A DNA stretch of 64,000 bases from contig DASXGW010000011.1 in assembly GCA_036488875.1 (NCBI GenBank), positions 1 through 64,000 on the forward strand. Direction: 5' to 3'. Origin of the DNA: Candidatus Baltobacteraceae bacterium. Lineage in GTDB: Bacteria; Vulcanimicrobiota; Vulcanimicrobiia; Vulcanimicrobiales; Vulcanimicrobiaceae. Made by a program: the position numbers and the translations under genes. The notes under the pieces were generated by a model that worked only from the letters and a program-made list of their open reading frames with translations, made no database searches and was not told where the DNA came from. This document shows, piece after piece, positions 1-64,000 of this stretch (positions are counted from its first letter, which is position 1; each line of letters begins with the position of its first letter).

Positions 1-116
1 TGCGTCATCTGTTCGAGGTGCGGAACGCCCAGCCGCGCCCGCAGTTCCCGAAGCTCGTGCGGCTCGATCATCGCAGAGCCCTTACCCACCGCTTTCCGGG
101 ACTTCGCCGAGCGCAT
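1..116 (-). CDS. Partial hypothetical protein (N-terminus only)
   Basis: Read on the minus strand from an ATG at 116, an open frame runs off the left window edge and gives about 38 residues, starting MRSAKSRKAV and continuing through MIEPHELREL. A second in-frame ATG at 71 would give a tidier, helical N-terminus and may be the true start. The frame is open and its codons fit this GC-rich genome, but there is too little sequence to assign a family. It is divergent from the zinc-ribbon gene to its right. Confidence 0.35.
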   Translation of the reverse strand, partial: MRSAKSRKAVGKGSAMIEPHELRELRARLGVPHLEQMT

Positions 117-191
117 GGTCGCTGCAATCCTTACGAGCACCTTACGAAGCGAACCGGCACCATTTCTGGGATAGGTGTGTTACAGTAATCG

Positions 192-226
192 AGCCGGACG
201 GGCCGAAGGCGTCATCCGTCCCGGCT
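192..226 (+). promoter_or_regulatory. Stem-loop in the leader of the zinc-ribbon gene
   Basis: AGCCGGACGG (192-201) pairs with CCGT-C-CCGGCT (216-226), giving ten base pairs with one bulged C around a 14-base loop. It lies 99 bases upstream of the start at 325. A possible -10 (TACAGT, 181-186) sits just before it, so the stem would fall at the 5' end of a long leader. The role is unknown; it could be a stability element or a cis-regulator. No T-run follows, so it is not an intrinsic terminator. Confidence 0.4.
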
Positions 227-324
227 GAGAGTACGAGTCGTGTTCCCGCGTGGTCTGGCGCTCAGGCGTTCTCCCGGTTCAGGTACATCGTCCGTCTTCA
301 ATCCTCAGACGCCGGAGTTTATCG

Positions 325-663
325 ATGTACACTGACGAAACCCTGAATTGCACCGACTGCAATGCCCCCTTCACCTTCTCGTCCGGAGAGCAAGAGTTCT
401 TCGCCGCGAAGGGGTTCACGAACAAGCCCAATCGTTGCCCCGACTGCCGAGCGGCCCGCAAGGCCCAGCGCGGCGGTAGCGGCGGCGGCGGCGGCAGCAG
501 CTCGTACTCGGGCGGCGGATACGGCGGCGGCCGTCCGCAGCGCGAGATGTTCAACGCCACCTGCAGCGGGTGCGGCAAGAACGCCGAAGTCCCGTTCCAG
601 CCGCGCGGCGACAAGCCGGTCTACTGCCGCGATTGCTTTGCCTCACGGCCCAGCTATCGCTAG
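325..663 (+). CDS. Zinc-ribbon protein with two CxxC zinc fingers and a Gly-rich linker
   Basis: A 112-residue protein with two zinc-binding knuckles. The first uses C9, C12, C38 and C41; the sequence between them (FTFSSGEQEFF) is the hallmark of the small zinc-ribbon family often annotated zf-trcl or CxxCxxxF. The second uses C80, C83, C101 and C104. A Gly/Ser/Tyr-rich linker (about 49-70) joins them and resembles flexible RNA-binding tails. The start at 325 is chosen because GGAG lies about seven bases upstream and the fingers begin directly after it; a longer frame from 250 adds a non-conserved leader. Likely cytoplasmic and nucleic-acid- or ribosome-associated, but this is inferred. A strong terminator follows. 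Confidence 0.8.
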   Translation: MYTDETLNCTDCNAPFTFSSGEQEFFAAKGFTNKPNRCPDCRAARKAQRGGSGGGGGSSSYSGGGYGGGRPQREMFNATCSGCGKNAEVPFQPRGDKPVYCRDCFASRPSYR

Positions 664-685
664 ACCCTAAGCTGCTAAACACCAG

Positions 686-713
686 AGGAGGGAGCGGATC
701 GCCGCTCCCTCCT
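686..713 (+). terminator. Intrinsic terminator after the zinc-ribbon gene
   Basis: AGGAGGGAGCGG (686-697) and CCGCTCCCTCCT (702-713) form a perfect 12-bp stem with a four-base loop, ending in TTT. It lies 22 bases after the zinc-ribbon stop and only five bases before the cupin ATG at 719, so it also covers the place where that gene's ribosome binding site would be. Confidence 0.75.
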
Positions 714-718
714 TTCCC

Positions 719-1066
719 ATGAGACAACCCGAGCCATCTCACCCGCTCGATGCGATGACCGCCGCGCCCGACCATCATGCGGTGCTTTTTGAAAACGATC
801 GCGTGCGCGTGCTGGATACTCGACTCGCTCCCGGCGAGCGAACTCCCTTGCATGCTCATGAATGGCCGGCCGCACTGTACGTACTGAGCTGGAGCGACTT
901 CGTGCGCTGCGGCCCCAACGACGAGGTACTCGTCGACTCGCGCGCGGCAGGCAACGCGCCGGCAATCGGGAGCGCCGTATGGCTCGCACCGCTCGATCCG
1001 CATTATGTAAAGAATGTCGGCGACGGAATTTTGCATATCATCGCCATCGAACTAAAGAGTTCTTAA
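719..1066 (+). CDS. Cupin-like small protein
   Basis: A 115-residue protein with a single cupin-type barrel. RVRVLDTRLAPGERTPLHAHEW (about 30-51) has the strand, then the glycine turn with the His-x-His metal pair of cupin motif 1, and YVKNVGDGILHIIAIEL at the end supplies the closing strands. Similar proteins are annotated as cupin-domain or cytoplasmic beta-barrel proteins; substrate unknown. No Shine-Dalgarno sequence precedes 719 because the terminator hairpin ends there. An internal ATG at 755 is an alternative start. It may be read through from the zinc-ribbon promoter or have its own. Confidence 0.6.
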   Translation: MRQPEPSHPLDAMTAAPDHHAVLFENDRVRVLDTRLAPGERTPLHAHEWPAALYVLSWSDFVRCGPNDEVLVDSRAAGNAPAIGSAVWLAPLDPHYVKNVGDGILHIIAIELKSS

Positions 1067-1126
1067 ATCACAGTGACGCAACGGCTACAAGCGCTGCTAA
1101 AAAGAGCGGTGATCATGGGGCGAAAA

Positions 1127-3163
1127 TCACGGTTTCAAGTATTCCGTTAGAAAGTCGGCACCCGCCTGATCGTCTTCCAGCCACGAGTGCCAGCGCAGAA
1201 AGCCGTGGATTTCGTTGGGGATGACGATCTCGCGGTAAGGAACGTGCGCCGCGCGCAAGCGCGCAACGAGGTCGACCATCTGATGAAATTGCACGTTTCG
1301 GTCGTCGTCGCCTTGAATGAGCAGCACGGGCGATTTCCAGGTGGAAACGTACGCGTCGGGTGACGAACGCCAGGCCTCTTTGAGGTAGGCGTCTACGTTC
1401 GGCTTTTGATAGCGCTTGACCTGATCCGACCACGACTGATCCCACATCGACCAATCGTGCACGCCATGCGTGTCGACGCCAACCTTGAAAATGTCGGAGT
1501 TGTGCGCGAGGGCGTCGGCCGTGAGCAGGCCGCCGTACGACCCGCCGTAGATGCCGATGCGTTTTGGATCGACGTTCGGCAGCGACTGCAGGTAGCGAGC
1601 TGCGGCAACGACGTCTTTGTATTCTGCCGCGCCGAGCGGTCCGGCGTGAGCGGGATACTGAAAATCGTGTCCGTAGCCGATGCCGAGGCGGTAGTTGACC
1701 GACAGCACCACGAAGCCGCGGCTCGCCAGATATTGATTGGTGCCGTAGCCATAGTCGTAGTAATCGAAGTAGTGCCACGTGAGCATCATTTGGCGCGGCG
1801 GACCGCCGTGCACGAAGATCACTGCAGGTTTCTTTGCGGCGCCCCCCGAGTGCTCGAAGAGCGTCCCTTGAATATTCCAGCCGTCACTGGCGCGGAAGTT
1901 TACGAGCTTCGGAACGGCAAGATCGCTCGTCGGAAAGTCGGCGGGGATCTGTTCGGCGTTAAGCTTGCGCCCGTTGTACGCGATCGTAAAGGGCTCGCGC
2001 GCGCCCGCGTTCACGTAAGCGACGCCGCTTGCGAGCGCTGCCGGCCACCACTGGCTGTCGTTGCCCTTCGTCACGACCTCGTGGGTAGCGCTGCCGGCAT
2101 ACGAGCGGAAGATATGGCGGCGCGCGTTATCGCCCGGCGTCGATCCGGTATTTGCAGTGTAGTAGATGCTCTGCTTGTCGGGTGCAATCGACGTGTCTTC
2201 GATCATGTATGATCCGGGGCTAATGTCGCGTGGGGTGCCCCCGTTCGCGGAGACTTCGTACAGGTTGGGCCAGTTGGATTTCTCCGAGACGAAGACGAGC
2301 CGATTGCCCTGGAGCCAGTTGAGCTGTGGTCCCTCGATGCCAGGATAGGAATCGCGAAGGCCGTTGCCGCTCGTCCACACGGGGCGACCATTTCCACTGG
2401 CCACTCGGGCGACCCAAATGGCCCACGGCTGCGGCTGTTGGACCAGCAAGTTCTGCGGCGCGCCGCCGTCGCCGGGCGTGCGGACGAACGCGATTTGCAT
2501 GCCGTCGGGCGACCAGCGCGGCATCCCGTCGTGCGACGTCGATGGCGCAAGATATTCGATCGGCGTAGTTTGATCGCGATAGATCCCAATAAACGAATGA
2601 TCGTTGCGATTCGAAGTGAAGGCCAGCGCTTTACCGTCGGGCGAGTACTGCAGCTCGGCGTCTTGTCCGCGGTCGAAGAATAGGCGCGACGCGTCTTTGC
2701 TTCCATCGATCGGTGCCGACCATACGGCCGAGTCGCCGTCGTGGATAAACGCAACGCTCGTGGAGTCCGGCGAAACGGCGGGAATATCGCCGTCGCCGAG
2801 CAACTTCGGTTCGCCTCCCGCCGTCGAGATCGACATCACCGCGAGATGCGGCTCTTTGGGGCTATTCGCGGGGTTCGGCCACGGACGCAGCGGCCAGTTG
2901 GCGTCGTGCGAACCGCCGCGGACGTAAACGACGTACTTCCCGTCGTTCGAAATCACGAGGTTCGTCAGTTCTTGACCGTCATCGGTTTTCGAGTCCCACA
3001 ACTTATGCGGCGCAAAATCGGGGGCTGCGGCAAACCATAGGCTCCGAATCCCGCTCTCGTCGAGCACGTAAGCAATGTCGTGGCCGCCGCTATCCGAGAC
3101 CAGCGCCAGCGGCATCGGAAAGCTCAACACCCGAGCCAGCGAGAACAGTGCGGCAAGCAGCAT
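1127..3163 (-). CDS. Secreted S9-family prolyl oligopeptidase-like serine peptidase
   Basis: About 678 residues. A hydrophobic N-terminus (MLLAALFSLARVLSFPMPLA) looks like a signal peptide. The N-terminal two-thirds is a WD40/TolB-like beta-propeller with repeated motifs such as YSPDGKALAF and WSPDGMQIAF. The C-terminal alpha/beta-hydrolase domain has the oxyanion region FVHGGP, the nucleophile elbow GGSYGG (Ser about 542), the acid in GDDDRNV (about 621) and the His in EIHGF (about 653), so the triad is complete. It should cleave short peptides outside the cytoplasm. The start at 3163 is preferred over the ATG at 3169 because AGGAGG is 8 bases from it but only 2 from the upstream ATG. Confidence 0.88.
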   Translation of the reverse strand: MLLAALFSLARVLSFPMPLALVSDSGGHDIAYVLDESGIRSLWFAAAPDFAPHKLWDSKTDDGQELTNLVISNDGKYVVYVRGGSHDANWPLRPWPNPANSPKEPHLAVMSISTAGGEPKLLGDGDIPAVSPDSTSVAFIHDGDSAVWSAPIDGSKDASRLFFDRGQDAELQYSPDGKALAFTSNRNDHSFIGIYRDQTTPIEYLAPSTSHDGMPRWSPDGMQIAFVRTPGDGGAPQNLLVQQPQPWAIWVARVASGNGRPVWTSGNGLRDSYPGIEGPQLNWLQGNRLVFVSEKSNWPNLYEVSANGGTPRDISPGSYMIEDTSIAPDKQSIYYTANTGSTPGDNARRHIFRSYAGSATHEVVTKGNDSQWWPAALASGVAYVNAGAREPFTIAYNGRKLNAEQIPADFPTSDLAVPKLVNFRASDGWNIQGTLFEHSGGAAKKPAVIFVHGGPPRQMMLTWHYFDYYDYGYGTNQYLASRGFVVLSVNYRLGIGYGHDFQYPAHAGPLGAAEYKDVVAAARYLQSLPNVDPKRIGIYGGSYGGLLTADALAHNSDIFKVGVDTHGVHDWSMWDQSWSDQVKRYQKPNVDAYLKEAWRSSPDAYVSTWKSPVLLIQGDDDRNVQFHQMVDLVARLRAAHVPYREIVIPNEIHGFLRWHSWLEDDQAGADFLTEYLKP

Positions 3164-3235
3164 CGTCATGGCCTCCTAATCGCCCGGCAGTTCTTCGAAC
3201 GCTCTGACGGGGTTCGCCCGGTAGTTTATGAGCTC

Positions 3236-3256
3236 CTAGAAACGGTTTTGTGACGT
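3236..3256 (+). repeat. Intergenic motif copy 1 (CTAGAAACGG-TTTTG-TGACGT)
   Basis: This 21-base string lies in the divergent gap between the S9 peptidase and the LolA-like gene. It is nearly the same as the string at 6130-6149 and shares its CTAGAACGG core with 7942-7950 and 10485-10493. It could be a regulator site or a small dispersed repeat. Confidence 0.4.
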
Positions 3257-3300
3257 CGGCGGCGCGTAGGGGCTTCAGACTTACCGGTGAATGACGCGAA

Positions 3301-3819
3301 ATGATAAATCGAACGCTTCTCGCACTCGTTCTCGCCGCAGCCTCGACCACGACCGCCTTCGCCGATGCGCACAGCGACATCGTCAACGCGATGGTTAACT
3401 TTAAACAGCTGAAGTCGTATCATATGGAAATGACGGTGGGGGGCCGGCAGTCGTCAGCCGACTTCCTAAGCCCAAATCGCATACACACGTTTGCGGCCGG
3501 CAACGAGGTCATTCAAATCGACACCACGACCTATATGCGGCTCAATGGAACGTGGAAGAAATATCCGGGCGGCCCGTCGGTTGCAGACACAATGGCATTT
3601 GCGTCGAGCCACAACGGCGGCTTCACCGCGACGGATCTCGGAATGCGCACGGTAGGCGGCACATCGCTGCATGCGTATAGCGTGAAAACGCTGAAGACCG
3701 GGAACATTACGACCGTATTTTTGGACGGAAGTGGACGCATCGTACGCATGGACACCGGTAAGGTGGTTATGATCCTCTCGAAATTCAACGCACCTCTGAC
3801 CATTAACGCTCCGATGTAG
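3301..3819 (+). CDS. Secreted LolA/LppX-like protein
   Basis: A 172-residue protein with a clear Sec signal peptide (MINRTLLALVLAAASTTTAFA, cleavage near 21-22). The mature part has alternating strands: KSYHMEMTVGG, RIHTFAAGNEVIQIDTTTYMRL, and a closing VFLDGSGRIVRMD. This resembles the half-barrel fold of LolA, LolB and LppX-type lipid-binding periplasmic proteins, in which a peptide such as GTWKKYPGG follows a short amphipathic strand. The function is inferred from this fold-level similarity only; it lacks a lipobox. It is transcribed alone, divergent from the S9 peptidase. Confidence 0.55.
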   Translation: MINRTLLALVLAAASTTTAFADAHSDIVNAMVNFKQLKSYHMEMTVGGRQSSADFLSPNRIHTFAAGNEVIQIDTTTYMRLNGTWKKYPGGPSVADTMAFASSHNGGFTATDLGMRTVGGTSLHAYSVKTLKTGNITTVFLDGSGRIVRMDTGKVVMILSKFNAPLTINAPM

Positions 3820-3882
3820 CATGAAACATCGCCCGGTCCGACCTGATCGCTATTTTCAAACGCCTGGAATGAAGTTGCCGCG

Positions 3883-4272
3883 TTAACGCTCGTTCGCACC
3901 GTTTTGAACGGACAACTCCCAGCGATACCCGTCCGGATCATGAAACCATAGGCCTGTGTGCGGGGAGCCCGGCGATGTGGGCCCGATTTCGTCGCCCGGG
4001 TCTTCCAGGTTCACGCCGTTCTTCTTCAGCGTCGCCAGCGCATCGCGGAGAGCTTGCAGTGTGTCGACGTGAAACGACAGGTGGTCGAGCGTATCGGCGT
4101 GCGGCGTGCCTTTGAAGAAGCCGATGATCATTGCGCCGTTCGTGAGCGCAATGGCGTCGTCGGACCGAAACATTTCCTCCAGATCGAAGTTCGTCGTCCA
4201 AAACTGCGCGCTCTTCTCCGGGTCTTCGACGGCAAGGCTGAAATGCCAGACCGCGCCGAGTTTTACTTTCAC
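3883..4272 (-). CDS. VOC (glyoxalase/bleomycin-resistance) family protein
   Basis: A 129-residue protein with the two-module VOC fold. Module 1 starts VWHFSLAVEDPEKSAQFW; module 2 starts LDHLSFHVDTLQALRDALATL and ends with FHDPDGYRWELSV. The HFSLAV and LSFHVD histidines and the C-terminal Glu in WELS are the usual metal-ligand positions, so it may be an active metalloenzyme or a ligand-sequestering protein. The substrate cannot be deduced. It is convergent with the LolA-like gene and divergent from the sensor gene at 4400. Confidence 0.8.
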   Translation of the reverse strand: MKVKLGAVWHFSLAVEDPEKSAQFWTTNFDLEEMFRSDDAIALTNGAMIIGFFKGTPHADTLDHLSFHVDTLQALRDALATLKKNGVNLEDPGDEIGPTSPGSPHTGLWFHDPDGYRWELSVQNGANER

Positions 4273-4399
4273 GGATGCGATCGTAGCGCATCCTCAAGCG
4301 GTTCGCAAGCGCGATCCAGACGATTCAATCGCCCTTCGCCGGGCTATGGGCTCGAGTGCGATCAAAGACACTTGACCGACGCCGGAGAACAGCCCCCGA

Positions 4400-6112
4400 A
4401 TGAGTGGTGAGCAGGCTTCGAACAAACGGGTGCTTTGGTTTTGCCTGTTTACGGCCATCGCGATTCTAGCGTCGTTTAGTTCCCGAGCCTTCACAACGTG
4501 GGGCGCCATGACGCCGACCGGCTCGGGTATCGGGGGCGACGGGCTCAAAGTCTCGGAAGCCTCCGAGCCGTTCTTCCTCAAGGTTACCTCTGCAACCGGA
4601 CCCGCCGCACGCGCCGGTATTTTGGCCGGGGATCAGATTGACGTACATTCGTCCCAACGGCTTGTGATGGGGTCCTCGCCCCGCAACACGTTCGAGCACG
4701 TGACCGTGATACGCAGCGGGCGAGCGTTGCAGATAACGATCGCGCCTGAAGTGCCGGTTCTCAACTGGAATGAGCTAGCGCGGTATCTCGCCGACGCGTG
4801 GATATTGGTGTTTTCAACACTGATCGCATGGCGCGGTAAGCGTTGGCCGGGATCGACTCCCTTAGCACTTATACTTTCAGTCGGCGCGCTTACCGATGCG
4901 CTCATCCGATCGGTATGGCCCTCCTGGCAAATCACTCTGGTCGCTCATGCACTGGGTGGCCTTCCATGGACATTTGCCTTACTGGCCGCGTTTTTCGCCG
5001 AATTCGGACATCCGCTTTCGAAAGCTCGCCTCCTATGGACCCGCATTGCATACGCCACGTGCATGCTCAGCGGTCTCGCAATCGTCGCACATTTTCTCGC
5101 ATATGTGCTGATCTGGGTGCCGATGAATGTACAAACTCAAGAGTTTCAAATATTTGAACTCGCCATAACGTCCCCAGCACTACCGACCATAATTTGCGGC
5201 ATTCTTGCCGCCCAAGCAGCCGGCGCATCCGAGGGGCAGCGCATCGGCTGGGTAACGGCCTCATACGGCTTTTACTGGGCTGCGTGGATCTTAGCTGGCC
5301 AAGCCGGACCGCTAGTTGGCGGCGAGGACGCCACGTGGGTGTGGCGGACGCTCAATGTAACGCACATCTTCGTTCCGTTAGGTCTGACGTATGCTGCTCT
5401 GCAGCGGCGCTTATTCGATGTTGGATTCATCATCAACCGTGCAGCGGTGTTTACGGTCGTCTCTACGATCGTCATTGGTTCGTTCGTGCTACTCGAATGG
5501 GCTTTGGGAAAGTGGTTCGAGGACGTAAGTCATGCAACGAGCATCATGCTCAACGCCGCACTCGCGCTCATGCTCGGTCTATCGATGCGGCTTCTTCATC
5601 ACCGAGTCGACGGTTTCGTGGATTCTGTGTTCTTCCGAAAACGTAACGAAAACGAACGGGCCCTCCGGCGTTTCGCTCGGGAGGTGAGTCTGATGACCGA
5701 TCGCACCGTGATGCTCGAACGAACAAAGACCGTAATCCTCGAGCATTCGGAAATATCAGCTGTCGATATCACGATGATCGAAGCGCTGGATCTCAACGAC
5801 GCCGCCGTACTAGCGATGCGTACGTGGCATGAGCCGGCGGAGCTTGCTCGTTACCGCACGTCGATCGTCGGAGAATATGCTTTTCCACTGGAGGTGCACG
5901 GGAATCTATCGGGCGCCCTAGTTTGCGGACAAAAGCGAAACGAAGAGGCCTATGCCCCTGATGAGATCGACGCGATCAAAGAACTATCTCACGGCGTCGG
6001 ACTAGCACTTTGGACACTGGATTCCGCGGGGAATCGCAACAATGAGCTCGCGAATATTTACTGTGAGCTCCGCGCCATCCGCGGGATGTTGTCTTCACCG
6101 AAGTCGGCATAG
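4400..6112 (+). CDS. PDZ / multi-TM / GAF-like orphan sensor, paralog 1
   Basis: A 570-residue integral membrane protein. After one N-terminal membrane helix (about 12-30) comes a periplasmic PDZ-like segment (about 45-118; core ARAGILAGDQIDV). About seven or eight further membrane helices (130-385) follow, then the linker FVDSVFFRKRNENERALRRF (about 411-430) and a C-terminal GAF-like domain (about 435-545). This order matches the input half of GAF-containing sensor histidine kinases (ComP-like), but the protein stops about 25 residues after the GAF domain, with no HisKA or HATPase. Paralogs are at 6158, 40803, 57585 and 59287. It converges on paralog 2 with 45 bases between. Ligand and output are unknown. 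Confidence 0.75.
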   Translation: MSGEQASNKRVLWFCLFTAIAILASFSSRAFTTWGAMTPTGSGIGGDGLKVSEASEPFFLKVTSATGPAARAGILAGDQIDVHSSQRLVMGSSPRNTFEHVTVIRSGRALQITIAPEVPVLNWNELARYLADAWILVFSTLIAWRGKRWPGSTPLALILSVGALTDALIRSVWPSWQITLVAHALGGLPWTFALLAAFFAEFGHPLSKARLLWTRIAYATCMLSGLAIVAHFLAYVLIWVPMNVQTQEFQIFELAITSPALPTIICGILAAQAAGASEGQRIGWVTASYGFYWAAWILAGQAGPLVGGEDATWVWRTLNVTHIFVPLGLTYAALQRRLFDVGFIINRAAVFTVVSTIVIGSFVLLEWALGKWFEDVSHATSIMLNAALALMLGLSMRLLHHRVDGFVDSVFFRKRNENERALRRFAREVSLMTDRTVMLERTKTVILEHSEISAVDITMIEALDLNDAAVLAMRTWHEPAELARYRTSIVGEYAFPLEVHGNLSGALVCGQKRNEEAYAPDEIDAIKELSHGVGLALWTLDSAGNRNNELANIYCELRAIRGMLSSPKSA

Positions 6113-6129
6113 CGGAAACGAGCGCGGTC

Positions 6130-6149
6130 CTAGAACGGTTTTGAGACGT
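6130..6149 (+). repeat. Intergenic motif copy 2 (CTAGAACGG-TTTTG-AGACGT)
   Basis: Lies in the 45-base gap between the two convergent sensor genes and matches the 3236-3256 copy with one indel and one substitution. A site between convergent genes is not an obvious promoter position, which favours a dispersed repeat or a 3'-end element. Confidence 0.4.
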
Positions 6150-6157
6150 GAAAATTG

Positions 6158-7852
6158 TTAAGAGACGGATGGCTCGAGTAGCGCGCGTAAGCGGGAATTC
6201 TCGACCCGAATGTAGGCCTGGCTTGCCGATTCCGCTAGCGCTTGTAGCACCGCAGCCTCGTCCGGATCGAGTCTGGTGCCGTCACGATGCACTCCGTACA
6301 GGGTGAAACCGGCAAGATCGTCGCCGTTAAAGATTGGGATGGCGACCGTGGCGAGGCCATCGGCAAACGCCGCTACCGAACGATCGTTGAGGTCGTCGAT
6401 AGAGATGCACGACCGCTCGGTGATAAGGAATCGCACAAGGTCGTGATCTCGATCGAGAGCATTGGTTGAAATATTTTCCAAGCCCGCGGATGATACTAAC
6501 GTAAAGGCGTTTCCGCTGTTTCGAAAGAGAGCGGCCGCGGTGAGCTCGAGTTCGCTGTATGGGTCTTCGACGAGTGCCCGGCTGATCGTTTCCTCTCGCT
6601 CAGCGCGAGGCAGCGTGCGCGCCAGACGCCGAAGGTAAATCTCAGCTTCGTGCTTCTTGCGGTAAATAACAGAGTCGACCCATCCTTCCAGGATCGGCGT
6701 AAGGCGGTGCACCAAAACGCCCAGAACGATTGCGATGACAGCGTCGAGTGCGAGCGCTACCCGCATTTCGGCGAGAAAACGCGTTGCAGCCCAATCGGCA
6801 GCAGCGATGAGCGCAAATACGCACGTCATCAGCGTGCCATACACAACCGCTTTACTGATAACAAACCTGACGTCGATGACATTGCGCCGGACGATCGCAT
6901 ACATCAACGTCAGCGGCATGATCATCGTCAGCGTTCCGAAAACTTGGGCCATTGCGTTCTGGCCTTGGCGTAAGTCGTTGGTGATAACGCCGATAACGAT
7001 GGCGACGGCAGCCCAAGAGAAGCGCGGTCGTTCGCTCGCACGCGTCGTGAACAAACGCACGATAATGATTGCGATCACGCCAAGTGTCGCGGCGCGAGTA
7101 AAATCCGTGGTAACGGGGTCAAGCGTGCGATAGAACCCCGACACGAGGGTGCGATAGAAAAACTGGCTTCCGACAAACAGGATCGTAACGGCCGTCGCTA
7201 TCCAAAATGCGACGCTGCGCCAGCCGGATGGGGCCTTCTCGTCCGGAACCACGAGCGCGAATAACAAGAGACAGGCCGAAGCCACAGCGGTGTTGGGACT
7301 CAATACGGCAATCAGCGCCGCGTAAGGGAGGGCGGGCCACACGGTGAACGCCTGATATGCAACTGCGGCTGGAACTGTGGCGAGAAAGTAACCGAACAAC
7401 AACCATGTCATCAGACTGGGCCGCATCATTACGAGCAGACAACCGACGATTAGAAACACAAGGTAGGAAAGGGCGCGCAAAATGGTACCCGCCGAACCAC
7501 CATAGGAGGCCCCGGACTCCGGACCGCGAGCAGCAGAAAAACTCACCCACCGCACTGGAACCGCGTTCGTAACGCACAGGTGGATCTGACTGGGTTCGTA
7601 CGCCGCCGTCAAGGGAAACGCTGACAGAACCATGAGGTCGCGCGTGCCGATGCAGCCGATTTGGTCGCCGGCTCGCAAGCCGGCGCGCTCGGCCGGCGAG
7701 CCCGGGTCGACAACCTGGACCGTAGGTATCACTTTGACCGGATCGATTCTAGCACCGGTGTATGCGGTCGGAAATGTCGAGAACATCGGGGGAACCACGA
7801 CGGCGAAACATAACACCGATAAGGCAACGACAACAACGGCGCGCCAACTCAT
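6158..7852 (-). CDS. PDZ / multi-TM / GAF-like orphan sensor, paralog 2
   Basis: A 564-residue relative of the 4400 protein. It has an N-terminal membrane helix, a PDZ core (DPGSPAERAGLRAGDQIGC, about 50-70), a block of membrane helices to about residue 385, the linker WVDSVIYRKKHEAEIYLRRL and a GAF-like domain (about 425-540) with LVRFLITERSCISIDDL and ATVAIPIFNGDDLAGFTLYG. It ends in a short helix (AYIRVENSRLRALLEPS), where a kinase would be expected to continue. The ATG at 7852 is preferred over the TTG at 7855. A TAAAT-containing -10-like box lies about ten bases upstream. It is convergent with paralog 1, an arrangement suggesting local duplication with inversion. Confidence 0.75.
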   Translation of the reverse strand: MSWRAVVVVALSVLCFAVVVPPMFSTFPTAYTGARIDPVKVIPTVQVVDPGSPAERAGLRAGDQIGCIGTRDLMVLSAFPLTAAYEPSQIHLCVTNAVPVRWVSFSAARGPESGASYGGSAGTILRALSYLVFLIVGCLLVMMRPSLMTWLLFGYFLATVPAAVAYQAFTVWPALPYAALIAVLSPNTAVASACLLLFALVVPDEKAPSGWRSVAFWIATAVTILFVGSQFFYRTLVSGFYRTLDPVTTDFTRAATLGVIAIIIVRLFTTRASERPRFSWAAVAIVIGVITNDLRQGQNAMAQVFGTLTMIMPLTLMYAIVRRNVIDVRFVISKAVVYGTLMTCVFALIAAADWAATRFLAEMRVALALDAVIAIVLGVLVHRLTPILEGWVDSVIYRKKHEAEIYLRRLARTLPRAEREETISRALVEDPYSELELTAAALFRNSGNAFTLVSSAGLENISTNALDRDHDLVRFLITERSCISIDDLNDRSVAAFADGLATVAIPIFNGDDLAGFTLYGVHRDGTRLDPDEAAVLQALAESASQAYIRVENSRLRALLEPSVS

Positions 7853-8289
7853 CAATCGCGTTATTTAACCTCTGCGAGAGCTCGCCTGCACGCCGTGTGA
7901 ACGAAGAAGTTTCGTCGGTCCTTCGTCAGAACGGCAGAACGCTAGAACGGAAGAGTTGTCGATGACGTCCGACTCTAGGTTGCAGTGAGAGTGATGGTTT
8001 GGAGCCTATCTCAGTGGCTGTTCCAGTCGACATCGTCAACGGGTGCAACTCTCTACTCCGGAAAGGCCTCATCTGAGATGTCGGCGTCTCCAGCCCGGCG
8101 CGCTACCCCGCCTGCGACGGCTCGTATTCCGACGCTGCGCGGCCGTCGACGGGATCCTGACCAAGCGCCGAGCCACCTAGCCCAATGGGGCGCCCTCATA
8201 ACTCCGTCATGACGCCGCCTCTCGCAGGGGGTATGCTTCTCTCATGGCCGGGCGCTTCGCCCCGGCAATGCCGACACGAGGAGCCAGAA
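7853..8289. other. Gene-poor interval with AGAACG triple repeat and a hairpin
   Basis: No convincing gene lies in this roughly 440-base gap; a 75-codon frame at 7985-8212 on the plus strand has low-complexity composition and no homology I recognise. Visible items are three AGAACGG/C units spaced exactly 8 bases apart at 7928-7950, and a hairpin at 8247-8266 (GCCGGGCG against CGCCCCGGC) directly before the GAGGAG ribosome binding site of the tautomerase. A possible promoter for the tautomerase is TATGCT at 8232-8237 with an ATGACG-like -35 at 8208-8213. Confidence 0.4.
7928..7950 (+). repeat. Triple direct repeat of AGAACGG/C, ending in motif copy 3
   Basis: AGAACGG at 7928, AGAACGC at 7936 and AGAACGG at 7944, each starting 8 bases after the last. 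The third unit is part of CTAGAACGG (7942-7950), the core shared with 3236, 6130 and 10485. Iterated half-sites upstream of a gene (paralog 2 starts at 7852 on the minus strand) suggest a cooperative regulator site. Confidence 0.4.
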
Positions 8290-8526
8290 ATGCCGTTGAT
8301 TCAGGTAAGCGTTATCAAGGGAGTTTTTTCGGCCGAGGAAAAGACGCAGATGATCTCGCGTCTGACGGACGCGATGGTATCGATCGAAGGGGAGAACATG
8401 CGTGGCGTCACGTGGGTGAAGATCGACGAAATCGAAAGCGGCGACTGGGGCATCGGCGGCCAGGCCCTGACGACCGAGGCCGTTAAGGCCCTCGCGGCCG
8501 GAAAGGCGCCCGCCGCAGCGGGATGA
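8290..8526 (+). CDS. 4-oxalocrotonate tautomerase family protein
   Basis: A 78-residue protein of 4-OT size. After removal of Met the N-terminus is Pro-1 (MPLIQVSVIKGVFSAEEK), the catalytic base of the tautomerase superfamily. The beta-alpha-beta pattern follows, with TWVKIDEIESGDWGIGG as the second strand and loop. The start at 8290 is fixed by the catalytic proline and by GAGGAG seven bases upstream; a longer frame from 8185 is not coding-like. The C-terminus (ALAAGKAPAAAG) is an Ala-rich tail. Its stop overlaps the next start (ATGA), so it is translationally coupled to the STAND regulator, which could mean the regulator responds to its product. That link is speculative. Confidence 0.85.
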   Translation: MPLIQVSVIKGVFSAEEKTQMISRLTDAMVSIEGENMRGVTWVKIDEIESGDWGIGGQALTTEAVKALAAGKAPAAAG

Positions 8527-10454
8527 TTGCGGGCGAGCGCGCTTCTGGGGATATCCCGTTTGTCGGGCGTGCCGATGAACTCGGTCAACTCGATCGTCTT
8601 ACGACGGGACCGGTACCATCGATTACGTTCGTCATCGGGATCGGCGGAATTGGCAAATCGCGCTTCCTCGATGCGTTTGCCTCCCGCCGCCGCGCCGCCG
8701 GCGGAACCGTGGTGCGGATCGATTGCCGCCTCGTAGAACCAACCGAAGACGGCTTTTACGAAGAACTACGCCGCACTATCGGGGGCGGTATCGCCACCTG
8801 CGAAGATGCGTCGCAGCGGCTGAGCGGTCTTGGAAACGTCGTGCTCGTGCTCGACGACATCGACGGCCTGCGGCTGCTCGACTCTTGGTTGCGACGCGCC
8901 TTCGTCCCGGCGTTGCCACCAAACGTGCATCTCGTCTTCAGCGGTCGGGATGCGCCTCTCTCCGCATGGCTGCGCATGACGTGGTATGGAGCGTTCCGTA
9001 CGCTCGATTTACCTCCGCTCGATGATGAGGAAGCCACCGCTCTGCTCGCAGCCGGCGGTATCGATCGAGAGCAAGCAACGCGCGTCAATCGATTTGCTCG
9101 CGGTCATCCGCTAGCGCTGACCCTCGCCGCGATAACGTTGCAAAGCGGCGTCGACCCCAGCCTAGAGGAACTCGCCTTCCATCGTATCTTGGACGAGCTA
9201 GCACGCCGGCATCTCGCCGAGATCGCCGACCCCGTTACTCGACGCGCGATCGAGGCAGCATCGCTCGTGCGAATGGTCAGCACGTCGCTTCTTGGAGCGA
9301 TGCTTCCAGACGTTGCGCCGAACGATGCTTTCGAAAGACTCCGCTCGCTTCCGATAACGCGCCTGACGCGCGACGGCCTAAAACTGCACGATTGCGTACG
9401 CGATGCGGTGGCTCGGGACTTACGCTCCTCCGACCCGCAACGACATCTCGGCTTGCGCCGAGCCTGCTGGGGCCGCTTGAGGCGCGAGCTGCGAAGCGCT
9501 CCCCCATCGGAGGTGTGGCGGTACACGGCCGACATGTTGTACCTTCTCGAGAATCCGGCGATTCGCGAAGCGTTCTTCCCGTCCGGCGCGCAACGTTACG
9601 CGATCGAAGTCGCTCGCCAATCCGATGAGAAAGCATTGGTTTCGATCGCACATCGTCATGACGGTACTCCTGGCGCAAGCTTGACCGCAACCTGGTTGAA
9701 GGAACGCCCGGGCGATTTTTCCGTCGCGCACGAGCCCAACGGCGACCCGGTCGGATACTACGTCATGTGCGAAGCATCGCAGCTCGAAAGTATGCCACGG
9801 CTTAACGACCCGGTGGTCGCACGTTGGTCGAATCACCTCGCGAAGAACCCCGTAGGGCCGGAGGAACGCGTCCTGTTTCTGCGCCGCTGGCTTTCGCGCG
9901 ATGAAGGGGAATCGCCATGTGCTATTCAGGCGGCGTGCTGGCTGGATATCAAACGGACCTACATGGCCTACCGCCCGCAACTTCGGCGCGTGTATCTGAC
10001 GCTCCGCGATATCGCGCCTTATGCTGCCGCGGCGGCTCAACTGGGCTTCGTAGTCGTAGACGAATGCGAGATCGCGTTAGGCGACGACCGCTATTTGACC
10101 GCGATGCTCGATTTCGGCCCGGACTCCGTCGACGGATGGTTTTCGAGGCTCGTTGCGGCGGAGCTGGGTATCGCATCGAGCCGGCTCCTAGACGTAGGGG
10201 CACGCGAGCTGGTGGTTGACACGCGGCGAGTTGCATTGTCACCTCGTGAGTTCGACACGCTTTATTATCTCGTGCAGCGCGAGGGCGAAGTCGCTCGGAG
10301 GGAGGAGATTATCTCCGAAGTTTGGGGCGATGCATCCGAGGTCGGGAGCAACGTGGTTGACGTCGTGATCCGAGGGCTTCGGAAGAAACTCTTAGACCGT
10401 TCCGAAGCTATCGAAACGGTCTCGGGCGTGGGCTACCGGCTGCGTGACGGCTAA
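8523..10454 (+). CDS. STAND NTPase with GNAT-like middle and C-terminal winged-helix DNA-binding domain
   Basis: A 643-residue regulator. Residues 11-350 form a STAND/AAA-type NTPase module with PFVGRADEL, Walker A GIGGIGKS (39-46) and Walker B VVLVLDDID (106-114). Residues about 390-540 look like a degenerate GNAT domain (FSVAHEPNGDPVGYYVM, then PQLRRVYLTLRD and AAAAAQLGFVVV). Residues about 550-643 are an OmpR/PhoB-type winged helix (LSPREFDTLYYLVQREGEVA, VDVVIRGLRKKL, ETVSGVGYRLRDG). In AfsR/SARP-type regulators the DNA-binding domain precedes the NTPase; here it is last. Probably a transcription factor switched by nucleotide state and perhaps by a ligand bound in the GNAT-like part. Coupled to the tautomerase. 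Confidence 0.8.
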   Translation: MIAGERASGDIPFVGRADELGQLDRLTTGPVPSITFVIGIGGIGKSRFLDAFASRRRAAGGTVVRIDCRLVEPTEDGFYEELRRTIGGGIATCEDASQRLSGLGNVVLVLDDIDGLRLLDSWLRRAFVPALPPNVHLVFSGRDAPLSAWLRMTWYGAFRTLDLPPLDDEEATALLAAGGIDREQATRVNRFARGHPLALTLAAITLQSGVDPSLEELAFHRILDELARRHLAEIADPVTRRAIEAASLVRMVSTSLLGAMLPDVAPNDAFERLRSLPITRLTRDGLKLHDCVRDAVARDLRSSDPQRHLGLRRACWGRLRRELRSAPPSEVWRYTADMLYLLENPAIREAFFPSGAQRYAIEVARQSDEKALVSIAHRHDGTPGASLTATWLKERPGDFSVAHEPNGDPVGYYVMCEASQLESMPRLNDPVVARWSNHLAKNPVGPEERVLFLRRWLSRDEGESPCAIQAACWLDIKRTYMAYRPQLRRVYLTLRDIAPYAAAAAQLGFVVVDECEIALGDDRYLTAMLDFGPDSVDGWFSRLVAAELGIASSRLLDVGARELVVDTRRVALSPREFDTLYYLVQREGEVARREEIISEVWGDASEVGSNVVDVVIRGLRKKLLDRSEAIETVSGVGYRLRDG

Positions 10455-10484
10455 TGGGCCACAGTAGTTAAGAGAAAGCCACGG

Positions 10485-10506
10485 CTAGAACGGCGTTGTC
10501 TCACGT
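10485..10506 (+). repeat. Intergenic motif copy 4 (CTAGAACGG core)
   Basis: CTAGAACGG followed by CGTTGTCTCACGT, in the convergent gap between the STAND regulator and the hypothetical membrane gene. It shares the core and the TTG...ACGT spacing of copies 1 and 2. Confidence 0.35.
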
Positions 10507-10513
10507 TTTGGGC

Positions 10514-10563
10514 TCATTTCACCCTAATTCCACCTAAAGGGCGTCATTTCACCGTAATTTCAT
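10514..10563 (+). repeat. Two direct repeats of TCATTTCACC(C/G)TAATT, 30 bases apart
   Basis: TCATTTCACCCTAATTCCAC at 10514-10533 and TCATTTCACCGTAATTTCAT at 10544-10563 match at 17 of 20 positions with a 30-base period, about three helical turns. The second copy overlaps the stop region of the minus-strand gene at 10560. Confidence 0.5.
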
Positions 10564-11258
10564 AGCGCGTATTCACCAGTGTAGGAGCTTGTACCGCCGC
10601 AACGGAGACCCGCGTGCGTCGCGTTTGCAGCGACTAGGTCCCGAACTTCGAATGCTCCGTCCGGCGTTCGTTTCGGCTTGTAGGCGCTAACGATTTCGTC
10701 GTCATATCGTTGATAGCAGTATGCGTACGTGATCCGCAGCGTGTCGTACCTTCCACGTTCGATGACGAACGGCTCGGCAAAGGAAAGCTGCTCGCCTTTC
10801 GGCAGCCTGAGCGTCCGGCGCGTTGAGCCAAGAGGTTCCCAAAGTGAGAAGCGGCTATAGAGGAGCTCTGGATCGCTGCCCCTCAGACTATGGCTCACAA
10901 TCGTGATCCCGTTGGCCGGACGGGTTTCTTGTGCTTCGCCGGTGCTGCCCTTATAGAGCACGCCGTGTGCGTTTACGAGTAGCGCGGCCATTGAGATGTC
11001 GTTCGATCCGGTATTGTTTAACGTAACGTTGATGGTGACGAGCTCTTTGCCGCCTTGCAGCGGCTCGTGCGCAACGCTCGCCGACGTCTGTAAACTCGGC
11101 AGCTCGCCGGCCGGCTTTATCCGTTCTTGGTACACGAAGACGTAAAACGCCCACGCCGCCGCAGTAACGAGGGCGACGATCTCCACCAAATGACGCCAGT
11201 GCTCGACGCGCGATGGCTTCGTATGTACGCGATACTCGGGTATCTCGGTCGGAAGCAT
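10560..11258 (-). CDS. Hypothetical single-pass membrane protein
   Basis: A 232-residue protein of unknown family. Residues 1-20 are polar and cytoplasmic, followed by one membrane helix (about 25-45, VEIVALVTAAAWAFYVFVY), then an extracytoplasmic beta-rich region. ELVTINVTLNNTGSNDISM and SFAEPFVIERGRYDTLRITY resemble immunoglobulin-like beta-sandwich strands with a conserved N-N-T-G turn, as in many accessory membrane proteins. Cysteines occur only near the end (YCYQRY, RCGG). There is no ribosome binding site match of note. It is convergent with the STAND regulator. Confidence 0.6.
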   Translation of the reverse strand: MLPTEIPEYRVHTKPSRVEHWRHLVEIVALVTAAAWAFYVFVYQERIKPAGELPSLQTSASVAHEPLQGGKELVTINVTLNNTGSNDISMAALLVNAHGVLYKGSTGEAQETRPANGITIVSHSLRGSDPELLYSRFSLWEPLGSTRRTLRLPKGEQLSFAEPFVIERGRYDTLRITYAYCYQRYDDEIVSAYKPKRTPDGAFEVRDLVAANATHAGLRCGGTSSYTGEYAL

Positions 11259-11318
11259 CTCGCAATACCTACGGCGAGAGGGAGCAAGTCACCCTCCCCC
11301 ACGAGCACTCCTAGCACG

Positions 11319-11350
11319 AAAAAGCCCGGTCGAAAAATCGCCGAGCTTTT
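11319..11350 (-). terminator. Intrinsic terminator after the GNAT genes
   Basis: GCCCGG (11324-11329) pairs with CCGAGC (11341-11346) with one mismatch, and the inner CGA/TCG extends the stem. Read on the minus strand it is followed by TTTTT (11323-11319). There is also a TTTT on the other side, so it may work both ways. It lies just after the stop of the 11356 gene. Confidence 0.7.
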
Positions 11351-11355
11351 CGGTC

Positions 11356-11937
11356 TTAGTCATCTACCTCGAAGCGCCTGATCGATGATTCTGGAGTCGG
11401 CGGTACTGGAACAGCGTATCTTCGGCGGCTTCCAACCGGTATCGGGAATATGCTTCGATCTGTGTCAGTCAGCCGAATGCCGCCGCACTTTTCTATCGCG
11501 GAGATGGACGCCACGTTGTCGTCGCGACACGTAACAATGGCTTCAGTAAGCCCCTTGCGGCCGAGAATCTTTAGCCCCTCTCGTAGCAGGAACGTCGCGA
11601 TGCCCCTGCCGCGATGTTGCGGATGAGTAGAGTAGCCGATGTTTCCGCCTAGTTGCTCGAGCCATTGGTTGAGTGGATGGCGTAATCCGAGATCGCCGAC
11701 GACCTCGCCGTCGAGAACGGCCCAATAATCGGCTTCCGGAACCCAGGGTATCCATTCATCCGGAATCTCTTCGCCTCGCGCTCTTCGGCGCAACGCAGCA
11801 ATCCATGCCGGCACGTCGCTATGAGCGAGCGCATGTCGCCCTGTCCACTCGTCCTCGCCGACTGCGAGAAACGCGTCCCGCATTCGCACGAAGGAATCCG
11901 CAAGTTCGAGACTCGGTTCGCGTAAAATCAGCGTCAT
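11356..11937 (-). CDS. GNAT N-acetyltransferase
   Basis: A 193-residue GNAT protein. The acetyl-CoA loop is HRGRGIATFLL (motif A, Q/R-x-x-G-x-G/A), preceded by the strand GGNIGYSTHPQ and followed by TEAIVTCRDDNVASISAIEKCGG, the usual motif B helix. The start at 11937 is set by the ATGA overlap with the stop of the upstream GNAT gene and by MTLILREPSLELAD, a normal GNAT beginning; a longer frame to 12156 is only an extension inside the neighbour. Closest in style to the RimJ/RimL and YdfB-like small-molecule acetyltransferases. Substrate unknown. Confidence 0.8.
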   Translation of the reverse strand: MTLILREPSLELADSFVRMRDAFLAVGEDEWTGRHALAHSDVPAWIAALRRRARGEEIPDEWIPWVPEADYWAVLDGEVVGDLGLRHPLNQWLEQLGGNIGYSTHPQHRGRGIATFLLREGLKILGRKGLTEAIVTCRDDNVASISAIEKCGGIRLTDTDRSIFPIPVGSRRRYAVPVPPTPESSIRRFEVDD

Positions 11938-12482
11938 GGCCGGATTCGCGCGTAAAGCGCCATGTCCATCAAGTTGCCGTCCTTGATGCAGGCGTTTCGC
12001 ATCAGGCCCTCTTTCTCGAACCCTGCCTTCTCCAAGACCCTGAACGACCCTGGATTCCAAAGGATGGGCGTGGCGAATACGCGCCGTAATCCGAGGTCCT
12101 CGAACGCGTACCGGCAGATTCGTTGAAGGGCGGCTGTGGCGATGCCGCGTCCCCAATAAGTCTCACCCAACCAGTAGCCCACTTCGGCAGAGCAGCGTTC
12201 GATGTCGGTTCCGGGCACGAGCCCGATTCCACCGATCGCTTCGCCGTTGACATCGATGATGAAGCTCGTGCGGCACTCCTGGTGTTGGACCATTCCGATC
12301 CAGGCGTAGGCGTCATCCACCGAATACGGGTGCGGCATGAGATCGCGCAGATTCATCCAGACGTCTCGGTTATTTGCGTGCTTAGCAAATGAGGGTGCGT
12401 CTGCCGCACGCGGTCCGCGCAGAACGACGGAACCACCACACTCCAGAGTCGTCTCCTTCAGGTTAGCCGCCAAGTCGGACAT
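11934..12482 (-). CDS. RimJ/RimL-like GNAT N-acetyltransferase
   Basis: A 182-residue protein with the typical start (VVLRGPRAADAPSFAKHANN), the paired aromatic region WMNLRDLMPHPYS, and motif A/B YWGRGIATAALQRICRYAF then LRRVFATPILWNPGSFRVLEKAGF. This pattern belongs to the RimJ/RimL group, which acetylates ribosomal protein N-termini or small amines. The ATG at 12482 is preferred over that at 12488: a perfect TATAAT lies exactly six bases before it, which would make the mRNA begin at the A of the start codon, while the TATAAT directly abuts the 12488 ATG. It is coupled by overlap to the next GNAT. Confidence 0.82.
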   Translation of the reverse strand: MSDLAANLKETTLECGGSVVLRGPRAADAPSFAKHANNRDVWMNLRDLMPHPYSVDDAYAWIGMVQHQECRTSFIIDVNGEAIGGIGLVPGTDIERCSAEVGYWLGETYWGRGIATAALQRICRYAFEDLGLRRVFATPILWNPGSFRVLEKAGFEKEGLMRNACIKDGNLMDMALYARIRP

Positions 12483-12488
12483 CGGCAT

Positions 12489-12494
12489 ATTATA
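12489..12494 (-). promoter_or_regulatory. -10 box (TATAAT) of a leaderless GNAT transcript
   Basis: A perfect TATAAT on the minus strand with six bases to the ATG at 12482. No -35 resembling TTGACA is at the expected distance. Spacing places transcription start at the start codon, the arrangement seen for leaderless genes in Deinococcus and Actinobacteria. Confidence 0.6.
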
Positions 12495-12526
12495 ACAGAT
12501 TCCATCGGTGGAGATGTGTGCTGGAC

Positions 12527-12970
12527 TCAGTGTCGTCTGCGGTACTCCATGAAGACCTTGAACTCGCTCTCGCTGGAAACAGCGAATCCGAGCCTCTCAT
12601 AGAGGTGCCTGGCTGGATTGATCTTGGCGGTACTTACCGTTAACGGCATGCGCTTAGCCCGTGCATCTTCTATCACTTGCCGAATCAGCGACGTTCCTAT
12701 ACCCCGCTTTTGGAACGCAGACAATAGATAAATGGAGTGCAGATGCAATGCCTCTTCCTCCTGGCGCACGCATATCCAACCTGCGTCTTGCCCGTCGACT
12801 ACAACGATACTCGTGTCGGACTCGTGGTAGTGACTCAGGAATCGGTCTTTCTCGAAGTCGTCCCCGCGCCATCCGAAGAGTTTCTCGATAATCCAGCGCT
12901 GGGTTTCGAAGTAAACCGATTCGACGAAGGGGCGGTCTGCAGATGAAGCAGATCGGAGCGTCAGTTTCAT
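12527..12970 (-). CDS. GNAT N-acetyltransferase
   Basis: A 147-residue minimal GNAT protein. It begins KLTLRSASSADRPFVESVYF, has the strand TSIVVVDGQDAGWICVRQE, LHLHSIYLLSAFQKRGIGTSLI (motif A, QKRGIG) and RHLYERLGFAVSSES (motif B). These residues make it an active acetyl-CoA-binding enzyme; the acceptor is unknown. Its own promoter box (TAGAAT) is six bases before the ATG. It is the third of three GNAT genes in a row, separated from the RimJ/L-like gene by 44 bases. Confidence 0.82.
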   Translation of the reverse strand: MKLTLRSASSADRPFVESVYFETQRWIIEKLFGWRGDDFEKDRFLSHYHESDTSIVVVDGQDAGWICVRQEEEALHLHSIYLLSAFQKRGIGTSLIRQVIEDARAKRMPLTVSTAKINPARHLYERLGFAVSSESEFKVFMEYRRRH

Positions 12971-12976
12971 CGACTA

Positions 12977-12982
12977 ATTCTA
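12977..12982 (-). promoter_or_regulatory. -10 box (TAGAAT) of a leaderless GNAT transcript
   Basis: TAGAAT on the minus strand followed by six bases and the ATG at 12970, with no Shine-Dalgarno sequence. The geometry is identical to that at 12489 and 29409. Confidence 0.5.
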
Positions 12983-13141
12983 GATCAACCCCGCATCTGA
13001 AAGTTCTTCTCGGCTTAGCAACTGATTTCGCATTTCCGGCGGCGGAATGTCATTGCCGGTCAACTCTACCGCTTGGACCTCGCCACCAGGGTTGAGAGTT
13101 CAGGAGATTGTCGACTTTACACTTTCCGCTGGATGATCGAC

Positions 13142-13849
13142 CTACGCGGAATCTTTGGCTACAATGTCGGCCAGCAACTGGCGCTCTGACCAGCGAACGA
13201 CTCTAAGAGGCCCCATCCGGTGCGGAAGCCGGTCAGACCGTTCCGCGCCGCGATCGTCGACGACGACTACCCGGCGATGTGGGTCGAGCACCGTCTCGTC
13301 ACTCCTGGCTAGGAGTAACCGCCTCTCCAAGTCACTGTCGTCCGGCTCCCACTTGACGACCAAGACGTCGCCACCAAAATTGCGGAGCACGGCGATACCG
13401 CTGAGGTGGGAACCATCCTGTAGAAGCCAGGCATCGTCGCTCACGCGCCAATATGGAACGAGGGTCGTCAGGAACGCGAAGATCTCCTGGCCGAACGAAG
13501 CACTTCCGATCTCTACGAACGCGGCCGACTCCCGCGCTCTGAGACGCTCAAGGATGTGAGACAGTTCGAACTGACTCGCCCCGTACGATGATATTTTGCC
13601 GTTCTGATCGAGCATCGAAAGCTCAAAGCCCTCTTCGACATCCTCAAAGAACAGCAGTCCTCGGCCAAACTCCGCGACTACGTACACGCTTTCGACACCG
13701 CCAGACCTTTGAATCGGGACCGGATAGAATTCGACGCGATGCTCTTCAAAGAAAGCCCGCTGATCACCCGAACAGTCGGCAAGCTGTCTTTCCACGACTC
13801 TTGCGAGATCGTTTCGCTCAATTGGCTTCCACGCTTCCGATTTCGGCAT
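13142..13849 (-). CDS. Hypothetical cytoplasmic protein
   Basis: A 235-residue protein of no family I recognise, with no signal peptide or membrane segment. The N-terminus (WKPIERNDLARVVERQLADC) looks like an alpha-helical start; VYVVAEFGRGLLFFEDVEEGFELSML and a paired region LVPYWRVSDDAWLLQDGSHL form a mixed alpha/beta body. Many small immunity-type or phage-neighbour proteins look like this, but nothing here supports that. It follows the secreted gene at 13859 by nine bases on the same strand and is probably co-transcribed with it. Confidence 0.6.
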   Translation of the reverse strand: MPKSEAWKPIERNDLARVVERQLADCSGDQRAFFEEHRVEFYPVPIQRSGGVESVYVVAEFGRGLLFFEDVEEGFELSMLDQNGKISSYGASQFELSHILERLRARESAAFVEIGSASFGQEIFAFLTTLVPYWRVSDDAWLLQDGSHLSGIAVLRNFGGDVLVVKWEPDDSDLERRLLLARSDETVLDPHRRVVVVDDRGAERSDRLPHRMGPLRVVRWSERQLLADIVAKDSA

Positions 13850-13858
13850 TTGATAGCG

Positions 13859-14548
13859 TTACGTGGGGCCGGGCGACGGGAGGAGCGGAATGAATCCGCT
13901 GTCGCCCGTCGACGGATCGTGGTAAGGAAACCCAAGGCACTGTTGCGCCCGCTGGATACTTATATCCAGCCTCTTGCCGGTGCCTTGTGCCGGAATGACT
14001 ACGGGTATTCTGCATTCTAGGGAATCGCCGTACGATAACTTCAGCAGATAACTCCCGGGAAGCTCATGTTCTGCGTAGTACGCGTCACCATCGATTTCTA
14101 TTGGATATTCCAGTCCGTTGCCAATAAGAACTCCACGCACGAATCCTTTAAAGGGCAGCGTTCCGTAGAGAAACGCATGTGCGTCCTGCACGAGTCCCAG
14201 GCGCGTTACCTGGATGTCGACATTGCGATCGTGGCCGGCCAGGATCGTGATTTTGGTGCCACCCGAACAGTCGCTACGGGGTGTCGCGCCCCGTACGAGT
14301 GCGGCAACGCCGTAACGGCCAGGGATGCCGATGCTCGCACGTCCGACATAGAAGAACGGACCGATGCGCCTTAAACGTATCTCGGTCGCTAGGCGCCCGT
14401 CCTCATCGGTAAGCTCAGCTTTTTCGAGCACTAACGAGATTCCGCAGCGCGAAATCACGGTGAGGTTCACCGTTTGCGAAGTAATCTCGGCCGAAGCCAA
14501 GCCAACCGATATCGACAGTGCAAATGCGAGTCCCAAAATCCATTTCAT
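13859..14548 (-). CDS. Secreted hypothetical protein
   Basis: A 229-residue protein with a Sec signal peptide (MKWILGLAFALSISVGLASA, cleavage near 20). The mature part is beta-rich (KITILAGHDRNVDIQVTRLG, YAEHELPGSYLLKLSYGDSLECRIPVVI) with four or more cysteines that may form disulfides. This looks like a two-domain, carboxypeptidase-regulatory-like or FNIII-like sandwich, but no family is certain. AAGGAA lies about 16 bases upstream of the start at 14548. It is the first gene of a two-gene unit with 13142. Confidence 0.6.
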   Translation of the reverse strand: MKWILGLAFALSISVGLASAEITSQTVNLTVISRCGISLVLEKAELTDEDGRLATEIRLRRIGPFFYVGRASIGIPGRYGVAALVRGATPRSDCSGGTKITILAGHDRNVDIQVTRLGLVQDAHAFLYGTLPFKGFVRGVLIGNGLEYPIEIDGDAYYAEHELPGSYLLKLSYGDSLECRIPVVIPAQGTGKRLDISIQRAQQCLGFPYHDPSTGDSGFIPLLPSPGPT

Positions 14549-14634
14549 GTTGAATTCAATTTCCTTGATGCACTACATATTTCGCGGCCGCCCGACCCTT
14601 GCTTTTTCCATTTGTGCCGCGCGTATGGCGTAGC

Positions 14635-14663
14635 AAAAACCCAGCGAATTCCGCCGGGCTTTT
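14635..14663 (-). terminator. Intrinsic terminator after the rpsF-ssb operon
   Basis: CCCAGCG (14640-14646) pairs with CGCCGGG (14652-14658) with one mismatch, over an AATTC loop. On the minus strand the stem is followed by TTTTT (14639-14635). It lies about 66 bases beyond the ssb stop and also before the start of the 14548 gene. Confidence 0.65.
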
Positions 14664-14679
14664 GATGTGATACGCCTGC

Positions 14680-14719
14680 CCTTCGACTTCGCGCCTACGG
14701 CGCTACGCTCAGGATGACA
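14680..14719 (+). repeat. REP-like intergenic unit (CTTCGACTTCGCG...CTCAGGATGACA)
   Basis: A 40-base unit beginning CCTTCGACTTCGCG and ending CTCAGGATGACA, with the inner palindrome GCGCC-TAC-GGCGC (14691-14703). Similar TCGACTTCG...CTCAGGATGACA units are dispersed in many environmental bacterial genomes. A diverged relative may be present at about 42596-42625, reading TTGTCATTCCGAGCG in the opposite orientation. Confidence 0.45.
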
Positions 14720-14728
14720 GTGCGGGGG

Positions 14729-15178
14729 CTAGAACGGGATTTCGTCTTCTAGGTCGTCGCCGAAGTTGTCGCCGCTGCTGCCACCGGCGTGTGCCGGTGC
14801 GGCGCTGCGGCCGCCGCCGTTGCCGCCGTTAAAGTCGCCGCCTTCGCCGCCGCTACCGGCGGGACGCGAGCCCAACATTTGCATGTTGTCGATCACGACT
14901 TCGGTGGCTTTACGTTTGTTGCCGTCCTTGTCGTCGTAGCTGCGAATGACGAGGCGTCCCTCGACCAGACAGTTCGAACCCTTCTTCAAATACGTGTTGC
15001 ACGTTTCGCCGAGGCGATCCCACGCCACGACGTCGACGAACGTCGTCTCTTCTTTGTTACGCGGATTGTTCACGGCAAGCGTGAACTTCGTAACGCCCTT
15101 ACCCGACTGCGTGTAACGAATCTCCGGGTCGCGCGTCAAGTTGCCGACCAGGATGACTCGGTTATAAGAACCTGCCAT
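14729..15178 (-). CDS. ssb: Single-stranded DNA-binding protein
   Basis: A 149-residue SSB. Residues 1-105 are the OB fold (YNRVILVGNLTRDPEIRYTQ, FTLAVNN, FVDVVAWDRLGETCNTYLKK, GRLVIRSY). A Gly-rich linker follows (about 115-138, GGEGGDFNGGNGGG), and the acidic tip DDLEDEIPF is the conserved partner-binding tail for RecO, RecQ, PriA and others. It coats ssDNA in replication and repair. It follows rpsF by 27 bases in the standard rpsF-ssb order. A terminator follows instead of rpsR. Confidence 0.97.
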   Translation of the reverse strand: MAGSYNRVILVGNLTRDPEIRYTQSGKGVTKFTLAVNNPRNKEETTFVDVVAWDRLGETCNTYLKKGSNCLVEGRLVIRSYDDKDGNKRKATEVVIDNMQMLGSRPAGSGGEGGDFNGGNGGGRSAAPAHAGGSSGDNFGDDLEDEIPF

Positions 15179-15205
15179 CGCTTACTCTCTTTCGCTGCTA
15201 AAAGT

Positions 15206-15556
15206 TTAGGGGCGTTCGGCCGGGATTGGCGGGGTGGCCAGCGCGACGGCTGCCATATGCGCGAGCATGCGTTTGTCCAGACGCACCACCAAGGCGCGCA
15301 GGACGTCTTCTTGCAGTTTGAGCTGGCGCTCGAGTTCCTTGGAGGCTTCCGCCGTGCTCTTGAACTGCATCACGACGTAGTTGCCTTCCCGGACGTCGTC
15401 GATCTCGTAAGCGAGGCGCTTGCGCCCCATCTTCTCGATGCTGACGATCTCGCCGCCTTGCCCTTTGAGCGTCTCGGCAACGGCGTTCGCCCGCGTCTCA
15501 ACCTCGGCTTCTTCCAGGCCGGGACGCAGAATATAGGTCACCTCGTAGTCGGTCAT
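15206..15556 (-). CDS. rpsF: 30S ribosomal protein S6
   Basis: A 116-residue S6 with the ferredoxin-like beta-alpha-beta fold: YEVTYILRPGL, VAETLKGQGGEIVSIEKMGR, KRLAYEIDDVREGNYVVMQF and the second helix ASKELERQLKLQEDVLRALV. A Pro/Ala-rich tail (ATPPIPAERP) extends it a little. The start at 15556 gives the normal MTDYEV beginning; a longer frame to 15697 is non-conserved. It sits in the platform of the 30S subunit next to S18, whose gene is not downstream here. Confidence 0.96.
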   Translation of the reverse strand: MTDYEVTYILRPGLEEAEVETRANAVAETLKGQGGEIVSIEKMGRKRLAYEIDDVREGNYVVMQFKSTAEASKELERQLKLQEDVLRALVVRLDKRMLAHMAAVALATPPIPAERP

Positions 15557-15708
15557 CGTTTCCCCATCTATGGACGCCTGGCAAGCAGGCGGCCCGCCTT
15601 CACGCGACGGGCAGCGGGTGGTGTCCGGGGCCCAGGGGCCTCGGGAACCCCCGCATCCTATCACACGTTTCACGGCGGCAGCAAGGTTTCTCAGCATAGG
15701 GCAAGGAG

Positions 15709-15720
15709 GGTATCGATACC
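15709..15720 (+). promoter_or_regulatory. Palindrome GGTATCGATACC before the RND permease
   Basis: A perfect 12-base palindrome in the divergent gap between rpsF and the RND permease, 43 bases upstream of the GTG start at 15764, followed by ATACC, which repeats its last half. It is a candidate operator. Just downstream, TATAAG at 15741 could be the -10 box. Confidence 0.4.
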
Positions 15721-15763
15721 ATACCAGGGTTTATGACCACTATAAGGAAGCCGCCGAGCCAAA

Positions 15764-18700
15764 GTGTCGATCGCTAGGTTTGCCGTCCACCGGCGAGTAG
15801 CCGTGTCGATGATTGCCCTGGCCATTGTGGTTTTGGGCATTTTCGCCTTGCCTCGGCTTCCGATCGCCCTCTTGCCCAACTTCACCCAGCCGGTCGTGAC
15901 CGTCTCGGTGACCTATCCCAACGTCGGGCCCGAGCAGATGGAGACCCTGATCACGCGGCCGATCGAAAACGCCGTGAGCCGGGTCAACGGCATCCAGCAA
16001 ATCAACTCCTCGAGCTCCGAGGGCAGCACTCAGGTCTCGGCTCAGTTCTATTTCGGAACGAACATCGACACCGCGGCCGTCGACGTGCAAGAACAGGTGT
16101 CGCGCATTTGGGGCACGCTGCCGAACGATCCGAATCTGCAGCAGCCCGTCATCACGAAGTTCGACTCGAACTCGCTGCCCGTCATTCGCGCCTTCATCAC
16201 CGATCCGAACATGTCGCTGCGCGATCTCGGCGACTTGTGGACGAACACGCTCTCCGATCAGTTCTCGGCAATCGACGGCGTGGCCGCCGTTTCGATTTCG
16301 AACGACCAGCAGCGCGCGATCATGATCGAGCCCGACGTGAAGCTGCTCGCTGCCGACGGTATCACGCTGCAGCAAATCGTGTCGCGCATTCAGGAGGAGA
16401 ACATCAACCTGCCGGCCGGCGTAGTGCAGGTCGGAAACAACGAATATTTGGTGCGCGCGAGCGCGCTTCTGCAATCGGCGCAAGAAACCGGCGAGCTCGT
16501 CATCACCACGAAAAACGGCGCGCCGATCCGGCTGAATCAAATTGCGCAGGTCACCGACTCGATTCTCGAACAGCGCACGTTCCAACGGCTCGACGGGACG
16601 CCGGCCGTCGGCATGATCATCAACGCGCAGCCCAACGCCAATATCGTGCAGACCGCCGTCGGCGTCTACAAGAAGGTCGGCGAGATCGAGCAGCGTTACC
16701 CGGGGATGAAGATCGGCATCGTCTTCGATCAGCAGGGGTTCATCAAGGAAGCGATCAGCGCGCTCGAACATACCGCGCTCTACGGCGCGGTCCTCGCCAT
16801 CTTGGTCATCTTCTTGTTCCTGCACTCGTGGCGATCGACGCTCATCGTCGCGATCTCGCTGCCGGTCTCGGTGCTCGGCACGCTCTTTGCCGCCTACGTG
16901 TTCGGCTACTCACTCAACGTGATGACCCTGGGAGGTCTGGCACTGGCCGTCGGCTTGATCGTGGACGACGCCATCGTGGTCATCGAGAACATTTACCGGC
17001 ATATGGCGCGCGGTCAAACGCCGCCCGAAGCCGCCGAGGCGGCAACCACCGAGATCTTCTCGGCGGTGCTCGCATCGTCGATCACGGTCATCACCGTCTT
17101 CGTGCCGCTCGTCCTCATCCCGGGATTGCAGGGACTGCTGTTCACACCGTTCGCCGTGATGGTCATGGTCGCCGTCGGCTTGTCGCTGGTCGTCGCGGTC
17201 ACGCAAGTTCCGATGCTCTCCTCGATCCTGTTGCGTAATCGCAAAAACCAGGGGAACGGGGCGAGCAACGGCGCACATCGATCCGGTTACGCGCGCTTTT
17301 CCGCAGGCTTCGATCGTCGCTACGAGGGTTTTGCGCGCTGGTACGCCGGCGTGCTCGCGCGCTCCGTCGATCGGCCCGGCTTGGTGTTCGCAATCGCCGG
17401 CGCCGTTTTGATCGTGACGTTCGTCGCAATGCGCTTGGGCGCGGTGCAAACCGAACTCTTCCCGCCATCCAACTCCACGTTCGCACGCTTCAACCTGCAG
17501 ATGCCCACCGGTACGGCCGTCAACATTACCAACGGCGTCGCGACCGACGTCGAGGATCGCATGCTGAAGGATCCGCGTGTCGAGAACGTCGGCGTGCAAG
17601 TCGGAGAGGCGGGTTATCAGGGCGGCACCGTCGTCACGAATCAAGCCAATCTTTCCGTCACCCTTAAACCGGGAACGGCGAGCGCGTCCGCGCAGCAGTT
17701 CGTCGTAGGATGGACGGCGGCGCTGACCGGTTCGCGTGTCGGCGGACGCGGCCGCGCGCAGTCGACGATTAGCCCAGAACAGATGGCACGATTCCGCGCC
17801 CGCTTCGGTGCCCCGATTCCGGGCCTGCGCGTCTTCGGCCGCACGATCGACATCATGCAGAACATCATCGCGCGCGGGCAAGACGCCCTGCAGATTCAAA
17901 TTTTCGGCCCCGACATCAACACGCTCTATAACATTGCGCAGTTCACCGCCATCCCGAAGCTGCAGGCGGGCGTACCGGGCATCCAAGCGCCGCAACCCGG
18001 CATCACCAACTCGCAGCCGGAGATCGACGTGGGCGTTAATCGCGCGATGGCGGCGCAACTGGGCATCAGCACGCAAACGATTTCACAGGCCGTCGACATC
18101 GGCACTGCCGGTGAAACGGCCTCGTACATGCAGATCAACGGCACGCAGTATCCCATCGAAGTCCAGTTGCCGCCGGATCAGCGCCGCACTTTGCAGTCGA
18201 TTCAAAGTTTGGCGATTCCGGTTTCGAACGTCCCAACCGGTCTGGTCGTCAACACCGGCAACGGGTCGACGTCGGGATTGGCGAGCGTCAACGGCTCGGT
18301 CCAACAGATTGGCGGCGCGAGCGGCGGGCCGACCTCCGCGCCGGGCACGATGCCGCTGGCCGAGCTCGCGAGCATTACGTTCGGCAACGGACCGTCCGAA
18401 ATCACGCGCCAGAATAAGCAGCGCGAGATCGACATCGACGCGGGTCTCAACGTTCCCCTCGGTCAAGCGGTTTCAAGTGCGACGAGCGTGATGAACTCGA
18501 TCGCGCTGCCGGCGGGCTACTATTGGTCCTTCGGTCCACAAGTGCTGCAGCAAGGCGAGACGTTTGCGAGCCTCGGTCTCATCGTCGGGCTGGCGATCTT
18601 ACTCATCTACATGCTGCTCGCGTCGCAGTTCGAATCGGTTTTGCATCCGCTCGTGATCATGGTCGCGGTGCCGCTCGCGTCGGCGGGCATCGTGTTCGGC

Positions 18701-19192
18701 ATCTACGGCCGTAACTTGATCTTCGGTCTCATCGCGGCGATCACGCGACAACCGTTTGCACCGATGGCGTTCGGCTTGACGGCATTCATCGGCGTCTTAA
18801 TGCTCGTCGGTATCGTCGTGAAGAACGCGATTCTGGTCGTCGAGTTTACCAATCAGCTGCGCGAGCGCGGCATGGACGCGCGCGAAGCCGTCCTCCACGC
18901 CGCACCGCTGCGCCTGCGTCCGATCCTCATGACCACGATCGCCACGATCGGCGGCATGCTGCCGATCGCGATCGGCTTCGAGGCCGGCAGTCAGACGCAA
19001 GCGCCGCTGGGAACGGTCGTCATTGGCGGATTGATCGTCTCGACGACGCTCTCGCTCATCGTCGTGCCGACGCTGTACTTGTGGGCCGCGCGTCACGTCG
19101 AGCCGCGAATGGGCGGCTTCCATCGCGGCGTCGAGGCCAAGCCTACCGAAGCGATCGAGCTCGACGAAGCGGCGATCTCGGCGATCGACTAA
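15764..19192 (+). CDS. RND efflux permease (HAE1/AcrB type)
   Basis: A 1142-residue inner-membrane proton-driven drug/metabolite pump. It has the N-terminal membrane helix (about 10-30), the porter domains, TM4 with the proton-relay GGLALAVGLIVDDAIVVIEN (Asp-Asp near 405), then a second half starting VDRPGLVFAIAGAVLIVTF and a final block of helices to about 1105. It exceeds the usual 1020-1060 residues, partly because of a Gly/Ser-rich stretch (VNTGNGSTSGLASVNG) in the second periplasmic half. The GTG start at 15764 is accepted because MSIARFAVHRRVAV is the normal beginning. A short frame at 15733-15777 overlaps it. No adaptor gene is adjacent; the nearest is at 21346. Its stop overlaps that of the kinase on the other strand by four bases. 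Confidence 0.93.
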   Translation: MSIARFAVHRRVAVSMIALAIVVLGIFALPRLPIALLPNFTQPVVTVSVTYPNVGPEQMETLITRPIENAVSRVNGIQQINSSSSEGSTQVSAQFYFGTNIDTAAVDVQEQVSRIWGTLPNDPNLQQPVITKFDSNSLPVIRAFITDPNMSLRDLGDLWTNTLSDQFSAIDGVAAVSISNDQQRAIMIEPDVKLLAADGITLQQIVSRIQEENINLPAGVVQVGNNEYLVRASALLQSAQETGELVITTKNGAPIRLNQIAQVTDSILEQRTFQRLDGTPAVGMIINAQPNANIVQTAVGVYKKVGEIEQRYPGMKIGIVFDQQGFIKEAISALEHTALYGAVLAILVIFLFLHSWRSTLIVAISLPVSVLGTLFAAYVFGYSLNVMTLGGLALAVGLIVDDAIVVIENIYRHMARGQTPPEAAEAATTEIFSAVLASSITVITVFVPLVLIPGLQGLLFTPFAVMVMVAVGLSLVVAVTQVPMLSSILLRNRKNQGNGASNGAHRSGYARFSAGFDRRYEGFARWYAGVLARSVDRPGLVFAIAGAVLIVTFVAMRLGAVQTELFPPSNSTFARFNLQMPTGTAVNITNGVATDVEDRMLKDPRVENVGVQVGEAGYQGGTVVTNQANLSVTLKPGTASASAQQFVVGWTAALTGSRVGGRGRAQSTISPEQMARFRARFGAPIPGLRVFGRTIDIMQNIIARGQDALQIQIFGPDINTLYNIAQFTAIPKLQAGVPGIQAPQPGITNSQPEIDVGVNRAMAAQLGISTQTISQAVDIGTAGETASYMQINGTQYPIEVQLPPDQRRTLQSIQSLAIPVSNVPTGLVVNTGNGSTSGLASVNGSVQQIGGASGGPTSAPGTMPLAELASITFGNGPSEITRQNKQREIDIDAGLNVPLGQAVSSATSVMNSIALPAGYYWSFGPQVLQQGETFASLGLIVGLAILLIYMLLASQFESVLHPLVIMVAVPLASAGIVFGIYGRNLIFGLIAAITRQPFAPMAFGLTAFIGVLMLVGIVVKNAILVVEFTNQLRERGMDAREAVLHAAPLRLRPILMTTIATIGGMLPIAIGFEAGSQTQAPLGTVVIGGLIVSTTLSLIVVPTLYLWAARHVEPRMGGFHRGVEAKPTEAIELDEAAISAID

Positions 19193-20580
19193 GCCCGCAC
19201 CGCCCGCGGCAAGCGCACGCGAAAACGCGAACCTTCCGGCGGCGTGCTCGTGACGTCAATCGAGCCGCGCGCGCGTTCGGCGGCGCGTTTGGCAATGGAT
19301 AACCCCAGACCCGTTCCTTCGACGCCGCGGCGTCCCACGCGATAGAACCGATCGAAGACGTGCGCGGCATCGGCCGGCGTCATTCCCGGTCCTGTATCGG
19401 CGACGTCCACGATGACGGCGTCGCCCTCGCTGCTCACGTTGACGTCGACGGGACCATCGGTGTATTTGAGCGCGTTGTCGACGAGATTGTTGATGATGTA
19501 CCCCAAGTCGGTCGGATCGATTGCGGCGAGCGTTTCGCCGCCGTTGCTGACGGTTATCGAGCGCTGCGGATTGGCATCGGCCAGCACGCCGGCGAGATCT
19601 TCGACGAGTACGCCGACGTCGATCGGTTCGTGCGGCTGTTCCTGCGGATCCTCCCACCGCTCGAGCAGAATGAGCTTGTCGATCAGCGAGCCCATAGCGC
19701 GGCTTTGCTGGTACATCGTCGCCAGAATGCGCTCGCGTTCGGCCTGCGACTCCGCACCACGCAGAATCGAGATGAACCCTTGGACCACGGTCAGCGGCGT
19801 CCGCAGCTGATGCCCCGCGTCGGCGATGAACTGGCGCATCGACGCGTCGGCACGGTCGCGCTCCGCGAACGCATGCTCCATTTGCGCGATGGCGCCGTTA
19901 TAGGCGCGCGCCAGTTCCGAAAGTTCGTGACGCTCGTCGGCGGCAATCGGCTGCGGGGTCAAGTCGCCGGATGCAAACCGCTCGAGGGCGCTGGTGAGAT
20001 CGCCGAGCGGACGCATCGCTTGGCCCGTCAGCGCGCGGGCGATGAGCCAGCCGCACACGATGGCCGCCGCGATTGCAGCCGCCAACGGAAGCAACGTCGA
20101 GCGCACCGTTGCAACCAGCGCCGCATCGTTACTGCGGATAATGAGGTAGAGCGATCCCACTCTATCGTGGATCTGGTCCAGACCGAACGCCGTCGCCAAA
20201 CCAAGCACGAGCGGGGCGAGCGTGCCGGTCACCGGCGGATTCCCCGACAAGTCGCCGCGGCCGCGCACGAGCTCGACCGGCGCCGAATCGTTGCGGCGCT
20301 CGTAGAACACCGTCACGCGCGAATCGGCGTCGAGCACGATCACTTCCGTTTCGGCGCGCACGAGTCGCGAGGCAATCGCTCGGCCTGCCGCCGGCGCGTT
20401 CGCGGCGTGGTTTTCCGATAGCGCGGCGACAACGGCGCCGGTGGTGACGCGCAGCTCGTGCGAAAGCGAGCGAATGTACAATCCGAATGAAAAGAGCGCA
20501 CCGAGCACGATGATCGCGATGAGAACCAGCGCGATCTCGACCGCCGCCAACGTCTGCATCCGACGCGCGAAACGGTTCAT
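19189..20580 (-). CDS. Sensor histidine kinase (HAMP-HisKA-HATPase)
   Basis: A 463-residue two-component kinase. It has a membrane helix at about 12-36, an extracytoplasmic sensor of about 120 residues, a second helix (about 160-183), HAMP (about 183-235), HisKA with the phospho-His in FIADAGHQLRTPLT (H257) and HATPase_c with N box IINNLVDNALKYT, G1 DTGPGMTP and G2 GTGLGLSIAKRAAERA. It phosphorylates the response regulator at 20577. It is translationally coupled to that gene (ATGA overlap), with the regulator upstream. Sitting between two RND systems, it probably controls one or both. Confidence 0.95.
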   Translation of the reverse strand: MNRFARRMQTLAAVEIALVLIAIIVLGALFSFGLYIRSLSHELRVTTGAVVAALSENHAANAPAAGRAIASRLVRAETEVIVLDADSRVTVFYERRNDSAPVELVRGRGDLSGNPPVTGTLAPLVLGLATAFGLDQIHDRVGSLYLIIRSNDAALVATVRSTLLPLAAAIAAAIVCGWLIARALTGQAMRPLGDLTSALERFASGDLTPQPIAADERHELSELARAYNGAIAQMEHAFAERDRADASMRQFIADAGHQLRTPLTVVQGFISILRGAESQAERERILATMYQQSRAMGSLIDKLILLERWEDPQEQPHEPIDVGVLVEDLAGVLADANPQRSITVSNGGETLAAIDPTDLGYIINNLVDNALKYTDGPVDVNVSSEGDAVIVDVADTGPGMTPADAAHVFDRFYRVGRRGVEGTGLGLSIAKRAAERARGSIDVTSTPPEGSRFRVRLPRAVRA

Positions 20581-21284
20581 GCGGAATTCGCCTTGAGCGT
20601 GTAGCCGACGCCGCGCAGCGTTTGAATCAGCTTCACCCGCTCGCCGCTGTCGATTTTTGCACGCAGGTAAGAAACGTAGGTCTCGACCGTGTTGGGAATG
20701 ACGTCACGATCGATGCCCCAAACCAAGTCGAGCAGCTCCGATCGGGTGAGCACCGTTTCCGGCCGCTCGGCAAACGCGCGCAGCAAATCGAACTCGCGCG
20801 GCGAGAGGTCGATATTTCGCCGGCCGCGCGAAACCGTGCGCCGCACGAGATCGAGCACGAGATCGGCGTATTCGAGCGTCTCCGTGCGCTCGAACTGCGG
20901 CCGCCGCAAGAGCGTACGTAGACGCGCGATCAGCTCGTCGAGATCGAATGGCTTGCCGACGTAGTCGTCGGCTCCGGCCGAAAAACCGGCGAGCTTTTCG
21001 GTAAGCTCCGTCCGCGCCGTCAGCATTACGACCGGCACGGTGGTCATGCGGCGGATTTCGGGCAGCAGCGCGATCCCGTCGATTTCGGGCAGCATGACGT
21101 CGAGCACCACGAGATCGGGGCTGAACTCGCGAAGGATCAGCAGGGCGCCCTGCCCGTCCGGCACGGAGCGCACGGCGAAGCCCGCCCGCGCCAGCCCGTA
21201 CTCGAGCAAGTGGCGCAGCCCCGCGTCGTCGTCCACTACCAGGACTCGCGGGCCCTCGGCCGGCGAGCGGTCAGTATCGGTCAC
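20577..21284 (-). CDS. OmpR/PhoB-family response regulator
   Basis: A 235-residue protein with a receiver domain (residues 12-125; acidic pocket VDDD at 17-20, phospho-Asp D62 in LVVLDVMLPEIDG, then VPVVMLTART and VGKPFDLDELIAR) and an OmpR winged helix (about 140-235; IDLSPREFDLLRAFAERPETVLTR, VETYVSYLRAKI, TLRGVGYTL). The start is a GTG at 21284 with AGAGG close upstream. It is divergent from the adaptor-RND operon, whose 61-base gap would hold its operator; a direct test is a binding assay on 21285-21345. It is the upstream partner of the kinase. Confidence 0.95.
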   Translation of the reverse strand: MTDTDRSPAEGPRVLVVDDDAGLRHLLEYGLARAGFAVRSVPDGQGALLILREFSPDLVVLDVMLPEIDGIALLPEIRRMTTVPVVMLTARTELTEKLAGFSAGADDYVGKPFDLDELIARLRTLLRRPQFERTETLEYADLVLDLVRRTVSRGRRNIDLSPREFDLLRAFAERPETVLTRSELLDLVWGIDRDVIPNTVETYVSYLRAKIDSGERVKLIQTLRGVGYTLKANSA

Positions 21285-21328
21285 AAGCCTCTCAGACTGG
21301 CTCCAGGACTCGGCGCCGGTCCCTCGTC

Positions 21329-21334
21329 TACAAT
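21329..21334 (+). promoter_or_regulatory. -10 box (TACAAT) before the adaptor gene
   Basis: TACAAT with 11 bases to the ATG at 21346 and no Shine-Dalgarno sequence, giving a predicted leader of about five bases. No clear -35 is visible, consistent with a promoter activated by the divergent response regulator. Confidence 0.45.
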
Positions 21335-21345
21335 AGCCCTATTCC

Positions 21346-22578
21346 ATGGGAGAAAGATCAGCAAGACTCGTCGCTCGCCTGCTTTGCGCGGCCACGACCA
21401 TCCTTTTCATATCGGCCTGCTCGAAGCCCAAGCCGGTCGCCGCTCCGCCTTTCGTCGAAACGACGGTCGCGTCATTCGGGGCGATCAGCCCGTCGGAATC
21501 GCTGGCCGGCATCGTTGCACCCTATGAAAACGTCGCGGTGCAAAGCAGCCTGAGCGAGCCGGCCGACAGCGTCGCCGTTCAAGAGGGCGACGTCGTGCAT
21601 AAAGGCCAGGTGCTCGCCCAGCTCGACACCGCAGATTTGCAAGCCCAGCTCGACTCCGACATGGCCACCGCGCAAAGTAACGGCGCGAACACCTCGCACG
21701 CCGTTTACCAAGGATCGTTGTCGATCGCGCAAGGCCAGGACCAACTCCATCAAGCCGAAGCGACGCTGCTCAACGACAACACGAACCTTCAACGCGATCT
21801 CAACCTCCTCAAACAAGGCTATATTTCGCAGCAATCCGTCGACGCGCAGCAAGCGGTCGTGCGTAACGACGAAGCCGGCGTGGCGTCGGCGCGATCGACC
21901 GTCGCGGCAAACGGCAGCCTGTCGGGACAAGGATTGCAATCGTCGTCGATCCAGCAGTCGAAGGCGCAGGAACAGGTCGCAATCGCGCAGGCCGACCAGG
22001 TGCGCGTGCAGATCGCAAAAGCAACTATTACGTCACCGATCGACGGCGTCATCGTCAACCGCAACCTCAATCCGGGCGAGTATCCCGGAAATCGCCAGCT
22101 CTTTACGATTCAGCAAATGAACCCCGTCTACGGCGTGCTTCGCGCGTCGTCGTCGCAAGTCACCGGCATTGCCGTCGGCGCACCCGCGGTCGTCTCGGTG
22201 GCCGGCGCGCAGGACGTGCGCGTCCCCGGCAAAGTCGCCGGCGTGCTCAACCAGATCGTGCCCGGCTCGACCGATTTCATCGTCAAGGTGCTGCTTCCCA
22301 ACACCAATTCGCGCCTGCGCTCCGGCATGGCGGTGTCCGGAATCGTCGCCAAGCCGAGTTTGCACGGCGTCCGCATCCCGGTGACGGCGTTCATCGACGA
22401 CAATCACGATTCGCTGCTGACGGTCGACGGGCAAGGGATCGTGAAAACGGCGACCGTGCGCGAGGTCGGCAACGACGGCACGACGTCGGTGATTACGGGC
22501 GTGACGCCGGGAACGCGCGTCGTGAGTAACGGCCAAAGCAGCGTCGGCGATGGAGAGCGGGTCTCGTACCAGCCGTGA
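21346..22578 (+). CDS. RND efflux periplasmic adaptor (membrane fusion protein), lipoprotein
   Basis: A 410-residue adaptor of the MexA/AcrA family. It has a lipoprotein signal with lipobox FISAC (Cys25). It then shows a barrel-sandwich start with ESLAGIVAPYENVAVQSSLS and the lipoyl half-motif VQEGDVVHKGQVLAQLDTADLQAQLD, an alpha-helical hairpin (about 115-210) rich in Gln/Asn, the second lipoyl half ITSPIDGVIVNRNLNPGEYP, and beta-barrel and membrane-proximal domains. It links the permease to an outer-membrane channel, which is not in the window. Its stop overlaps the permease start by four bases, so the two are coupled. Confidence 0.95.
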   Translation: MGERSARLVARLLCAATTILFISACSKPKPVAAPPFVETTVASFGAISPSESLAGIVAPYENVAVQSSLSEPADSVAVQEGDVVHKGQVLAQLDTADLQAQLDSDMATAQSNGANTSHAVYQGSLSIAQGQDQLHQAEATLLNDNTNLQRDLNLLKQGYISQQSVDAQQAVVRNDEAGVASARSTVAANGSLSGQGLQSSSIQQSKAQEQVAIAQADQVRVQIAKATITSPIDGVIVNRNLNPGEYPGNRQLFTIQQMNPVYGVLRASSSQVTGIAVGAPAVVSVAGAQDVRVPGKVAGVLNQIVPGSTDFIVKVLLPNTNSRLRSGMAVSGIVAKPSLHGVRIPVTAFIDDNHDSLLTVDGQGIVKTATVREVGNDGTTSVITGVTPGTRVVSNGQSSVGDGERVSYQP

Positions 22579-25500
22579 GTCTCACCCGTCTCTTTATCAA
22601 GCGGCCAACGCTCGTTTTCGTTCTGGTCGCTTTAATGCTGTTCGCCGGCATTCTCTCGACGGTGACGATCGTTAAAGAACTTTATCCCGACGTCACCCAG
22701 CCGACGATTTCGATCAACGCGCAGTACAACGGCGCTTCGGTCACCGAAATGCGCGATAACATCGTTCAGCCGATCGAGCAGGCCTTGGCCGGAACGCCGG
22801 ACCTGCAAACCACGAGCGCCGTCGTGCAGCAGGGGCAGGCGTCCATTACCGCTACGTTCCTCATTGCGTCCGATCAAGCGACCGATTTGGCGCAAACGCA
22901 AAAAGCGGTGCAGAGCGCAGAACGGCAGCTTCCCAGCAACATGCAGCCTCCGACGATCGGCATTCGCGATCCCGCCGAATCGGTCGTCGTCACGTTCGCA
23001 ATCTACTCCAACAAGCTGTCGCTATCGCAGCTCTCCCTCTACGCTCAGAACGTCATCGCGCCGGACGTCGAGCAAGTTCCGGGAATCTCATACGCCAACG
23101 TCGGCGGCATCGTTACGCCCGCGTACGAGATCGAAGTCGATCCGACCAAGCTCGCCGCCGCCGGGCTGACGATCAACGACGTCATCAATACCGTCTCGAA
23201 CGACAACCAGCGCGTTCCGGGCGGCTTTGCCTACGAATCGAATCGTCAAACGACCATCGACGTGCGCGGCGACATTCAAGACATCAAGAACGTCGAGAAC
23301 TTGCCGATCATTCCGGCCGGCTCGACCGGCGGCTCGACGGCGCAAACGGCCGGGCAGGTCAACAACTACGCGGCCGGCATCACGAGCCTCCCAGGGACCG
23401 TCGACCCGTGGACGGCCAGCACGCAGGTCGTGCGCATCGGCGACGTCGCCAAGGTGACGGATAGCTACGAGCCGCGCCAGCAGTTCGCGCAGATCAGCGG
23501 CCGCCCCGGACTGTTCCTCTCGGTGCAAAAGGCCGCCAACGCCAGCGAGGTCGATTCGTCCAACGCGGTACTGCGCGCGCTTCCGCAGATCCAAAAACAG
23601 TTTCCCGGCATCGATTTCAAGATCATCAACGTGCAGTCGCGCTTCACGCAGCAACAGATCAATATCGTGGTGCGAACCCTACTCGAGGCGATTCTCGTCG
23701 TCGCGCTGGCAATGGTCTTCTTCCTGCGGTCCTGGCGCAACGCCCTGGTGGTCTGCGTCTCGATTCCGACGTCTCTGGCCATCGCCGTGACGGCGATGAA
23801 GATGCTCAACCTCACGATCGACACGATTTCCCTCCTGGGCATGTCGCTGGTCATCGGTATTTTGGTCGACGACTCCACGGTCGTGCTGGAGAACATCGAG
23901 CGGCACTTCCGGGAACTCCATCAGAGTCCCGAAGACGCCGCAGTTGAAGGCCGGCAAGAGATCGGCGCGGCCGCGGTGGTCATTACGCTCGTCGACGTGG
24001 TCGTCTTCTTCCCAATCGCCTTCATTCAAGGACAGGTCGGTCGCAATTTAGCCGAGTTCGCGATCGTCGTCGTTATCTCGACGCTCACGTCACTGTTCGT
24101 CTCATTTACCGTAACGCCGACTCTGGCCGGCCTGTGGGCGCTGCGTTCGCACTGGAATCCGCCCAAAATGGTCGAGACGTTCGGAAAGAAATTCGATGAC
24201 CTACGCGATTGGTACGCGCACCGCGCGCTGCCGTGGTCGCTCGAGCACGGCAAGTTCGTCGCAATCTTTTGCGGCGCTACGTTCATCCTCGCGCTGGCGA
24301 TGATTCCGCTAGGCGTCGTCGGCGAGGAGTTCGTACCCGCGTCCGACCGCGGCGAAATCTACATCCAGCTTACGTATCCCATCGGTTCGCCCATCGCTAC
24401 GGTGCGCGATCAAACGTTCAAATTCGAAAAGGAAGCGATCGACGTCGATCAGGGCGACATCGAGCACGAAACGACGGTCGCGGGCGCCTACTCGGCATCC
24501 TTCGGCGGGTTCGTCACGCAGAGCAACGTCAGCCAAATCCACATCTTCCTCAAAGACAACCGCAAGCACTCGACGAGTTATTGGGTCGCCAAGTACCAAC
24601 AGTACGTCAAGCAGTATCTCCCGAACGTCACGGCGGCGGTCGTGCCGGCGACGGGCACCGGCGGCGGAAACGCGCAGCCGATCGACTTTTTGGTGTCGGA
24701 TTTGAGCGGTAAGGACCCGACCGCCGATGCAACCAAGGTCTTGAACCTTCTGCAGCACACGCCGGGAGCAACCAGCGTCAATAGCAGCGGCACCCAGCTC
24801 GCGCCCGAGATTTCGATCGAGTTCGATCGCGAAAAGGCGCAGGCGCTCGGCATCGATATCGGTCAGGCCGCGACTGCGGCCGGCGCCGCGTTCGGCGGCG
24901 ACGTCGCAACGCAGTTCGAAACGACTGCCGGCTTGGAACAAGTGCAGGTCATCTATCCGCAAGAGGATCAGACGAATCTGACCACGTTGCAGAATCTGCC
25001 GTTACGCGCTTCCGACGGATCGATCGTTCATTTGAGCGACATCGCTACGTTCGTCTCGACGCCGACGCCGCCGCTGGTCACGCGGACCGATCGTCGAACG
25101 GTCATTCACGTCGACGCCAACGTCGCCGGCAGCTCTTCCCTCTCGAACGTCCAAAGCGCGTTTTTCAAGCGCCTACCCTCGCTGCATCTTGCGCCTTCGG
25201 TCGTCGTTCGCCCGGCGCCGCTCGGACAACAGGACTTCATGGCGCAGACGTTAGTGGGCATCGGTGCCTCGATGATCCTCTCGATCGCGCTGGTGTTCTT
25301 GCTGATGGTGGCGCTCTATAACAGCTACACCTCGCCGTTCATCATCATCTTTTCGGTTCCGGTCGCCGCGATCGGCGCCGTCAGCGCGCTGGTGATGACG
25401 CACAAGACGCTCAACCTCTTCTCGCTCATCGGAACGATTCTGCTGATCGGAATTGCCACCAAGAACGGCATTTTGCTGGTCGACTACGCCAATACGCTGC

Positions 25501-25817
25501 GCGAGCGTGGGAGAGCGAAGCTCGCGGCGATCAAGGAAAGCGCCTTTACCCGATTTCGGCCGATCATCATGACGAGCGTTTCGATCATCGCCGGCAATCT
25601 AGCGCTCGCGCTCGCCTTCGACCCCGGCTCGGAGTCACGTTCCAGCCTCGGCATCGTTATTATCGGCGGAGTGGTCAGTTCGCTGATCCTGACCCTCGCA
25701 TTGATTCCGAACATGTATATGTGGCTCGCTCCCAGCGACGAAGCGTTTTCTCGCAACGGTCACTCACCCAAGGTTCGCGTCGAGCAAGAGAGCCTTCCGC
25801 TCGAACCGGTGACGTGA
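22575..25817 (+). CDS. RND efflux permease (HAE1/AcrB type)
   Basis: A 1080-residue permease. It starts LTRLFIKRPTLVFVLVALML, the usual first helix. TM4 has MSLVIGILVDDSTVVLENIERH with the Asp pair needed for proton transfer. The final helices (about 900-1060) end in MWLAPSDEAF and a short cytoplasmic tail. The first porter region carries an insertion rich in Gly, Thr and Ser (about 250-285, GSTGGSTAQTAGQVNN), unusual for the family and shared only in style with the insertion in the first permease. It is coupled by overlap to its adaptor and shares one base with the small membrane gene behind it. Confidence 0.95.
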   Translation: MSLTRLFIKRPTLVFVLVALMLFAGILSTVTIVKELYPDVTQPTISINAQYNGASVTEMRDNIVQPIEQALAGTPDLQTTSAVVQQGQASITATFLIASDQATDLAQTQKAVQSAERQLPSNMQPPTIGIRDPAESVVVTFAIYSNKLSLSQLSLYAQNVIAPDVEQVPGISYANVGGIVTPAYEIEVDPTKLAAAGLTINDVINTVSNDNQRVPGGFAYESNRQTTIDVRGDIQDIKNVENLPIIPAGSTGGSTAQTAGQVNNYAAGITSLPGTVDPWTASTQVVRIGDVAKVTDSYEPRQQFAQISGRPGLFLSVQKAANASEVDSSNAVLRALPQIQKQFPGIDFKIINVQSRFTQQQINIVVRTLLEAILVVALAMVFFLRSWRNALVVCVSIPTSLAIAVTAMKMLNLTIDTISLLGMSLVIGILVDDSTVVLENIERHFRELHQSPEDAAVEGRQEIGAAAVVITLVDVVVFFPIAFIQGQVGRNLAEFAIVVVISTLTSLFVSFTVTPTLAGLWALRSHWNPPKMVETFGKKFDDLRDWYAHRALPWSLEHGKFVAIFCGATFILALAMIPLGVVGEEFVPASDRGEIYIQLTYPIGSPIATVRDQTFKFEKEAIDVDQGDIEHETTVAGAYSASFGGFVTQSNVSQIHIFLKDNRKHSTSYWVAKYQQYVKQYLPNVTAAVVPATGTGGGNAQPIDFLVSDLSGKDPTADATKVLNLLQHTPGATSVNSSGTQLAPEISIEFDREKAQALGIDIGQAATAAGAAFGGDVATQFETTAGLEQVQVIYPQEDQTNLTTLQNLPLRASDGSIVHLSDIATFVSTPTPPLVTRTDRRTVIHVDANVAGSSSLSNVQSAFFKRLPSLHLAPSVVVRPAPLGQQDFMAQTLVGIGASMILSIALVFLLMVALYNSYTSPFIIIFSVPVAAIGAVSALVMTHKTLNLFSLIGTILLIGIATKNGILLVDYANTLRERGRAKLAAIKESAFTRFRPIIMTSVSIIAGNLALALAFDPGSESRSSLGIVIIGGVVSSLILTLALIPNMYMWLAPSDEAFSRNGHSPKVRVEQESLPLEPVT

Positions 25818-26017
25818 TGGAAGCCGCCTATTGGGCTTTCGGCTTCATTCTTGCCGGTGGGATCGCCGTCGGTATCGGCAAACCCCTCGTCGCCGAGTGC
25901 GGACAGAAAGTCATTCCGCCGGTGGCAATTGCCGGAGCGCTACTCGGCGCGGCATTGGGCTGGGCGATCAACACGTACATCGCCTACGTTCACGCATCGG
26001 CGACGCTGCGCCCGTAA
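25817..26017 (+). CDS. Small two-helix membrane protein of the efflux operon
   Basis: A 66-residue protein with two membrane helices (about 5-22 and 37-57) rich in Gly and Ala: GFILAGGIAVGIGKPL and VAIAGALLGAALGWAINTYI. The start ATG at 25817 shares its A with the stop of the permease (TGATG), so it is translated with that gene. I know no family. By position it may be a small accessory subunit of the RND pump, in the way AcrZ is for AcrB, but it has two helices rather than one and no sequence link to AcrZ is visible. Confidence 0.65.
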   Translation: MEAAYWAFGFILAGGIAVGIGKPLVAECGQKVIPPVAIAGALLGAALGWAINTYIAYVHASATLRP

Positions 26018-26035
26018 CCGCCTAAGTCGACGCTG

Positions 26036-26794
26036 CTACTTGACGAGCAGGCCCGGGACGGCGAAGAATACGATCGTCATGCAGGCACCTATGACGATGA
26101 CGACCGTGCGGGCGACCGCCTGAGGGAGGCGACGAAAAAAACGCGCTCCCAAGTAGCCGCCTGCTAGTGCGATCGCCGCCATCGGGATCGCGAAGCGCCA
26201 GTCGACGATACGGGCAACGATGAACGGTATCAGTGCGACGCCGTTGATCGCTACCGAGAGCACGTTCTTGATGGCGTTTTGAGCGTTGAAGTTCGGCAGC
26301 CCCGAGAACGAGAGCACCGCAAGCATTACGATGCCCATTCCGGCGCCGAAATAGCCGCCGTAAATTGCAACAAAAAACTGCACGACAATCTGCCACGGCG
26401 CGTGACTCGGTGTTCGCGCGGACGATCCCCGCTTCAACAATGGGCTGGATGCAAAGATCAGCGTCGCAAAGAGCAGCAGCCATGGAATGAGCCGCTCGAA
26501 CAGCTTAGCCGGCGTCATCAATAGGAGAATTGCGCCGATCAAGGCGCCGACGACGCTCACGGCGACGGCCGCGACGAAGATCGAGCGATGCGCCTTAACC
26601 TCCTCTCGATAGCCGTGCGCGCTGCCGATCTGTCCGACCCACATCGCCGCGTTGTTGGTCGCATTGGCCGAGATCGGCGCAACGCCGGCGAACACGAGCG
26701 ACGGAAACGAAAGGAAGCTCCCGCCTCCCGCGACGCTATTCATCGCCCCGGCAACAAACGCGGCACCGAGGGGGACGAATGCGTGGGGCGACAC
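26036..26794 (-). CDS. TauE/SafE-family sulfite/organo-anion exporter
   Basis: A 252-residue membrane protein with about seven or eight helices. The beginning (GAAFVAGAMNSVAGGGSFLSFPSL) is the diagnostic TauE/SafE motif, repeated in diverged form in the second half (YGGYFGAGMGIVMLAVLSF). Members export sulfite, sulfoacetate or related anions, or take up organic acids; the substrate here is unknown. It starts with a GTG that shares one base with the stop of the rel gene (TAGTG), so it is probably translated from the same message, which is unusual company for a (p)ppGpp synthetase. Confidence 0.9.
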   Translation of the reverse strand: MSPHAFVPLGAAFVAGAMNSVAGGGSFLSFPSLVFAGVAPISANATNNAAMWVGQIGSAHGYREEVKAHRSIFVAAVAVSVVGALIGAILLLMTPAKLFERLIPWLLLFATLIFASSPLLKRGSSARTPSHAPWQIVVQFFVAIYGGYFGAGMGIVMLAVLSFSGLPNFNAQNAIKNVLSVAINGVALIPFIVARIVDWRFAIPMAAIALAGGYLGARFFRRLPQAVARTVVIVIGACMTIVFFAVPGLLVK

Positions 26795-28953
26795 TAAGGC
26801 GCGACGCGCTCGCGTTTGGTGACGCGGTAGACGCGCCGCACGTTCTTGAGCGAGCCGAGCTTCGTCAGAAGTTTGTGCAGATGGTCGAGGTCGCGTATCT
26901 GCACCGTAAGGCTCGTCACCGCCATTCCGTCACGCCGAACGCGCGCGTTGACCGAGCTGACCTGGGTCTTGAGCTCCGCGAAGACGCCCATGATATCTTG
27001 CAGCAGCGCCGGCCGGTCTTCGGCTTCGACCTCGACGTCGACGGCGTGGGTGAGATCGGCGTCGACCAACCACTGCGCCTGCAGAATGCGCTCGGGCGTT
27101 GCGTTCATGTAAGCGACGTTGGGACAATCGGCACGATGCACGCTGACCCCGCGACCGATCGTCACGTATCCGATTATCGGGTCGCCCGGCACCGGCGAGC
27201 AGCACTTCGACAGCCGCACGAGCACATCGTCGACCCCGGCGATGCGCACACCCGACGACTTGCGCGCGTTGCGCCGCACCGGCGTTTTGCGGATCTTGGT
27301 GAGATCCACGACGTTGTCGATTTTGACTTCCTCGCGAATGCGGTTGGCAACCGCTTGCGCGGACTGATCGCCGAAGCCGATCGCCGCGAATAGATCCGTC
27401 GGCGTCAGAACGTTGAGCCGCTTGGCGATCCGCTCGATGAGCTCACCCCGAGCGATGTCGACGCGCAACCCTTGGCGCACGAGCTCTTGCTCGAGCGCCT
27501 CCTGACCGGCCAACACGTTCTCCTCGCGCCGCTCCTTACGGAACCACTGCTTGATCTTGTGTTTTGCGCTCGACGTCTTGACGACCGAAAGCCAATCCAG
27601 CGACGGCCGAGCACTCGACTTATTAACGAGAATCTCGCAAATGTCGCCGTTATTGAGCTGATAATCGAGCGGAACGATGCGCCCGTTCACCTTCGCGCCG
27701 ACGCAGTGATTTCCGACGTCGGTATGCACGGAGTAAGCAAAATCGAGCGGCGTGCCGCCGGCCGGCATCGAGAAGACGTCGCCGCGCGGAGAAAAAACGA
27801 AAACCTGAGTATCGAACAAATCGATCTTTAGGTTCTCCATGAACACGCGCGAGTCGCGCATATCTTTTTGCCACTCGAGCAACGCGCGCAGCCACGACAG
27901 CTTGTTCTCGAACTGGTCGGCCTTGCCGCCTTCCTTATAGCGCCAGTGCGCCGCGATGCCGTACTCGCTCGTACGATGCATCTCCCAGGTTCGAATTTGG
28001 ATTTCGAGCGGTTCGCCCGTCGGCCCGACGACCGTCGTGTGCAGCGACTGGTACATGTTGGGCTTGGGCATCGCGATGTAGTCTTTGAATCGACCCGGAA
28101 GCGGGGTCCACATCGCGTGCACGGCGCCGAGGGCGGCGTAGCAGTCTTTGACGGTGTCGACGATGATGCGGATCGCCGTCAGATCGTAAATCGTCGAGAA
28201 GTCGCGGCCCTTCTTGATCTTCGAGTATATCGAATAGAAGTGCTTGGGTCTGCCGTGGATCTCGGCGTTGATGTTGAGATCCTTGAAGTCGCGGCGCAGC
28301 CGCGCGATGGCTTCTTCGACGTCGGCTTCGCGTTCGTGGCGCGTCTTGGCGACGCGCTCGACGATTTCGCGATACGGCTCGGGATCGAGATACCGAAGGC
28401 AGATGTCCTCGATCTCCCATTTGATTTTCCAGATCCCCAGGCGGTGCGCGATCGGTGCGTAGATGTCGAGCGTCTCGCGCGCGATGGCCTGCTGTTTGGA
28501 GGCCGGAAGGCTCTGCAGGGTCCGCATATTGTGCAGGCGGTCGGCGAGCTTGATGATGATGACGCGAATGTCCTTGGCCATCGCCATGAACATCTTGCGC
28601 AGGTTTTCGACCTGCGCGTCTTCCTTCGACTGATAAGGGATCCGCGTCAACTTCGTAACGCCTTCGACGAGGTGCGCGATCTCGTCGCCGAACTCGCCGG
28701 TGACTTGCTCGCTCGTGATCGACGTGTCCTCGACAACGTCGTGCAGCAGCGCGGCCGCGATCGTGTGCCGGTCCATCTCGAGTTCGGCGAGAATCCCGGC
28801 AACGGCAAGCGGGTGTTCGATGTAAGACTCACCCGAGGCGCGCCGCTGGCCTTCGTGAGCAGCGTCGGCAACCTCGTACACGCGCACGAGCCACCCGCCG
28901 TCGACCGACGGGTCGTAGAGTTGAACGCGGGTGATGAGCTCCTGGATAGTCAT
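26794..28953 (-). CDS. rel: Bifunctional (p)ppGpp synthetase/hydrolase (Rel/SpoT family)
   Basis: A 719-residue long RSH enzyme controlling the stringent response. The HD hydrolase domain (about 25-180) has HDVVEDT (71-77) and ADRLHNMRTL. The synthetase domain (about 235-345) has RFKDYIAMPKPNMYQSLHT; RFKD (288-291) is the RxKD version found in bifunctional enzymes, not the ExDD of RelA-only forms. TGS follows (about 385-445, VFVFSPRGDVFSMPAGGTPLDFAY), then the helical/zinc-finger region with CCSPVPGDPIIGYVTIGRGV, and a C-terminal ACT domain (about 640-710). Both active sites look intact. A consensus promoter is just upstream. Confidence 0.96.
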   Translation of the reverse strand: MTIQELITRVQLYDPSVDGGWLVRVYEVADAAHEGQRRASGESYIEHPLAVAGILAELEMDRHTIAAALLHDVVEDTSITSEQVTGEFGDEIAHLVEGVTKLTRIPYQSKEDAQVENLRKMFMAMAKDIRVIIIKLADRLHNMRTLQSLPASKQQAIARETLDIYAPIAHRLGIWKIKWEIEDICLRYLDPEPYREIVERVAKTRHEREADVEEAIARLRRDFKDLNINAEIHGRPKHFYSIYSKIKKGRDFSTIYDLTAIRIIVDTVKDCYAALGAVHAMWTPLPGRFKDYIAMPKPNMYQSLHTTVVGPTGEPLEIQIRTWEMHRTSEYGIAAHWRYKEGGKADQFENKLSWLRALLEWQKDMRDSRVFMENLKIDLFDTQVFVFSPRGDVFSMPAGGTPLDFAYSVHTDVGNHCVGAKVNGRIVPLDYQLNNGDICEILVNKSSARPSLDWLSVVKTSSAKHKIKQWFRKERREENVLAGQEALEQELVRQGLRVDIARGELIERIAKRLNVLTPTDLFAAIGFGDQSAQAVANRIREEVKIDNVVDLTKIRKTPVRRNARKSSGVRIAGVDDVLVRLSKCCSPVPGDPIIGYVTIGRGVSVHRADCPNVAYMNATPERILQAQWLVDADLTHAVDVEVEAEDRPALLQDIMGVFAELKTQVSSVNARVRRDGMAVTSLTVQIRDLDHLHKLLTKLGSLKNVRRVYRVTKRERVAP

Positions 28954-28968
28954 GGCGGGTATCCCGCT

Positions 28969-28996
28969 ATTATATCGCAGGGGCCAAAACCGTCAA
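28969..28996 (-). promoter_or_regulatory. Sigma-70-type promoter of rel
   Basis: TTGACG (-35, 28991-28996) and a perfect TATAAT (-10, 28969-28974) with a 16-base spacer. The -10 ends 15 bases before the ATG, so the predicted leader is about nine bases and has no Shine-Dalgarno sequence. Confidence 0.75.
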
Positions 28997-29015
28997 AAAC
29001 CGCTTAAATTCGCGC

Positions 29016-29402
29016 TTACCACGAGAACGCCGGCGGCAGCGCCAGCATCCCGTTCTGGGTCTGGACAGGGCACGGCGGTCCGCCCTTGACCTGATAACGC
29101 TGGTAGATCGCCGGCACGGAGATCGCTGCCGTGCAAAGATCACCGTAGTCGATCAGCGCCGCGCGCTCTTTGCGCTTTGGATCCGGCATCATCTTCCGGT
29201 CAGGCTCCGGTCGCGAAATTATCGGAAATCCGCCTTGCGTCGGGAAGCCGGCCTGAATCGGGAATCCGGTGTGAATCGGGAACCCGGTCTGAATCGGGGA
29301 GCCGCTCATCACCGGTCCACCGCCTCCCCCATCGCCGCCGTGCGCGAAGGCCGGGGCTGCGGTCGCGAGCAGTGCGCAGAGTACCACAGCTAACGTCTTC
29401 AT
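29016..29402 (-). CDS. Secreted protein with tandem GFPI repeats
   Basis: A 128-residue protein with a Sec signal peptide (MKTLAVVLCALLATAAPAFA, cleavage near 20). A Gly-rich start (HGGDGGGGG) is followed by four to five hexapeptide units of the type TGFPIQ/H (residues 35-61) and a cysteine-containing C-terminal domain (LCTAAISVPAIYQRYQVKGG, PPCPVQTQ). The function is unknown. The start is firmly set by a TACAAT box six bases upstream, which would make the transcript leaderless. A 16-base palindrome lies at 29423-29438 in the operator position. Confidence 0.7.
   Translation of the reverse strand: MKTLAVVLCALLATAAPAFAHGGDGGGGGPVMSGSPIQTGFPIHTGFPIQAGFPTQGGFPIISRPEPDRKMMPDPKRKERAALIDYGDLCTAAISVPAIYQRYQVKGGPPCPVQTQNGMLALPPAFSW
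29220..29300 (-). repeat. Tandem 18-base coding repeat (TGFPI units)
   Basis: Inside the 29016 gene the residues 35-61 are encoded by about four and a half 18-base units. On the plus strand they read GAATCGGGAA(C/T)CCGGT(C/G)T-like, with the fourth most diverged (CTTGCGTCGGGAAGC). Such repeats change length by slippage. Confidence 0.7.
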
Positions 29403-29408
29403 GCGAGA

Positions 29409-29438
29409 ATTGTAGACCGTTTCAGGACGGCCGTCCTG
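29409..29438 (-). promoter_or_regulatory. Leaderless promoter (TACAAT) and palindromic operator
   Basis: TACAAT at 29409-29414 (minus strand) lies six bases from the ATG at 29402. CAGGACGGCCGTCCTG at 29423-29438 is a perfect 16-base palindrome centred about 28 bases upstream of the predicted start, where a -35 would be. No TTGACA-like -35 is present, so an activator or repressor binding the palindrome is plausible. Confidence 0.55.
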
Positions 29439-29459
29439 GGATGAAGCTGAGATTAGACG

Positions 29460-29963
29460 TTACGGCGAGGCGTCAGGCGACGGCTGCCCAGTCGCCGGAA
29501 CTTCGATCGTCTCGGTGGTCAGCTTGTTCTTGAAGTATATCGTCGCGATCTTGCCCTGCGCGTCGACGATGGTGAGCAGATAGACGTTCCCCTCGCGGCA
29601 CATCATTTGATAGATATAGCCGTGCGCGTCGGACGGAATGTCGTTGGTGTAGAACGGCCCGATGTAGACGGTGTCGGTAAGCGGCCCGAGCACGGCGAGC
29701 TTTTGCGACAGGTCGGTGACCATGGCGTCGGTCAGTTTCACGCGCAGGCCTGGACTGTAGAGCGACTTGTTGATGCTCCCCGACTGCATTGCGACAAACT
29801 GTTGCCGCACGAGCTTCGTGATTGCCGGGTCGGCAACCGGGGTGGGCGTCGGCGACGGGGTCGGCGTGGGATGCGGCCGTGCGTGCGCGACGCCGCAGAC
29901 GACAACGGCAAGCAGCACCGCCAGCGCGGCGCTTGCACTAATACGTAACGAACGTGACGACAT
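29460..29963 (-). CDS. Secreted protein with Pro/Thr linker
   Basis: A 167-residue protein. After a signal peptide (SLRISASAALAVLLAVVVCGVAHA) comes a Pro-Thr linker (PTPTPSPTPTP) and an alpha/beta domain of about 120 residues (AITKLVRQQFVAMQSG, MVTDLSQKLAVLGPLTDTVYIG, YIYQMMCREGNVYLLTIVDAQGKIATIYF). The domain resembles DUF3887-type and NTF2-like small periplasmic domains, but I cannot fix the family. The start at 29963 has AGGGG seven bases upstream; an ATG-less longer frame is less likely. It begins inside the end of apt (26-base overlap), so the two are linked. Confidence 0.6.
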   Translation of the reverse strand: MSSRSLRISASAALAVLLAVVVCGVAHARPHPTPTPSPTPTPVADPAITKLVRQQFVAMQSGSINKSLYSPGLRVKLTDAMVTDLSQKLAVLGPLTDTVYIGPFYTNDIPSDAHGYIYQMMCREGNVYLLTIVDAQGKIATIYFKNKLTTETIEVPATGQPSPDASP

Positions 29964-30450
29964 CAGACCCCTGTAACGCTTTACGGCCGTGAAGGCCGTC
30001 GAGCTCGACGAGAAAGGCAAATGCGGCGACGGTAGCGCCGAGGCGTTCCAGCAGACGGCGCGTCGCGGCCGCCGTTCCGCCGGTGGCTAGCAGATCGTCG
30101 ACCACCAGCACGCGGTCTCCCTGAGAGAGCGCGTCGGCGTGAATTTCGAGCGAGTTCGTACCATACTCCAGCGCGTATTCCTCGGTCAGCTTCTCGTGCG
30201 GAAGCTTTCCGGGTTTGCGTACCGGAATGAATCCCGCGCCGATCGCATAGGCGATGGGGGCGCCGAGGACGTAGCCGCGGGCCTCGATTCCGACGACGTA
30301 ATCGATTCCTTGCCCGATGAAACGCTCGACGAAGAGGTCGATTGCCCGCCTGAAGCCTTGCTTATCTTTCAACAACGGGGTAATGTCACGGAAAAGGATC
30401 CCGGGAATCGGAAAATCCGGGATCGCTCGAATGAGGGCTTCGATCTCCAT
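29938..30450 (-). CDS. apt: Adenine phosphoribosyltransferase
   Basis: A 170-residue type I PRTase: adenine + PRPP to AMP + PPi, in purine salvage. The N-terminus IPDFPIPGILFRDITPLLKD is the APRT hallmark, GIEARGYVLGAPIAY the loop that binds the purine, and VLVVDDLLATGGTAAA the PRPP-binding motif. All expected residues are present and the length is normal. It is near rel, whose product consumes purine nucleotides, a common association. The tail overlaps the next gene by 26 bases. Confidence 0.97.
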   Translation of the reverse strand: MEIEALIRAIPDFPIPGILFRDITPLLKDKQGFRRAIDLFVERFIGQGIDYVVGIEARGYVLGAPIAYAIGAGFIPVRKPGKLPHEKLTEEYALEYGTNSLEIHADALSQGDRVLVVDDLLATGGTAAATRRLLERLGATVAAFAFLVELDGLHGRKALQGSDVVTFVTY

Positions 30451-30535
30451 CGGGAAACGGGGATTCGAGGAACGCCCTAGGGCGCCTCTACGTTAACCTG
30501 ACGGGGTTCGAGCCTCGGGAAAGGATCGAACACCA

Positions 30536-30832
30536 ATGAAACAGCGAGCCCTCGCGACCGTCCTGGTGGCGGCGCTGGCTGCGGGTGCATCGGCACCCGC
30601 GCTCGCCGACGGTGCAGCGAGCACCCGCAACATCATACTGTTCTCAGCAGCAGCGGTGCCGCTAGCCATAAACTACTCGAGAAAGGTTCGTCAGAAACGG
30701 CAGGAGCACAAAGAAGTCAGCCGCCGTCAAGACGCGTACCGCGACTGGTTCTATCACAAGTACAATTACTATCCGACCTACGACCAGTTCAAGCAGTGGT
30801 ACGTCCAAACGTACAATACCAATCCTAACTAA
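30536..30832 (+). CDS. Small secreted protein
   Basis: A 98-residue protein with a Sec signal peptide (MKQRALATVLVAALAAGASAPALA, cleavage near 24). A hydrophobic stretch (ASTRNIILFSAAAVPLAINYS, about 29-50) could be a membrane helix, followed by a very basic segment (RKVRQKRQEHKEVSRRQDA) and a Tyr-rich, Asn-rich tail (FYHKYNYYPTYDQFKQWYVQ). AAGGA lies about 11 bases upstream. No family is recognised. The tail could bind nucleic acid or cell-wall material, but this is a guess. Confidence 0.65.
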   Translation: MKQRALATVLVAALAAGASAPALADGAASTRNIILFSAAAVPLAINYSRKVRQKRQEHKEVSRRQDAYRDWFYHKYNYYPTYDQFKQWYVQTYNTNPN

Positions 30833-30911
30833 TAGCCTCCAATCACGGCGCGCCGGGTCATCCAAACGCGGATGGCTCGGCGTTCTTTTCGGTAACGGCG
30901 ACGCTCGACGG

Positions 30912-31679
30912 ATGGCCGTGGCCTTTGCAATTGCCATCGCGATCCACGAAATCATCGCCGGATTGATTCCGCGCACGAACTCGCCGCCGGAGCGCGAGGT
31001 CGTCAGCCGCTTCGAAATCGTGCACATCACGGTGCGATCGATTCCGACGCCGACGCCGCCTCCGCCGCCGAAACCGCCGCGCGTCATTAGCCACGCGCGC
31101 ATTATCGCTCCAGTCGAACCGCGTATCGTTGCCCAAACGACGACCGGTGCTTCCGCACGCCGAGAAACGGTGCACCGCCAAGGCGCGGCCCGCCCGAAGC
31201 CGCCAAAGTTCTCCAACACCAAGCCCATCTGGGACATACCGGTCGGCGCGCAAGGCGCCGGCGCCGGTAAGGCCAGCGGTGCCGGAAGCGTTGGAAACGG
31301 GGGCAACGGTACGGGTGCCGGAAATGCCGGGAGCGGGAACGGCGCGGCGGCCGGAAACGAGCCGTGCGGCTACGTGGAGTTCGTGGATCCGCACGGAGCG
31401 AAGTTCGACCCCCAAACGCGCGGCTATTGGGTGGACGTGCAAATGTCCGTGCACTTCCCCGACGGGCACGTCGAGACGGTGCTGCTCGACTACCCCTGGT
31501 ACTACGAAAGCGCACCGCAGAACCCGTTCCAGAACCAAAGCGCGCCGATGCTCTTCCAGTGGCCTCCGGCCGACAAACGCGACGGCGAACCGCCGCTCGT
31601 GCAGTACGTCATGCAGCACAGCGCGCAGCCCGGAATTACGCTGCTCAAAGACTGCCCCCAACCGTCGTCGAACCCCTAA
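30912..31679 (+). CDS. TonB-like protein with Pro-rich linker
   Basis: A 255-residue protein with the TonB plan: one N-terminal membrane helix (about 3-22, VAFAIAIAIHEIIAGLIP, with the His found in TonB helices), a Pro-rich periplasmic spacer (IPTPTPPPPPKPPR), a Gly/Asn linker (about 115-153), and a C-terminal beta domain (GYVEFVDPHGAKFDPQTRGY, VDVQMSVHFPDGHVETVLLDYPWYY). The end is TonB-C-like in size and strand pattern, though without the classical motif. No start codon exists upstream in this frame within 60 bases, so 30912 is used. No ExbB, ExbD or TonB-dependent receptor is nearby. It ends three bases before the next gene. Confidence 0.55.
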   Translation: MAVAFAIAIAIHEIIAGLIPRTNSPPEREVVSRFEIVHITVRSIPTPTPPPPPKPPRVISHARIIAPVEPRIVAQTTTGASARRETVHRQGAARPKPPKFSNTKPIWDIPVGAQGAGAGKASGAGSVGNGGNGTGAGNAGSGNGAAAGNEPCGYVEFVDPHGAKFDPQTRGYWVDVQMSVHFPDGHVETVLLDYPWYYESAPQNPFQNQSAPMLFQWPPADKRDGEPPLVQYVMQHSAQPGITLLKDCPQPSSNP

Positions 31680-31682
31680 CGG

Positions 31683-34600
31683 GTGAGGCGCACGCTCGCT
31701 TCGGTCCCCGGCGCAGCATCATCGAGCCCGTTAGAACGCGCTCATTTGGTGCGGGCGTTCGCCGAGGTGCTCTCGACCGACGCTCCGGTCTCCGACTTAT
31801 GGGACCAGTGCTGCACGATTCTCGCCGAACTCGTCGACACCGAGTCGGTGTCGATCGTGACGCGCGAGTCCGGTGCGCAGGCGCCGCCGGGAGTGCTCGT
31901 CGTGCCGATTTGTTTCGGCAGAACGCTGCTCGGCGCGATCTGGTTAACGGGAGCAAAGTGCGGCGCCGAGCAGATGACGCTGCTGGAATCGTGTGCGCTT
32001 TATGCCGGATCGAGACTCTACCACGAGCGCACGACGGCGACGAGCGAGCGATTCGCGCAGCTTGCGTTTTCCGACGGCTTGACCGGGGTCGCCAATCGCC
32101 GGCGGTTCGATGAGGCGCTCGGATCGGAATGGTCGCGCGCGGCCCGCGATAGCGCGCCGCTCGCGCTGATCATGATGGATCTCGACTTCTTCAAGGGCTT
32201 CAACGATAACTACGGTCACCAGGCCGGCGATTTGTGCTTGCAGCGCGTCGCGCACGCGCTGCACGACTGTGTCGCGCGTCCCGCCGATCTCGTCGCGCGC
32301 TACGGCGGCGAAGAGTTCGTCGCATTGCTTCCGGGAACCGATCTGGCCGGCGCAACCCAAATCGCCGAACAGATGCGCGCGGCCGTCGAATCGCTGAGCA
32401 TCGTTCACGCCGGATCGTCGCTGCAGCACCTATCGATGAGCTTAGGTGTCGCATGCGACACGCCGGCCTCGGGGCAGGATGCCGGTTCGCTACTCAACGC
32501 TGCCGATGACGCACTGTACCGTGCGAAACTCGGCGGCCGCAATCGCGTCTACGCACGCGATTATCAAAGCGCCGCCGAGCCGGCGCGCCCGCGCCGCATC
32601 GCCGCGCTCAACAACTTGCCGCTGCAGCTCACGCGCACGATCGGTCGCAAGACCGAGATCGCTCAAGTCGCCGGCCTGCTCGGCAAACACCGCCTCGTCT
32701 CGATCGTGGGTACCGGCGGTACGGGCAAGACGCGCACGGTCATCGAGGTGGCTTCCGAGGGAACGAACCGTTTCGCCGACGGAGCGTGGTTCGTCGATCT
32801 TTCGCCCGTCACCGACCCATCGCTCATCGCGTCGCGCATCGCCGCCGCGTTCGCCGGCGAAGTTTCTCTCGATGAGAGCGCGACCGACGCGCTGGCCATC
32901 ATTCTCGAATCGAAAGACATGCTGCTGGTGCTCGATAACTGCGAGCACTTGATCGGCGACGTCGCCAATCTTTCGATCGCGCTGCTGCGCCATTGTCAGA
33001 AGCTGACGATTCTCGCGACCAGCCGCGAGCCGCTGGGAATCGCCGGCGAGGCCGTCTACCGCCTTCCGTTGCTCTCGATGCCGGCGGCGGGTACGGAAGT
33101 GACCGCGGCTGCGGCGATCGAGTACGACGCCGTCGCGCTGTTCACCGAACGCGCGATGGAAGTAAAGCGCGACTTCGTGCTCGACGACTCTAACGTTGCG
33201 CTCGTCGTCGAAGTTTGCCGTGCCGTCGACGGGATCGCGTTGGCCATCGAGTTGGCGGCCTCGCGCGTCGGGGTGATCGGGCTTGCCCAAGTCGCGCAGC
33301 GCCTGCGCGAGTTTCGTCTGCTGACCGGCGGCGACCGTACCGCCGTTCCGCGGCAGCGGACGATGCACGCCATGATCGGCTGGAGCTACGATCTGTTGAC
33401 GGAGGCCGAGCAAACGCTGTTGCGGCGCCTCGCCGTTTTCGCCGGCAGCTTCACCTTCGATGCCGTCACCGAGATCTGCTCGGGAACGCACGTGGAAGCC
33501 GAGGACGTCTTCGACCTGCTGACCGGTCTCATTCGCAAGTCGCTGTCAACCGGTGATCCCGATCACGACGATCGCTACCGCTTACTCGATTCGATTCACG
33601 CGTTTGCCAGCGAGAAATTGCACGAGGCGGGTGAGGTCGAGTGGCTCGAGCGTCGCCACGCGGACTACTACGAGGCAATGACGCGTCAGGCCGACGCGAT
33701 GTACCGGCGCACGCCTTCTCGCGAGTGGCTTGACGCGCTCGAGCCGGACGTCGACAACTTTCGCGTGGCTCTCGATTGGTCGCTCGATCGGCGCGGCGAC
33801 GTCGTCCTGGGCGCCGCCCTCGCGGCAGCCACGTCGAATTTCTTTAACGACTACATGCCCAGCGAAGCGACGCGCTGGATGGTGCGCGCACTCGAACTGC
33901 TGCCCAAAGGAAGGGCGCCTCGCGTCGAGGGCCGCTTGAATCTCTTGATGACGACTTCGGGTCGCGACCTTCCGGCCGCACGGATGCGCGCGGCGGGCGA
34001 GCGCGCCATCGAGATCTTCCGCGCGAATCTCGATCGTCAGCAGTTGGCCGAAGCGCTGCGCGGCACGGCGCAGATAATCGGGTGGTATTTCCGCGACGAT
34101 CGCGCGCTCGCCGACGAGCTGGCGTGCGAATCGATCGAGATCGCACGCGATTTGGGCGATCCGATCCAGCTCGCGTTGTCGCTGCGTACCCGCGGCTTGA
34201 CGATCGACATTTCGGACTTCCCGGCCAAGCGCGCCGTCCTGGAAGAGAGCCTTGCACTGATGCGCGCGCACGGCAACGACCGGCAGATCGCCAGCATGCT
34301 GACGTGGATCAGCGACCTCGAGTGTTCGGCCGGCGAAGATCGTCGCGCGCTCGAGTACGGGCGCGAGGCCGAAGCGTTCGCCAGGCGTTCCGGGTCGAAC
34401 GAGATCTATGCGACGGCAGTCGTCAACCTGGCCAACTACGCCTGCGCATTGAGCGAATGGGAGCTCGCGCGGCAAGCGATACGCGATGCGATCGCCGTGT
34501 CGCGCAAGACGCGTTTCCATCCGACTTTGACGTTCGCGCTTCAGGCCTACGCGTTCGTCGCAACGGAGTTCGGCGATCCGGAACGCGGCGCGATGCTGCT

Positions 34601-34787
34601 CGGCTTTTGCAACGGGCGCTTCGGCACGCTCCATCCCGGGCGCCAAGCCGATCAAAGTGAGGAAGTGCTGTACCGCCGGCTGCTCGCGACGCTAAACGAA
34701 GAGCTCGACGAAACCGCGCTGGCGCGGGCGACGGCCGCCGGCGCGACGATGAAAGAAGACGAAGCGATCGCTCTGACTTCAGCGTAG
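31683..34787 (+). CDS. GAF-GGDEF diguanylate cyclase fused to STAND NTPase and TPR-like repeats
   Basis: A 1034-residue signalling protein. Residues 20-115 are GAF-like. Residues 120-290 are a GGDEF domain: FSDGLTGVANRRRFDEAL, MMDLDFFKGFNDNYGHQAGD and active-site RYGGEEF (GGEEF at 208-212), with an RxxD inhibitory site (RPAD, 199-202). Residues 308-620 form a STAND NTPase of the NB-ARC type (LPLQLTRTIGRKTEI, Walker A GTGGTGKT 343-350, Walker B MLLVLDN 413-419). The rest is TPR-like helices. It should make cyclic di-GMP, perhaps gated by the NTPase. In known bacterial relatives this position holds an adenylate cyclase or DNA-binding domain. GTG start, poor Shine-Dalgarno. Confidence 0.88.
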   Translation: MRRTLASVPGAASSSPLERAHLVRAFAEVLSTDAPVSDLWDQCCTILAELVDTESVSIVTRESGAQAPPGVLVVPICFGRTLLGAIWLTGAKCGAEQMTLLESCALYAGSRLYHERTTATSERFAQLAFSDGLTGVANRRRFDEALGSEWSRAARDSAPLALIMMDLDFFKGFNDNYGHQAGDLCLQRVAHALHDCVARPADLVARYGGEEFVALLPGTDLAGATQIAEQMRAAVESLSIVHAGSSLQHLSMSLGVACDTPASGQDAGSLLNAADDALYRAKLGGRNRVYARDYQSAAEPARPRRIAALNNLPLQLTRTIGRKTEIAQVAGLLGKHRLVSIVGTGGTGKTRTVIEVASEGTNRFADGAWFVDLSPVTDPSLIASRIAAAFAGEVSLDESATDALAIILESKDMLLVLDNCEHLIGDVANLSIALLRHCQKLTILATSREPLGIAGEAVYRLPLLSMPAAGTEVTAAAAIEYDAVALFTERAMEVKRDFVLDDSNVALVVEVCRAVDGIALAIELAASRVGVIGLAQVAQRLREFRLLTGGDRTAVPRQRTMHAMIGWSYDLLTEAEQTLLRRLAVFAGSFTFDAVTEICSGTHVEAEDVFDLLTGLIRKSLSTGDPDHDDRYRLLDSIHAFASEKLHEAGEVEWLERRHADYYEAMTRQADAMYRRTPSREWLDALEPDVDNFRVALDWSLDRRGDVVLGAALAAATSNFFNDYMPSEATRWMVRALELLPKGRAPRVEGRLNLLMTTSGRDLPAARMRAAGERAIEIFRANLDRQQLAEALRGTAQIIGWYFRDDRALADELACESIEIARDLGDPIQLALSLRTRGLTIDISDFPAKRAVLEESLALMRAHGNDRQIASMLTWISDLECSAGEDRRALEYGREAEAFARRSGSNEIYATAVVNLANYACALSEWELARQAIRDAIAVSRKTRFHPTLTFALQAYAFVATEFGDPERGAMLLGFCNGRFGTLHPGRQADQSEEVLYRRLLATLNEELDETALARATAAGATMKEDEAIALTSA

Positions 34788-35315
34788 CGCGGCGAAGACG
34801 CGCTCTCGCAAATCGCCTTCTTTCCACTGCGCCACGAACGCCTCGAGAATCCGGGCGGTAAAGCCCCAGATACGATAGCCCTGGTAATCCAGCACGAGAC
34901 TCTGCACGCGCAGGCCGCGATGCTCGACGTGGCCTTCGCGCAGACCCTCGCCGACGATCGTCTCGAGCGGAACCGTAAAGACGCCCGCCGTCTCGCTGGA
35001 ATCGATCCTCAGCTCGCCGGGTTCGATCACCGCCACGAACGGTGTGACGTCGAAGTTATTGACCGTGCGCTGGCTGAACATCGGCAACCGTTGGACGATC
35101 GTCACGCGCGCCGGTTCGATGCCGACTTCCTCGTGCAGCTCGCGCAGCGCGGTCGCCTGAAGATCCGCATCTTCGGGATGAACGCTGCCGCCCGGCAAAC
35201 CGATCTGTCCCGGATGATCGCGCAGGTGCGCCGCCCGCTCGACGAAGACCACGCCGTGCGGCGCGTTGCGAAAGATGCCGATGACTACCGCGGCTTGGCG
35301 GCGAAGCGACTGCAC
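34779..35315 (-). CDS. Nudix hydrolase, CoA pyrophosphatase-like
   Basis: A 178-residue enzyme predicted to hydrolyse CoA and derivatives to 4'-phosphopantetheine and 3',5'-ADP. The Nudix box is GGSVHPEDADLQATALRELH plus EEVGI, matching GX5EX7REUXEEXGU; it is preceded by LRDHPGQIGLPGG, the CoA-specific motif of the NudL/YeaB group. I chose the GTG at 35315, which leaves only one base between it and the GTG of the divergent gene; longer starts up to 35426 would run through that neighbour. The C-terminus overlaps the end of the GGDEF-STAND gene by nine bases. Confidence 0.9.
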   Translation of the reverse strand: MQSLRRQAAVVIGIFRNAPHGVVFVERAAHLRDHPGQIGLPGGSVHPEDADLQATALRELHEEVGIEPARVTIVQRLPMFSQRTVNNFDVTPFVAVIEPGELRIDSSETAGVFTVPLETIVGEGLREGHVEHRGLRVQSLVLDYQGYRIWGFTARILEAFVAQWKEGDLRERVFAALR

Positions 35316-35316
35316 C

Positions 35317-35676
35317 GTGAGTGAACTAGCGCAAAAGACGTGCGTTCCCTGTCGCGGCGGCGTACCGCCGCTGGAGCCGGCCCAAAGCGCGCCGCTGCTC
35401 GCGCAGCTCGATTCGAGCTGGCGCATCGTCTCTCGCGAGGATCCTAAGCGCGGATCGATCTCGCTGCTCGAGAGAACGTACCGCTTCGACGATTTCGCAG
35501 GCGCCTTGCGCGCCGCGGTGCGCGTTGGGGAGATCGCCGAGGAGCAGCAGCATCATCCCAACCTTGCCGTCGCGTGGGGAACGTTGGGCATCGAAATCTG
35601 GACGCACAAGATCGGCGGTTTGACCGAGAGCGACTTCATCTTCGCCGCCAAGTGCGACGCAGCGCTGCCGGCTTAG
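35317..35676 (+). CDS. Pterin-4a-carbinolamine dehydratase
   Basis: A 119-residue protein of the PCD/DCoH family: dehydrates 4a-hydroxytetrahydropterin. The catalytic motif is QQHHPNLAVAWGTLGIEIWT followed by HKIGGLTESDFIFAAKCDA, with the conserved His-His-Pro. The N-terminus (CVPCRGGVPPLEPAQ) is the CxxC-type start seen in bacterial members. The start GTG at 35317 is two bases from the Nudix start on the other strand. The protein may recycle a pterin cofactor, though no aromatic amino-acid hydroxylase is near. It ends overlapping the next gene's end by four bases. Confidence 0.92.
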   Translation: MSELAQKTCVPCRGGVPPLEPAQSAPLLAQLDSSWRIVSREDPKRGSISLLERTYRFDDFAGALRAAVRVGEIAEEQQHHPNLAVAWGTLGIEIWTHKIGGLTESDFIFAAKCDAALPA

Positions 35677-37802
35677 GAAACGAACGCCAGCGCCGATACT
35701 TCCGCGTCGTCGAGTCGCCGGCCGGTCGCGCGTTCGCGCTCCATCTCTTCTTCGCTTAGGCGTTGCGCGAGCAACGCCAGCAAACGCTCGTACACGATTT
35801 TTTCCGTCAGCTCGCGCTTCATGTTATAGCGGTCGTAGAAGGCGTCGACGTAGCCGAGAAGGCGCGCCGCCGTCGCGATCTCGCCGCGCGCCGCCAGCAC
35901 AAGCGCGGCGCTTTGCACCGGGAGCGCGACGTAGTTCTGGGTGTCGTGCGCTCGGCCGATGGTCGCGGCTTCCCGCGCGACGGAAATCGCCTCGTCACCT
36001 TCGCCGTTAACACTCAAGTACGCGGCCAAGTTGGTCAAGGCGTGGCCGAGCTGCAGCGGCGAGCGCCGCCGGCGCAGCACACCGATGACTTCGCGCGCGC
36101 GCTCGACCGCGGACGGAACGTTTCCGCTGCGAAACTCACGCTCGGCGACGTTGATCTCGACGTGTGCGGTCAAGCGCGGCCAGCCGACCGACTGCGCGAG
36201 CTCGAGCGCTTCGAGCAAGAGTTTCCGCCCCTCGGCCGAGTCCTTTTGCGCCAGCGCGGACGCGTAGTCGCGCAGCGCGCGGGCGATCGCAAACGGCTTC
36301 TCGTACTTGCGAATAACATCGAGCGCGTCGTGGAGGTCCCACAAGCTTTTTTCCGGCTCGATCGCGAGCAAATATCGCGCGCGGCCCGAAAGGCGCCGGG
36401 CTTCGGCGAGGGCGCGTTCGTCCTTGCTCGCTTCGGCGAGCTTTCGCGCCCGCTCGGCGGTTTCGAAACTGCGATGATAGATCCGCGCGGACAGCGCGAG
36501 CCGGGCTACCGCAAGCAGGAGCCGCAGCGATTCGAGTTTGTCAGGAAAGGCGAGCCCCGCCAGAATGACCTCGGAACGGCGTAGTCCTTCGCCTGCGAGA
36601 TTGTTGAACTCCCAAAAATCGGCCAAATCCGCGGCGACCGACGCGGCCGAGCGAAGGTCGTCGTTGCGCAGCCAATCGAGCGCGGCGCGGAAGTTGTCGA
36701 GATCGAATCCGTGTCGTGCCAGCCACGCTTCTTCCGATCCTTCACCAAAAGTGTCGGCGGCTTCCGCCGCACGCCGTGCAAAAAATGCAGCGTGGGCGGC
36801 GCGAGCCCGTTTTTGATCGGCGGCGTCCAAATGTTCGATCGCGTATTGGCGAATCGACTCGAGCATGCGGTACCGCTCGTTCTCGGAGACGAGCATCGAC
36901 TTTACCACGAGCGCGTCGACGACGGCGTCGAGCGCCTCGCCGTTCTCATCGTCCCCGGCAACGACCGCGCGCGCGGCTTCCTTATCGAAACTGCCGCTAA
37001 AAACGCCCAATCGCGTAAAGACGCGGCGTTCGTTCTCGGTGAGCAGCTCGTAGCTCCAGTCGATGAGCGCCTGCATCGTCTGATGACGCGGCAACATCAA
37101 GGTGCGGCTGCCGGCTACGAGTAAGCGGAATCGTCCGTCGAGGCGGGCGCGCAGTTGACCTAGCGGCATGACCCGGATGTTTGCCGCTGCGAGCACGATC
37201 GCCAGCGCGATGCCGTCACAACGCTTGCAGATGTCGCGCAGCACGGGAAGGTTGCGCCCCGCCGGCGAGAAGCTCGGATCCGCTTGCAGCGCGTACTCCG
37301 AGAATAACTCCATCGCGGCCTCTTCGTCGAGCGTACCCAAGCGATAGACGAACTCGCCCTCGACGCCCAGCGGCTCGCGGCTGGTGGCCAGCACGCGCAC
37401 GTGCGGACATGCGGCCACGATCGACCGAACGAACGCCGAAGTCGGCGCCAGCAAATGTTCGCAGTTATCGAGCACGAGAAGCACGCGCTGATTACGCAGC
37501 GCCACGACGAGGGCTTCGACTGGGTCCTGCTTCGGCGTCAGCTCTAAGCCAATCGCCGCGGCGACGGCGTGCGGCACGATCTGCGGATCGCTCACCGGAG
37601 CCAGGTCGACGAACCAGCCGTCGCCGCCGCTTCCGTTGCTGAGAGCGACGTGCGCGACTTCGACGGCCAAACGCGTTTTACCGATGCCCCCTGCGCCCGA
37701 AATCGTGACGAGATGCGAACCGTGCAGCGCCTCGACGGTGCTTGCGATCTCGCGCTCGCGGCCGACGATCGGCATCGCGTGGCGCGGCAGGTTCTGGGCC
37801 AT
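35673..37802 (-). CDS. STAND (NB-ARC-type) NTPase with TPR-like repeats, no effector domain
   Basis: A 709-residue relative of the STAND part of the GGDEF gene at 31683. It starts NLPRHAMPIVGREREIASTV, Walker A GAGGIGKT (36-43), Walker B VLLVLDNCEHLL (107-118), then SREPLGVEGEFVYRL, IDWSYELLTENERRVFTRL (winged-helix-like part of NB-ARC) and helical TPR-like repeats from about 400 to 690 (AALDWLRNDD, AERARKLAEASKDERALAEA). The usual N-terminal effector (cyclase, winged helix or kinase) is absent: the module begins directly. It may act through a partner or be a remnant. Good length and codon usage suggest a functional gene. Confidence 0.85.
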   Translation of the reverse strand: MAQNLPRHAMPIVGREREIASTVEALHGSHLVTISGAGGIGKTRLAVEVAHVALSNGSGGDGWFVDLAPVSDPQIVPHAVAAAIGLELTPKQDPVEALVVALRNQRVLLVLDNCEHLLAPTSAFVRSIVAACPHVRVLATSREPLGVEGEFVYRLGTLDEEAAMELFSEYALQADPSFSPAGRNLPVLRDICKRCDGIALAIVLAAANIRVMPLGQLRARLDGRFRLLVAGSRTLMLPRHQTMQALIDWSYELLTENERRVFTRLGVFSGSFDKEAARAVVAGDDENGEALDAVVDALVVKSMLVSENERYRMLESIRQYAIEHLDAADQKRARAAHAAFFARRAAEAADTFGEGSEEAWLARHGFDLDNFRAALDWLRNDDLRSAASVAADLADFWEFNNLAGEGLRRSEVILAGLAFPDKLESLRLLLAVARLALSARIYHRSFETAERARKLAEASKDERALAEARRLSGRARYLLAIEPEKSLWDLHDALDVIRKYEKPFAIARALRDYASALAQKDSAEGRKLLLEALELAQSVGWPRLTAHVEINVAEREFRSGNVPSAVERAREVIGVLRRRRSPLQLGHALTNLAAYLSVNGEGDEAISVAREAATIGRAHDTQNYVALPVQSAALVLAARGEIATAARLLGYVDAFYDRYNMKRELTEKIVYERLLALLAQRLSEEEMERERATGRRLDDAEVSALAFVS

Positions 37803-37898
37803 TCGTCCCGATTTCTGGCTCCCTATCGGCGCGCCTGCGTAGGGTGCGGTTTCGATACGGCCCCGAGCTCACCGCGTATTACCCCGATCCAATGATCG

Positions 37899-38693
37899 AT
37901 GCGCGGCTTCGTCGTATGTGACAGCGTGCTGCCGTTCGACGTAGCCGGAAACGGCCCGGACCTCCTCCTCATTCCCGGCGTCGCGTCGACGCGTCCGCTG
38001 TGGAATCTCGTGCGGCCGCAACTCGCCGAAAGCTTTCGCACGATCGCCTTCGATTGCCGCGATAGCAGCGCCGAGACGGCGTCGCCAAGCGCGTACGGCA
38101 TGCTCGAGCTCGTGCAGGATACGATCGCGGTCATGGACGCGGCCGGATCGACGCGTGCCCACGTGCTCGGTCATTCGCTCGGCGGCGCGGTCACGCAAGA
38201 GCTCGCCATCGCCCATCCCGATCGCGTCGCGTCGTTGACCCTCGTCTCCACTTGGGCGCGGGGCGACACGTACGCCGCCAACGTTATGTCGTTGATGCGC
38301 GATCTCGCCGTGCACGTCGACGACGACCGTTCGCTGCTCGCGGCGCTGATCTACGCCGGTTGGGGCGAGGCGACCTTACGCGACGCCGATCTGTTTACGA
38401 TGACCGATGCGGCACTGGCGCTCGGCCCGCTCGCACCGCGCGACGCAATCGCGCGGCAGTGGGATCTCGCCGCCACCGTCGACACGCTCGAGCGGCTGGA
38501 GCGCATCTCCGCGCCGGTACACGTCGTCTGGGGCGCGCAAGACCGGCTGTTACCGCCATGGCTGTCGCGGCAACTTGCGTCCGCGATCCCGCACGCGCGC
38601 ACCACGGCGATCGAAGGCTGCGGACATCTTCCGATGGTCGCGGCCCCCGGCGCTTTTGCGGCAGCGGTTATCGGCTTTATCGCCGGAGTCTAG
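37899..38693 (+). CDS. Alpha/beta-hydrolase
   Basis: A 264-residue single-domain hydrolase. The strand and oxyanion region DLLLIPGVAS is followed by the nucleophile elbow GHSLGG (Ser93), the acid in VWGAQDRLLP (Asp215) and His243 in GCGHLPM. This triad is complete. The RTIAFDCRDSSAETA segment is the usual RGxG-like lid start. The family includes esterases, haloalkane dehalogenases and 3-oxoadipate enol-lactonases; the substrate is not evident. No signal peptide, so cytoplasmic. It abuts the 38694 gene tail to tail without a gap. Confidence 0.88.
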   Translation: MRGFVVCDSVLPFDVAGNGPDLLLIPGVASTRPLWNLVRPQLAESFRTIAFDCRDSSAETASPSAYGMLELVQDTIAVMDAAGSTRAHVLGHSLGGAVTQELAIAHPDRVASLTLVSTWARGDTYAANVMSLMRDLAVHVDDDRSLLAALIYAGWGEATLRDADLFTMTDAALALGPLAPRDAIARQWDLAATVDTLERLERISAPVHVVWGAQDRLLPPWLSRQLASAIPHARTTAIEGCGHLPMVAAPGAFAAAVIGFIAGV

Positions 38694-39629
38694 TTACGGT
38701 TTCGTGGCACACGCGTGATACTTGTTTGAGTACATCGGCTGCGAGTTGTAGATGCGCCCCGCAATCTTGACGGGCGAGACGAAGAACTCGCATTCGTCCC
38801 CAATCTCGCCGCCGACGAAGTTGTACCACGCGAGTTTAGGCCCGGGATCGGTAATCGATTCGTACGTTTCGTGCGCGAGCGTCGAGATCGTCGAGTTCGT
38901 CACCTCGGACGCGCCCCGCGACTTCTTCGTCAAGCAGCCCCGAACGTCTTGATACGGCTCGATCGAATAAATTACCAATCCTAAGTCGGAGTACTTGACG
39001 GTACCGTGGTACGCGCAGAAAGCGAAGGCCGGTCCATAGTCCGGCGAATAGCATTGCTTCGAAAAGTCAAAGCACGTATCGGTGCCTTTGGGCAGAAAGA
39101 CGTGATAGATATTTGCGTAACCGGTCGCCTTTAACTTCGCGGCGACCTCGTGGACGATCGCGAAGAGATCGTTTTCGTAGAGCGCCGTTCCTTTGTAAAC
39201 GGTGAACGAGACGCTGGTCGAGTCGCCAAATGAATACGCGCCGGCACCGCTTCCCGTATATTGCGCGAGCATGCCGGCAAACGAGCTTCCCTTAAGACCG
39301 GTTTGAAAGGGTTCCGGCGCGCCCCAGCAGCTCTGGTTCTTAGCGGGACAGTTGACGTAGATATTGTGCGCGGCTGCCGACTTCATCACGGGACCGCCGT
39401 AATTCGTGAGGTCGTCGGGATACGTCAGGCCGCCGCCGGCCGGTTGCCTCGCGTGCGATGCCGTTCGCAACGGCATAATGCGATAGGTATAGCCGGCAAC
39501 CGTATAACCGTTCGAGGCGCCGTCTCGAAAGGCGGCATTCGGCGGCGGAGTAACCGGACCACCGGTTTGCGAGCACGCTGCTAGCGCAACGAATGCGGCG
39601 ATGGACCCGATACGGTAGAAATGCGTCAT
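38694..39629 (-). CDS. EXORDIUM-like secreted lipoprotein, putative metal-dependent protein (copy 1)
   Basis: A 311-residue lipoprotein with lipobox ALAAC (Cys19). The core has NYGGPVMKSAAAHNIYVNC, YHVFLPKGTD, FCAYHGTV, and the key motif HETYESITDP followed by WYNFVGGEIGDECEF. The HExxE...TDP...GDxC pattern is that of the EXORDIUM/PHI-1 (phosphate-induced) family known from plants and found in some bacteria; the His and Glu could bind a metal, but activity is unproven. The start at 39629 has AGGAGG nine bases upstream. It is third in an operon with a sensor and another lipoprotein. A paralog is at 43929. Confidence 0.75.
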   Translation of the reverse strand: MTHFYRIGSIAAFVALAACSQTGGPVTPPPNAAFRDGASNGYTVAGYTYRIMPLRTASHARQPAGGGLTYPDDLTNYGGPVMKSAAAHNIYVNCPAKNQSCWGAPEPFQTGLKGSSFAGMLAQYTGSGAGAYSFGDSTSVSFTVYKGTALYENDLFAIVHEVAAKLKATGYANIYHVFLPKGTDTCFDFSKQCYSPDYGPAFAFCAYHGTVKYSDLGLVIYSIEPYQDVRGCLTKKSRGASEVTNSTISTLAHETYESITDPGPKLAWYNFVGGEIGDECEFFVSPVKIAGRIYNSQPMYSNKYHACATKP

Positions 39630-39649
39630 CGAAAAATACCTCCTAAGAA

Positions 39650-40789
39650 CTAGCGTCCGGCGACGGAGACACACGACGGAGGTCCCGGAGGACTCGTCGC
39701 GTTGCTTTCGGTGAACGCGATCGACGGATACTGCTCCTTATTCACGGTCGAGGGCGGTGCGACGAACGAGAGATTGTTCTCCTCACCAGTCGTGCCGGAG
39801 TTGCCGGCGCACGCGGCGGCCGTCGAGTAGCCGGTCACGGCCTCGAGACGCACGGTAATCGTCGCTCCGGCGTTAAACACTGCCTGATTCCCGTCGCTAT
39901 TTCCGACTACGTTGAACTCGGCACCGGTCCAATGTTGACTCAAGTCGGTCACGCCGTCGTCCTGCGCGTTTTTCATTCCGTATACGTATCCGCCGACGGA
40001 GAAGAACACGCTGTCGCCGTTGGAACCGGCGCTGCCGGCTAAGCGGACGTCCGCGAGCTGCGCGATCGGGACCGTCGGCACCAAGACCGAGTTGGGAGCG
40101 TTTTTGTAGCAGTCGCCGCCGCTTGCCATCCAGTTCTGTTTCGGTGGACACTTGATCTTTTTGGTGGAGGTCGACAATAGCCAGTCCTGGATGATGAGCT
40201 CTCCGCCGCCGCTGTAGTATTTTGGCTGATTCGTGTAGACGAACTGCTCCCAGCCCAAGCAGTGCCGGATCTTCCCGCACGACGAAGTCGAGAAGTTGTT
40301 CGAATTGAGCTGCAGCGAGTAGACGTTATTCCCGAGTCCGTGCGTTCCACAGCTCGTCCCGCTCGCATATTTAGGAGCGCAGCTCGTGACGGTCTTGACG
40401 CCGCTAACGTCTTCAAACGAACCGATCGCGCCCAACATCGTCACCGGCAACACATCGATGCCGTAGTCGTTGCCGTTACCAATAATCGATGGATTGATCC
40501 GGCCTCTTCGCGGCGGAAAGACGACCTTCGGCGCCGCCCCGCAAGCGACGCGCGACCAAGCCGTCGCCGGATATTCGGCCCTAAAGCAGCCCGCGTGAGG
40601 AAGCCCCTCGCGCATCATGCCCTCGCCCCACGCTCGGACGATCGCTTTAGCCGCGGACGTCTTCCCGAACGACGCGTTCGGCCGCGATTGCGCCGGACCA
40701 AACGACCCAGTCGAGCCGGCGCAACCCGCCAACAGCGATCCGGCAAGCGCAAGCGAACTGACGGCGACGAGCTTGGGACAGTGTCGCAT
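39650..40789 (-). CDS. Lipoprotein of unknown function
   Basis: A 379-residue secreted protein with lipobox LLAGC (Cys21). The mature part is rich in Gly, Ser, Asn and Cys (eight or more cysteines, likely disulfides): CAPKYASGTSCGTHGLGNNV, SLQLNSNNFSTSSCGKIRHC, FVYTNQPKYYSGGGELIIQD, SVFFSVGGYVYG. The beta-strand pattern suggests a carbohydrate- or protein-binding sandwich, but I do not recognise the family. AGGAG lies ten bases before the start at 40789, which I prefer to a longer frame to 40933 because of the lipobox. It sits 13 bases after the sensor at 40803 and 20 before the EXORDIUM-like gene, so all three form one operon. Confidence 0.65.
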   Translation of the reverse strand: MRHCPKLVAVSSLALAGSLLAGCAGSTGSFGPAQSRPNASFGKTSAAKAIVRAWGEGMMREGLPHAGCFRAEYPATAWSRVACGAAPKVVFPPRRGRINPSIIGNGNDYGIDVLPVTMLGAIGSFEDVSGVKTVTSCAPKYASGTSCGTHGLGNNVYSLQLNSNNFSTSSCGKIRHCLGWEQFVYTNQPKYYSGGGELIIQDWLLSTSTKKIKCPPKQNWMASGGDCYKNAPNSVLVPTVPIAQLADVRLAGSAGSNGDSVFFSVGGYVYGMKNAQDDGVTDLSQHWTGAEFNVVGNSDGNQAVFNAGATITVRLEAVTGYSTAAACAGNSGTTGEENNLSFVAPPSTVNKEQYPSIAFTESNATSPPGPPSCVSVAGR

Positions 40790-40802
40790 CGAGTCTAGAC
40801 TC

Positions 40803-42563
40803 CTAACTGCGTTCGAGTTCGGATCGGAGTGACGAAAATCCATCGGCGATGGCTCGACGCATGGCTTTGAGTTCGGCCAAGACGGGGTCGTCGCCGGACG
40901 GCGCGGAGTGGCCCAAAACGTCCAAAACACCACCGACGTGGTGCGCTAAGTCCTCGATCGCATCGGATTCGTCGGGCGCATACGATTCCTGCGAGCGCTT
41001 CGGCCCGAGCAAGAGCGCGCCGACCAGGCGCCCTCGCGAGACCATCGGATAGGCGAACTCGCCCTCGAACTGCGTGCCAATCCCGTGCAGATCGAGCTTG
41101 CGATGCCACGTGCGAAGCGCGACGATCGCCGGATCGTTCTCGCTCACTCCTGCGTACGTTGCATTCCCGTTACCAAGTGCAACCCTCGCGAACGAAGCGT
41201 CGGCATGGCGTTCCAACACGTCTATGGTACGGTTCACCAATAAGGCAGGGTCGGTCACGAACGCAGCCTCGCGCGCGAAACGGCGAATGGCTTCTTCGTC
41301 CTCGTGCCGCTTCCTAAAAAACACGCGATCGAGGACGTGCTCGACGCGATCGTGCACGAACTTGATGGAAAACCCGAGCAGCAGCGCTACGACAGCCCCA
41401 ACGACGAGACTGGTCGTGTGGCTCTGTTGTTGCAACCACGCTCCGATCGCCCATTCGAACAGCATGAACGCGCCGACGACGACGATCGATACGCCCGAAA
41501 AGATGGCCACGCGGTTGAGCGCGAAGCCGATGTCGAGAACGCGCCGGTTGAGTAGCGCGTACGTCATACCGACCGGCGCTAAAACCGAGCCTAAGTTGGC
41601 AAACCCGTAGGCCGCAATGAGCGCATCGCCATGCTGTTCGGTGGGCAAGATTGCCGGCACGAGGTACAGCATCATTTCGGTGATGTAAAAGATCATGAGC
41701 GGCGCTATCACCCAGGTGATGCGGCTTCGCTCCTCTCCGCGTGCCGCCGCTAGCGCCACCCACGCGCATCCAACCGCCAAAGCGTACGGAATCGCACCGT
41801 AGGTCATGTTCCACTCCGGACCGACCCCTTGCGCGACCCAGGGCAGCGATCCGTTCCATAACGTGACGAGTCGCACGATTCCGAAAATCGCGAGGACGCC
41901 CGCCGAAGCATAGGCTAGCGCCGTCAATGCGCGTCGCAACGACGACATCGGTTGCGCGGCCAGAGACGCGTACGTCGCCAACAACGGTACCCACGCCCAA
42001 TTCAAAGCCCATCCAATCGCCATCGTGACGGCGTCGGCGAGCGGTGAAGGACTCAGCCGAGTGCCGGGAAGCAACGCGCTTGAAGTGACGTAGCTGGTCA
42101 GCAGCGCGCTGAGCACGCGCGCTTGCACTGAATCGGCGCGACGCCAGGCAATAAACGCGGCAAACGCCAGCATCCAGAACGAAGAGAACGACCACAGTAT
42201 CGTGTCCCAGCGCCAAGGCGGCGGACCGCCCGCAACAAAGTCGATCGGCACTCTCGCACCGCCGCGCACTACGGCGAACGCGATCTTCTCGTGGGGATAG
42301 ACGCCGACGAGCAGGCGTAAGCGTTCGGCGGGCGCGAGGTCGCGTACGTTAATCAGATCGCCGGCGCGCACGCCGCTTGCTTGCGCGGCTCCCCCCGGAT
42401 CCACCGCGTCTACCCGAACGACTGCAGGGTCGGCGGTGCGTGAGACTTGGAAGCCCAGCGCCGACGATGACTGAATGCTGTCGGTAACCAGGGTGATCGC
42501 GTTCAGGACGGCCGCGCAACAGCAAAACGCCAAAAGTATCGCGCGCCAAGACGACACGGACAT
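40803..42563 (-). CDS. PDZ / multi-TM / GAF-like orphan sensor, paralog 3
   Basis: A 586-residue paralog of the 4400 protein. It has an N-terminal helix, PDZ core DPGGAAQASGVRAGDLINV (about 52-72), eight or so membrane helices, then RVLDIGFALNRVAIFSGVSI, the linker HVLDRVFFRKRHEDEEAIRR, and a GAF-like domain that ends in GVLDVLGHS and a helix (ELKAMRRAIADGFSSLRSEL). No kinase or other output is present. The start has GGAGG 11 bases upstream. It is the first gene of an operon followed by two secreted lipoproteins, the only one of the five with such a partner, so it may sense or regulate an exported product. Confidence 0.75.
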   Translation of the reverse strand: MSVSSWRAILLAFCCCAAVLNAITLVTDSIQSSSALGFQVSRTADPAVVRVDAVDPGGAAQASGVRAGDLINVRDLAPAERLRLLVGVYPHEKIAFAVVRGGARVPIDFVAGGPPPWRWDTILWSFSSFWMLAFAAFIAWRRADSVQARVLSALLTSYVTSSALLPGTRLSPSPLADAVTMAIGWALNWAWVPLLATYASLAAQPMSSLRRALTALAYASAGVLAIFGIVRLVTLWNGSLPWVAQGVGPEWNMTYGAIPYALAVGCAWVALAAARGEERSRITWVIAPLMIFYITEMMLYLVPAILPTEQHGDALIAAYGFANLGSVLAPVGMTYALLNRRVLDIGFALNRVAIFSGVSIVVVGAFMLFEWAIGAWLQQQSHTTSLVVGAVVALLLGFSIKFVHDRVEHVLDRVFFRKRHEDEEAIRRFAREAAFVTDPALLVNRTIDVLERHADASFARVALGNGNATYAGVSENDPAIVALRTWHRKLDLHGIGTQFEGEFAYPMVSRGRLVGALLLGPKRSQESYAPDESDAIEDLAHHVGGVLDVLGHSAPSGDDPVLAELKAMRRAIADGFSSLRSELERS

Positions 42564-42653
42564 AGTGTGCCGTTCCTCCGGCCCCCGAAGATGCCCTTGT
42601 CATTCCGAGCGCTCGTCGCAGAGGGAGGCTGACTTCACACGTCAGGAGGCCTC

Positions 42654-43865
42654 ATGCTGCAGAACGTTACCCTTACGCCCTCGCGCCGCACGCTGGAGTT
42701 CGGCATCTATCGCGACGGCGACAATAACCTGGACAGAATTCAAGAAAACGTCGTATCGCAGGCAATCGAAACCAGTGCGACCGATCGGAACGTGCAGTTC
42801 ACCGTGGAGGACACGACCGCGTCCGACGGCCGCCGCATGCACACCGACGACTTCACGGTGGCCGACGGTCGCGTTGGGCACGTCGCCGCGGGCAAAGCGG
42901 ACGATATGAGCGACGAACGGAATCTCGCGCAGTTCGTTGCGCGCACGCTCGACAACGCCGAGGCATCGGGAGCCAACCAAACGTGGATCGAGCTGGTCGA
43001 TCACGGCGGCGGCGACGGCGGCGGCCTGCAGACGCGCGACGGCTCGTGCATGTCGATGCCGGACATTGCCAAAGCGATCGGCGACGGCATCGCATTGCAC
43101 GTTCAAGAGCACCCCGAAGATGCCGGACGCCGCGTTGACGGCGTCGTCGCAAATCAGTGCTTGATGAATACCATGGGATTCGCCGACGCACTCTCGCACG
43201 CCGGCGTTGCGTTTTTGGCGGCAAGCCCGGAGACGATGGTCGCCCCAGGCACGCCTACGGCGGTCGCTCACGATATCGCGCAGCACGAAGACGATCCGTC
43301 GGCGATGGCGCACGCGGTCGTCGACGACGTCATGCAGAGCAAGTACGACTCGGTCTTCGGATCGCTGCGCCCCGCCGCCGCGTTCGACGTGCTGGATCTG
43401 AGCGCGGCGAAGATCGCCCGCGCCGATTCGGCCATCAAGCGGTTCAACGACGACGCCGCGAGCGCCGCGCGCGATCCCGGCGTCCGCGCCGCACTTCGCG
43501 ATGACGTCAAGTCCGTCGACGGAATGGTGCGCTTCCCGGAAGGCAGAACGCTTCCGTGGCGCGCCGATCGGCCGGCCATGGCAACGTACGATGCGATCGC
43601 AAACGACGACCGCCTGGCAAGCGAAGTGCGCGGCGCCGCCCGAGCCGCAAGCGCTGCGGTCGGCGATTTGGTGCTCGCGCATCGGGAGAGCGCGAGCTTC
43701 GATGCGTTCGGCGGCAGCGACTATCGCGACGCGGCCGGTCCGACCGTCCATCTTCCGACGTCGCATCGTCAAATCGATCCCTGGGCCGCCAACGGCATCA
43801 CGGAAACGCACAACGCATTCTACGATGCCGTCGATCAGGGCAAGCTCGTCCGCGCCATCGCCTAA
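42654..43865 (+). CDS. Clostripain-like (C11 family) cysteine peptidase
   Basis: A 403-residue protein. Catalytic His in IELVDHGGGDGGG (H117) and catalytic Cys in GVVANQCLMNTMGFADAL (C169) match the His-Gly and D/N-x-C-L-M patterns of the C11 family, which cleave after Arg or Lys. The N-terminus (RTLEFGIYRDGDNNLDRIQ) is the typical C11 start. No signal peptide or membrane helix is visible, so it is either cytoplasmic or exported another way. AGGAGG lies five bases before the ATG. It is flanked by the sensor operon and the second EXORDIUM-like gene, and ends at a bidirectional terminator. Confidence 0.85.
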   Translation: MLQNVTLTPSRRTLEFGIYRDGDNNLDRIQENVVSQAIETSATDRNVQFTVEDTTASDGRRMHTDDFTVADGRVGHVAAGKADDMSDERNLAQFVARTLDNAEASGANQTWIELVDHGGGDGGGLQTRDGSCMSMPDIAKAIGDGIALHVQEHPEDAGRRVDGVVANQCLMNTMGFADALSHAGVAFLAASPETMVAPGTPTAVAHDIAQHEDDPSAMAHAVVDDVMQSKYDSVFGSLRPAAAFDVLDLSAAKIARADSAIKRFNDDAASAARDPGVRAALRDDVKSVDGMVRFPEGRTLPWRADRPAMATYDAIANDDRLASEVRGAARAASAAVGDLVLAHRESASFDAFGGSDYRDAAGPTVHLPTSHRQIDPWAANGITETHNAFYDAVDQGKLVRAIA

Positions 43866-43875
43866 GCCACCTATA

Positions 43876-43910
43876 AAAAGAAGCCGGAGATCGTCTTTCC
43901 GGCTTCTTTT
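43876..43910. terminator. Bidirectional intrinsic terminator
   Basis: AAAAGAAGCCGGA (43876-43888) pairs perfectly with TCCGGCTTCTTTT (43898-43910) over a nine-base loop, with T- and A-runs on both sides. It separates the convergent peptidase (ends 43865) and EXORDIUM-like gene (ends 43929) and can terminate both. Confidence 0.85.
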
Positions 43911-43928
43911 GTTGTCCCAGCTTAGGGG

Positions 43929-44933
43929 TTAAGGCCCGTTGGCGCAACCATGATACTTATTTGAGTACATCGTCTGGACGAAGACTTTCAGCGTTCCAAC
44001 CGTTTGCTTCGCCGGGAAGGAATCGCAAAGATCCGCGATTTCCTGATTGTACGGAATGTTGTACCAGCCCAGGGTGCCAAACGAGTTCGGGTCCGGATCG
44101 GTAATCGACTCGAACGTCTCGTGCAGAAGAGTGGAATCGGTCGAGTTGATCAGCGAGTTGTACCCTTTGGGCAGCTTGTACGTGCAGCCGCGAACGTTCT
44201 GGTAGGGCTCGACCGAGAACACGACGGGACCCAGGTCGGAGAACGTCACTTCACCGTGATACGCGCAGAAGTACCAGTTGGCCGGATTGTCCGGCGAATA
44301 GCACGTTGTCGTTCCGTCGAAACAGTTGTCCACGCCCTTGGGCAAAAAGATGTGGTACTCGTCGGTGTAACCGGTGCCGCCGACCGACTTGGCAACCGCA
44401 TGCAGAATCGAGAATAGATCGTTGTCGTAGTAAATGTTGCTGAAGGCCTGGTACGTAAACGGCGTACCCTCGCCGAACGTATAGTTGTTCGTTGACGCCT
44501 TCGTGTACTGGCCGAGCAGTTTTGCGATCTTACTCGCGGCAATGTTTTGCAAAAACTCTTCGGGCTTGCCCCAGCACGCCTCGTCGCCGCTCTTGCAGTT
44601 GACGTAGATATTGTGTTCGACCGCCGTTTTCATGATCGGACCGCCGTAATAGGCGAGATCGGCGGGATACGCCACCTTCGTCGCGGCGTTCTTGACCGGC
44701 TTGCCCCACTGGCTGGAGACCGGGAAGATGTGGTAGTGAAAACTACGAACGTTTCGCGCCGCCGCGGCGTCGCTCGCGCTCACGTGCAGCACGTGGCTCG
44801 TTGCCGTTGAGTGCAACGGCGCGTTGGGCGCCGGAACCGCCGGCGGTACGGTTATTTGCGACCCGGGGCTCGAGCAAGCCGCCAACGCCGCGAGGGCAAC
44901 GAGTACGACACCCCGTCGCGCAAAGGGATTCAT
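43929..44933 (-). CDS. EXORDIUM-like secreted lipoprotein (copy 2)
   Basis: A 334-residue paralog of the 38694 protein. The lipobox is ALAAC (Cys20). Shared blocks: YGGPIMKTAVEHNIYVNC, YHIFLPKGVDNCFDGTTTCY, FCAYHGEVTFSDLGPVVFSV, and HETFESITDPDPNS then GWYNIPYNQEIADLCDSF. The metal-binding HExxE is kept. GGAGG with seven bases to the ATG is its ribosome binding site. The two copies are about 5 kb apart, with the peptidase and sensor operon between; they probably arose by local duplication. Confidence 0.78.
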   Translation of the reverse strand: MNPFARRGVVLVALAALAACSSPGSQITVPPAVPAPNAPLHSTATSHVLHVSASDAAAARNVRSFHYHIFPVSSQWGKPVKNAATKVAYPADLAYYGGPIMKTAVEHNIYVNCKSGDEACWGKPEEFLQNIAASKIAKLLGQYTKASTNNYTFGEGTPFTYQAFSNIYYDNDLFSILHAVAKSVGGTGYTDEYHIFLPKGVDNCFDGTTTCYSPDNPANWYFCAYHGEVTFSDLGPVVFSVEPYQNVRGCTYKLPKGYNSLINSTDSTLLHETFESITDPDPNSFGTLGWYNIPYNQEIADLCDSFPAKQTVGTLKVFVQTMYSNKYHGCANGP

Positions 44934-45028
44934 GAATTACCTCCAGATTTTATGGCGCAGGCTGGTTTACGAGCCGCCGAAAGAATCCCTGCCAAACAAT
45001 CGGCGAGCGCCGTCGAATTCATCCGGCA

Positions 45029-47035
45029 CTAACGAAGCAGCTCGATGCGGCCGGGATAGATCGGGCGATTGATAATCCGCTCCAACGTCTCGGCCGGGTG
45101 GCCGAGCGCGACTTTGGCAAACTCCGCGAAGCTCTCGCGCGTGGCTTCTCCCTCGGCGAATCGCTCGTTTTGCTCCATGTCGACGCGCCCGTCAACGGGC
45201 AGCAGCGCAACATATCGACCGTCGTCATCCTCACCGATTTCGGCCAATCCCGAGTCTTGGAAAATCCGAACCGCGGCGCCGATGGTCTTGTCGCGCACTT
45301 TATCGATATCCAGCGTAGCCGCGATATCGGCGTAGCTCAAACGAATCGCTCCGCGCGAGAGGCCCTTGAGGCCGCGATAGATCTCGCGCAGCTTCGGCAG
45401 CGACGGCGCGTCGAGGTCGATCAAGAACTCGTTGAGACGGCGATCGCCCTCGCCGTAGAGCAGATGTATCTCAGCGTACTCGCCGTCGCGCCCGGCACGT
45501 CCGGCCTGCTGGTTGAACTCGGCAAAGTCGAAGTTGAGATGAAACAGCACGACGTGGCGCACGTCCGGCAAATCGATGCCTTCACCGAAAGCCGACGTCG
45601 CAACGACCACGCGCAGCCCACCTTCGCGGAAAAAGCGCTCGACGTCGTGACGATCGGGCGTTGGCATCCCGCCGTGATAGAACATCACTTCGTCGCCGAT
45701 CTTCTTGCGCAGCGTTTCGGCGACGCTCTGCGCTTCAGACCGCGAGTTCGTATACACTATTCCCTTATCATCACGCGCGAAAAGGTCGACGAGGTAATCG
45801 GTCTTGTCCTTACGGCCGCGTGCGTCGACCACGTGCAGGTTTTCGCGCACGGTCGGATCGATGACCCACGCGGAAATCTCGAGGTCGTCGACGATCTTGC
45901 GAAACGGTTCGTCGTCGGCGGTAGCCGTCAACGCCAATACTTGCGGCCGCCCTAAGCTCGCGATCGTCGCGCGCAGCTGCGCGTAGGCCGGTCGATGACG
46001 CGATTCGAACAGGTGGTGCGCCTCGTCGACGACCACCAGACCCGGCGTGCTGCGCCCGGTAAACGCCTCGCGATGGAACTCGAGAAACTCCGGCGTGGCG
46101 AGTACGAGATCCCACGCGCCTTCACGCAACGCCTCGAAGAGCTCGTCCCGCTCGTCGTTACCGATCGATCCGTTGGCCTTATACACGCGTAAGCCGAGCG
46201 GATCGAGCTTTCGGATCAAGCCTTCGTACTGGTCGTTCGCCAGCGCGCGAAGGGGATAGATGACGAGCGTTTTCGCGCCCTCCGCCAGCGCGCGGCGTGC
46301 GGCGACGTATTGAAAGCAGAACGATTTTCCGCGACCGGTGCCAAGCACGGCCAGCGTATTCTTGCCGGCTTCGACGCGATCGAGCACGGCGCGCTGGGCG
46401 TCGTGCGGCCGCGCGTTGCCGATGAGCGCGGCAACGATGCGCTCCTCATCGCCCTGCAATCGCTCGCGCACCGGTGACGAACTGCGATCGCGTGCGGCGA
46501 TCGTCGCGCGCACGTCGCGCTCGACGTAGATGTTGACGCCGCGGTTTTTTTCGGCACCGCCCCCGGTGAGCGAAGCGATCCGCGCGCGATACGGTTCGCC
46601 GCCGTCGATGACCGGCGCGATGTGCTTGGCAATCGCGCGCTTGATGAAGCCGAGCTGAAGGTTGCCGTAAAAGACGGCAATGGCATTGGGATCGTGCGCG
46701 TTTTCCGGCTCGCGCCGCAGCTCCAGCTCGACGCCTTCGCGCAACCCTGCCAGCACGTCTTGCCGGCCCTCGAACGACACGCCCGCGATCTTGGTATGAA
46801 ACGCCGTCGCATCGCCGATGGTGGCGTACCGGTCGCGCAGATATTCGGAGCTCTTTGCAAACGCCCGATCTAAAAACTGCGCGAGCTCGCCGGTCTTTGC
46901 AGGCGCCGCTTCCCCCCGCAATGCAGCAAAGGCGGCCTCAAAAGCCGCCTCTGACGCAGTCGGTGGCGGAAGCTTAGTGCTTCTCTTCCTCTCCTGCGGC
47001 GCTTTCGCCGGGCTCTTGCGCGTGTTCGAACTCAT
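45029..47035 (-). CDS. HIRAN-domain RecQ-like DEAH helicase
   Basis: A 668-residue helicase. A HIRAN domain (about 80-172; FHTKIAGVSFEGRQDVL, ENAHDPNAIAVFYGNLQLGF) precedes the superfamily-2 motor: Walker A GTGRGKS (232-238), DEAH (337-340), TATADDEP, then SAFGEGIDLPDVRHVV and QQAGRAGRDGE. This resembles RecQ but lacks the RQC/HRDC order. HIRAN domains bind 3' ends of ssDNA, as in HLTF, so a role in fork or gap repair is likely. The start is uncertain: ATG 47035 overlaps the secF tail by 62 bases; a codon nearer 46974 is not available. Weakly conserved first 40 residues. Confidence 0.82.
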   Translation of the reverse strand: MSSNTRKSPAKAPQERKRSTKLPPPTASEAAFEAAFAALRGEAAPAKTGELAQFLDRAFAKSSEYLRDRYATIGDATAFHTKIAGVSFEGRQDVLAGLREGVELELRREPENAHDPNAIAVFYGNLQLGFIKRAIAKHIAPVIDGGEPYRARIASLTGGGAEKNRGVNIYVERDVRATIAARDRSSSPVRERLQGDEERIVAALIGNARPHDAQRAVLDRVEAGKNTLAVLGTGRGKSFCFQYVAARRALAEGAKTLVIYPLRALANDQYEGLIRKLDPLGLRVYKANGSIGNDERDELFEALREGAWDLVLATPEFLEFHREAFTGRSTPGLVVVDEAHHLFESRHRPAYAQLRATIASLGRPQVLALTATADDEPFRKIVDDLEISAWVIDPTVRENLHVVDARGRKDKTDYLVDLFARDDKGIVYTNSRSEAQSVAETLRKKIGDEVMFYHGGMPTPDRHDVERFFREGGLRVVVATSAFGEGIDLPDVRHVVLFHLNFDFAEFNQQAGRAGRDGEYAEIHLLYGEGDRRLNEFLIDLDAPSLPKLREIYRGLKGLSRGAIRLSYADIAATLDIDKVRDKTIGAAVRIFQDSGLAEIGEDDDGRYVALLPVDGRVDMEQNERFAEGEATRESFAEFAKVALGHPAETLERIINRPIYPGRIELLR

Positions 47036-48296
47036 CGAGGTTGAGCGATATCTCCTCGTGACCTTGTTCGAGTGCTTGGTCGTGCAGCCCCGCGTTCTGT
47101 GCGTCGAGCGGATCGATCTCCGATTCCGGTGCGTACGACTCTTCGACGGCGACCGCGCCCGGCGCGGCATCGTCGCGCTTGCGGCGATAACGCGACGGCG
47201 TCGGTGACGGCGTCGTGCGCGCGGCGGCCTTGGCCTTCTGCCGGCGCTCGCGGCGTGCCGCGACGATGTCCTCGCGCGCCATGCCGCCGCGGCTTTGCAG
47301 CGCCGAGGACTCCGCACGCGACCGCGACGTCGACGTGCGATCGGAGGTCAAGCCGGCGCGACGCTGTTTGACGGCGGCTTCCATTTGACGCTTGCGGAAC
47401 ACCAGCACCAGCGGGGCCGAAAAGAAGATTGAGTGGTAACCGCCCGAGCAGATGCCGACGAGCAGGGCGAACGCGAAGTTCTTCAGGCTCGCGCCGCCGA
47501 GCGCGAGCAGCGCGACCAGTGTGATGACGACGGTTGCCAGCGTATTGAACGAGCGCGTCATCGTCTGCTTGATCGACTCGTTGACGATCACGTCGTACGG
47601 CTGACCCGCCATCAGCTTGGTGTTTTCACGTATTCGGTCGAGAATGACGATCGTGTCCATGACCGAGTAGCCAATGACCGTCAGCACTGCCGCTAAGAAG
47701 GCGTCGTCGGCGCGCCGGTCGGCCAACGCGTAGATGCCGATCATCATCAAGGCGTCGCGCACCAGCGCGATGACCGTCACGAGACCGAAGATGTAGTTCC
47801 AGCCGAAGCGGAACGCGATGTAGATAAACTGGATACTGAGCGCGATGATCAGCGCCCAGAGCGCTTTGATCAGGTACTCGCGACCCAGCGACGGCCCGAC
47901 GGAGATGATCTGCGAAGCGGATCGGTCCACCGGTGCAACCGCGCCGAGCGCGTTCCAGAGCGGCGCCGAATCGTTGGCATACGCCGACTGCGTTTCAATG
48001 ATGAAGTGCTGGCCGTCGGTCTTTGCGGTCGTGACCGACTCGTCGGTGAGTCCGAGACCCGCCAGACCGGCCTTGATTTTGTCGGTCGTGGTCGGCTGCG
48101 TGAACGCCACGTCGATTTCGGTACCGCCGGTGAACGAGAGGCCCAGGCGTAGCATGTGCGACGGATTGAACCCCTGACCGCCTTGGAAGCCATGATAGAC
48201 CATGGCGCCGACGCCCAGCGCGATGATGAGGTACGAGATCGTCGAGACGGTCCGGTACCAGCCGACGATATTCCAATTGAGTTTGCGGAAGAACAT
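46974..48296 (-). CDS. secF: Protein translocase subunit SecF with long C-terminal tail
   Basis: A 440-residue SecF. The usual part ends near residue 300: FTGGTEIDVAF in the periplasmic domain, then DALMMIGIYALADRR, LTVIGYSVMDTIVILDRIRE and FAFALLVGICSGGYHSIFFS, the conserved helices that use the proton gradient to finish protein export. The last 140 residues (301-440) are a charged tail (QRRAGLTSDRTSTSRSR, RRERRQKAKAAARTTPS, then an acidic stretch ending AAGEEEKH). Such a tail is not part of typical SecF and may bind ribosomes or membranes. It starts three bases after secD. Confidence 0.94.
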   Translation of the reverse strand: MFFRKLNWNIVGWYRTVSTISYLIIALGVGAMVYHGFQGGQGFNPSHMLRLGLSFTGGTEIDVAFTQPTTTDKIKAGLAGLGLTDESVTTAKTDGQHFIIETQSAYANDSAPLWNALGAVAPVDRSASQIISVGPSLGREYLIKALWALIIALSIQFIYIAFRFGWNYIFGLVTVIALVRDALMMIGIYALADRRADDAFLAAVLTVIGYSVMDTIVILDRIRENTKLMAGQPYDVIVNESIKQTMTRSFNTLATVVITLVALLALGGASLKNFAFALLVGICSGGYHSIFFSAPLVLVFRKRQMEAAVKQRRAGLTSDRTSTSRSRAESSALQSRGGMAREDIVAARRERRQKAKAAARTTPSPTPSRYRRKRDDAAPGAVAVEESYAPESEIDPLDAQNAGLHDQALEQGHEEISLNLDEFEHAQEPGESAAGEEEKH

Positions 48297-48299
48297 GGT

Positions 48300-49670
48300 T
48301 TACGCCTCCGCCCCCGATTGACGAGCGAAGATGCCGATCTCGCTGCGTTTGATACCGTAGAGTTCCGGTGAGGTCAGGATCTCGTTGTCCACGAGCACGT
48401 CGACGAAGAAGCGCGTGATGAAGACGGCGGTAAAGAGCGAGACGATCGTTCCCCACAGCAGCGTAAACGCGAAACCTTTGACCGTTCCGGTGCCGAACGA
48501 GAACAGCACGAAGGCACCGACGATCGTCGTGAAGTGGCTGTCGAAGACCGCCGAGAACGCCCGTTTGAAACCGACGCGCACGGCCGCGCGCATCGACTTG
48601 CCGTTCCAGAGTTCTTCCTTGATGCGCTCGAAGATCAGCACATTGGCGTCGACCGCCATACCGATCGAGAGCACGAAGCCGGCGATGCCGGGCAGGGTGA
48701 GCGTCGCGTTCGACGCCGCCAAAATTGCGAGCATGATGACGACGTAGATCGCCAGCGCGACGTCGGCCAGGAAGCCCGGCAGGCGGTAGACGACGATCAT
48801 GAAGACCAGCACGAGGGCGAGGCCCAGCATCGACGCCTTGAGCGACTGCTCTAAATCGATCTTACCGAGCGTCGGTCCGATCGATTCTTTTTCGACGATC
48901 TTGATCGTGGCGGGTAACGCGCCGGCGTTGAGCTCGTTGGCCAGCGTAATCGTTTGATCTTGCGTAAACTCGCCCGTGATTTGACCGCTGTCGAAGATCG
49001 GGCTTTGAATCGTCGCCGCCGAAACGTAGTGATGATCGAGGAAGATCGCGAGCAGCTTGCCGACGTTGGCGGTCGTCATCTTACCGAACTTGGCGGCATC
49101 TTTGGTTTGGAACGTGATGTTCGGGCGGCCGGCTTGGTCGTAGCCGGCCTGCGCCGCTTTCAATTCTTTCCCGGTATAGACGACCGGGCCGCTGCTGTCG
49201 TACGCGGTCGTGTCGACGTACTTCTGCGCGTCGTCTTTAACTTTGCCCTTGATGCTGGGGTTCTGGGTGACCGCCAGCGCCGCTTCGGCTTTCTGGTAGA
49301 TCTCCGGCGGAATGATCTTGTAGTCGAGCACCGCGACCTGCTTGAGCACCGCTTCGGCTTGATCGGGATTCTTGACGTTGGGGAGCTCGACGAGAATGCG
49401 ATCGGTGCCGACGTTGCTGATCGACGGCTCGGCGACGCCGAGGCCGTTGATACGCCGGTCGATCACTTCACGGGTCTGCGCCTGCACTTGACTCGTGATT
49501 TGCGGCACGTCGGCGGTGGGGTAGAGCTGCAGCAAGAGCCGCGCTCCGCCTTGCAGATCCAAGCCGAGGTGAATCTTGGACTGGATCGGCGTAATCTGCC
49601 AGATCGATAGTCCCGTAAGAGCGAGAATGACAAGCGCCTTGATGGGCGTTTTGAGCTTATTCCAGGTCAT
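48300..49670 (-). CDS. secD: Protein translocase subunit SecD
   Basis: A 456-residue SecD. The first helix (IKALVILALTGLSIWQI) and LGLDLQGGARLLLQL begin it; the P1 domain (VIDRRINGLGVAEPSISNVG, ILVELPNVKNPDQAEAVLKQ) and P4 domain follow. The TM block includes PGIAGFVLSIGMAVDANVLIFERIKEEL, the SecD signature. The ATG at 49670 is preferred over 49694 because it starts directly with WNKLKTPIKAL. It runs under a strong promoter 78 bases upstream. With secF it helps late stages of Sec export. Confidence 0.95.
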   Translation of the reverse strand: MTWNKLKTPIKALVILALTGLSIWQITPIQSKIHLGLDLQGGARLLLQLYPTADVPQITSQVQAQTREVIDRRINGLGVAEPSISNVGTDRILVELPNVKNPDQAEAVLKQVAVLDYKIIPPEIYQKAEAALAVTQNPSIKGKVKDDAQKYVDTTAYDSSGPVVYTGKELKAAQAGYDQAGRPNITFQTKDAAKFGKMTTANVGKLLAIFLDHHYVSAATIQSPIFDSGQITGEFTQDQTITLANELNAGALPATIKIVEKESIGPTLGKIDLEQSLKASMLGLALVLVFMIVVYRLPGFLADVALAIYVVIMLAILAASNATLTLPGIAGFVLSIGMAVDANVLIFERIKEELWNGKSMRAAVRVGFKRAFSAVFDSHFTTIVGAFVLFSFGTGTVKGFAFTLLWGTIVSLFTAVFITRFFVDVLVDNEILTSPELYGIKRSEIGIFARQSGAEA

Positions 49671-49747
49671 GGCATCCGAACGGTAAGAGGGCAAGCAAAC
49701 GGCCCTGGGCGGTGAGGCCCGCCGGGCCGGTGGACTTTAACCGTACA

Positions 49748-49776
49748 AGTTTATCCGGCCTCCCCAAGGGTGTCAA
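49748..49776 (-). promoter_or_regulatory. Sigma-70-type promoter of secDF
   Basis: A perfect TTGACA -35 (49771-49776) and TAAACT -10 (49748-49753) with a 17-base spacer on the minus strand. The predicted leader is about 70 bases and includes a GC-rich inverted repeat around 49705-49720 (GGCCCGCCGGGCC). Confidence 0.75.
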
Positions 49777-49807
49777 ATGGCCGCCTAAAGGTCGGAAGGG
49801 GCACGAG

Positions 49808-49847
49808 TAGACACGTGCGACCGGCTCCGGATATACTTGGGATATCC
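49808..49847 (+). promoter_or_regulatory. mazEF promoter and inverted-repeat operator
   Basis: TAGACA (49808-49813) and TATACT (49832-49837), 18-base spacer, just before the ATG at 49848. The -10 box lies in the inverted repeat GGATAT-7-ATATCC (49829-49834 and 49842-49847). This is a suitable MazE autoregulation site. A CACGTG palindrome (49812-49817) overlaps the -35. Predicted leader about four bases. Confidence 0.6.
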
Positions 49848-50117
49848 ATGGCTCACAAACGCGCGAGCGGCGCAATCTCTACGATCCTCGACCGCTGGGG
49901 AAACAGCCTGGGGCTGCGGCTCCCGAAGGGCGTCGCAGAAGCAGTCGGCCTCGCTGAGGGCGACCGCGTCTATCTCGAGGTCGAAAACGGGGCCGTGGTC
50001 GTACGGCGTGCGAAGCCGACATATACGCTCGAAGAGCTGCTCGACGGTTTGACGCCGGACATGCTTCACGGTGAAGTCGACACCGGCGAACCGATCGGCA
50101 AAGAAGACGTCTGGTAG
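49848..50117 (+). CDS. mazE: MazE/AbrB-type antitoxin
   Basis: An 89-residue protein with the AbrB/MazE swapped-hairpin DNA-binding domain near its start (STILDRWGNSLGLRLPKGVAEA, then GLAEGDRVYLEVENGAVVVR). The C-terminal half (PTYTLEELLDGLTPDMLH) is the flexible part that wraps and inhibits MazF. The start at 49848 is chosen because it follows the promoter and operator directly; a longer frame to 49770 lies inside the promoter. It stops one base before the toxin gene. Confidence 0.92.
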   Translation: MAHKRASGAISTILDRWGNSLGLRLPKGVAEAVGLAEGDRVYLEVENGAVVVRRAKPTYTLEELLDGLTPDMLHGEVDTGEPIGKEDVW

Positions 50118-50118
50118 T

Positions 50119-50457
50119 TTGGGCTACATTCCCGATCGCGGCGACATCGTCCGCATGAGTTTTTCGCCGCAAGCCGGGCACGAACAGGCGAATCGCCGTC
50201 CTGCGCTGGTTCTCAGTCCGAAATCGTATAACGGCACCGTCGGGTTGGTTATCGTCGTCCCTATAACGTCAAAGATGAAAGGCTATCGGTTCGAGGTCGC
50301 CCTTCCAACATCGCTGGAAACACAAGGTGCCGTGCTGTCCGACCAGCTCGAGAATCTTGACTGGCGCGCGAGAGATGCCGTTTTTGAGGAAACTGCACCG
50401 GAGGCAGTTCTCGATGAGGTGACGGCGCGCGTCGCAGCACTCTTGGCAATACGCTAG
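50119..50457 (+). CDS. mazF: MazF-type mRNA interferase toxin
   Basis: A 112-residue MazF/PemK toxin: sequence-specific single-strand RNA endonuclease. YIPDRGDIVRMSFSPQAGHE and QANRRPALVLSPKSYNGTVG are the family's N-terminal signature; VVPITSKMKGYRFEVALP and VLSDQLENLDW follow. The start is TTG at 50119, one base after the mazE stop, giving the usual beginning; an ATG at 50071 inside mazE is possible. The pair lies between secD and flhA, two chromosomal core loci, and is probably a mobile accessory insertion. Confidence 0.92.
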   Translation: MGYIPDRGDIVRMSFSPQAGHEQANRRPALVLSPKSYNGTVGLVIVVPITSKMKGYRFEVALPTSLETQGAVLSDQLENLDWRARDAVFEETAPEAVLDEVTARVAALLAIR

Positions 50458-50460
50458 GCA

Positions 50461-52482
50461 CTACGCGGCGATGATCTCGCTCGGGTTCAACGTTAGCTCG
50501 CCTGGCAGCTCCCCGTACGAAAAGACGTCGACGCGTACGCCCGAGCGCATCAGGAAATCGGCGAGCAGTGGCCGCAACGCGGCCGTACACACGATCGACG
50601 CGCCGTCGCGCGAGCGCCCCGCGACGTAGCGGCCGATCTGCTCGCGCAGCGCCAGCGCCGTTGACGGCGACGCCGCGTCGGTTCCACCGCGGCTCCACGC
50701 CGAAACCAGCGTTCGTTCGAACTCGGGGTCGAAGATGGCCGGCTCCAGCGTTGCGACGGCGCGCCGTCGCAAGAGCTCGGGGATGACGACGCGGCGCGCG
50801 GCTTCCGCCAACTCGTTTGCGTCGCGCGATCCCGCTTCCAACATCGCTTCGAGGACGCGCACCGGATCGCGGGGCCACACCATTTCGCGCAGCAACAACG
50901 AAAACGCACGATGCACCGCCGCGAACGGCAGCGACTCCGTACCAATTTCTTTGATGACCGACGGAACGCTCGCGCGCAAATGCTCGAACAGCGTCTGCAA
51001 CTCTTGACGTCCGACCAGTTCGGCTGCGTGCGCGCGCGCGACTTCGGCCAAATGCGAACCGAGTACGGAGATCGGATCGAAAACCAGCGCGCCCGCCGCC
51101 GATGCGGCGTCGGCCCGTTCGACGGAAATCCACGCCGCCGGTAAGCCATAGACGGGCTCGGGCTCAACGCCCACGCCCAAGCGGCGCAACACCGCTTCTT
51201 CAGCCACGGCGAGCCGGCACTCCAGTCGAAGCGCGCCTTGAGCAACCAGCCGGTCGCGGACGCGAATGCCGTACGTCGCGGCTTCTCGTGCAAGGTCGTC
51301 GCGTAGCCGAACGCCGGGAAGAACGATGCCGATATCGGCCGCCAACGCTCGTCGCACCTCACCGATACGGTCGAGCAGCGCATCGGCGTGCGGCGGCACC
51401 AGCAGATGCGCGAGATCCGCGCCGACGTCGATGGATACCGCGTCGACGCCGACCAATCCGAGCGCAAGCTCCGGGCGCCGCATCGCTTGGCGGCGCGCAC
51501 GTTCGCGCGACGCAGCCGTTTCGTCGTCGCTGCGCGTGCGATGCCGCTGCGCAAGCCACGCGAGTACGAACGCCATTAGACCGAGCAGCGCAAAGAGCGG
51601 CCGCGGAAGCGCCGGAACAAAACTCAGTGCGAGCAGCAGCACCCCGACGCTGCGCAGCACGTCGGGGCGCGAGCACAACTGCGCGGCCAGATCCGATCCC
51701 AGCGCACCCTCGGACGCGACGCGCGTCACCATCATGCCCATTGCGGTGGAGATCAAGAACGCCGGCAAAGTCGTCACGAGCGCGTTGCCGATCGAGAGCA
51801 GGGCGAACCTGTTGAGCGCATCCACTGCAGTTAAACCATGATAGGCAATGCCCACGATGACGCCGCCCGCGAGATTGAGCGCGACGATGACCAACGCCGC
51901 GACGGCGTCGCCTTTGACGAACTTTCCGGCGCCGTCCATCGCACCGTAAAAGTCGGCCTCGCGCTGCACGGCCGCGCGCTTGCGGCGCGCCCCCGCGGCA
52001 TCGAGCACGCCGGCGTGAACGTCCGCATCGATGGCCATTTGCTTCCCCGGCATGGCATCGAGCGTGAAGCGCGCGGCGACTTCGGCGACGCGCTGCGAGC
52101 CACTGGCTATCACCACGAACTGGATCGTCACGAGAATCGCGAACACGATGATGCCCACGACGAGATTGCCGTTCACGACAAAGGCGCCGAACGCCGGAAC
52201 GATGGCGCCCACCGCGCCCGGCGTCGCTCCTTGCGTAAGAATCAATCGCGTCGCCGAGACGTCGAGGGACAATCGAAACAGCGTCGCGACGAGCAGAGCC
52301 GGCGCGAACGCACTGAACTCCAGCGGGTCCTCGACGGTGACCGAAAGCAGCAGGACGAGCGCGGATGCAAAGATGTTCACGCCCAGCAGCACGTCGAGCA
52401 GCCACGGCGGCAACGGCACGATCAAAATCCCGACGATCGCCAGAAGCACGCCTGCGAAGGCGTAGACCGGAAGCCGGGTCAC
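50461..52482 (-). CDS. flhA: Flagellar export protein FlhA
   Basis: A 673-residue FlhA: integral membrane part of the flagellar type III export gate. The N-terminal third has eight or so helices (VYAFAGVLLAIVGILIVPLP, LVATLFRLSLDVSATRLILT, VIASGSQRVAEVAARFTLDA, the FHIPEP region MPGKQMAIDADVHAG). The C-terminal cytosolic domain forms the nonameric ring. The start GTG at 52482 overlaps the flhB stop (GTGA), which fixes it. Operon order fliQ-fliR-flhB-flhA. Shorter than the roughly 690 of E. coli but complete. Confidence 0.95.
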   Translation of the reverse strand: MTRLPVYAFAGVLLAIVGILIVPLPPWLLDVLLGVNIFASALVLLLSVTVEDPLEFSAFAPALLVATLFRLSLDVSATRLILTQGATPGAVGAIVPAFGAFVVNGNLVVGIIVFAILVTIQFVVIASGSQRVAEVAARFTLDAMPGKQMAIDADVHAGVLDAAGARRKRAAVQREADFYGAMDGAGKFVKGDAVAALVIVALNLAGGVIVGIAYHGLTAVDALNRFALLSIGNALVTTLPAFLISTAMGMMVTRVASEGALGSDLAAQLCSRPDVLRSVGVLLLALSFVPALPRPLFALLGLMAFVLAWLAQRHRTRSDDETAASRERARRQAMRRPELALGLVGVDAVSIDVGADLAHLLVPPHADALLDRIGEVRRALAADIGIVLPGVRLRDDLAREAATYGIRVRDRLVAQGALRLECRLAVAEEAVLRRLGVGVEPEPVYGLPAAWISVERADAASAAGALVFDPISVLGSHLAEVARAHAAELVGRQELQTLFEHLRASVPSVIKEIGTESLPFAAVHRAFSLLLREMVWPRDPVRVLEAMLEAGSRDANELAEAARRVVIPELLRRRAVATLEPAIFDPEFERTLVSAWSRGGTDAASPSTALALREQIGRYVAGRSRDGASIVCTAALRPLLADFLMRSGVRVDVFSYGELPGELTLNPSEIIAA

Positions 52483-53489
52483 GTGCGCAGCAATCCGGCG
52501 CGGAACAGCGCCGCCACGACTTCGGCAACCGCGACGAAATGCGCGCGGTCGATCGGATCGCCGACGCGTCCGTCGCGATAGAGCGCTCGCGCCAACGGTA
52601 CGTTCTCGACGACCGGTATGCCCCTGGCCGCCGCTATGGCCCGCACGCGACCGGCGGCATCGCCGGCGGCGCGCACGAGAATGGTCGGCACCGCCACTAG
52701 CGGCGGTTCGTACTGCAACGCCACCGCCACGTGCGTGGGATTTGCAATCACGAACGACGCCTTTCCCACGTCGTCGACGCAACCGCGCAGCAGCGAACGA
52801 TGCAGCGCCCGGCGGCGTCCGCGCTCGAGCGGATCGCCTTCTTGTTCCTTGGCTTCGCGCTTGCGATCGTCGAAACTCATGCGCAGTTTCTGCAGCCACG
52901 TTCGGCGCGCCGCGCCATATTCGGCGACGGCAAATGCGGTTCCGACCGCAAACGCCGCGATCGCTACGCGTTGGGCCGCGTTCCAAACGCCGGCCGCAAC
53001 CCCGGCCACGGACCCCGCAGCGATTGCTTCGCGTGCGGCGGCTTGCAGCGCCGGAACCATCGCGCATCCTGCCAGTGCGAAGGCAGCTCCCGCGCGAAAT
53101 CCGTGACCGAGCGTCTCGCGCGAAAACATGCGCTTACATCCCTCTATTGGATTGAGCCGTTCCACCTTCGGAAGCGGAAAGATAAACAAGCCGCCCCCGT
53201 TCTGCGCGATCGCAACGACGCTGCCGGCGAGCGCCGCAGCGGCAATTGGCAGCAGCGCAACGCCGAGCACGGCCATCGAATCGACCTCTCCATTGCCGGC
53301 CGCAGCGCGCGCGATGGATCGGGAAGCCAGTGCTCCTAGCAGCGGCGCGCTCGCAACGAGCGTTAGACCGGCGGCGAGAAACGCCGCATTCGCGCCGAGC
53401 TCGGAACACCGCGCGACGTTGCCCTCGCGCCGCGCCTTTTCCAGACGCTGCGGCGTCGCGTCAAACGGCTTCTCCGATTCGTCGCTCAT
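52479..53489 (-). CDS. flhB: Flagellar export protein FlhB
   Basis: A 336-residue FlhB. It starts EKPFDATPQRLEKARREGNV, has four helices, and the autocleavage motif NPTH at residues 250-253 (VIANPTHVAVALQY), where the substrate-specificity switch from rod/hook to filament export is made. PVVENVPLARALYRD is conserved too. The start at 53489 overlaps the fliR stop (ATGA). The last residues overlap flhA. Confidence 0.95.
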   Translation of the reverse strand: MSDESEKPFDATPQRLEKARREGNVARCSELGANAAFLAAGLTLVASAPLLGALASRSIARAAAGNGEVDSMAVLGVALLPIAAAALAGSVVAIAQNGGGLFIFPLPKVERLNPIEGCKRMFSRETLGHGFRAGAAFALAGCAMVPALQAAAREAIAAGSVAGVAAGVWNAAQRVAIAAFAVGTAFAVAEYGAARRTWLQKLRMSFDDRKREAKEQEGDPLERGRRRALHRSLLRGCVDDVGKASFVIANPTHVAVALQYEPPLVAVPTILVRAAGDAAGRVRAIAAARGIPVVENVPLARALYRDGRVGDPIDRAHFVAVAEVVAALFRAGLLRT

Positions 53490-54208
53490 CGAACCGGCAG
53501 CGCAAGCAATGGATGTCCCGCGCGCGCGGCGAGAATCGGCACCGCGCACACCGTCGCGATCAGCACCGCCGCGAACGCGAGCGGAAATGCAAGCGTGATG
53601 CTTCCGAAACGTGGAACCGCGCGAGAGAGAGCCCCCAGCGCGATCTGCACCGCAAATGCCAAACCGATGGCCGGCGCGGCCACCCCGGCCGCGCTGATCG
53701 CAATCGTTGCGGCCAAGCTCGCGAGATACGGCATCCAGGCGTGCGCGTCGAACGGAACGCCCGGCGTAAGTCGCGAGAAACTCATTGCAAACCACCAAAT
53801 CGTGGGTCGGTAGGCGCCCAACAGGAAGAACCCGCCGGTGAATGCGAGCGACCAAACGCGTCCGAAGCCCGAAGGAGCGACGATTTGCGCGCTCGGCGCG
53901 AAGGCTTTGACGCCGGCATAGTCGTCGACGGTCCGGCCCCCGGCGTAGGCCGCGTCGTACAATAAAGACGCCGCGGCGCCGACGATCGCGCCGAGCAAAA
54001 GTTCGGTCGCAAACGCGAGCGCAAAACTCAGTTCGTCACGCGGAACCTTCGCGGCGCTAACGCCCGGTGCAACGGACAACGTCAAAAACACGGCGAGACC
54101 GGCGCGCACGGGTGCCGGAACGCTCGGGTGTGAAAAGCCGGGTGCGCGGAATGCGAATCCGGCGCAACGCGCAAAGACGAGCGTCCCGGTCGCCAGTGAA
54201 TCGCTCAC
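53486..54208 (-). CDS. fliR: Flagellar export protein FliR
   Basis: A 240-residue FliR, membrane part of the export gate with FliP and FliQ. It begins LVFARCAGFAFRAPGFSHP, with VRAGLAVFLTLSVAP and ELLLGAIVGAAASLLYDAAY, and ends in the conserved helix TIAISAAGVAAPAIGLAFAV. Overlaps the neighbouring fliQ and flhB by four bases on each side, giving tight coupling. Confidence 0.92.
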   Translation of the reverse strand: MSDSLATGTLVFARCAGFAFRAPGFSHPSVPAPVRAGLAVFLTLSVAPGVSAAKVPRDELSFALAFATELLLGAIVGAAASLLYDAAYAGGRTVDDYAGVKAFAPSAQIVAPSGFGRVWSLAFTGGFFLLGAYRPTIWWFAMSFSRLTPGVPFDAHAWMPYLASLAATIAISAAGVAAPAIGLAFAVQIALGALSRAVPRFGSITLAFPLAFAAVLIATVCAVPILAARAGHPLLALPVR

Positions 54209-54474
54209 GAACCGGAGACGAGGGCGGGAATCGCGTCCAACGCGCGATCGAACAGACCGGCCAACGCGTGCATTGCGAAGGATCCGAAAATCGCAACCGT
54301 AATGCCGACCGCAATCGCCTTCGGCAGCAAGGTCAATGTCTGTTCCTGCACTTGCGTGGCAGCCTGCACCACCGCCACGGCCGTACCGACCAGCGCCGAG
54401 ACGGCCAGCATCGGCAACGCGATCAACGCCGTTGTGAACAGCCCGTCGCGAACCAGAGCGTCGAAAGCTTCCAT
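54205..54474 (-). CDS. fliQ: Flagellar export protein FliQ
   Basis: An 89-residue protein with two helices (LFTTALIALPMLAVSALVGT and LPKAIAVGITVAIFGSFAMH) and the FliQ signature VAVVQAATQVQEQTLTLLPK between them. It is the first gene of fliQ-fliR-flhB-flhA. A TACGAT -10 box is seven bases before the ATG, so the operon may start without a leader. Confidence 0.92.
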   Translation of the reverse strand: MEAFDALVRDGLFTTALIALPMLAVSALVGTAVAVVQAATQVQEQTLTLLPKAIAVGITVAIFGSFAMHALAGLFDRALDAIPALVSGS

Positions 54475-54481
54475 CGCGCCG

Positions 54482-54487
54482 ATCGTA
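54482..54487 (-). promoter_or_regulatory. Possible -10 box (TACGAT) of the fliQ operon
   Basis: TACGAT on the minus strand, seven bases before the ATG at 54474; no Shine-Dalgarno or clear -35. Same geometry as the leaderless boxes at 12489, 12977 and 29409, but a weaker match. Confidence 0.35.
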
Positions 54488-54531
54488 CGGTGCGATGGTG
54501 ACGCAATCGTTAGCGAATTATGACGGTTCGC

Positions 54532-55437
54532 TTACGGCGCAAAGGTCCGAGCGAACAGCGGTCGCCAGGCGCTGGCGGCGAGCAGCGACGATACGATGGC
54601 GCGCGTGGCCGGTGATTTGTTGAGCGTATAAAAATGGATGCCGGGCACGCCGCTCTGAAGCAGCGCGACGGCCTGCATCGACGCGTACGCGACGCCGAGG
54701 GCTTCGACTGCTTCGGCGTCACCTTTGCGCAGCTCCATCTCGACGCGCAGTTTCGGCGGGATCGTCGCACCGCACATCGCCACGAAACGCTTGATCTGCT
54801 CGAAGTTGGTAATCGGCATGAGCCCTGGGAGTATCGGAGCCGTCACGCCCATCGCTCGAGCGCGGCGCTCGAACCCGAAGAACGCATCGTTATCGAAAAA
54901 GAGTTGCGATACGAGAAAGTCGGCGCCGGCATCGACTTTTTCTTTAAGGCGCGCGAGGTCGACGTCCATGCTCGCGGCCTCGGGATGCTTCTCGGGATAG
55001 CACGCCGCACCGATGCAGAAATCGTAGTTTCGGCGCAACATGGCGATCAACTCGGTCGCGTGGCTGAAACCGCCCGCCGGAGCGACGAACTGCTCCTCTC
55101 CCTTCGGCGGATCGCCGCGCAGGGCAAGAACGTTTTCGATGCCGGCGCGAGCGAGATCGTCGAAGAGCGCGCGCAGCTCCGCGCGCGTGGAACCGACGCA
55201 CGTCACGTGCGCTACCACCGTCAGGCCGATCTCTTGCTGGATCTTCTTCGCGAGCGCAACCGTCCGCGCGCGGGTCGAACCGCCCGCCCCGTAAGTGATG
55301 GAGACGAATGCCGGCCGCAACGGCTGCAGCGCCGAGATGGCATCGATAAGCTGGCGCGAACCGTCCTCGTCCTTCGGTGGAAAGAACTCGAACGAGAAGA
55401 ACGGCCGCATCGAGGCCAGCGCCTCGCTAATTCGCAT
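54532..55437 (-). CDS. metF: 5,10-methylenetetrahydrofolate reductase
   Basis: A 301-residue MetF: FAD-dependent reduction of 5,10-methylene-THF to 5-methyl-THF, supplying methionine synthesis. FFSFEFFPPKDEDG is the N-terminal signature, with SITYGAGGSTRA, LALRGDPPKGEEQ and FLVSQLFFDNDAFF for FAD and substrate binding. Complete barrel. It lies between the two flagellar blocks on the same strand, an unusual place. Confidence 0.96.
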   Translation of the reverse strand: MRISEALASMRPFFSFEFFPPKDEDGSRQLIDAISALQPLRPAFVSITYGAGGSTRARTVALAKKIQQEIGLTVVAHVTCVGSTRAELRALFDDLARAGIENVLALRGDPPKGEEQFVAPAGGFSHATELIAMLRRNYDFCIGAACYPEKHPEAASMDVDLARLKEKVDAGADFLVSQLFFDNDAFFGFERRARAMGVTAPILPGLMPITNFEQIKRFVAMCGATIPPKLRVEMELRKGDAEAVEALGVAYASMQAVALLQSGVPGIHFYTLNKSPATRAIVSSLLAASAWRPLFARTFAP

Positions 55438-55465
55438 CGGCCATTTCTTTAACGAAAGCCGCCGA

Positions 55466-57025
55466 CTACGCCTGCGGAATCGACTGTGCGTAGCGAAAGA
55501 CGTCGTCCGGATCGTATTTTCGCTTTACTTCTTTTAGCCGCGCAAGACTCTCGCCGTAGTATTGCTGCTGCCAGTCCGAAAGGTTGGGATCGGCATAGCC
55601 TTGGTACGCACTCCCGGAAAGCCACGGCCGCACCGATTCGTACGTCGCCTGGGTCCAGGCTATATTCGCGTTGGCTACCGAATCGCTGGATCCAGGTTTC
55701 CATCGCGATTGGTACTGCACGACGTAGCGAATGTCGCGGTGCGCGAACGCCGCCGCGCTCGGCGGCCGCGCGATCGCGCCTCCCGCCGTTTCAAACGCGA
55801 TCTTGCCGACGTTGACCGCGCCTTGGAAATCCGCCGGCGTCAATACCGGATCGGCTTGACGCCGCGCGATCGCTTCGACGAGTGCTTCGAACGCTTGCGC
55901 CGGCCACGTCGCCCGAATCAGGTCCGACTTAGCGTAGAAACTGGGCCGCGGGAGCGCCCCATTTGGCGAGACCCCCGCGTACTTACATTCGTCGGCTCGC
56001 AGCCCCGCACAAATCGGTTCGCGCATGGTGGAAAGATACGGCGCCGTCACGACCGTTGTCGCGCTGGGTTTGACGCCGGCAGCGGTCAGCAGCGCTTCAC
56101 CCAGCGCACGGGCACCTCGCTCGTTGCCCGCATACGTCAACTCGATAACGACGCTCCCGCCATCACTGGGCGAGCCCGTATGAATTTCGGTCCAGCAATG
56201 CGCGCGGTCGGGAAGAGCGGTTACCCATTGCTGAAACGCCGTCATCACGCGCACGCCGCTCGCGAGCGGAAACGTGTAGACGATCTCGGTGAACGGCATG
56301 TCGACCGGATGCAAGCGCCCCGTCAACTCGACGACGGCACCGAAGTTCCCGCCGCCGCCGCCGCGACACGCCCAAAATAGATCGGCGTTTTGCCGTTGAT
56401 TGGCTGTAATGAGGTCGCCCGCGGCGGTAACGAGTTTCAACTCAGTGATGTTGTCGCAGGTGAGTCCGTACAGGCGCGAGAGCCGTCCGAATCCACCGGC
56501 CGCACTGAGTCCGCTAAGCCCGACGGTTGGGCACGTTCCGGCCGGCAAGGTCATCCGCGTCGGCCAAAGCGCCGTGTAAAGCGGCAGGTTCGTCTGACCC
56601 GCGCCGAAGGTCGCTTCTTGCCGCGCCCGATCCGCTCGAACGTACGCGAGCTCCGACACGTCGACGATCAATCCGGTGGTTGCGGAGAATCCGGCAAAAC
56701 TGTGGCGCCCGTTGCGCACCGCAAAGTTTATCCCGTACTCGCGGGCAAACTTTATGGATTGCGCGACGTCCTCGGCACCGGCGACGATCGCGACCGCGCT
56801 CGGCACCACAGCGGCAAAGCGCGCGTTCCACGGCTGACTCGCGATGGCATAAGCGGCGTCCGACGGCGCGATGACTCGTCCTTTGATCGCCGACCGCAGC
56901 TGGTCGAGGCGCGACGTCCTCGGCGAAGAACCGCCGGCGACCGAACATCCCCCTAACGAAGCGTTCGCGCAAGCCAACGCAACGGCCGAAGCTCCCGTCT
57001 CGAGAAACCGACGCCTGCTCTGCAT
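55466..57025 (-). CDS. Tat-exported BBE-type FAD-linked oxidase
   Basis: A 519-residue flavoprotein of the berberine-bridge-enzyme/6-hydroxy-D-nicotine-oxidase group. The twin-arginine signal is SRRRFLETGASAVALACANA. The FAD domain has RNGRHSFAGFS, where His108 would bind FAD covalently, and GTCPTVGLSGLSAAGGFG with Cys165 as the second covalent link. The C-terminal BBE motif is KRKYDPDDVFRYAQSIP. Substrate unknown; relatives oxidise sugars or alkaloids. The ATG at 57025 is preferred to the GTG at 57034 because TACAGT lies seven bases upstream of it and overlaps the GTG. Confidence 0.88.
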   Translation of the reverse strand: MQSRRRFLETGASAVALACANASLGGCSVAGGSSPRTSRLDQLRSAIKGRVIAPSDAAYAIASQPWNARFAAVVPSAVAIVAGAEDVAQSIKFAREYGINFAVRNGRHSFAGFSATTGLIVDVSELAYVRADRARQEATFGAGQTNLPLYTALWPTRMTLPAGTCPTVGLSGLSAAGGFGRLSRLYGLTCDNITELKLVTAAGDLITANQRQNADLFWACRGGGGGNFGAVVELTGRLHPVDMPFTEIVYTFPLASGVRVMTAFQQWVTALPDRAHCWTEIHTGSPSDGGSVVIELTYAGNERGARALGEALLTAAGVKPSATTVVTAPYLSTMREPICAGLRADECKYAGVSPNGALPRPSFYAKSDLIRATWPAQAFEALVEAIARRQADPVLTPADFQGAVNVGKIAFETAGGAIARPPSAAAFAHRDIRYVVQYQSRWKPGSSDSVANANIAWTQATYESVRPWLSGSAYQGYADPNLSDWQQQYYGESLARLKEVKRKYDPDDVFRYAQSIPQA

Positions 57026-57032
57026 AGGCTTC

Positions 57033-57038
57033 ACTGTA
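57033..57038 (-). promoter_or_regulatory. -10 box (TACAGT) of the BBE-type oxidase
   Basis: TACAGT on the minus strand followed by seven bases and the ATG at 57025. There is no Shine-Dalgarno sequence, so a leaderless transcript is predicted. Confidence 0.45.
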
Positions 57039-57103
57039 CTGCGTCGCGAGTTCGATATCCCTTACAACGAGGGGTCCGGACAACGATCAATGTAAATGGT
57101 TTT

Positions 57104-57556
57104 ATGACTAAAAAGCATTTGATTCCGCTGTTGGTCGGTATCTGTTTTTGCTTTTCGCCGGCAGCCTCTCTCGCTGATACCCCCGGACACATCACGGGCG
57201 TGGGCGGCATTTTCGTGAAAAGCAAAGACCCCAAAGCCTTGGCCGCATGGTATCGAGACGTGCTGGGTATTCAGATCGAGAGCTGGGGAGGGGCGGCGCT
57301 CCGATACGATGCCCCGGAGCATCCGCCCGTTCTCGTGTGGAACGCTTTCCCGCAAACGACGAAGTACATGACGCCATCGACGCGTGAGTTTATGTTAGAC
57401 TTCGCCGTCGACGACCTTGACGCATACCTTGCGAAGCTCAAGGCAAAGGGTGTAGTAGTTCTCAAGCGCGACGACTCGGACCCGGACGGCAAATACGCCT
57501 GGATCCTCGATCCGGACGGCACGAAAATCGAACTTTGGCAACCGAAGCCCAAATAA
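57104..57556 (+). CDS. Secreted VOC-family protein
   Basis: A 150-residue protein with a Sec signal peptide (LIPLLVGICFCFSPAASLA, cleavage near 25) and one VOC unit: HITGVGGIFVKSKDPKALAA, WYRDVLGIQIESWGG, FMLDFAVDDLDAYLAKLKAK, WILDPDGTKIELWQP. Export is uncommon for this fold. It is divergent from the oxidase (78-base gap), which may share its regulation. Metal ligands are partly replaced (VGGIFV instead of H-x-x-x-V), so it may bind rather than catalyse. Confidence 0.8.
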   Translation: MTKKHLIPLLVGICFCFSPAASLADTPGHITGVGGIFVKSKDPKALAAWYRDVLGIQIESWGGAALRYDAPEHPPVLVWNAFPQTTKYMTPSTREFMLDFAVDDLDAYLAKLKAKGVVVLKRDDSDPDGKYAWILDPDGTKIELWQPKPK

Positions 57557-57584
57557 CGTTAGATGTGAACGCCCATGAGTTTGC

Positions 57585-59255
57585 TCAGACCTGACGAGCT
57601 ACTTGACTTTGCGGCGCGCGCTCGATCCACAGCAGCGCGATTGCCAGTTCGTGGGAGAGCCGCGTGAGCGTCTCGAGTTCGTCGGGGTCGAACCGTTCGC
57701 CGGAGTCTCGGTATTGAGCAAACACCGCACCGGTGACCGTTCCGAAGACGACCAGCGGAAAGACCGCAGCAAGCCGCGGCAGGGCGGTTGCAAAGTCGTC
57801 GGTGTGCACGGGAACGTGCTTCGAGCGCAGGCGCATGAACACCGGATCGTCCGCATTCACTGGGAACGCTTCACCGTGTCCCGCTTGTGCCGCCGGCGTA
57901 TACGTCGTCTCCGTTTCGATATAGATACAGACGAACGGCGCGTGCATAAGCCGGTGAATTTCGTGCGCGACGCGCCCCGAGAGCGCGCGGACGTCGCGCG
58001 CGTGTGGGAAATCATCAACGAGTGCGCCAAGTTCGGCAGCGGCACGCAGCTTGTCGCGATAGAGAACCTGCTCGACGAGCCGCTCGACCGACGCTTCGAT
58101 CCACTTAATCGAAAAGCCCAAGAGCAGCGGAACCAATAGCTCTAAAACCGTGCTCTGTACCCGGCCGAGCGCGGCACGCTCCACGATCTGCTCGGCCACA
58201 ATAAATACGCCGACGATGACGGAGAGAACGAGCGTGTACGTCACCGCGCGGCTGAAGACGAAATCGACCGCGACGAGCCCGCGAGCCAGCACGGCGTACG
58301 GGAGTACGATCGCTAGCGCCAGATACGTAATATTCAGTGCGCCGCCCGCGAGAAGCGGCTGGCCGGTAATACCGGAGATCCAGTTTGCGGTCGGGCCGAT
58401 CTGAGAGAACAGCATCGCGGCGAAAATCCAACGAACGGCTTCGGCGGTGCGCCCACGCGCGTAGAACGCCGCAACGGCAAAGACGAGCACGCCGGAATAG
58501 CCGAGCAGCATCTGCGTAATCCAATACTGCGGCGTTGTGAAGTACGTCGAGCCGAAAATGGCGCCGAGCCGGTCTCCGAAAGAGCACACGGTAAAGGCGA
58601 TAAGGGCGGCGGCGCACAGCGCAGCAAGCCCGCCGCGCAGCAAGCGCGGCGTCAGTTTAGGCAGCAATTCGAATGCGAAAAGAATACGTGCCCCGAAGAC
58701 ACCGAAGGCAACGACCGTGACCTCGAAGACGTTCATAAGGACGGGCACCCAAGGTGGCCCCCAGTAGCGGACGGCAAATCCCTCGTAGACGGAAAGCGAG
58801 CAGACGAAGAGGCCGGCATAGAGGGAATCTTTTGCGGTACCACGCGCGATCAAGAACACACCGGCAGCGGCGAGCAATATCCGCATGACCATGTCGAGCA
58901 GGTCGAGCAGGATCGGCGCGCGGCGTTCGAATCGTTCGTGCGCGTATATCACGGCGCCGTTGCGGAGCAGCGGAACGTCAATGGCTCCCATCGCGGGACC
59001 GCTGGCGTGAATTAGTGATGCGACCATATAGCGCGACGTGACATCCACGAGCCGCAGATCCGCAACGTCACCCGGACGAATGCCCGCTGCGGCACCGGCG
59101 GACGTAACGGTCGTATAGACCGAGCGCGACGGATCGAGCCGCTGTAACGTTCCGAGGTTCGGCAGTTGACCAAAGTCCAGATAGCCCGCGCCGATATCGG
59201 CAATGCACAGAAACGTGATGAGCCCAACGAGTAAGGCCCCGAGGGTTCGGTTCAT
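57585..59255 (-). CDS. PDZ / multi-TM / GAF-like orphan sensor, paralog 4
   Basis: A 556-residue family member. The PDZ core is VTSAGAAAGIRPGDVADLRL (about 50-70). There are eight to nine helices (LLDLMVMRILLAAAGVFLIA is a typical one), AVDFVFSRAVTYTLVLSVIV, the diverged linker LVEQVLYRDKLRAAAELGAL and the GAF-like part HEIHRLMHAPFVCIYIETET. It stops after IALLWIERAP, without output domain. It follows paralog 5 by 31 bases on the same strand and is probably co-transcribed. Confidence 0.72.
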   Translation of the reverse strand: MNRTLGALLVGLITFLCIADIGAGYLDFGQLPNLGTLQRLDPSRSVYTTVTSAGAAAGIRPGDVADLRLVDVTSRYMVASLIHASGPAMGAIDVPLLRNGAVIYAHERFERRAPILLDLLDMVMRILLAAAGVFLIARGTAKDSLYAGLFVCSLSVYEGFAVRYWGPPWVPVLMNVFEVTVVAFGVFGARILFAFELLPKLTPRLLRGGLAALCAAALIAFTVCSFGDRLGAIFGSTYFTTPQYWITQMLLGYSGVLVFAVAAFYARGRTAEAVRWIFAAMLFSQIGPTANWISGITGQPLLAGGALNITYLALAIVLPYAVLARGLVAVDFVFSRAVTYTLVLSVIVGVFIVAEQIVERAALGRVQSTVLELLVPLLLGFSIKWIEASVERLVEQVLYRDKLRAAAELGALVDDFPHARDVRALSGRVAHEIHRLMHAPFVCIYIETETTYTPAAQAGHGEAFPVNADDPVFMRLRSKHVPVHTDDFATALPRLAAVFPLVVFGTVTGAVFAQYRDSGERFDPDELETLTRLSHELAIALLWIERAPQSQVARQV

Positions 59256-59286
59256 GTCCTGCGTTTCGACGCGGCGACGTATGCGC

Positions 59287-61029
59287 CTATGCGGGGTTCA
59301 GCTCGGCGAGACGTGCGCGCAGAATTGCGTTCTCGCGTTCGCGTTCTATAGCGTGAAGGTGCTCGTATGCAGTGGCCGCCGCATGCGCCAAACCGGTGAG
59401 GAGCCCTTCCTCTTCGTCATCGATTGCTTCGCCGTCACGATGACCGCCGTAGAGCACGACGGCGATGACGCGACGTCCGACGACGACAGGCAAAGCGTAG
59501 ACCGGCTTGCCTTCGCCGTTCGGTACGATAGCCTTCGACTGGGGCGCTTCGCCGAGCATGACGCCGCGATTCGCCGAGCGCGCGAAAAGCACGATCGGAT
59601 CGTCGGCATCGAGCGACTGCGTTTCGTCGCCCCAGCCGGTAGCCGCCGTGCGTACGTAGTGACCGTCGTCGGCGCGGAAGAGCGCGGCTGACGAGAATCC
59701 CATGGCCGATGCGGTCTCCTCGGTGAGCAGCGACTCGATGGTTGCAATCTTCTCCGTAAAAGGAAGCGCGTGAACGATATGATGCATCCGCTGGAACGCA
59801 CGATGACGGGACGCGAAGAAGACGCGTTCCGCGAATCGGTCGATACGCTTGTGCAGCGATCGAAGCCAGAAACTAAAACCAATGGCGATCCCAATTTCGA
59901 ATACCGTCGCCAAACGCGCGTCTTCGAGACGGCGCGCAAAGAACCAATCGGCGAAGGCGAGCAGAGCGACCGGTATGGACGTCACCAATGCGTAGATGAC
60001 GGCCCGTCCGCCAACGATACGAATATCGAGAATCCGGCCTTGCACCAGCGAGTACGCAAACGCGAACGGCGCCGGATTAAAGTTATAGAGATAGATCACC
60101 CACGGCGTGGCGTCGCGATTGACTACCTCATCGATAAAAAAGATGACTTGGGCGCCGACGTAGACCGCGATCGCGGCGGCGACCCAGCGCATGCGCGTCA
60201 CTTCGGGGCCGCGTGCTCCCCAGAACCGGGTGACGTAGGCCGCTAGCCCGACAAAAACGCCGAGTACGACTAGCGTGCTGGACATCACATACAATAAGGA
60301 AGTAGCGCCCGTCCAGAACGCGGACTGATAAAAGTGCAGATAGTATATCGTGCCCCACAACGACACCGCTGGAACGATCGCACGGTCTACGATACGCCAT
60401 TGCTCGAGCGGCCGGCCGGTCGGAAACCGCAAGCACAGATAGAGGAAACCGAGGTTGCCGAGCCAGACCGAAAAGCTCGCTTCCAGTGCAGACCACGGCG
60501 TCAGAATCGGCGGCGAAATGCGCAGCCACGCCGTATTATCGAGCGTCGCGTAAAAGTAGCAGAATCCGAAGAACGCGAGCGTCAACACGTCGGCGCGTGC
60601 GAACACTCCGGCGCACGCCAGTCCCATGAGCACCACTGCCCACAGAAGCGAGAGCAGGTCGTACGCGATCTTACCTGCATCCAGCGAAGAGACGCGGGCG
60701 ACGACCATCGCCGCGATCGGCTGGCCGCCGCGAAGTACCGGTAACGCCACCGCCTTTTGAACCGGAAACCAGCCGTCCCATAACCAGAGGTGCATCAGCG
60801 ATCCGGTACGGGCGAAATCGACGCGGTCACCTTTTTGCAGACCGGCCGCCGCGGCTGCCGAACCGGGCGTCACCGACTCGACGAGGCCGCTCGCAGCGTT
60901 GATCGATACCCCGACCGCAGCGGGCGACGCGTACGCACCAAAATCGCAGGCGACGCGGATGACCGAATGCGACAGCCCCAGCAATGCGACGGCGATGGCA
61001 AGCCAACGAACGAATACGGCGTTCTTCAC
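59287..61029 (-). CDS. PDZ / multi-TM / GAF-like orphan sensor, paralog 5
   Basis: A 580-residue family member starting with GTG at 61029. PDZ core TPGSAAAAAGLQKGDRVDF (about 54-72), a long helix block (WFPVQKAVALPVLRGG then the helices to about 395), RILDIRIVGGRAVIYALVTS, linker FAERVFFASRHRAFQRMHHI, and a GAF-like domain with ATAYEHLHAIERERENAILR as the last helix. No output domain. It lies directly after fliP (16 bases), so flagellar transcripts may read into it. Confidence 0.72.
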   Translation of the reverse strand: MKNAVFVRWLAIAVALLGLSHSVIRVACDFGAYASPAAVGVSINAASGLVESVTPGSAAAAAGLQKGDRVDFARTGSLMHLWLWDGWFPVQKAVALPVLRGGQPIAAMVVARVSSLDAGKIAYDLLSLLWAVVLMGLACAGVFARADVLTLAFFGFCYFYATLDNTAWLRISPPILTPWSALEASFSVWLGNLGFLYLCLRFPTGRPLEQWRIVDRAIVPAVSLWGTIYYLHFYQSAFWTGATSLLYVMSSTLVVLGVFVGLAAYVTRFWGARGPEVTRMRWVAAAIAVYVGAQVIFFIDEVVNRDATPWVIYLYNFNPAPFAFAYSLVQGRILDIRIVGGRAVIYALVTSIPVALLAFADWFFARRLEDARLATVFEIGIAIGFSFWLRSLHKRIDRFAERVFFASRHRAFQRMHHIVHALPFTEKIATIESLLTEETASAMGFSSAALFRADDGHYVRTAATGWGDETQSLDADDPIVLFARSANRGVMLGEAPQSKAIVPNGEGKPVYALPVVVGRRVIAVVLYGGHRDGEAIDDEEEGLLTGLAHAAATAYEHLHAIERERENAILRARLAELNPA

Positions 61030-61044
61030 AACTTTTACGGTGCA

Positions 61045-61701
61045 TTATCGAAAACTGGCGACAACGCCTCCGCAGACCAGCGCCCAGCCGTCGACCATGA
61101 CGAAGAGCAGGAGCTTCACCGGGAGCGAAATCACCGGCGGCGATAACATCATCATGCCAAGTCCCATGAGCATCGCGGCCACTGCCAAATCGATGGCGAC
61201 GAACGGCAGATACAGCGCGAATCCAATCGCGAACGCGCTGCGCAGCTCGCCGACGACGAACGCCGGCAACAACGTGGTCAACGGAGCTCGGTCAGGCGGC
61301 TCCGGCGCTCGGCGCGCTATTCGGTCGAAAAGTTTCACGTCCGCAGCGTGGGCCTGTCGAAGCATGAACGCACGAACCGGCTCTACGGCTGCACTGACGG
61401 CTCGCGCCGGCGAAAGCGCGCCGCGTTGATACGGCGCGAGCGCTTCGCGATCGATACGCTGCAAGGTCGGCGTCATGACGACGAGGGTCAACGCAAAAGC
61501 CAGCCCGGTGAGAATAGCGTTGGGCGGCAGCGCCGACGCACCGATCGCCGAGCGCACCAGCGATAGTACGACGACGATGCGCACGAACGACGTGCACATG
61601 ATCAGCAAAAACGGAATGACCGACAGGAGCGTCAGTCCCGCAAGCACGTCGAGCGGCACCGTCGCGTGCGACTTGAGCCCCAGCGACAGCAGCGCGTCCA
61701 C
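61045..61701 (-). CDS. fliP: Flagellar export protein FliP
   Basis: A 218-residue FliP. LAGLTLLSVIPFLLIMCTSF and VRIVVVLSLVRSAIGASALP are the family's first signature; LPAFVVGELRSAFAIGFALY and VDLAVAAMLMGLGMMMLSPP are the second. It lacks the N-terminal signal peptide of enterobacterial FliP and starts with GTG. A perfect hairpin ends six bases upstream of the start. No fliO is found; fliN is directly upstream. Confidence 0.93.
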   Translation of the reverse strand: MDALLSLGLKSHATVPLDVLAGLTLLSVIPFLLIMCTSFVRIVVVLSLVRSAIGASALPPNAILTGLAFALTLVVMTPTLQRIDREALAPYQRGALSPARAVSAAVEPVRAFMLRQAHAADVKLFDRIARRAPEPPDRAPLTTLLPAFVVGELRSAFAIGFALYLPFVAIDLAVAAMLMGLGMMMLSPPVISLPVKLLLFVMVDGWALVCGGVVASFR

Positions 61702-61706
61702 GTAAA

Positions 61707-61734
61707 GAAGCGTAACGCTGCGGCGTTACGCTTC
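61707..61734 (-). promoter_or_regulatory. Perfect 12-bp hairpin between fliN and fliP
   Basis: GAAGCGTAACGC (61707-61718), four-base loop, GCGTTACGCTTC (61723-61734). On the minus strand it is followed by TTT and then the fliP GTG only six bases after the stem, so it hides the ribosome binding site. It may be a weak terminator, an attenuator or a translational gate that sets FliP output relative to FliN. Confidence 0.6.
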
Positions 61735-61761
61735 GATGATCGACTTAAGAACGAACGATTA

Positions 61762-62037
61762 CTACGTCGGGCGCTGAATTAACTCGGTGACGCGAACGCC
61801 GAAGTTGTCGTCGACGGCAACCACTTCGCCGCGGGCGATGAGCTTATTGTTGACCAGCAGATCGACGGGGCCGCCGGCCAGACGATCGAGCTCGATGATC
61901 GAGCCGGTTCCGAGCTTGAGGACTTCCGCGACGGACATCTTGCAGGTGCCCAGCTCCGCGGTAACTTGCAGCGGGACGTGCATGAGCACCTCGATGTTCG
62001 CCCCGTCGCGAACCTTCTTCGGGTCGATGGTCGTCAT
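61762..62037 (-). CDS. fliN: Flagellar motor switch protein FliN
   Basis: A 91-residue FliN with one SpoA/FliN domain: [60 protein letters not shown] and NFGVRVTEL. It forms the C-ring bottom with FliM. Short version without the enterobacterial N-terminus. Coupled (ATGA) to the FliM-like gene before it. Confidence 0.94.
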
Positions 62038-62798
62038 GCTATAGATCCCTCAATTTCGAAAGCGTATCGGCCGTCGCGTACGCCGCAGGTTCCGGTGGCC
62101 AGCGTTCGCCCGCCAATTCGCAGGCTCCCGCGAAGGGTGCTTGGTCGAGTTATCGGCACGACGTCGCCCGGAGCCAATGCCGCAAGCCTCTGGGCCGTGA
62201 CCTCTTCGAGCTCCAAAGTGACGCTCGCTTCCAAAGGAAGATCGGCAAGGTCGTGCGGGGTAAGCGCCGGGACCGCGTCCGGCACGAGGTCGCGGGAGAC
62301 GGCAATACCGACGCGGGCAGCGACCGGTTGATCGATCGCCAACTCGAGGTACGCCGCAAACGACCCGAGTGCGGCCGCCGTACCGGCGACGGCCTCGCGC
62401 TGCTCGCCGCACAGGGTCACGAGCGTCCCCGTCAGCGCAGCCGCTACGCGATCGAGCACGTCGCGCTCGAGCGGCGAAAGCCGCAAATGTTCCGGCCGGG
62501 AACCCGGCGACTCGCCGAACGCCGCCGCGACCACCGCTTTCGCGTCGCATTCGCGCAGGACGATCGCGGCGTCGGCGACGTTGCCGCGCACGCGATACGT
62601 GTATGCGGATCGGCCGATGATCTCCCACGCACTCGCATCGGGAATCTCCGGTTCCAGAACGCTCAGCACGACCGGCACGCCGAGCAGCGTCGTAAGCCGT
62701 TCGCGCACGTTCGCGGCAACCAGACATACCGCGTTGAGCGGCAAGCACGAACGCTCGGCAAAGCACAACTTACCATCGCGGAATATCAGCTTTTTCAT
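62034..62798 (-). CDS. Divergent FliM/SpoA-domain switch protein
   Basis: A 254-residue protein whose C-terminal part is a SpoA domain ([56 protein letters not shown]). The middle resembles the CheC-like part of FliM. The N-terminus lacks the CheY-binding EIDALL motif of FliM. Its position before fliN and its layout make it the FliM equivalent or a YscQ-like fused switch protein. Overlaps the genes at both ends by four bases. Confidence 0.75.
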
Positions 62799-63517
62799 TT
62801 TACGAGATCCATCGCCGTTTTTCCCAACCCCGACTTTGCCGTCTCGGCGGCGGTCAACGCATCGAACGCGACGTACGCCGCCTTTAGCCGAGCGAGGCTC
62901 TCGTCGAGGTAGACGCCGCTGCCGCCGCGCCGCATCCGCGAAATAACCGGAAGACCGGCTTCACCCGGTAACCCGACGTGCGGGATGACGCCCTCCGGCG
63001 CGAACGACGTGCTGCCGTCTTCGGTTTGCAACCGCGTTGCCGCTGGAAACTTTGCAATCGCAATGCGTCCCACCGTAACGCGACGCGCTTCGCGCCGTCC
63101 GCTTCGGGGATCGATCGCGGTCCTGGCATAGCTCAACGTTCCGTCGCTGTCGATTCGGACGTCGCGCGTACGATTCAACGCGTCGTCGACGTCATCGACG
63201 CGTAACTCGCTCAGCGATGCACCGGCGATAGAGCTGCCGAGGATCGGGCGGTCTTGCGCGTCCACCAACGCGCCCGATGCGACCTGAAACGCACCGTCGC
63301 GCGTGTATGCCGTACCTCCGTCGGACGTGCGAACGACGAAATACGTACCGTCGGGCACCGCAACCGAGAGCGGGTCGAGCGTAAACTGCGCCGGAGCGTT
63401 GGTTGACGCAACGTCGTCGTTTCCCGGGACGGCTCCCGGCGTAAACGCGCGGCGGACGTCGGCGGCGCGTTCGGCAATGCGGTCGAGCGCCGCGCTCAGC
63501 GACGGGTTCAAAAACAC
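62795..63517 (-). CDS. FlgF/FlgG-like flagellar rod protein, shortened
   Basis: A 240-residue protein. TLDPLSVAVPDGTYFVVRTS, then GGTAYTRDGAFQVASGALVD and DRPILGSS, is the FlgE/F/G core domain; the last helix (LARLKAAYVAFDALTAAETA) replaces the normal C-terminal rod helix. The standard N-terminal rod signature (ANxxTxGFK) is missing: it starts FLNPSLSAALDRIAERAADV. The GTG start at 63517 is best supported. It overlaps the gene before by ten bases. Closest to FlgF or FlgG, but I cannot choose. Confidence 0.65.
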   Translation of the reverse strand: MFLNPSLSAALDRIAERAADVRRAFTPGAVPGNDDVASTNAPAQFTLDPLSVAVPDGTYFVVRTSDGGTAYTRDGAFQVASGALVDAQDRPILGSSIAGASLSELRVDDVDDALNRTRDVRIDSDGTLSYARTAIDPRSGRREARRVTVGRIAIAKFPAATRLQTEDGSTSFAPEGVIPHVGLPGEAGLPVISRMRRGGSGVYLDESLARLKAAYVAFDALTAAETAKSGLGKTAMDLVK

Positions 63518-64000
63518 TGCACGCCTCGGGATGCGAGCGCAAAGCGTGCCTGAGCCAAGGCACGTGCAACGGCTTCTCGCAAAACGGGAGCACACACCGC
63601 AACCAAGCGCACGCGCCCTTGCGACGCCTGTACCGTGACGTGCACGCGCTTGCCGGCGGCCGTAAAGGTTGCTCGATGCGTCGCCGATCGCGGATCGAGG
63701 AATTTTCGCTCGATGCGCCGCGCGAGCGGTGACCGGTGTGCGCGCCGATCGATGTCGGAAGCCGCAACCGCACACCGCTCGCGATCCTTAGCGGACTTCT
63801 TTTGCCCCTGATGTATGAAAGCGGTACCGGGATGCCGCTCGCGCGGCGCCGGCGCCGCCACCGGGCGCTTCCTTCGCGAAGCCGGCGGTGAGCTTTGCGG
63901 CTCTCGAGGCGCTTGATGCGGTTTTCCCGACGCACGGTGGAGCGCCGAATACCACGCTTGCGAGAGCGCGCGCCGGTCGATCGCGGCCAGCGGCGCCGCC
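63508..64000 (-). CDS. Partial gene at window end, possibly FliK-like
   Basis: The frame is open from the window edge to the stop at 63508, about 163 residues. A GTG at 63861 exists, but reading further gives coding-like sequence (AAIDRRALSQAWYSALHRAS), so the true start lies outside. The middle is rich in Arg, Pro, Ser and charged residues. The end (KRVHVTVQASQGRVRLVAVC, then VARALAQARFALASRGVQCF) resembles the C-terminal domain of hook-length protein FliK in strand and helix order, though this is weak. Position before flagellar genes agrees. Confidence 0.5.
   Translation of the reverse strand, partial: AAPLAAIDRRALSQAWYSALHRASGKPHQAPREPQSSPPASRRKRPVAAPAPRERHPGTAFIHQGQKKSAKDRERCAVAASDIDRRAHRSPLARRIERKFLDPRSATHRATFTAAGKRVHVTVQASQGRVRLVAVCAPVLREAVARALAQARFALASRGVQCF

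Follow-up and report, generated by a model that had tools for sequence, protein, structure and literature searches.

Several described systems share parts of the architecture reported here. The regulator AfsR of Streptomyces is built from a DNA-binding/BTAD front, an NB-ARC-type STAND NTPase and TPRs, and Mclx-type proteins place a class III cyclase ahead of an AAA/NB-ARC module and a LuxR domain (PMC4452763). Among GGDEF proteins, WspR and PleD are controlled by receiver domains, and a kinase-TPR-GGDEF protein from Clostridium thermocellum was described in 2005 (PMC1262709). GGDEF domains also occasionally take the place of the cNMP cyclase in predicted NTP-dependent conflict systems, in the VMAP and vWA-MoxR subsystems (PMC7159879).

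We analyzed a 64,000-nucleotide stretch of DNA (the window), in which positions 31683 to 34787 of the plus strand form a single open frame without a stop that encodes the 1034-residue protein P0001. This ORF was confirmed as a genuine GGDEF-STAND-TPR fusion, and its features are listed below together with the observations on which each assignment is based.

31683–34787, plus strand: whole ORF of P0001, 1034 residues, in the order reduced GAF, GGDEF, STAND, TPR; open frame, and two other genomes hold relatives (L177 and L178) that are about 50% identical over the full length.
31728–31994, plus strand: shortened GAF-like domain, residues about 16–104; alignment to paralogue GAF domains, and an AF2 model with the order helix-helix-three strands-helix (pLDDT about 60–73).
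31965–32063, plus strand: long helix leading into GGDEF, residues about 95–127, possibly signal-helix-like; model helix at 95–130, and a GCN4-WspR match starting at residue 96.
32064–32546, plus strand: GGDEF diguanylate cyclase domain (predicted), residues 128–288; PF00990 at 6e-50, WspR/PleD fold match, pLDDT mostly over 90.
32172–32192, plus strand: MMDLDFF strand with the putative metal-binding Asp, residues 164–170; Asp166 and Asp168 are invariant in the 13-row alignment A1 (D47 and D49).
32277–32288, plus strand: RPAD, the RxxD product-inhibition site, residues 199–202; RxxD in 33 of 36 fusions.
32304–32318, plus strand: GGEEF active-site motif, residues 208–212; GGEEF in 34 of 36 fusions.
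32547–32639, plus strand: linker between GGDEF and STAND with an NNLP motif, residues 289–319; most fusions, and also STAND proteins lacking GGDEF, have an NLP-like motif here.
32640–33617, plus strand: STAND NTPase (predicted), residues about 320–645; profile match to AfsR, Roq1 and Apaf-1, pLDDT of the NBD mostly 70–90, winged-helix part low.
32709–32732, plus strand: Walker A, GTGGTGKT, residues 343–350; GKTR in 16 of 16 aligned fusions.
32922–32939, plus strand: Walker B, LLVLDN, residues 414–419; all 16 aligned fusions have the Asp.
33018–33029, plus strand: TSRE, a sensor-1-like motif, residues 446–449; present in the P0001 sequence.
33618–34784, plus strand: TPR solenoid, the presumed sensor, residues about 646–1034; helical hairpins with pLDDT mostly 75–94 from about residue 770, and matches to LGN, Rap and NprR at Z about 20–22.
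34074–34247, plus strand: highly conserved TPR block IIGWYFR...LRTRGLTIDISDFPAKRAVLEE, residues 798–855, a candidate ligand or partner site; 60–70% identical in four other genomes from two other genera.

The design of P0001 is apparently an undescribed variant of a known receptor plan. As in AfsR, a STAND NTPase of the same kind (profile match of 2.7e-14 over the whole region) is followed by TPRs; however, the front is a diguanylate cyclase rather than the DNA-binding/BTAD part. Mclx-type proteins likewise carry a nucleotide cyclase ahead of a STAND-like NTPase, but with the class III cyclase fold, cAMP chemistry and a LuxR C terminus, and the Pfam search of P0001, which has GGDEF instead, returned no PF00211 match and no HTH match, including a C-terminal LuxR. 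WspR and PleD share with P0001 a GGDEF domain with GGEEF and RxxD and are its nearest solved relatives, yet they answer to receiver domains and not to a STAND ATPase. The VMAP and vWA-MoxR variants also use GGDEF in NTP-dependent signaling in place of a cNMP cyclase, but they have other core proteins and are multi-gene systems, whereas P0001 stands alone.

A single chain that combines GAF and GGDEF with TPR and a P-loop NTPase is likewise seen in L089 from Marinobacterium stanieri (Gammaproteobacteria), a kinase-AAA_16-TPR-GAF-GGDEF protein with a strong AAA_16 match. In that protein, however, the order is inverse, with a C-terminal GGDEF, an extra kinase is present at the N terminus, and the NTPase is of the AAA_16 type rather than AfsR-like. 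The GGDEF domain of P0001 is N-terminal, and the Pfam search of this protein gave no protein kinase match. Some 16 to 18 of the GGDEF loci retrieved are located close to the end of a frame of ∼1700 codons, L089 being the one whose domains were scanned. With regard to whether many GGDEF and STAND combinations had already been described, the inverse order is known (L089; PMC1262709), and a literature search that was thin on subscription papers, and is therefore weak evidence of novelty, turned up no STAND protein with GGDEF at its N terminus. Pairing of the two modules is already known; the order in P0001 and its clade appear to be new.

The initial annotation assigned a GAF domain to the N terminus of P0001. 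A full GAF domain did not survive scrutiny, as Pfam GAF models gave no match to P0001 even at E<0.5, but a shortened GAF-like domain did. The N terminus is recognizable as GAF-like because the paralogues L032, L033, L146 and L156 carry full Pfam GAF domains at the equivalent position, and alignment with these domains revealed that the middle part is missing from P0001. The region is also short in the relatives L177, L178 and L184. Judged from these alignments, the N terminus is a reduced GAF-like domain that falls short of a full GAF.

For the domain that follows, the proposal of a diguanylate cyclase with a GGEEF motif and an RxxD site agrees with our analysis in that both motifs are intact (PF00990 at 6e-50, RPAD and GGEEF), with activity itself being predicted. 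The domain is apparently an intact diguanylate cyclase with an I-site. The nearest solved structures to the model of residues 1–316 are WspR and PleD, and the best structural match is a GCN4-WspR fusion, in which the WspR GGDEF domain was crystallized with a GCN4 zipper in front. Degenerate motifs are present in two of the 36 fusions (GEEEF in the genome of P0001 and GEDQF in another genome), and cyclase activity therefore does not appear to be retained by every fusion.

An NB-ARC-type STAND NTPase and TPR-like repeats had also been proposed to reside in the same frame, and this was borne out by profile matches to AfsR, Roq1 and Apaf-1, by the Walker motifs and by the modeled TPR solenoid. Single-sequence Pfam searches of the NTPase yielded weak AAA_22, AAA_16 and NB-ARC matches, all under the curated cut-offs. 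When a profile of eight STAND regions (A2) was compared with solved proteins, the leading match was AfsR (2.7e-14, positions 3–336 of 340), followed by Roq1 and Apaf-1. This profile evidence identifies the predicted NTPase as an AfsR/Apaf-1-type STAND ATPase. The helical GxP-type motif (G-hydrophobic-P-L-A) reads GIALAIELA in P0001, with Ala replacing Pro; the same Ala is common to P0004, L147 and both L149 proteins, and Pro is present in most other fusions. The Pro is therefore not invariant in this clade, and the motif is not decisive.

P0001 was modeled as two separate pieces comprising residues 1–316 and 307–1034, with the GGDEF-STAND interface outside both models. In the second piece, the NBD and the TPR solenoid are predicted confidently, and the middle, including the winged-helix part, is predicted poorly. 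The top Foldseek match for this model was 6mfv, a STAND protein with TPR, at low TM (0.33/0.37). Note that the VIA-align rows for the STAND piece concern mainly the TPR region and are uninformative on the NTPase. Pfam TPR matches in P0001 are weak, and the modeled region is a regular helical-hairpin solenoid.

The initial annotation singled out positions 32560 to 32660 for a check of frame continuity. The frame is continuous there, and the other fusions carry a homologous linker, usually with an NLP-like motif. Third-position GC is high along the entire frame, including the GGDEF-STAND junction. Three further GGDEF-STAND fusions reside in the genome of P0001 (C1:333295, C4:249696 and C1:423227), and a profile scan based on alignment A1 detected GGDEF and STAND in one frame in no fewer than 34 of the 149 genomes scanned from the phylum, representing 17 genera. 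This count comprises matches running through both domains and is a lower bound; 33 of the fusion genomes belong to the same family as P0001, and one belongs to another family of the same class. Because the three paralogues share this domain order, as do fusions in 33 or more other genomes, we ruled out a chimera of two genes created by sequencing, assembly or annotation error. With the conserved linker and the uniform codon-position composition added, the probability that two genes were joined by such an error, or that the fusion is decaying, is negligible. The upstream gene ends at position 31679, three bases ahead of the GTG start, and the two genes may therefore be translationally coupled.

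Outside the phylum, the fusion is likely absent from the acidobacterial, proteobacterial and planctomycetal samples, in which no spanning GGDEF-STAND match at E≤1e-100 was obtained in 297, 398 and 246 genomes, respectively. The few matches in these samples begin at the STAND part. This absence falls short of proof because few candidates were scored (the top three to six per genome) and because a positive control was lacking in the scan of the planctomycetal sample. Plasmids and phages yielded no place covering 80% of P0001, with GGDEF or STAND alone among the matches listed. A scan of genome contigs with P0001 returned ordinary or inverse-order GGDEF proteins only, because its search patterns lay largely inside GGDEF.

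It had been noted at the outset that the usual plan has an adenylate cyclase or a DNA-binding domain in front, and such relatives are indeed present in the same genome and in others. Among the paralogues, the same STAND-TPR core is preceded by a class III cyclase (PF00211, found in L012 and L041), a helix-turn-helix, a GAF domain or no module at all. Because these front modules differ on the same core, the N-terminal module reads as an output.

On the STAND tree, eight state changes are needed to account for the fusions, at least three of which are forced by well-supported branches. Placement of the fused STAND domains in one clade lowers the log-likelihood by 114 and was rejected by the AU test (p=0.0005), a result to be taken with caution because long branches are present. 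Given this rejection and the forced changes, the GGDEF module has likely been repeatedly fused, lost or exchanged, with the choice among these left undecided by a GGDEF tree that is poorly resolved. In that tree, the fused GGDEF domains fall mostly apart from the GGDEF-EAL proteins of the genome, and L014, its nearest unfused GGDEF (50% identical), is placed among the fused domains.

Constraint on the individual domains was estimated from six close pairs of fusions other than P0001, which has no relative near enough for dN/dS. The ratios in these pairs range from 0.03 to 0.26 across the GAF, GGDEF and STAND regions, the usable TPR comparisons give 0.09 to 0.20, and GGDEF is usually among the most constrained regions. 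These estimates indicate purifying selection on every domain in the six pairs, save for one TPR comparison that a frameshift made unusable. This discarded value is the TPR divergence between L146 and L220 (dN/dS 0.36), whose DNA is 82–84% identical while the protein diverges, which implies that one of the two has changed frame.

The P0001 group includes the full-length relatives L177, L178 and L184, of which the first two are roughly 50% identical to P0001. In this group, residues 798–855 are far more conserved than the remaining TPR region. The search for this block used a query of 122 residues around it, which matched at 62–67% identity in the four genomes from two other genera, and there the coordinates fall inside frames that also have a GGDEF-STAND match. 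Because the block is conserved across genera, the natural reading is that it would serve a ligand or partner common to the group.

GGDEF catalysis requires two domains to meet, and STAND proteins oligomerize upon activation. From its sequence features, P0001 is probably an NLR-like STAND ATPase with a diguanylate cyclase output. The C-terminal TPR solenoid would sense a ligand or a protein partner, and binding would cause the STAND module to swap ADP for ATP and to oligomerize. Oligomerization would in turn bring together the GGDEF domains, connected via the long helix and the reduced GAF, so that they would dimerize productively and convert GTP to c-di-GMP, with the RxxD site providing product inhibition of the cyclase. 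Catalysis, ligand binding by the TPRs, oligomerization and the coupling among them are what we infer for P0001. The genome holds 11 PilZ and 12 EAL matches, and c-di-GMP signaling is therefore in place; its PilZ proteins could read the c-di-GMP, and its EAL proteins could remove it. No conserved neighboring gene is common to more than three of 32 fusion loci besides the fusion itself, so that gene context offers no clue to what the protein senses or what it acts on.

A rather unlikely alternative is that GGDEF is the input, such that the STAND module would have its state set by GTP or c-di-GMP occupying the active site or the RxxD site and would then act on a partner through the TPRs. The members with GEEEF and GEDQF are what would be expected of a domain kept for binding, and the conserved TPR block of the P0001 group might be where a partner binds. 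Nevertheless, GGEEF is retained in 34 of 36 fusions within a region that is usually among the most constrained, and the cyclase or DNA-binding domain in front of related STAND proteins reads as an output. We also regard it as unlikely that GGDEF is a constitutive or GAF-regulated cyclase that the STAND-TPR part merely localizes, scaffolds or stabilizes. Most members do have a GAF-like domain ahead of GGDEF, and the 50% identity of the unfused L014 suggests that the cyclase could work alone, but the Walker A and B residues are present in all 16 aligned fusions and the STAND region of the close pairs is under purifying selection, which an active switch fits better.

Bacterial STAND proteins include defense receptors, a fact in keeping with the proposal that P0001 is an NLR-like anti-phage receptor with c-di-GMP as its alarm signal. 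The substitution of GGDEF for cNMP cyclases in some predicted conflict systems (PMC7159879) points in the same direction. We nevertheless consider this role very improbable, because PADLOC gave no defense-model match over most of P0001 and reported a weak mad8 fragment of 54 residues (E=8e-4), the 32 loci have no recurring defense neighbors, and the candidate sensor block, instead of having diversified, is conserved from genus to genus. All three of these explanations are less likely than the reading in which the TPRs sense, the STAND module switches and GGDEF is the output.

More tentatively, and with less than even confidence, we propose that the phylum possesses family-specific NLR-like receptors in which c-di-GMP synthesis would be the direct output of STAND oligomerization. 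In these receptors, different STAND-TPR sensors would have gained, lost or swapped GGDEF on several occasions, and the P0001 group would sense a conserved ligand via its nearly invariant TPR block. If the coupling is true, the activation of GGDEF domains by proximity would here be driven by an NLR-type oligomerization switch, and two of the best-studied designs, bacterial second-messenger signaling and NLR-like receptors, would be united in one chain. The enzymatic output of STAND proteins would then be freely exchangeable among class III cyclase, GGDEF and DNA-binding modules. Moreover, c-di-GMP would provide a simple readout of STAND activation and would thereby allow ligand screens for orphan bacterial STAND-TPR receptors.

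P0001, the GGDEF-STAND fusion with a C-terminal TPR solenoid, shares the window with the following genes.
8523-10454, forward strand: AAA_16-like NTPase with a winged-helix DNA-binding domain (Trans_reg_C)
30912-31679, forward strand: ORF ending 3 bases upstream of P0001
35673-37802, reverse strand: P0004, a STAND-TPR protein facing P0001
45029-47317, reverse strand: HIRAN domain and DEAD/Helicase_C helicase in a single ORF
50461-53067, reverse strand: FlhA-family (FHIPEP) export protein, by Pfam match

P0004, the second STAND-TPR protein of the window, lacks an N-terminal output domain and is 34% identical to the STAND-TPR part of P0001. In the 8523-10454 product, the winged-helix domain lies C-terminal to the NTPase, and this protein is another STAND-like regulator, with its output at the opposite end from the predicted output of P0001. 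The product of the gene directly 5′ of P0001 has a hydrophobic N-terminal stretch and a proline-rich part, returned no Pfam matches, and resembles TonB in general look only. In the helicase ORF, HIRAN is N-terminal. Approximately 210 residues precede the Pfam match of the FlhA-family ORF, for which the longest frame was taken, and its start may be overcalled.

Related genes were recovered from other loci.
L033 5776-9975 (C1:421775-425974 of the same genome as P0001): fusion
L146 5424-8534 and L220 5054-8317: mutually related fusions from two metagenome-derived assemblies
L236-L238: IMGVR_UViG_3300047160_030248, a 26.9 kb contig classed as viral
L149 6172-9408 and 9513-12740 (genome G017): two GGDEF-STAND fusions in tandem

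The L033 protein, the largest GGDEF-STAND fusion in its genome, comprises PDZ, a hydrophobic N-terminal part, GAF, GGDEF (degenerate, with GEEEF and HxxD), STAND, and TPR. Although filed as viral, the contig carrying L236-L238, with its row of several cyclase-like STAND/AAA genes, is more likely bacterial. The TPR regions of L146 and L220 are similar as DNA but unlike as protein across ~160 residues, reflecting a frame change in one of the two assemblies, whether real or a sequencing error. Finally, the L149 pair shares 82-83% identity across GAF, GGDEF, and STAND versus 58% across the TPR region; this presumed sensor end is evolving faster than the other domains.
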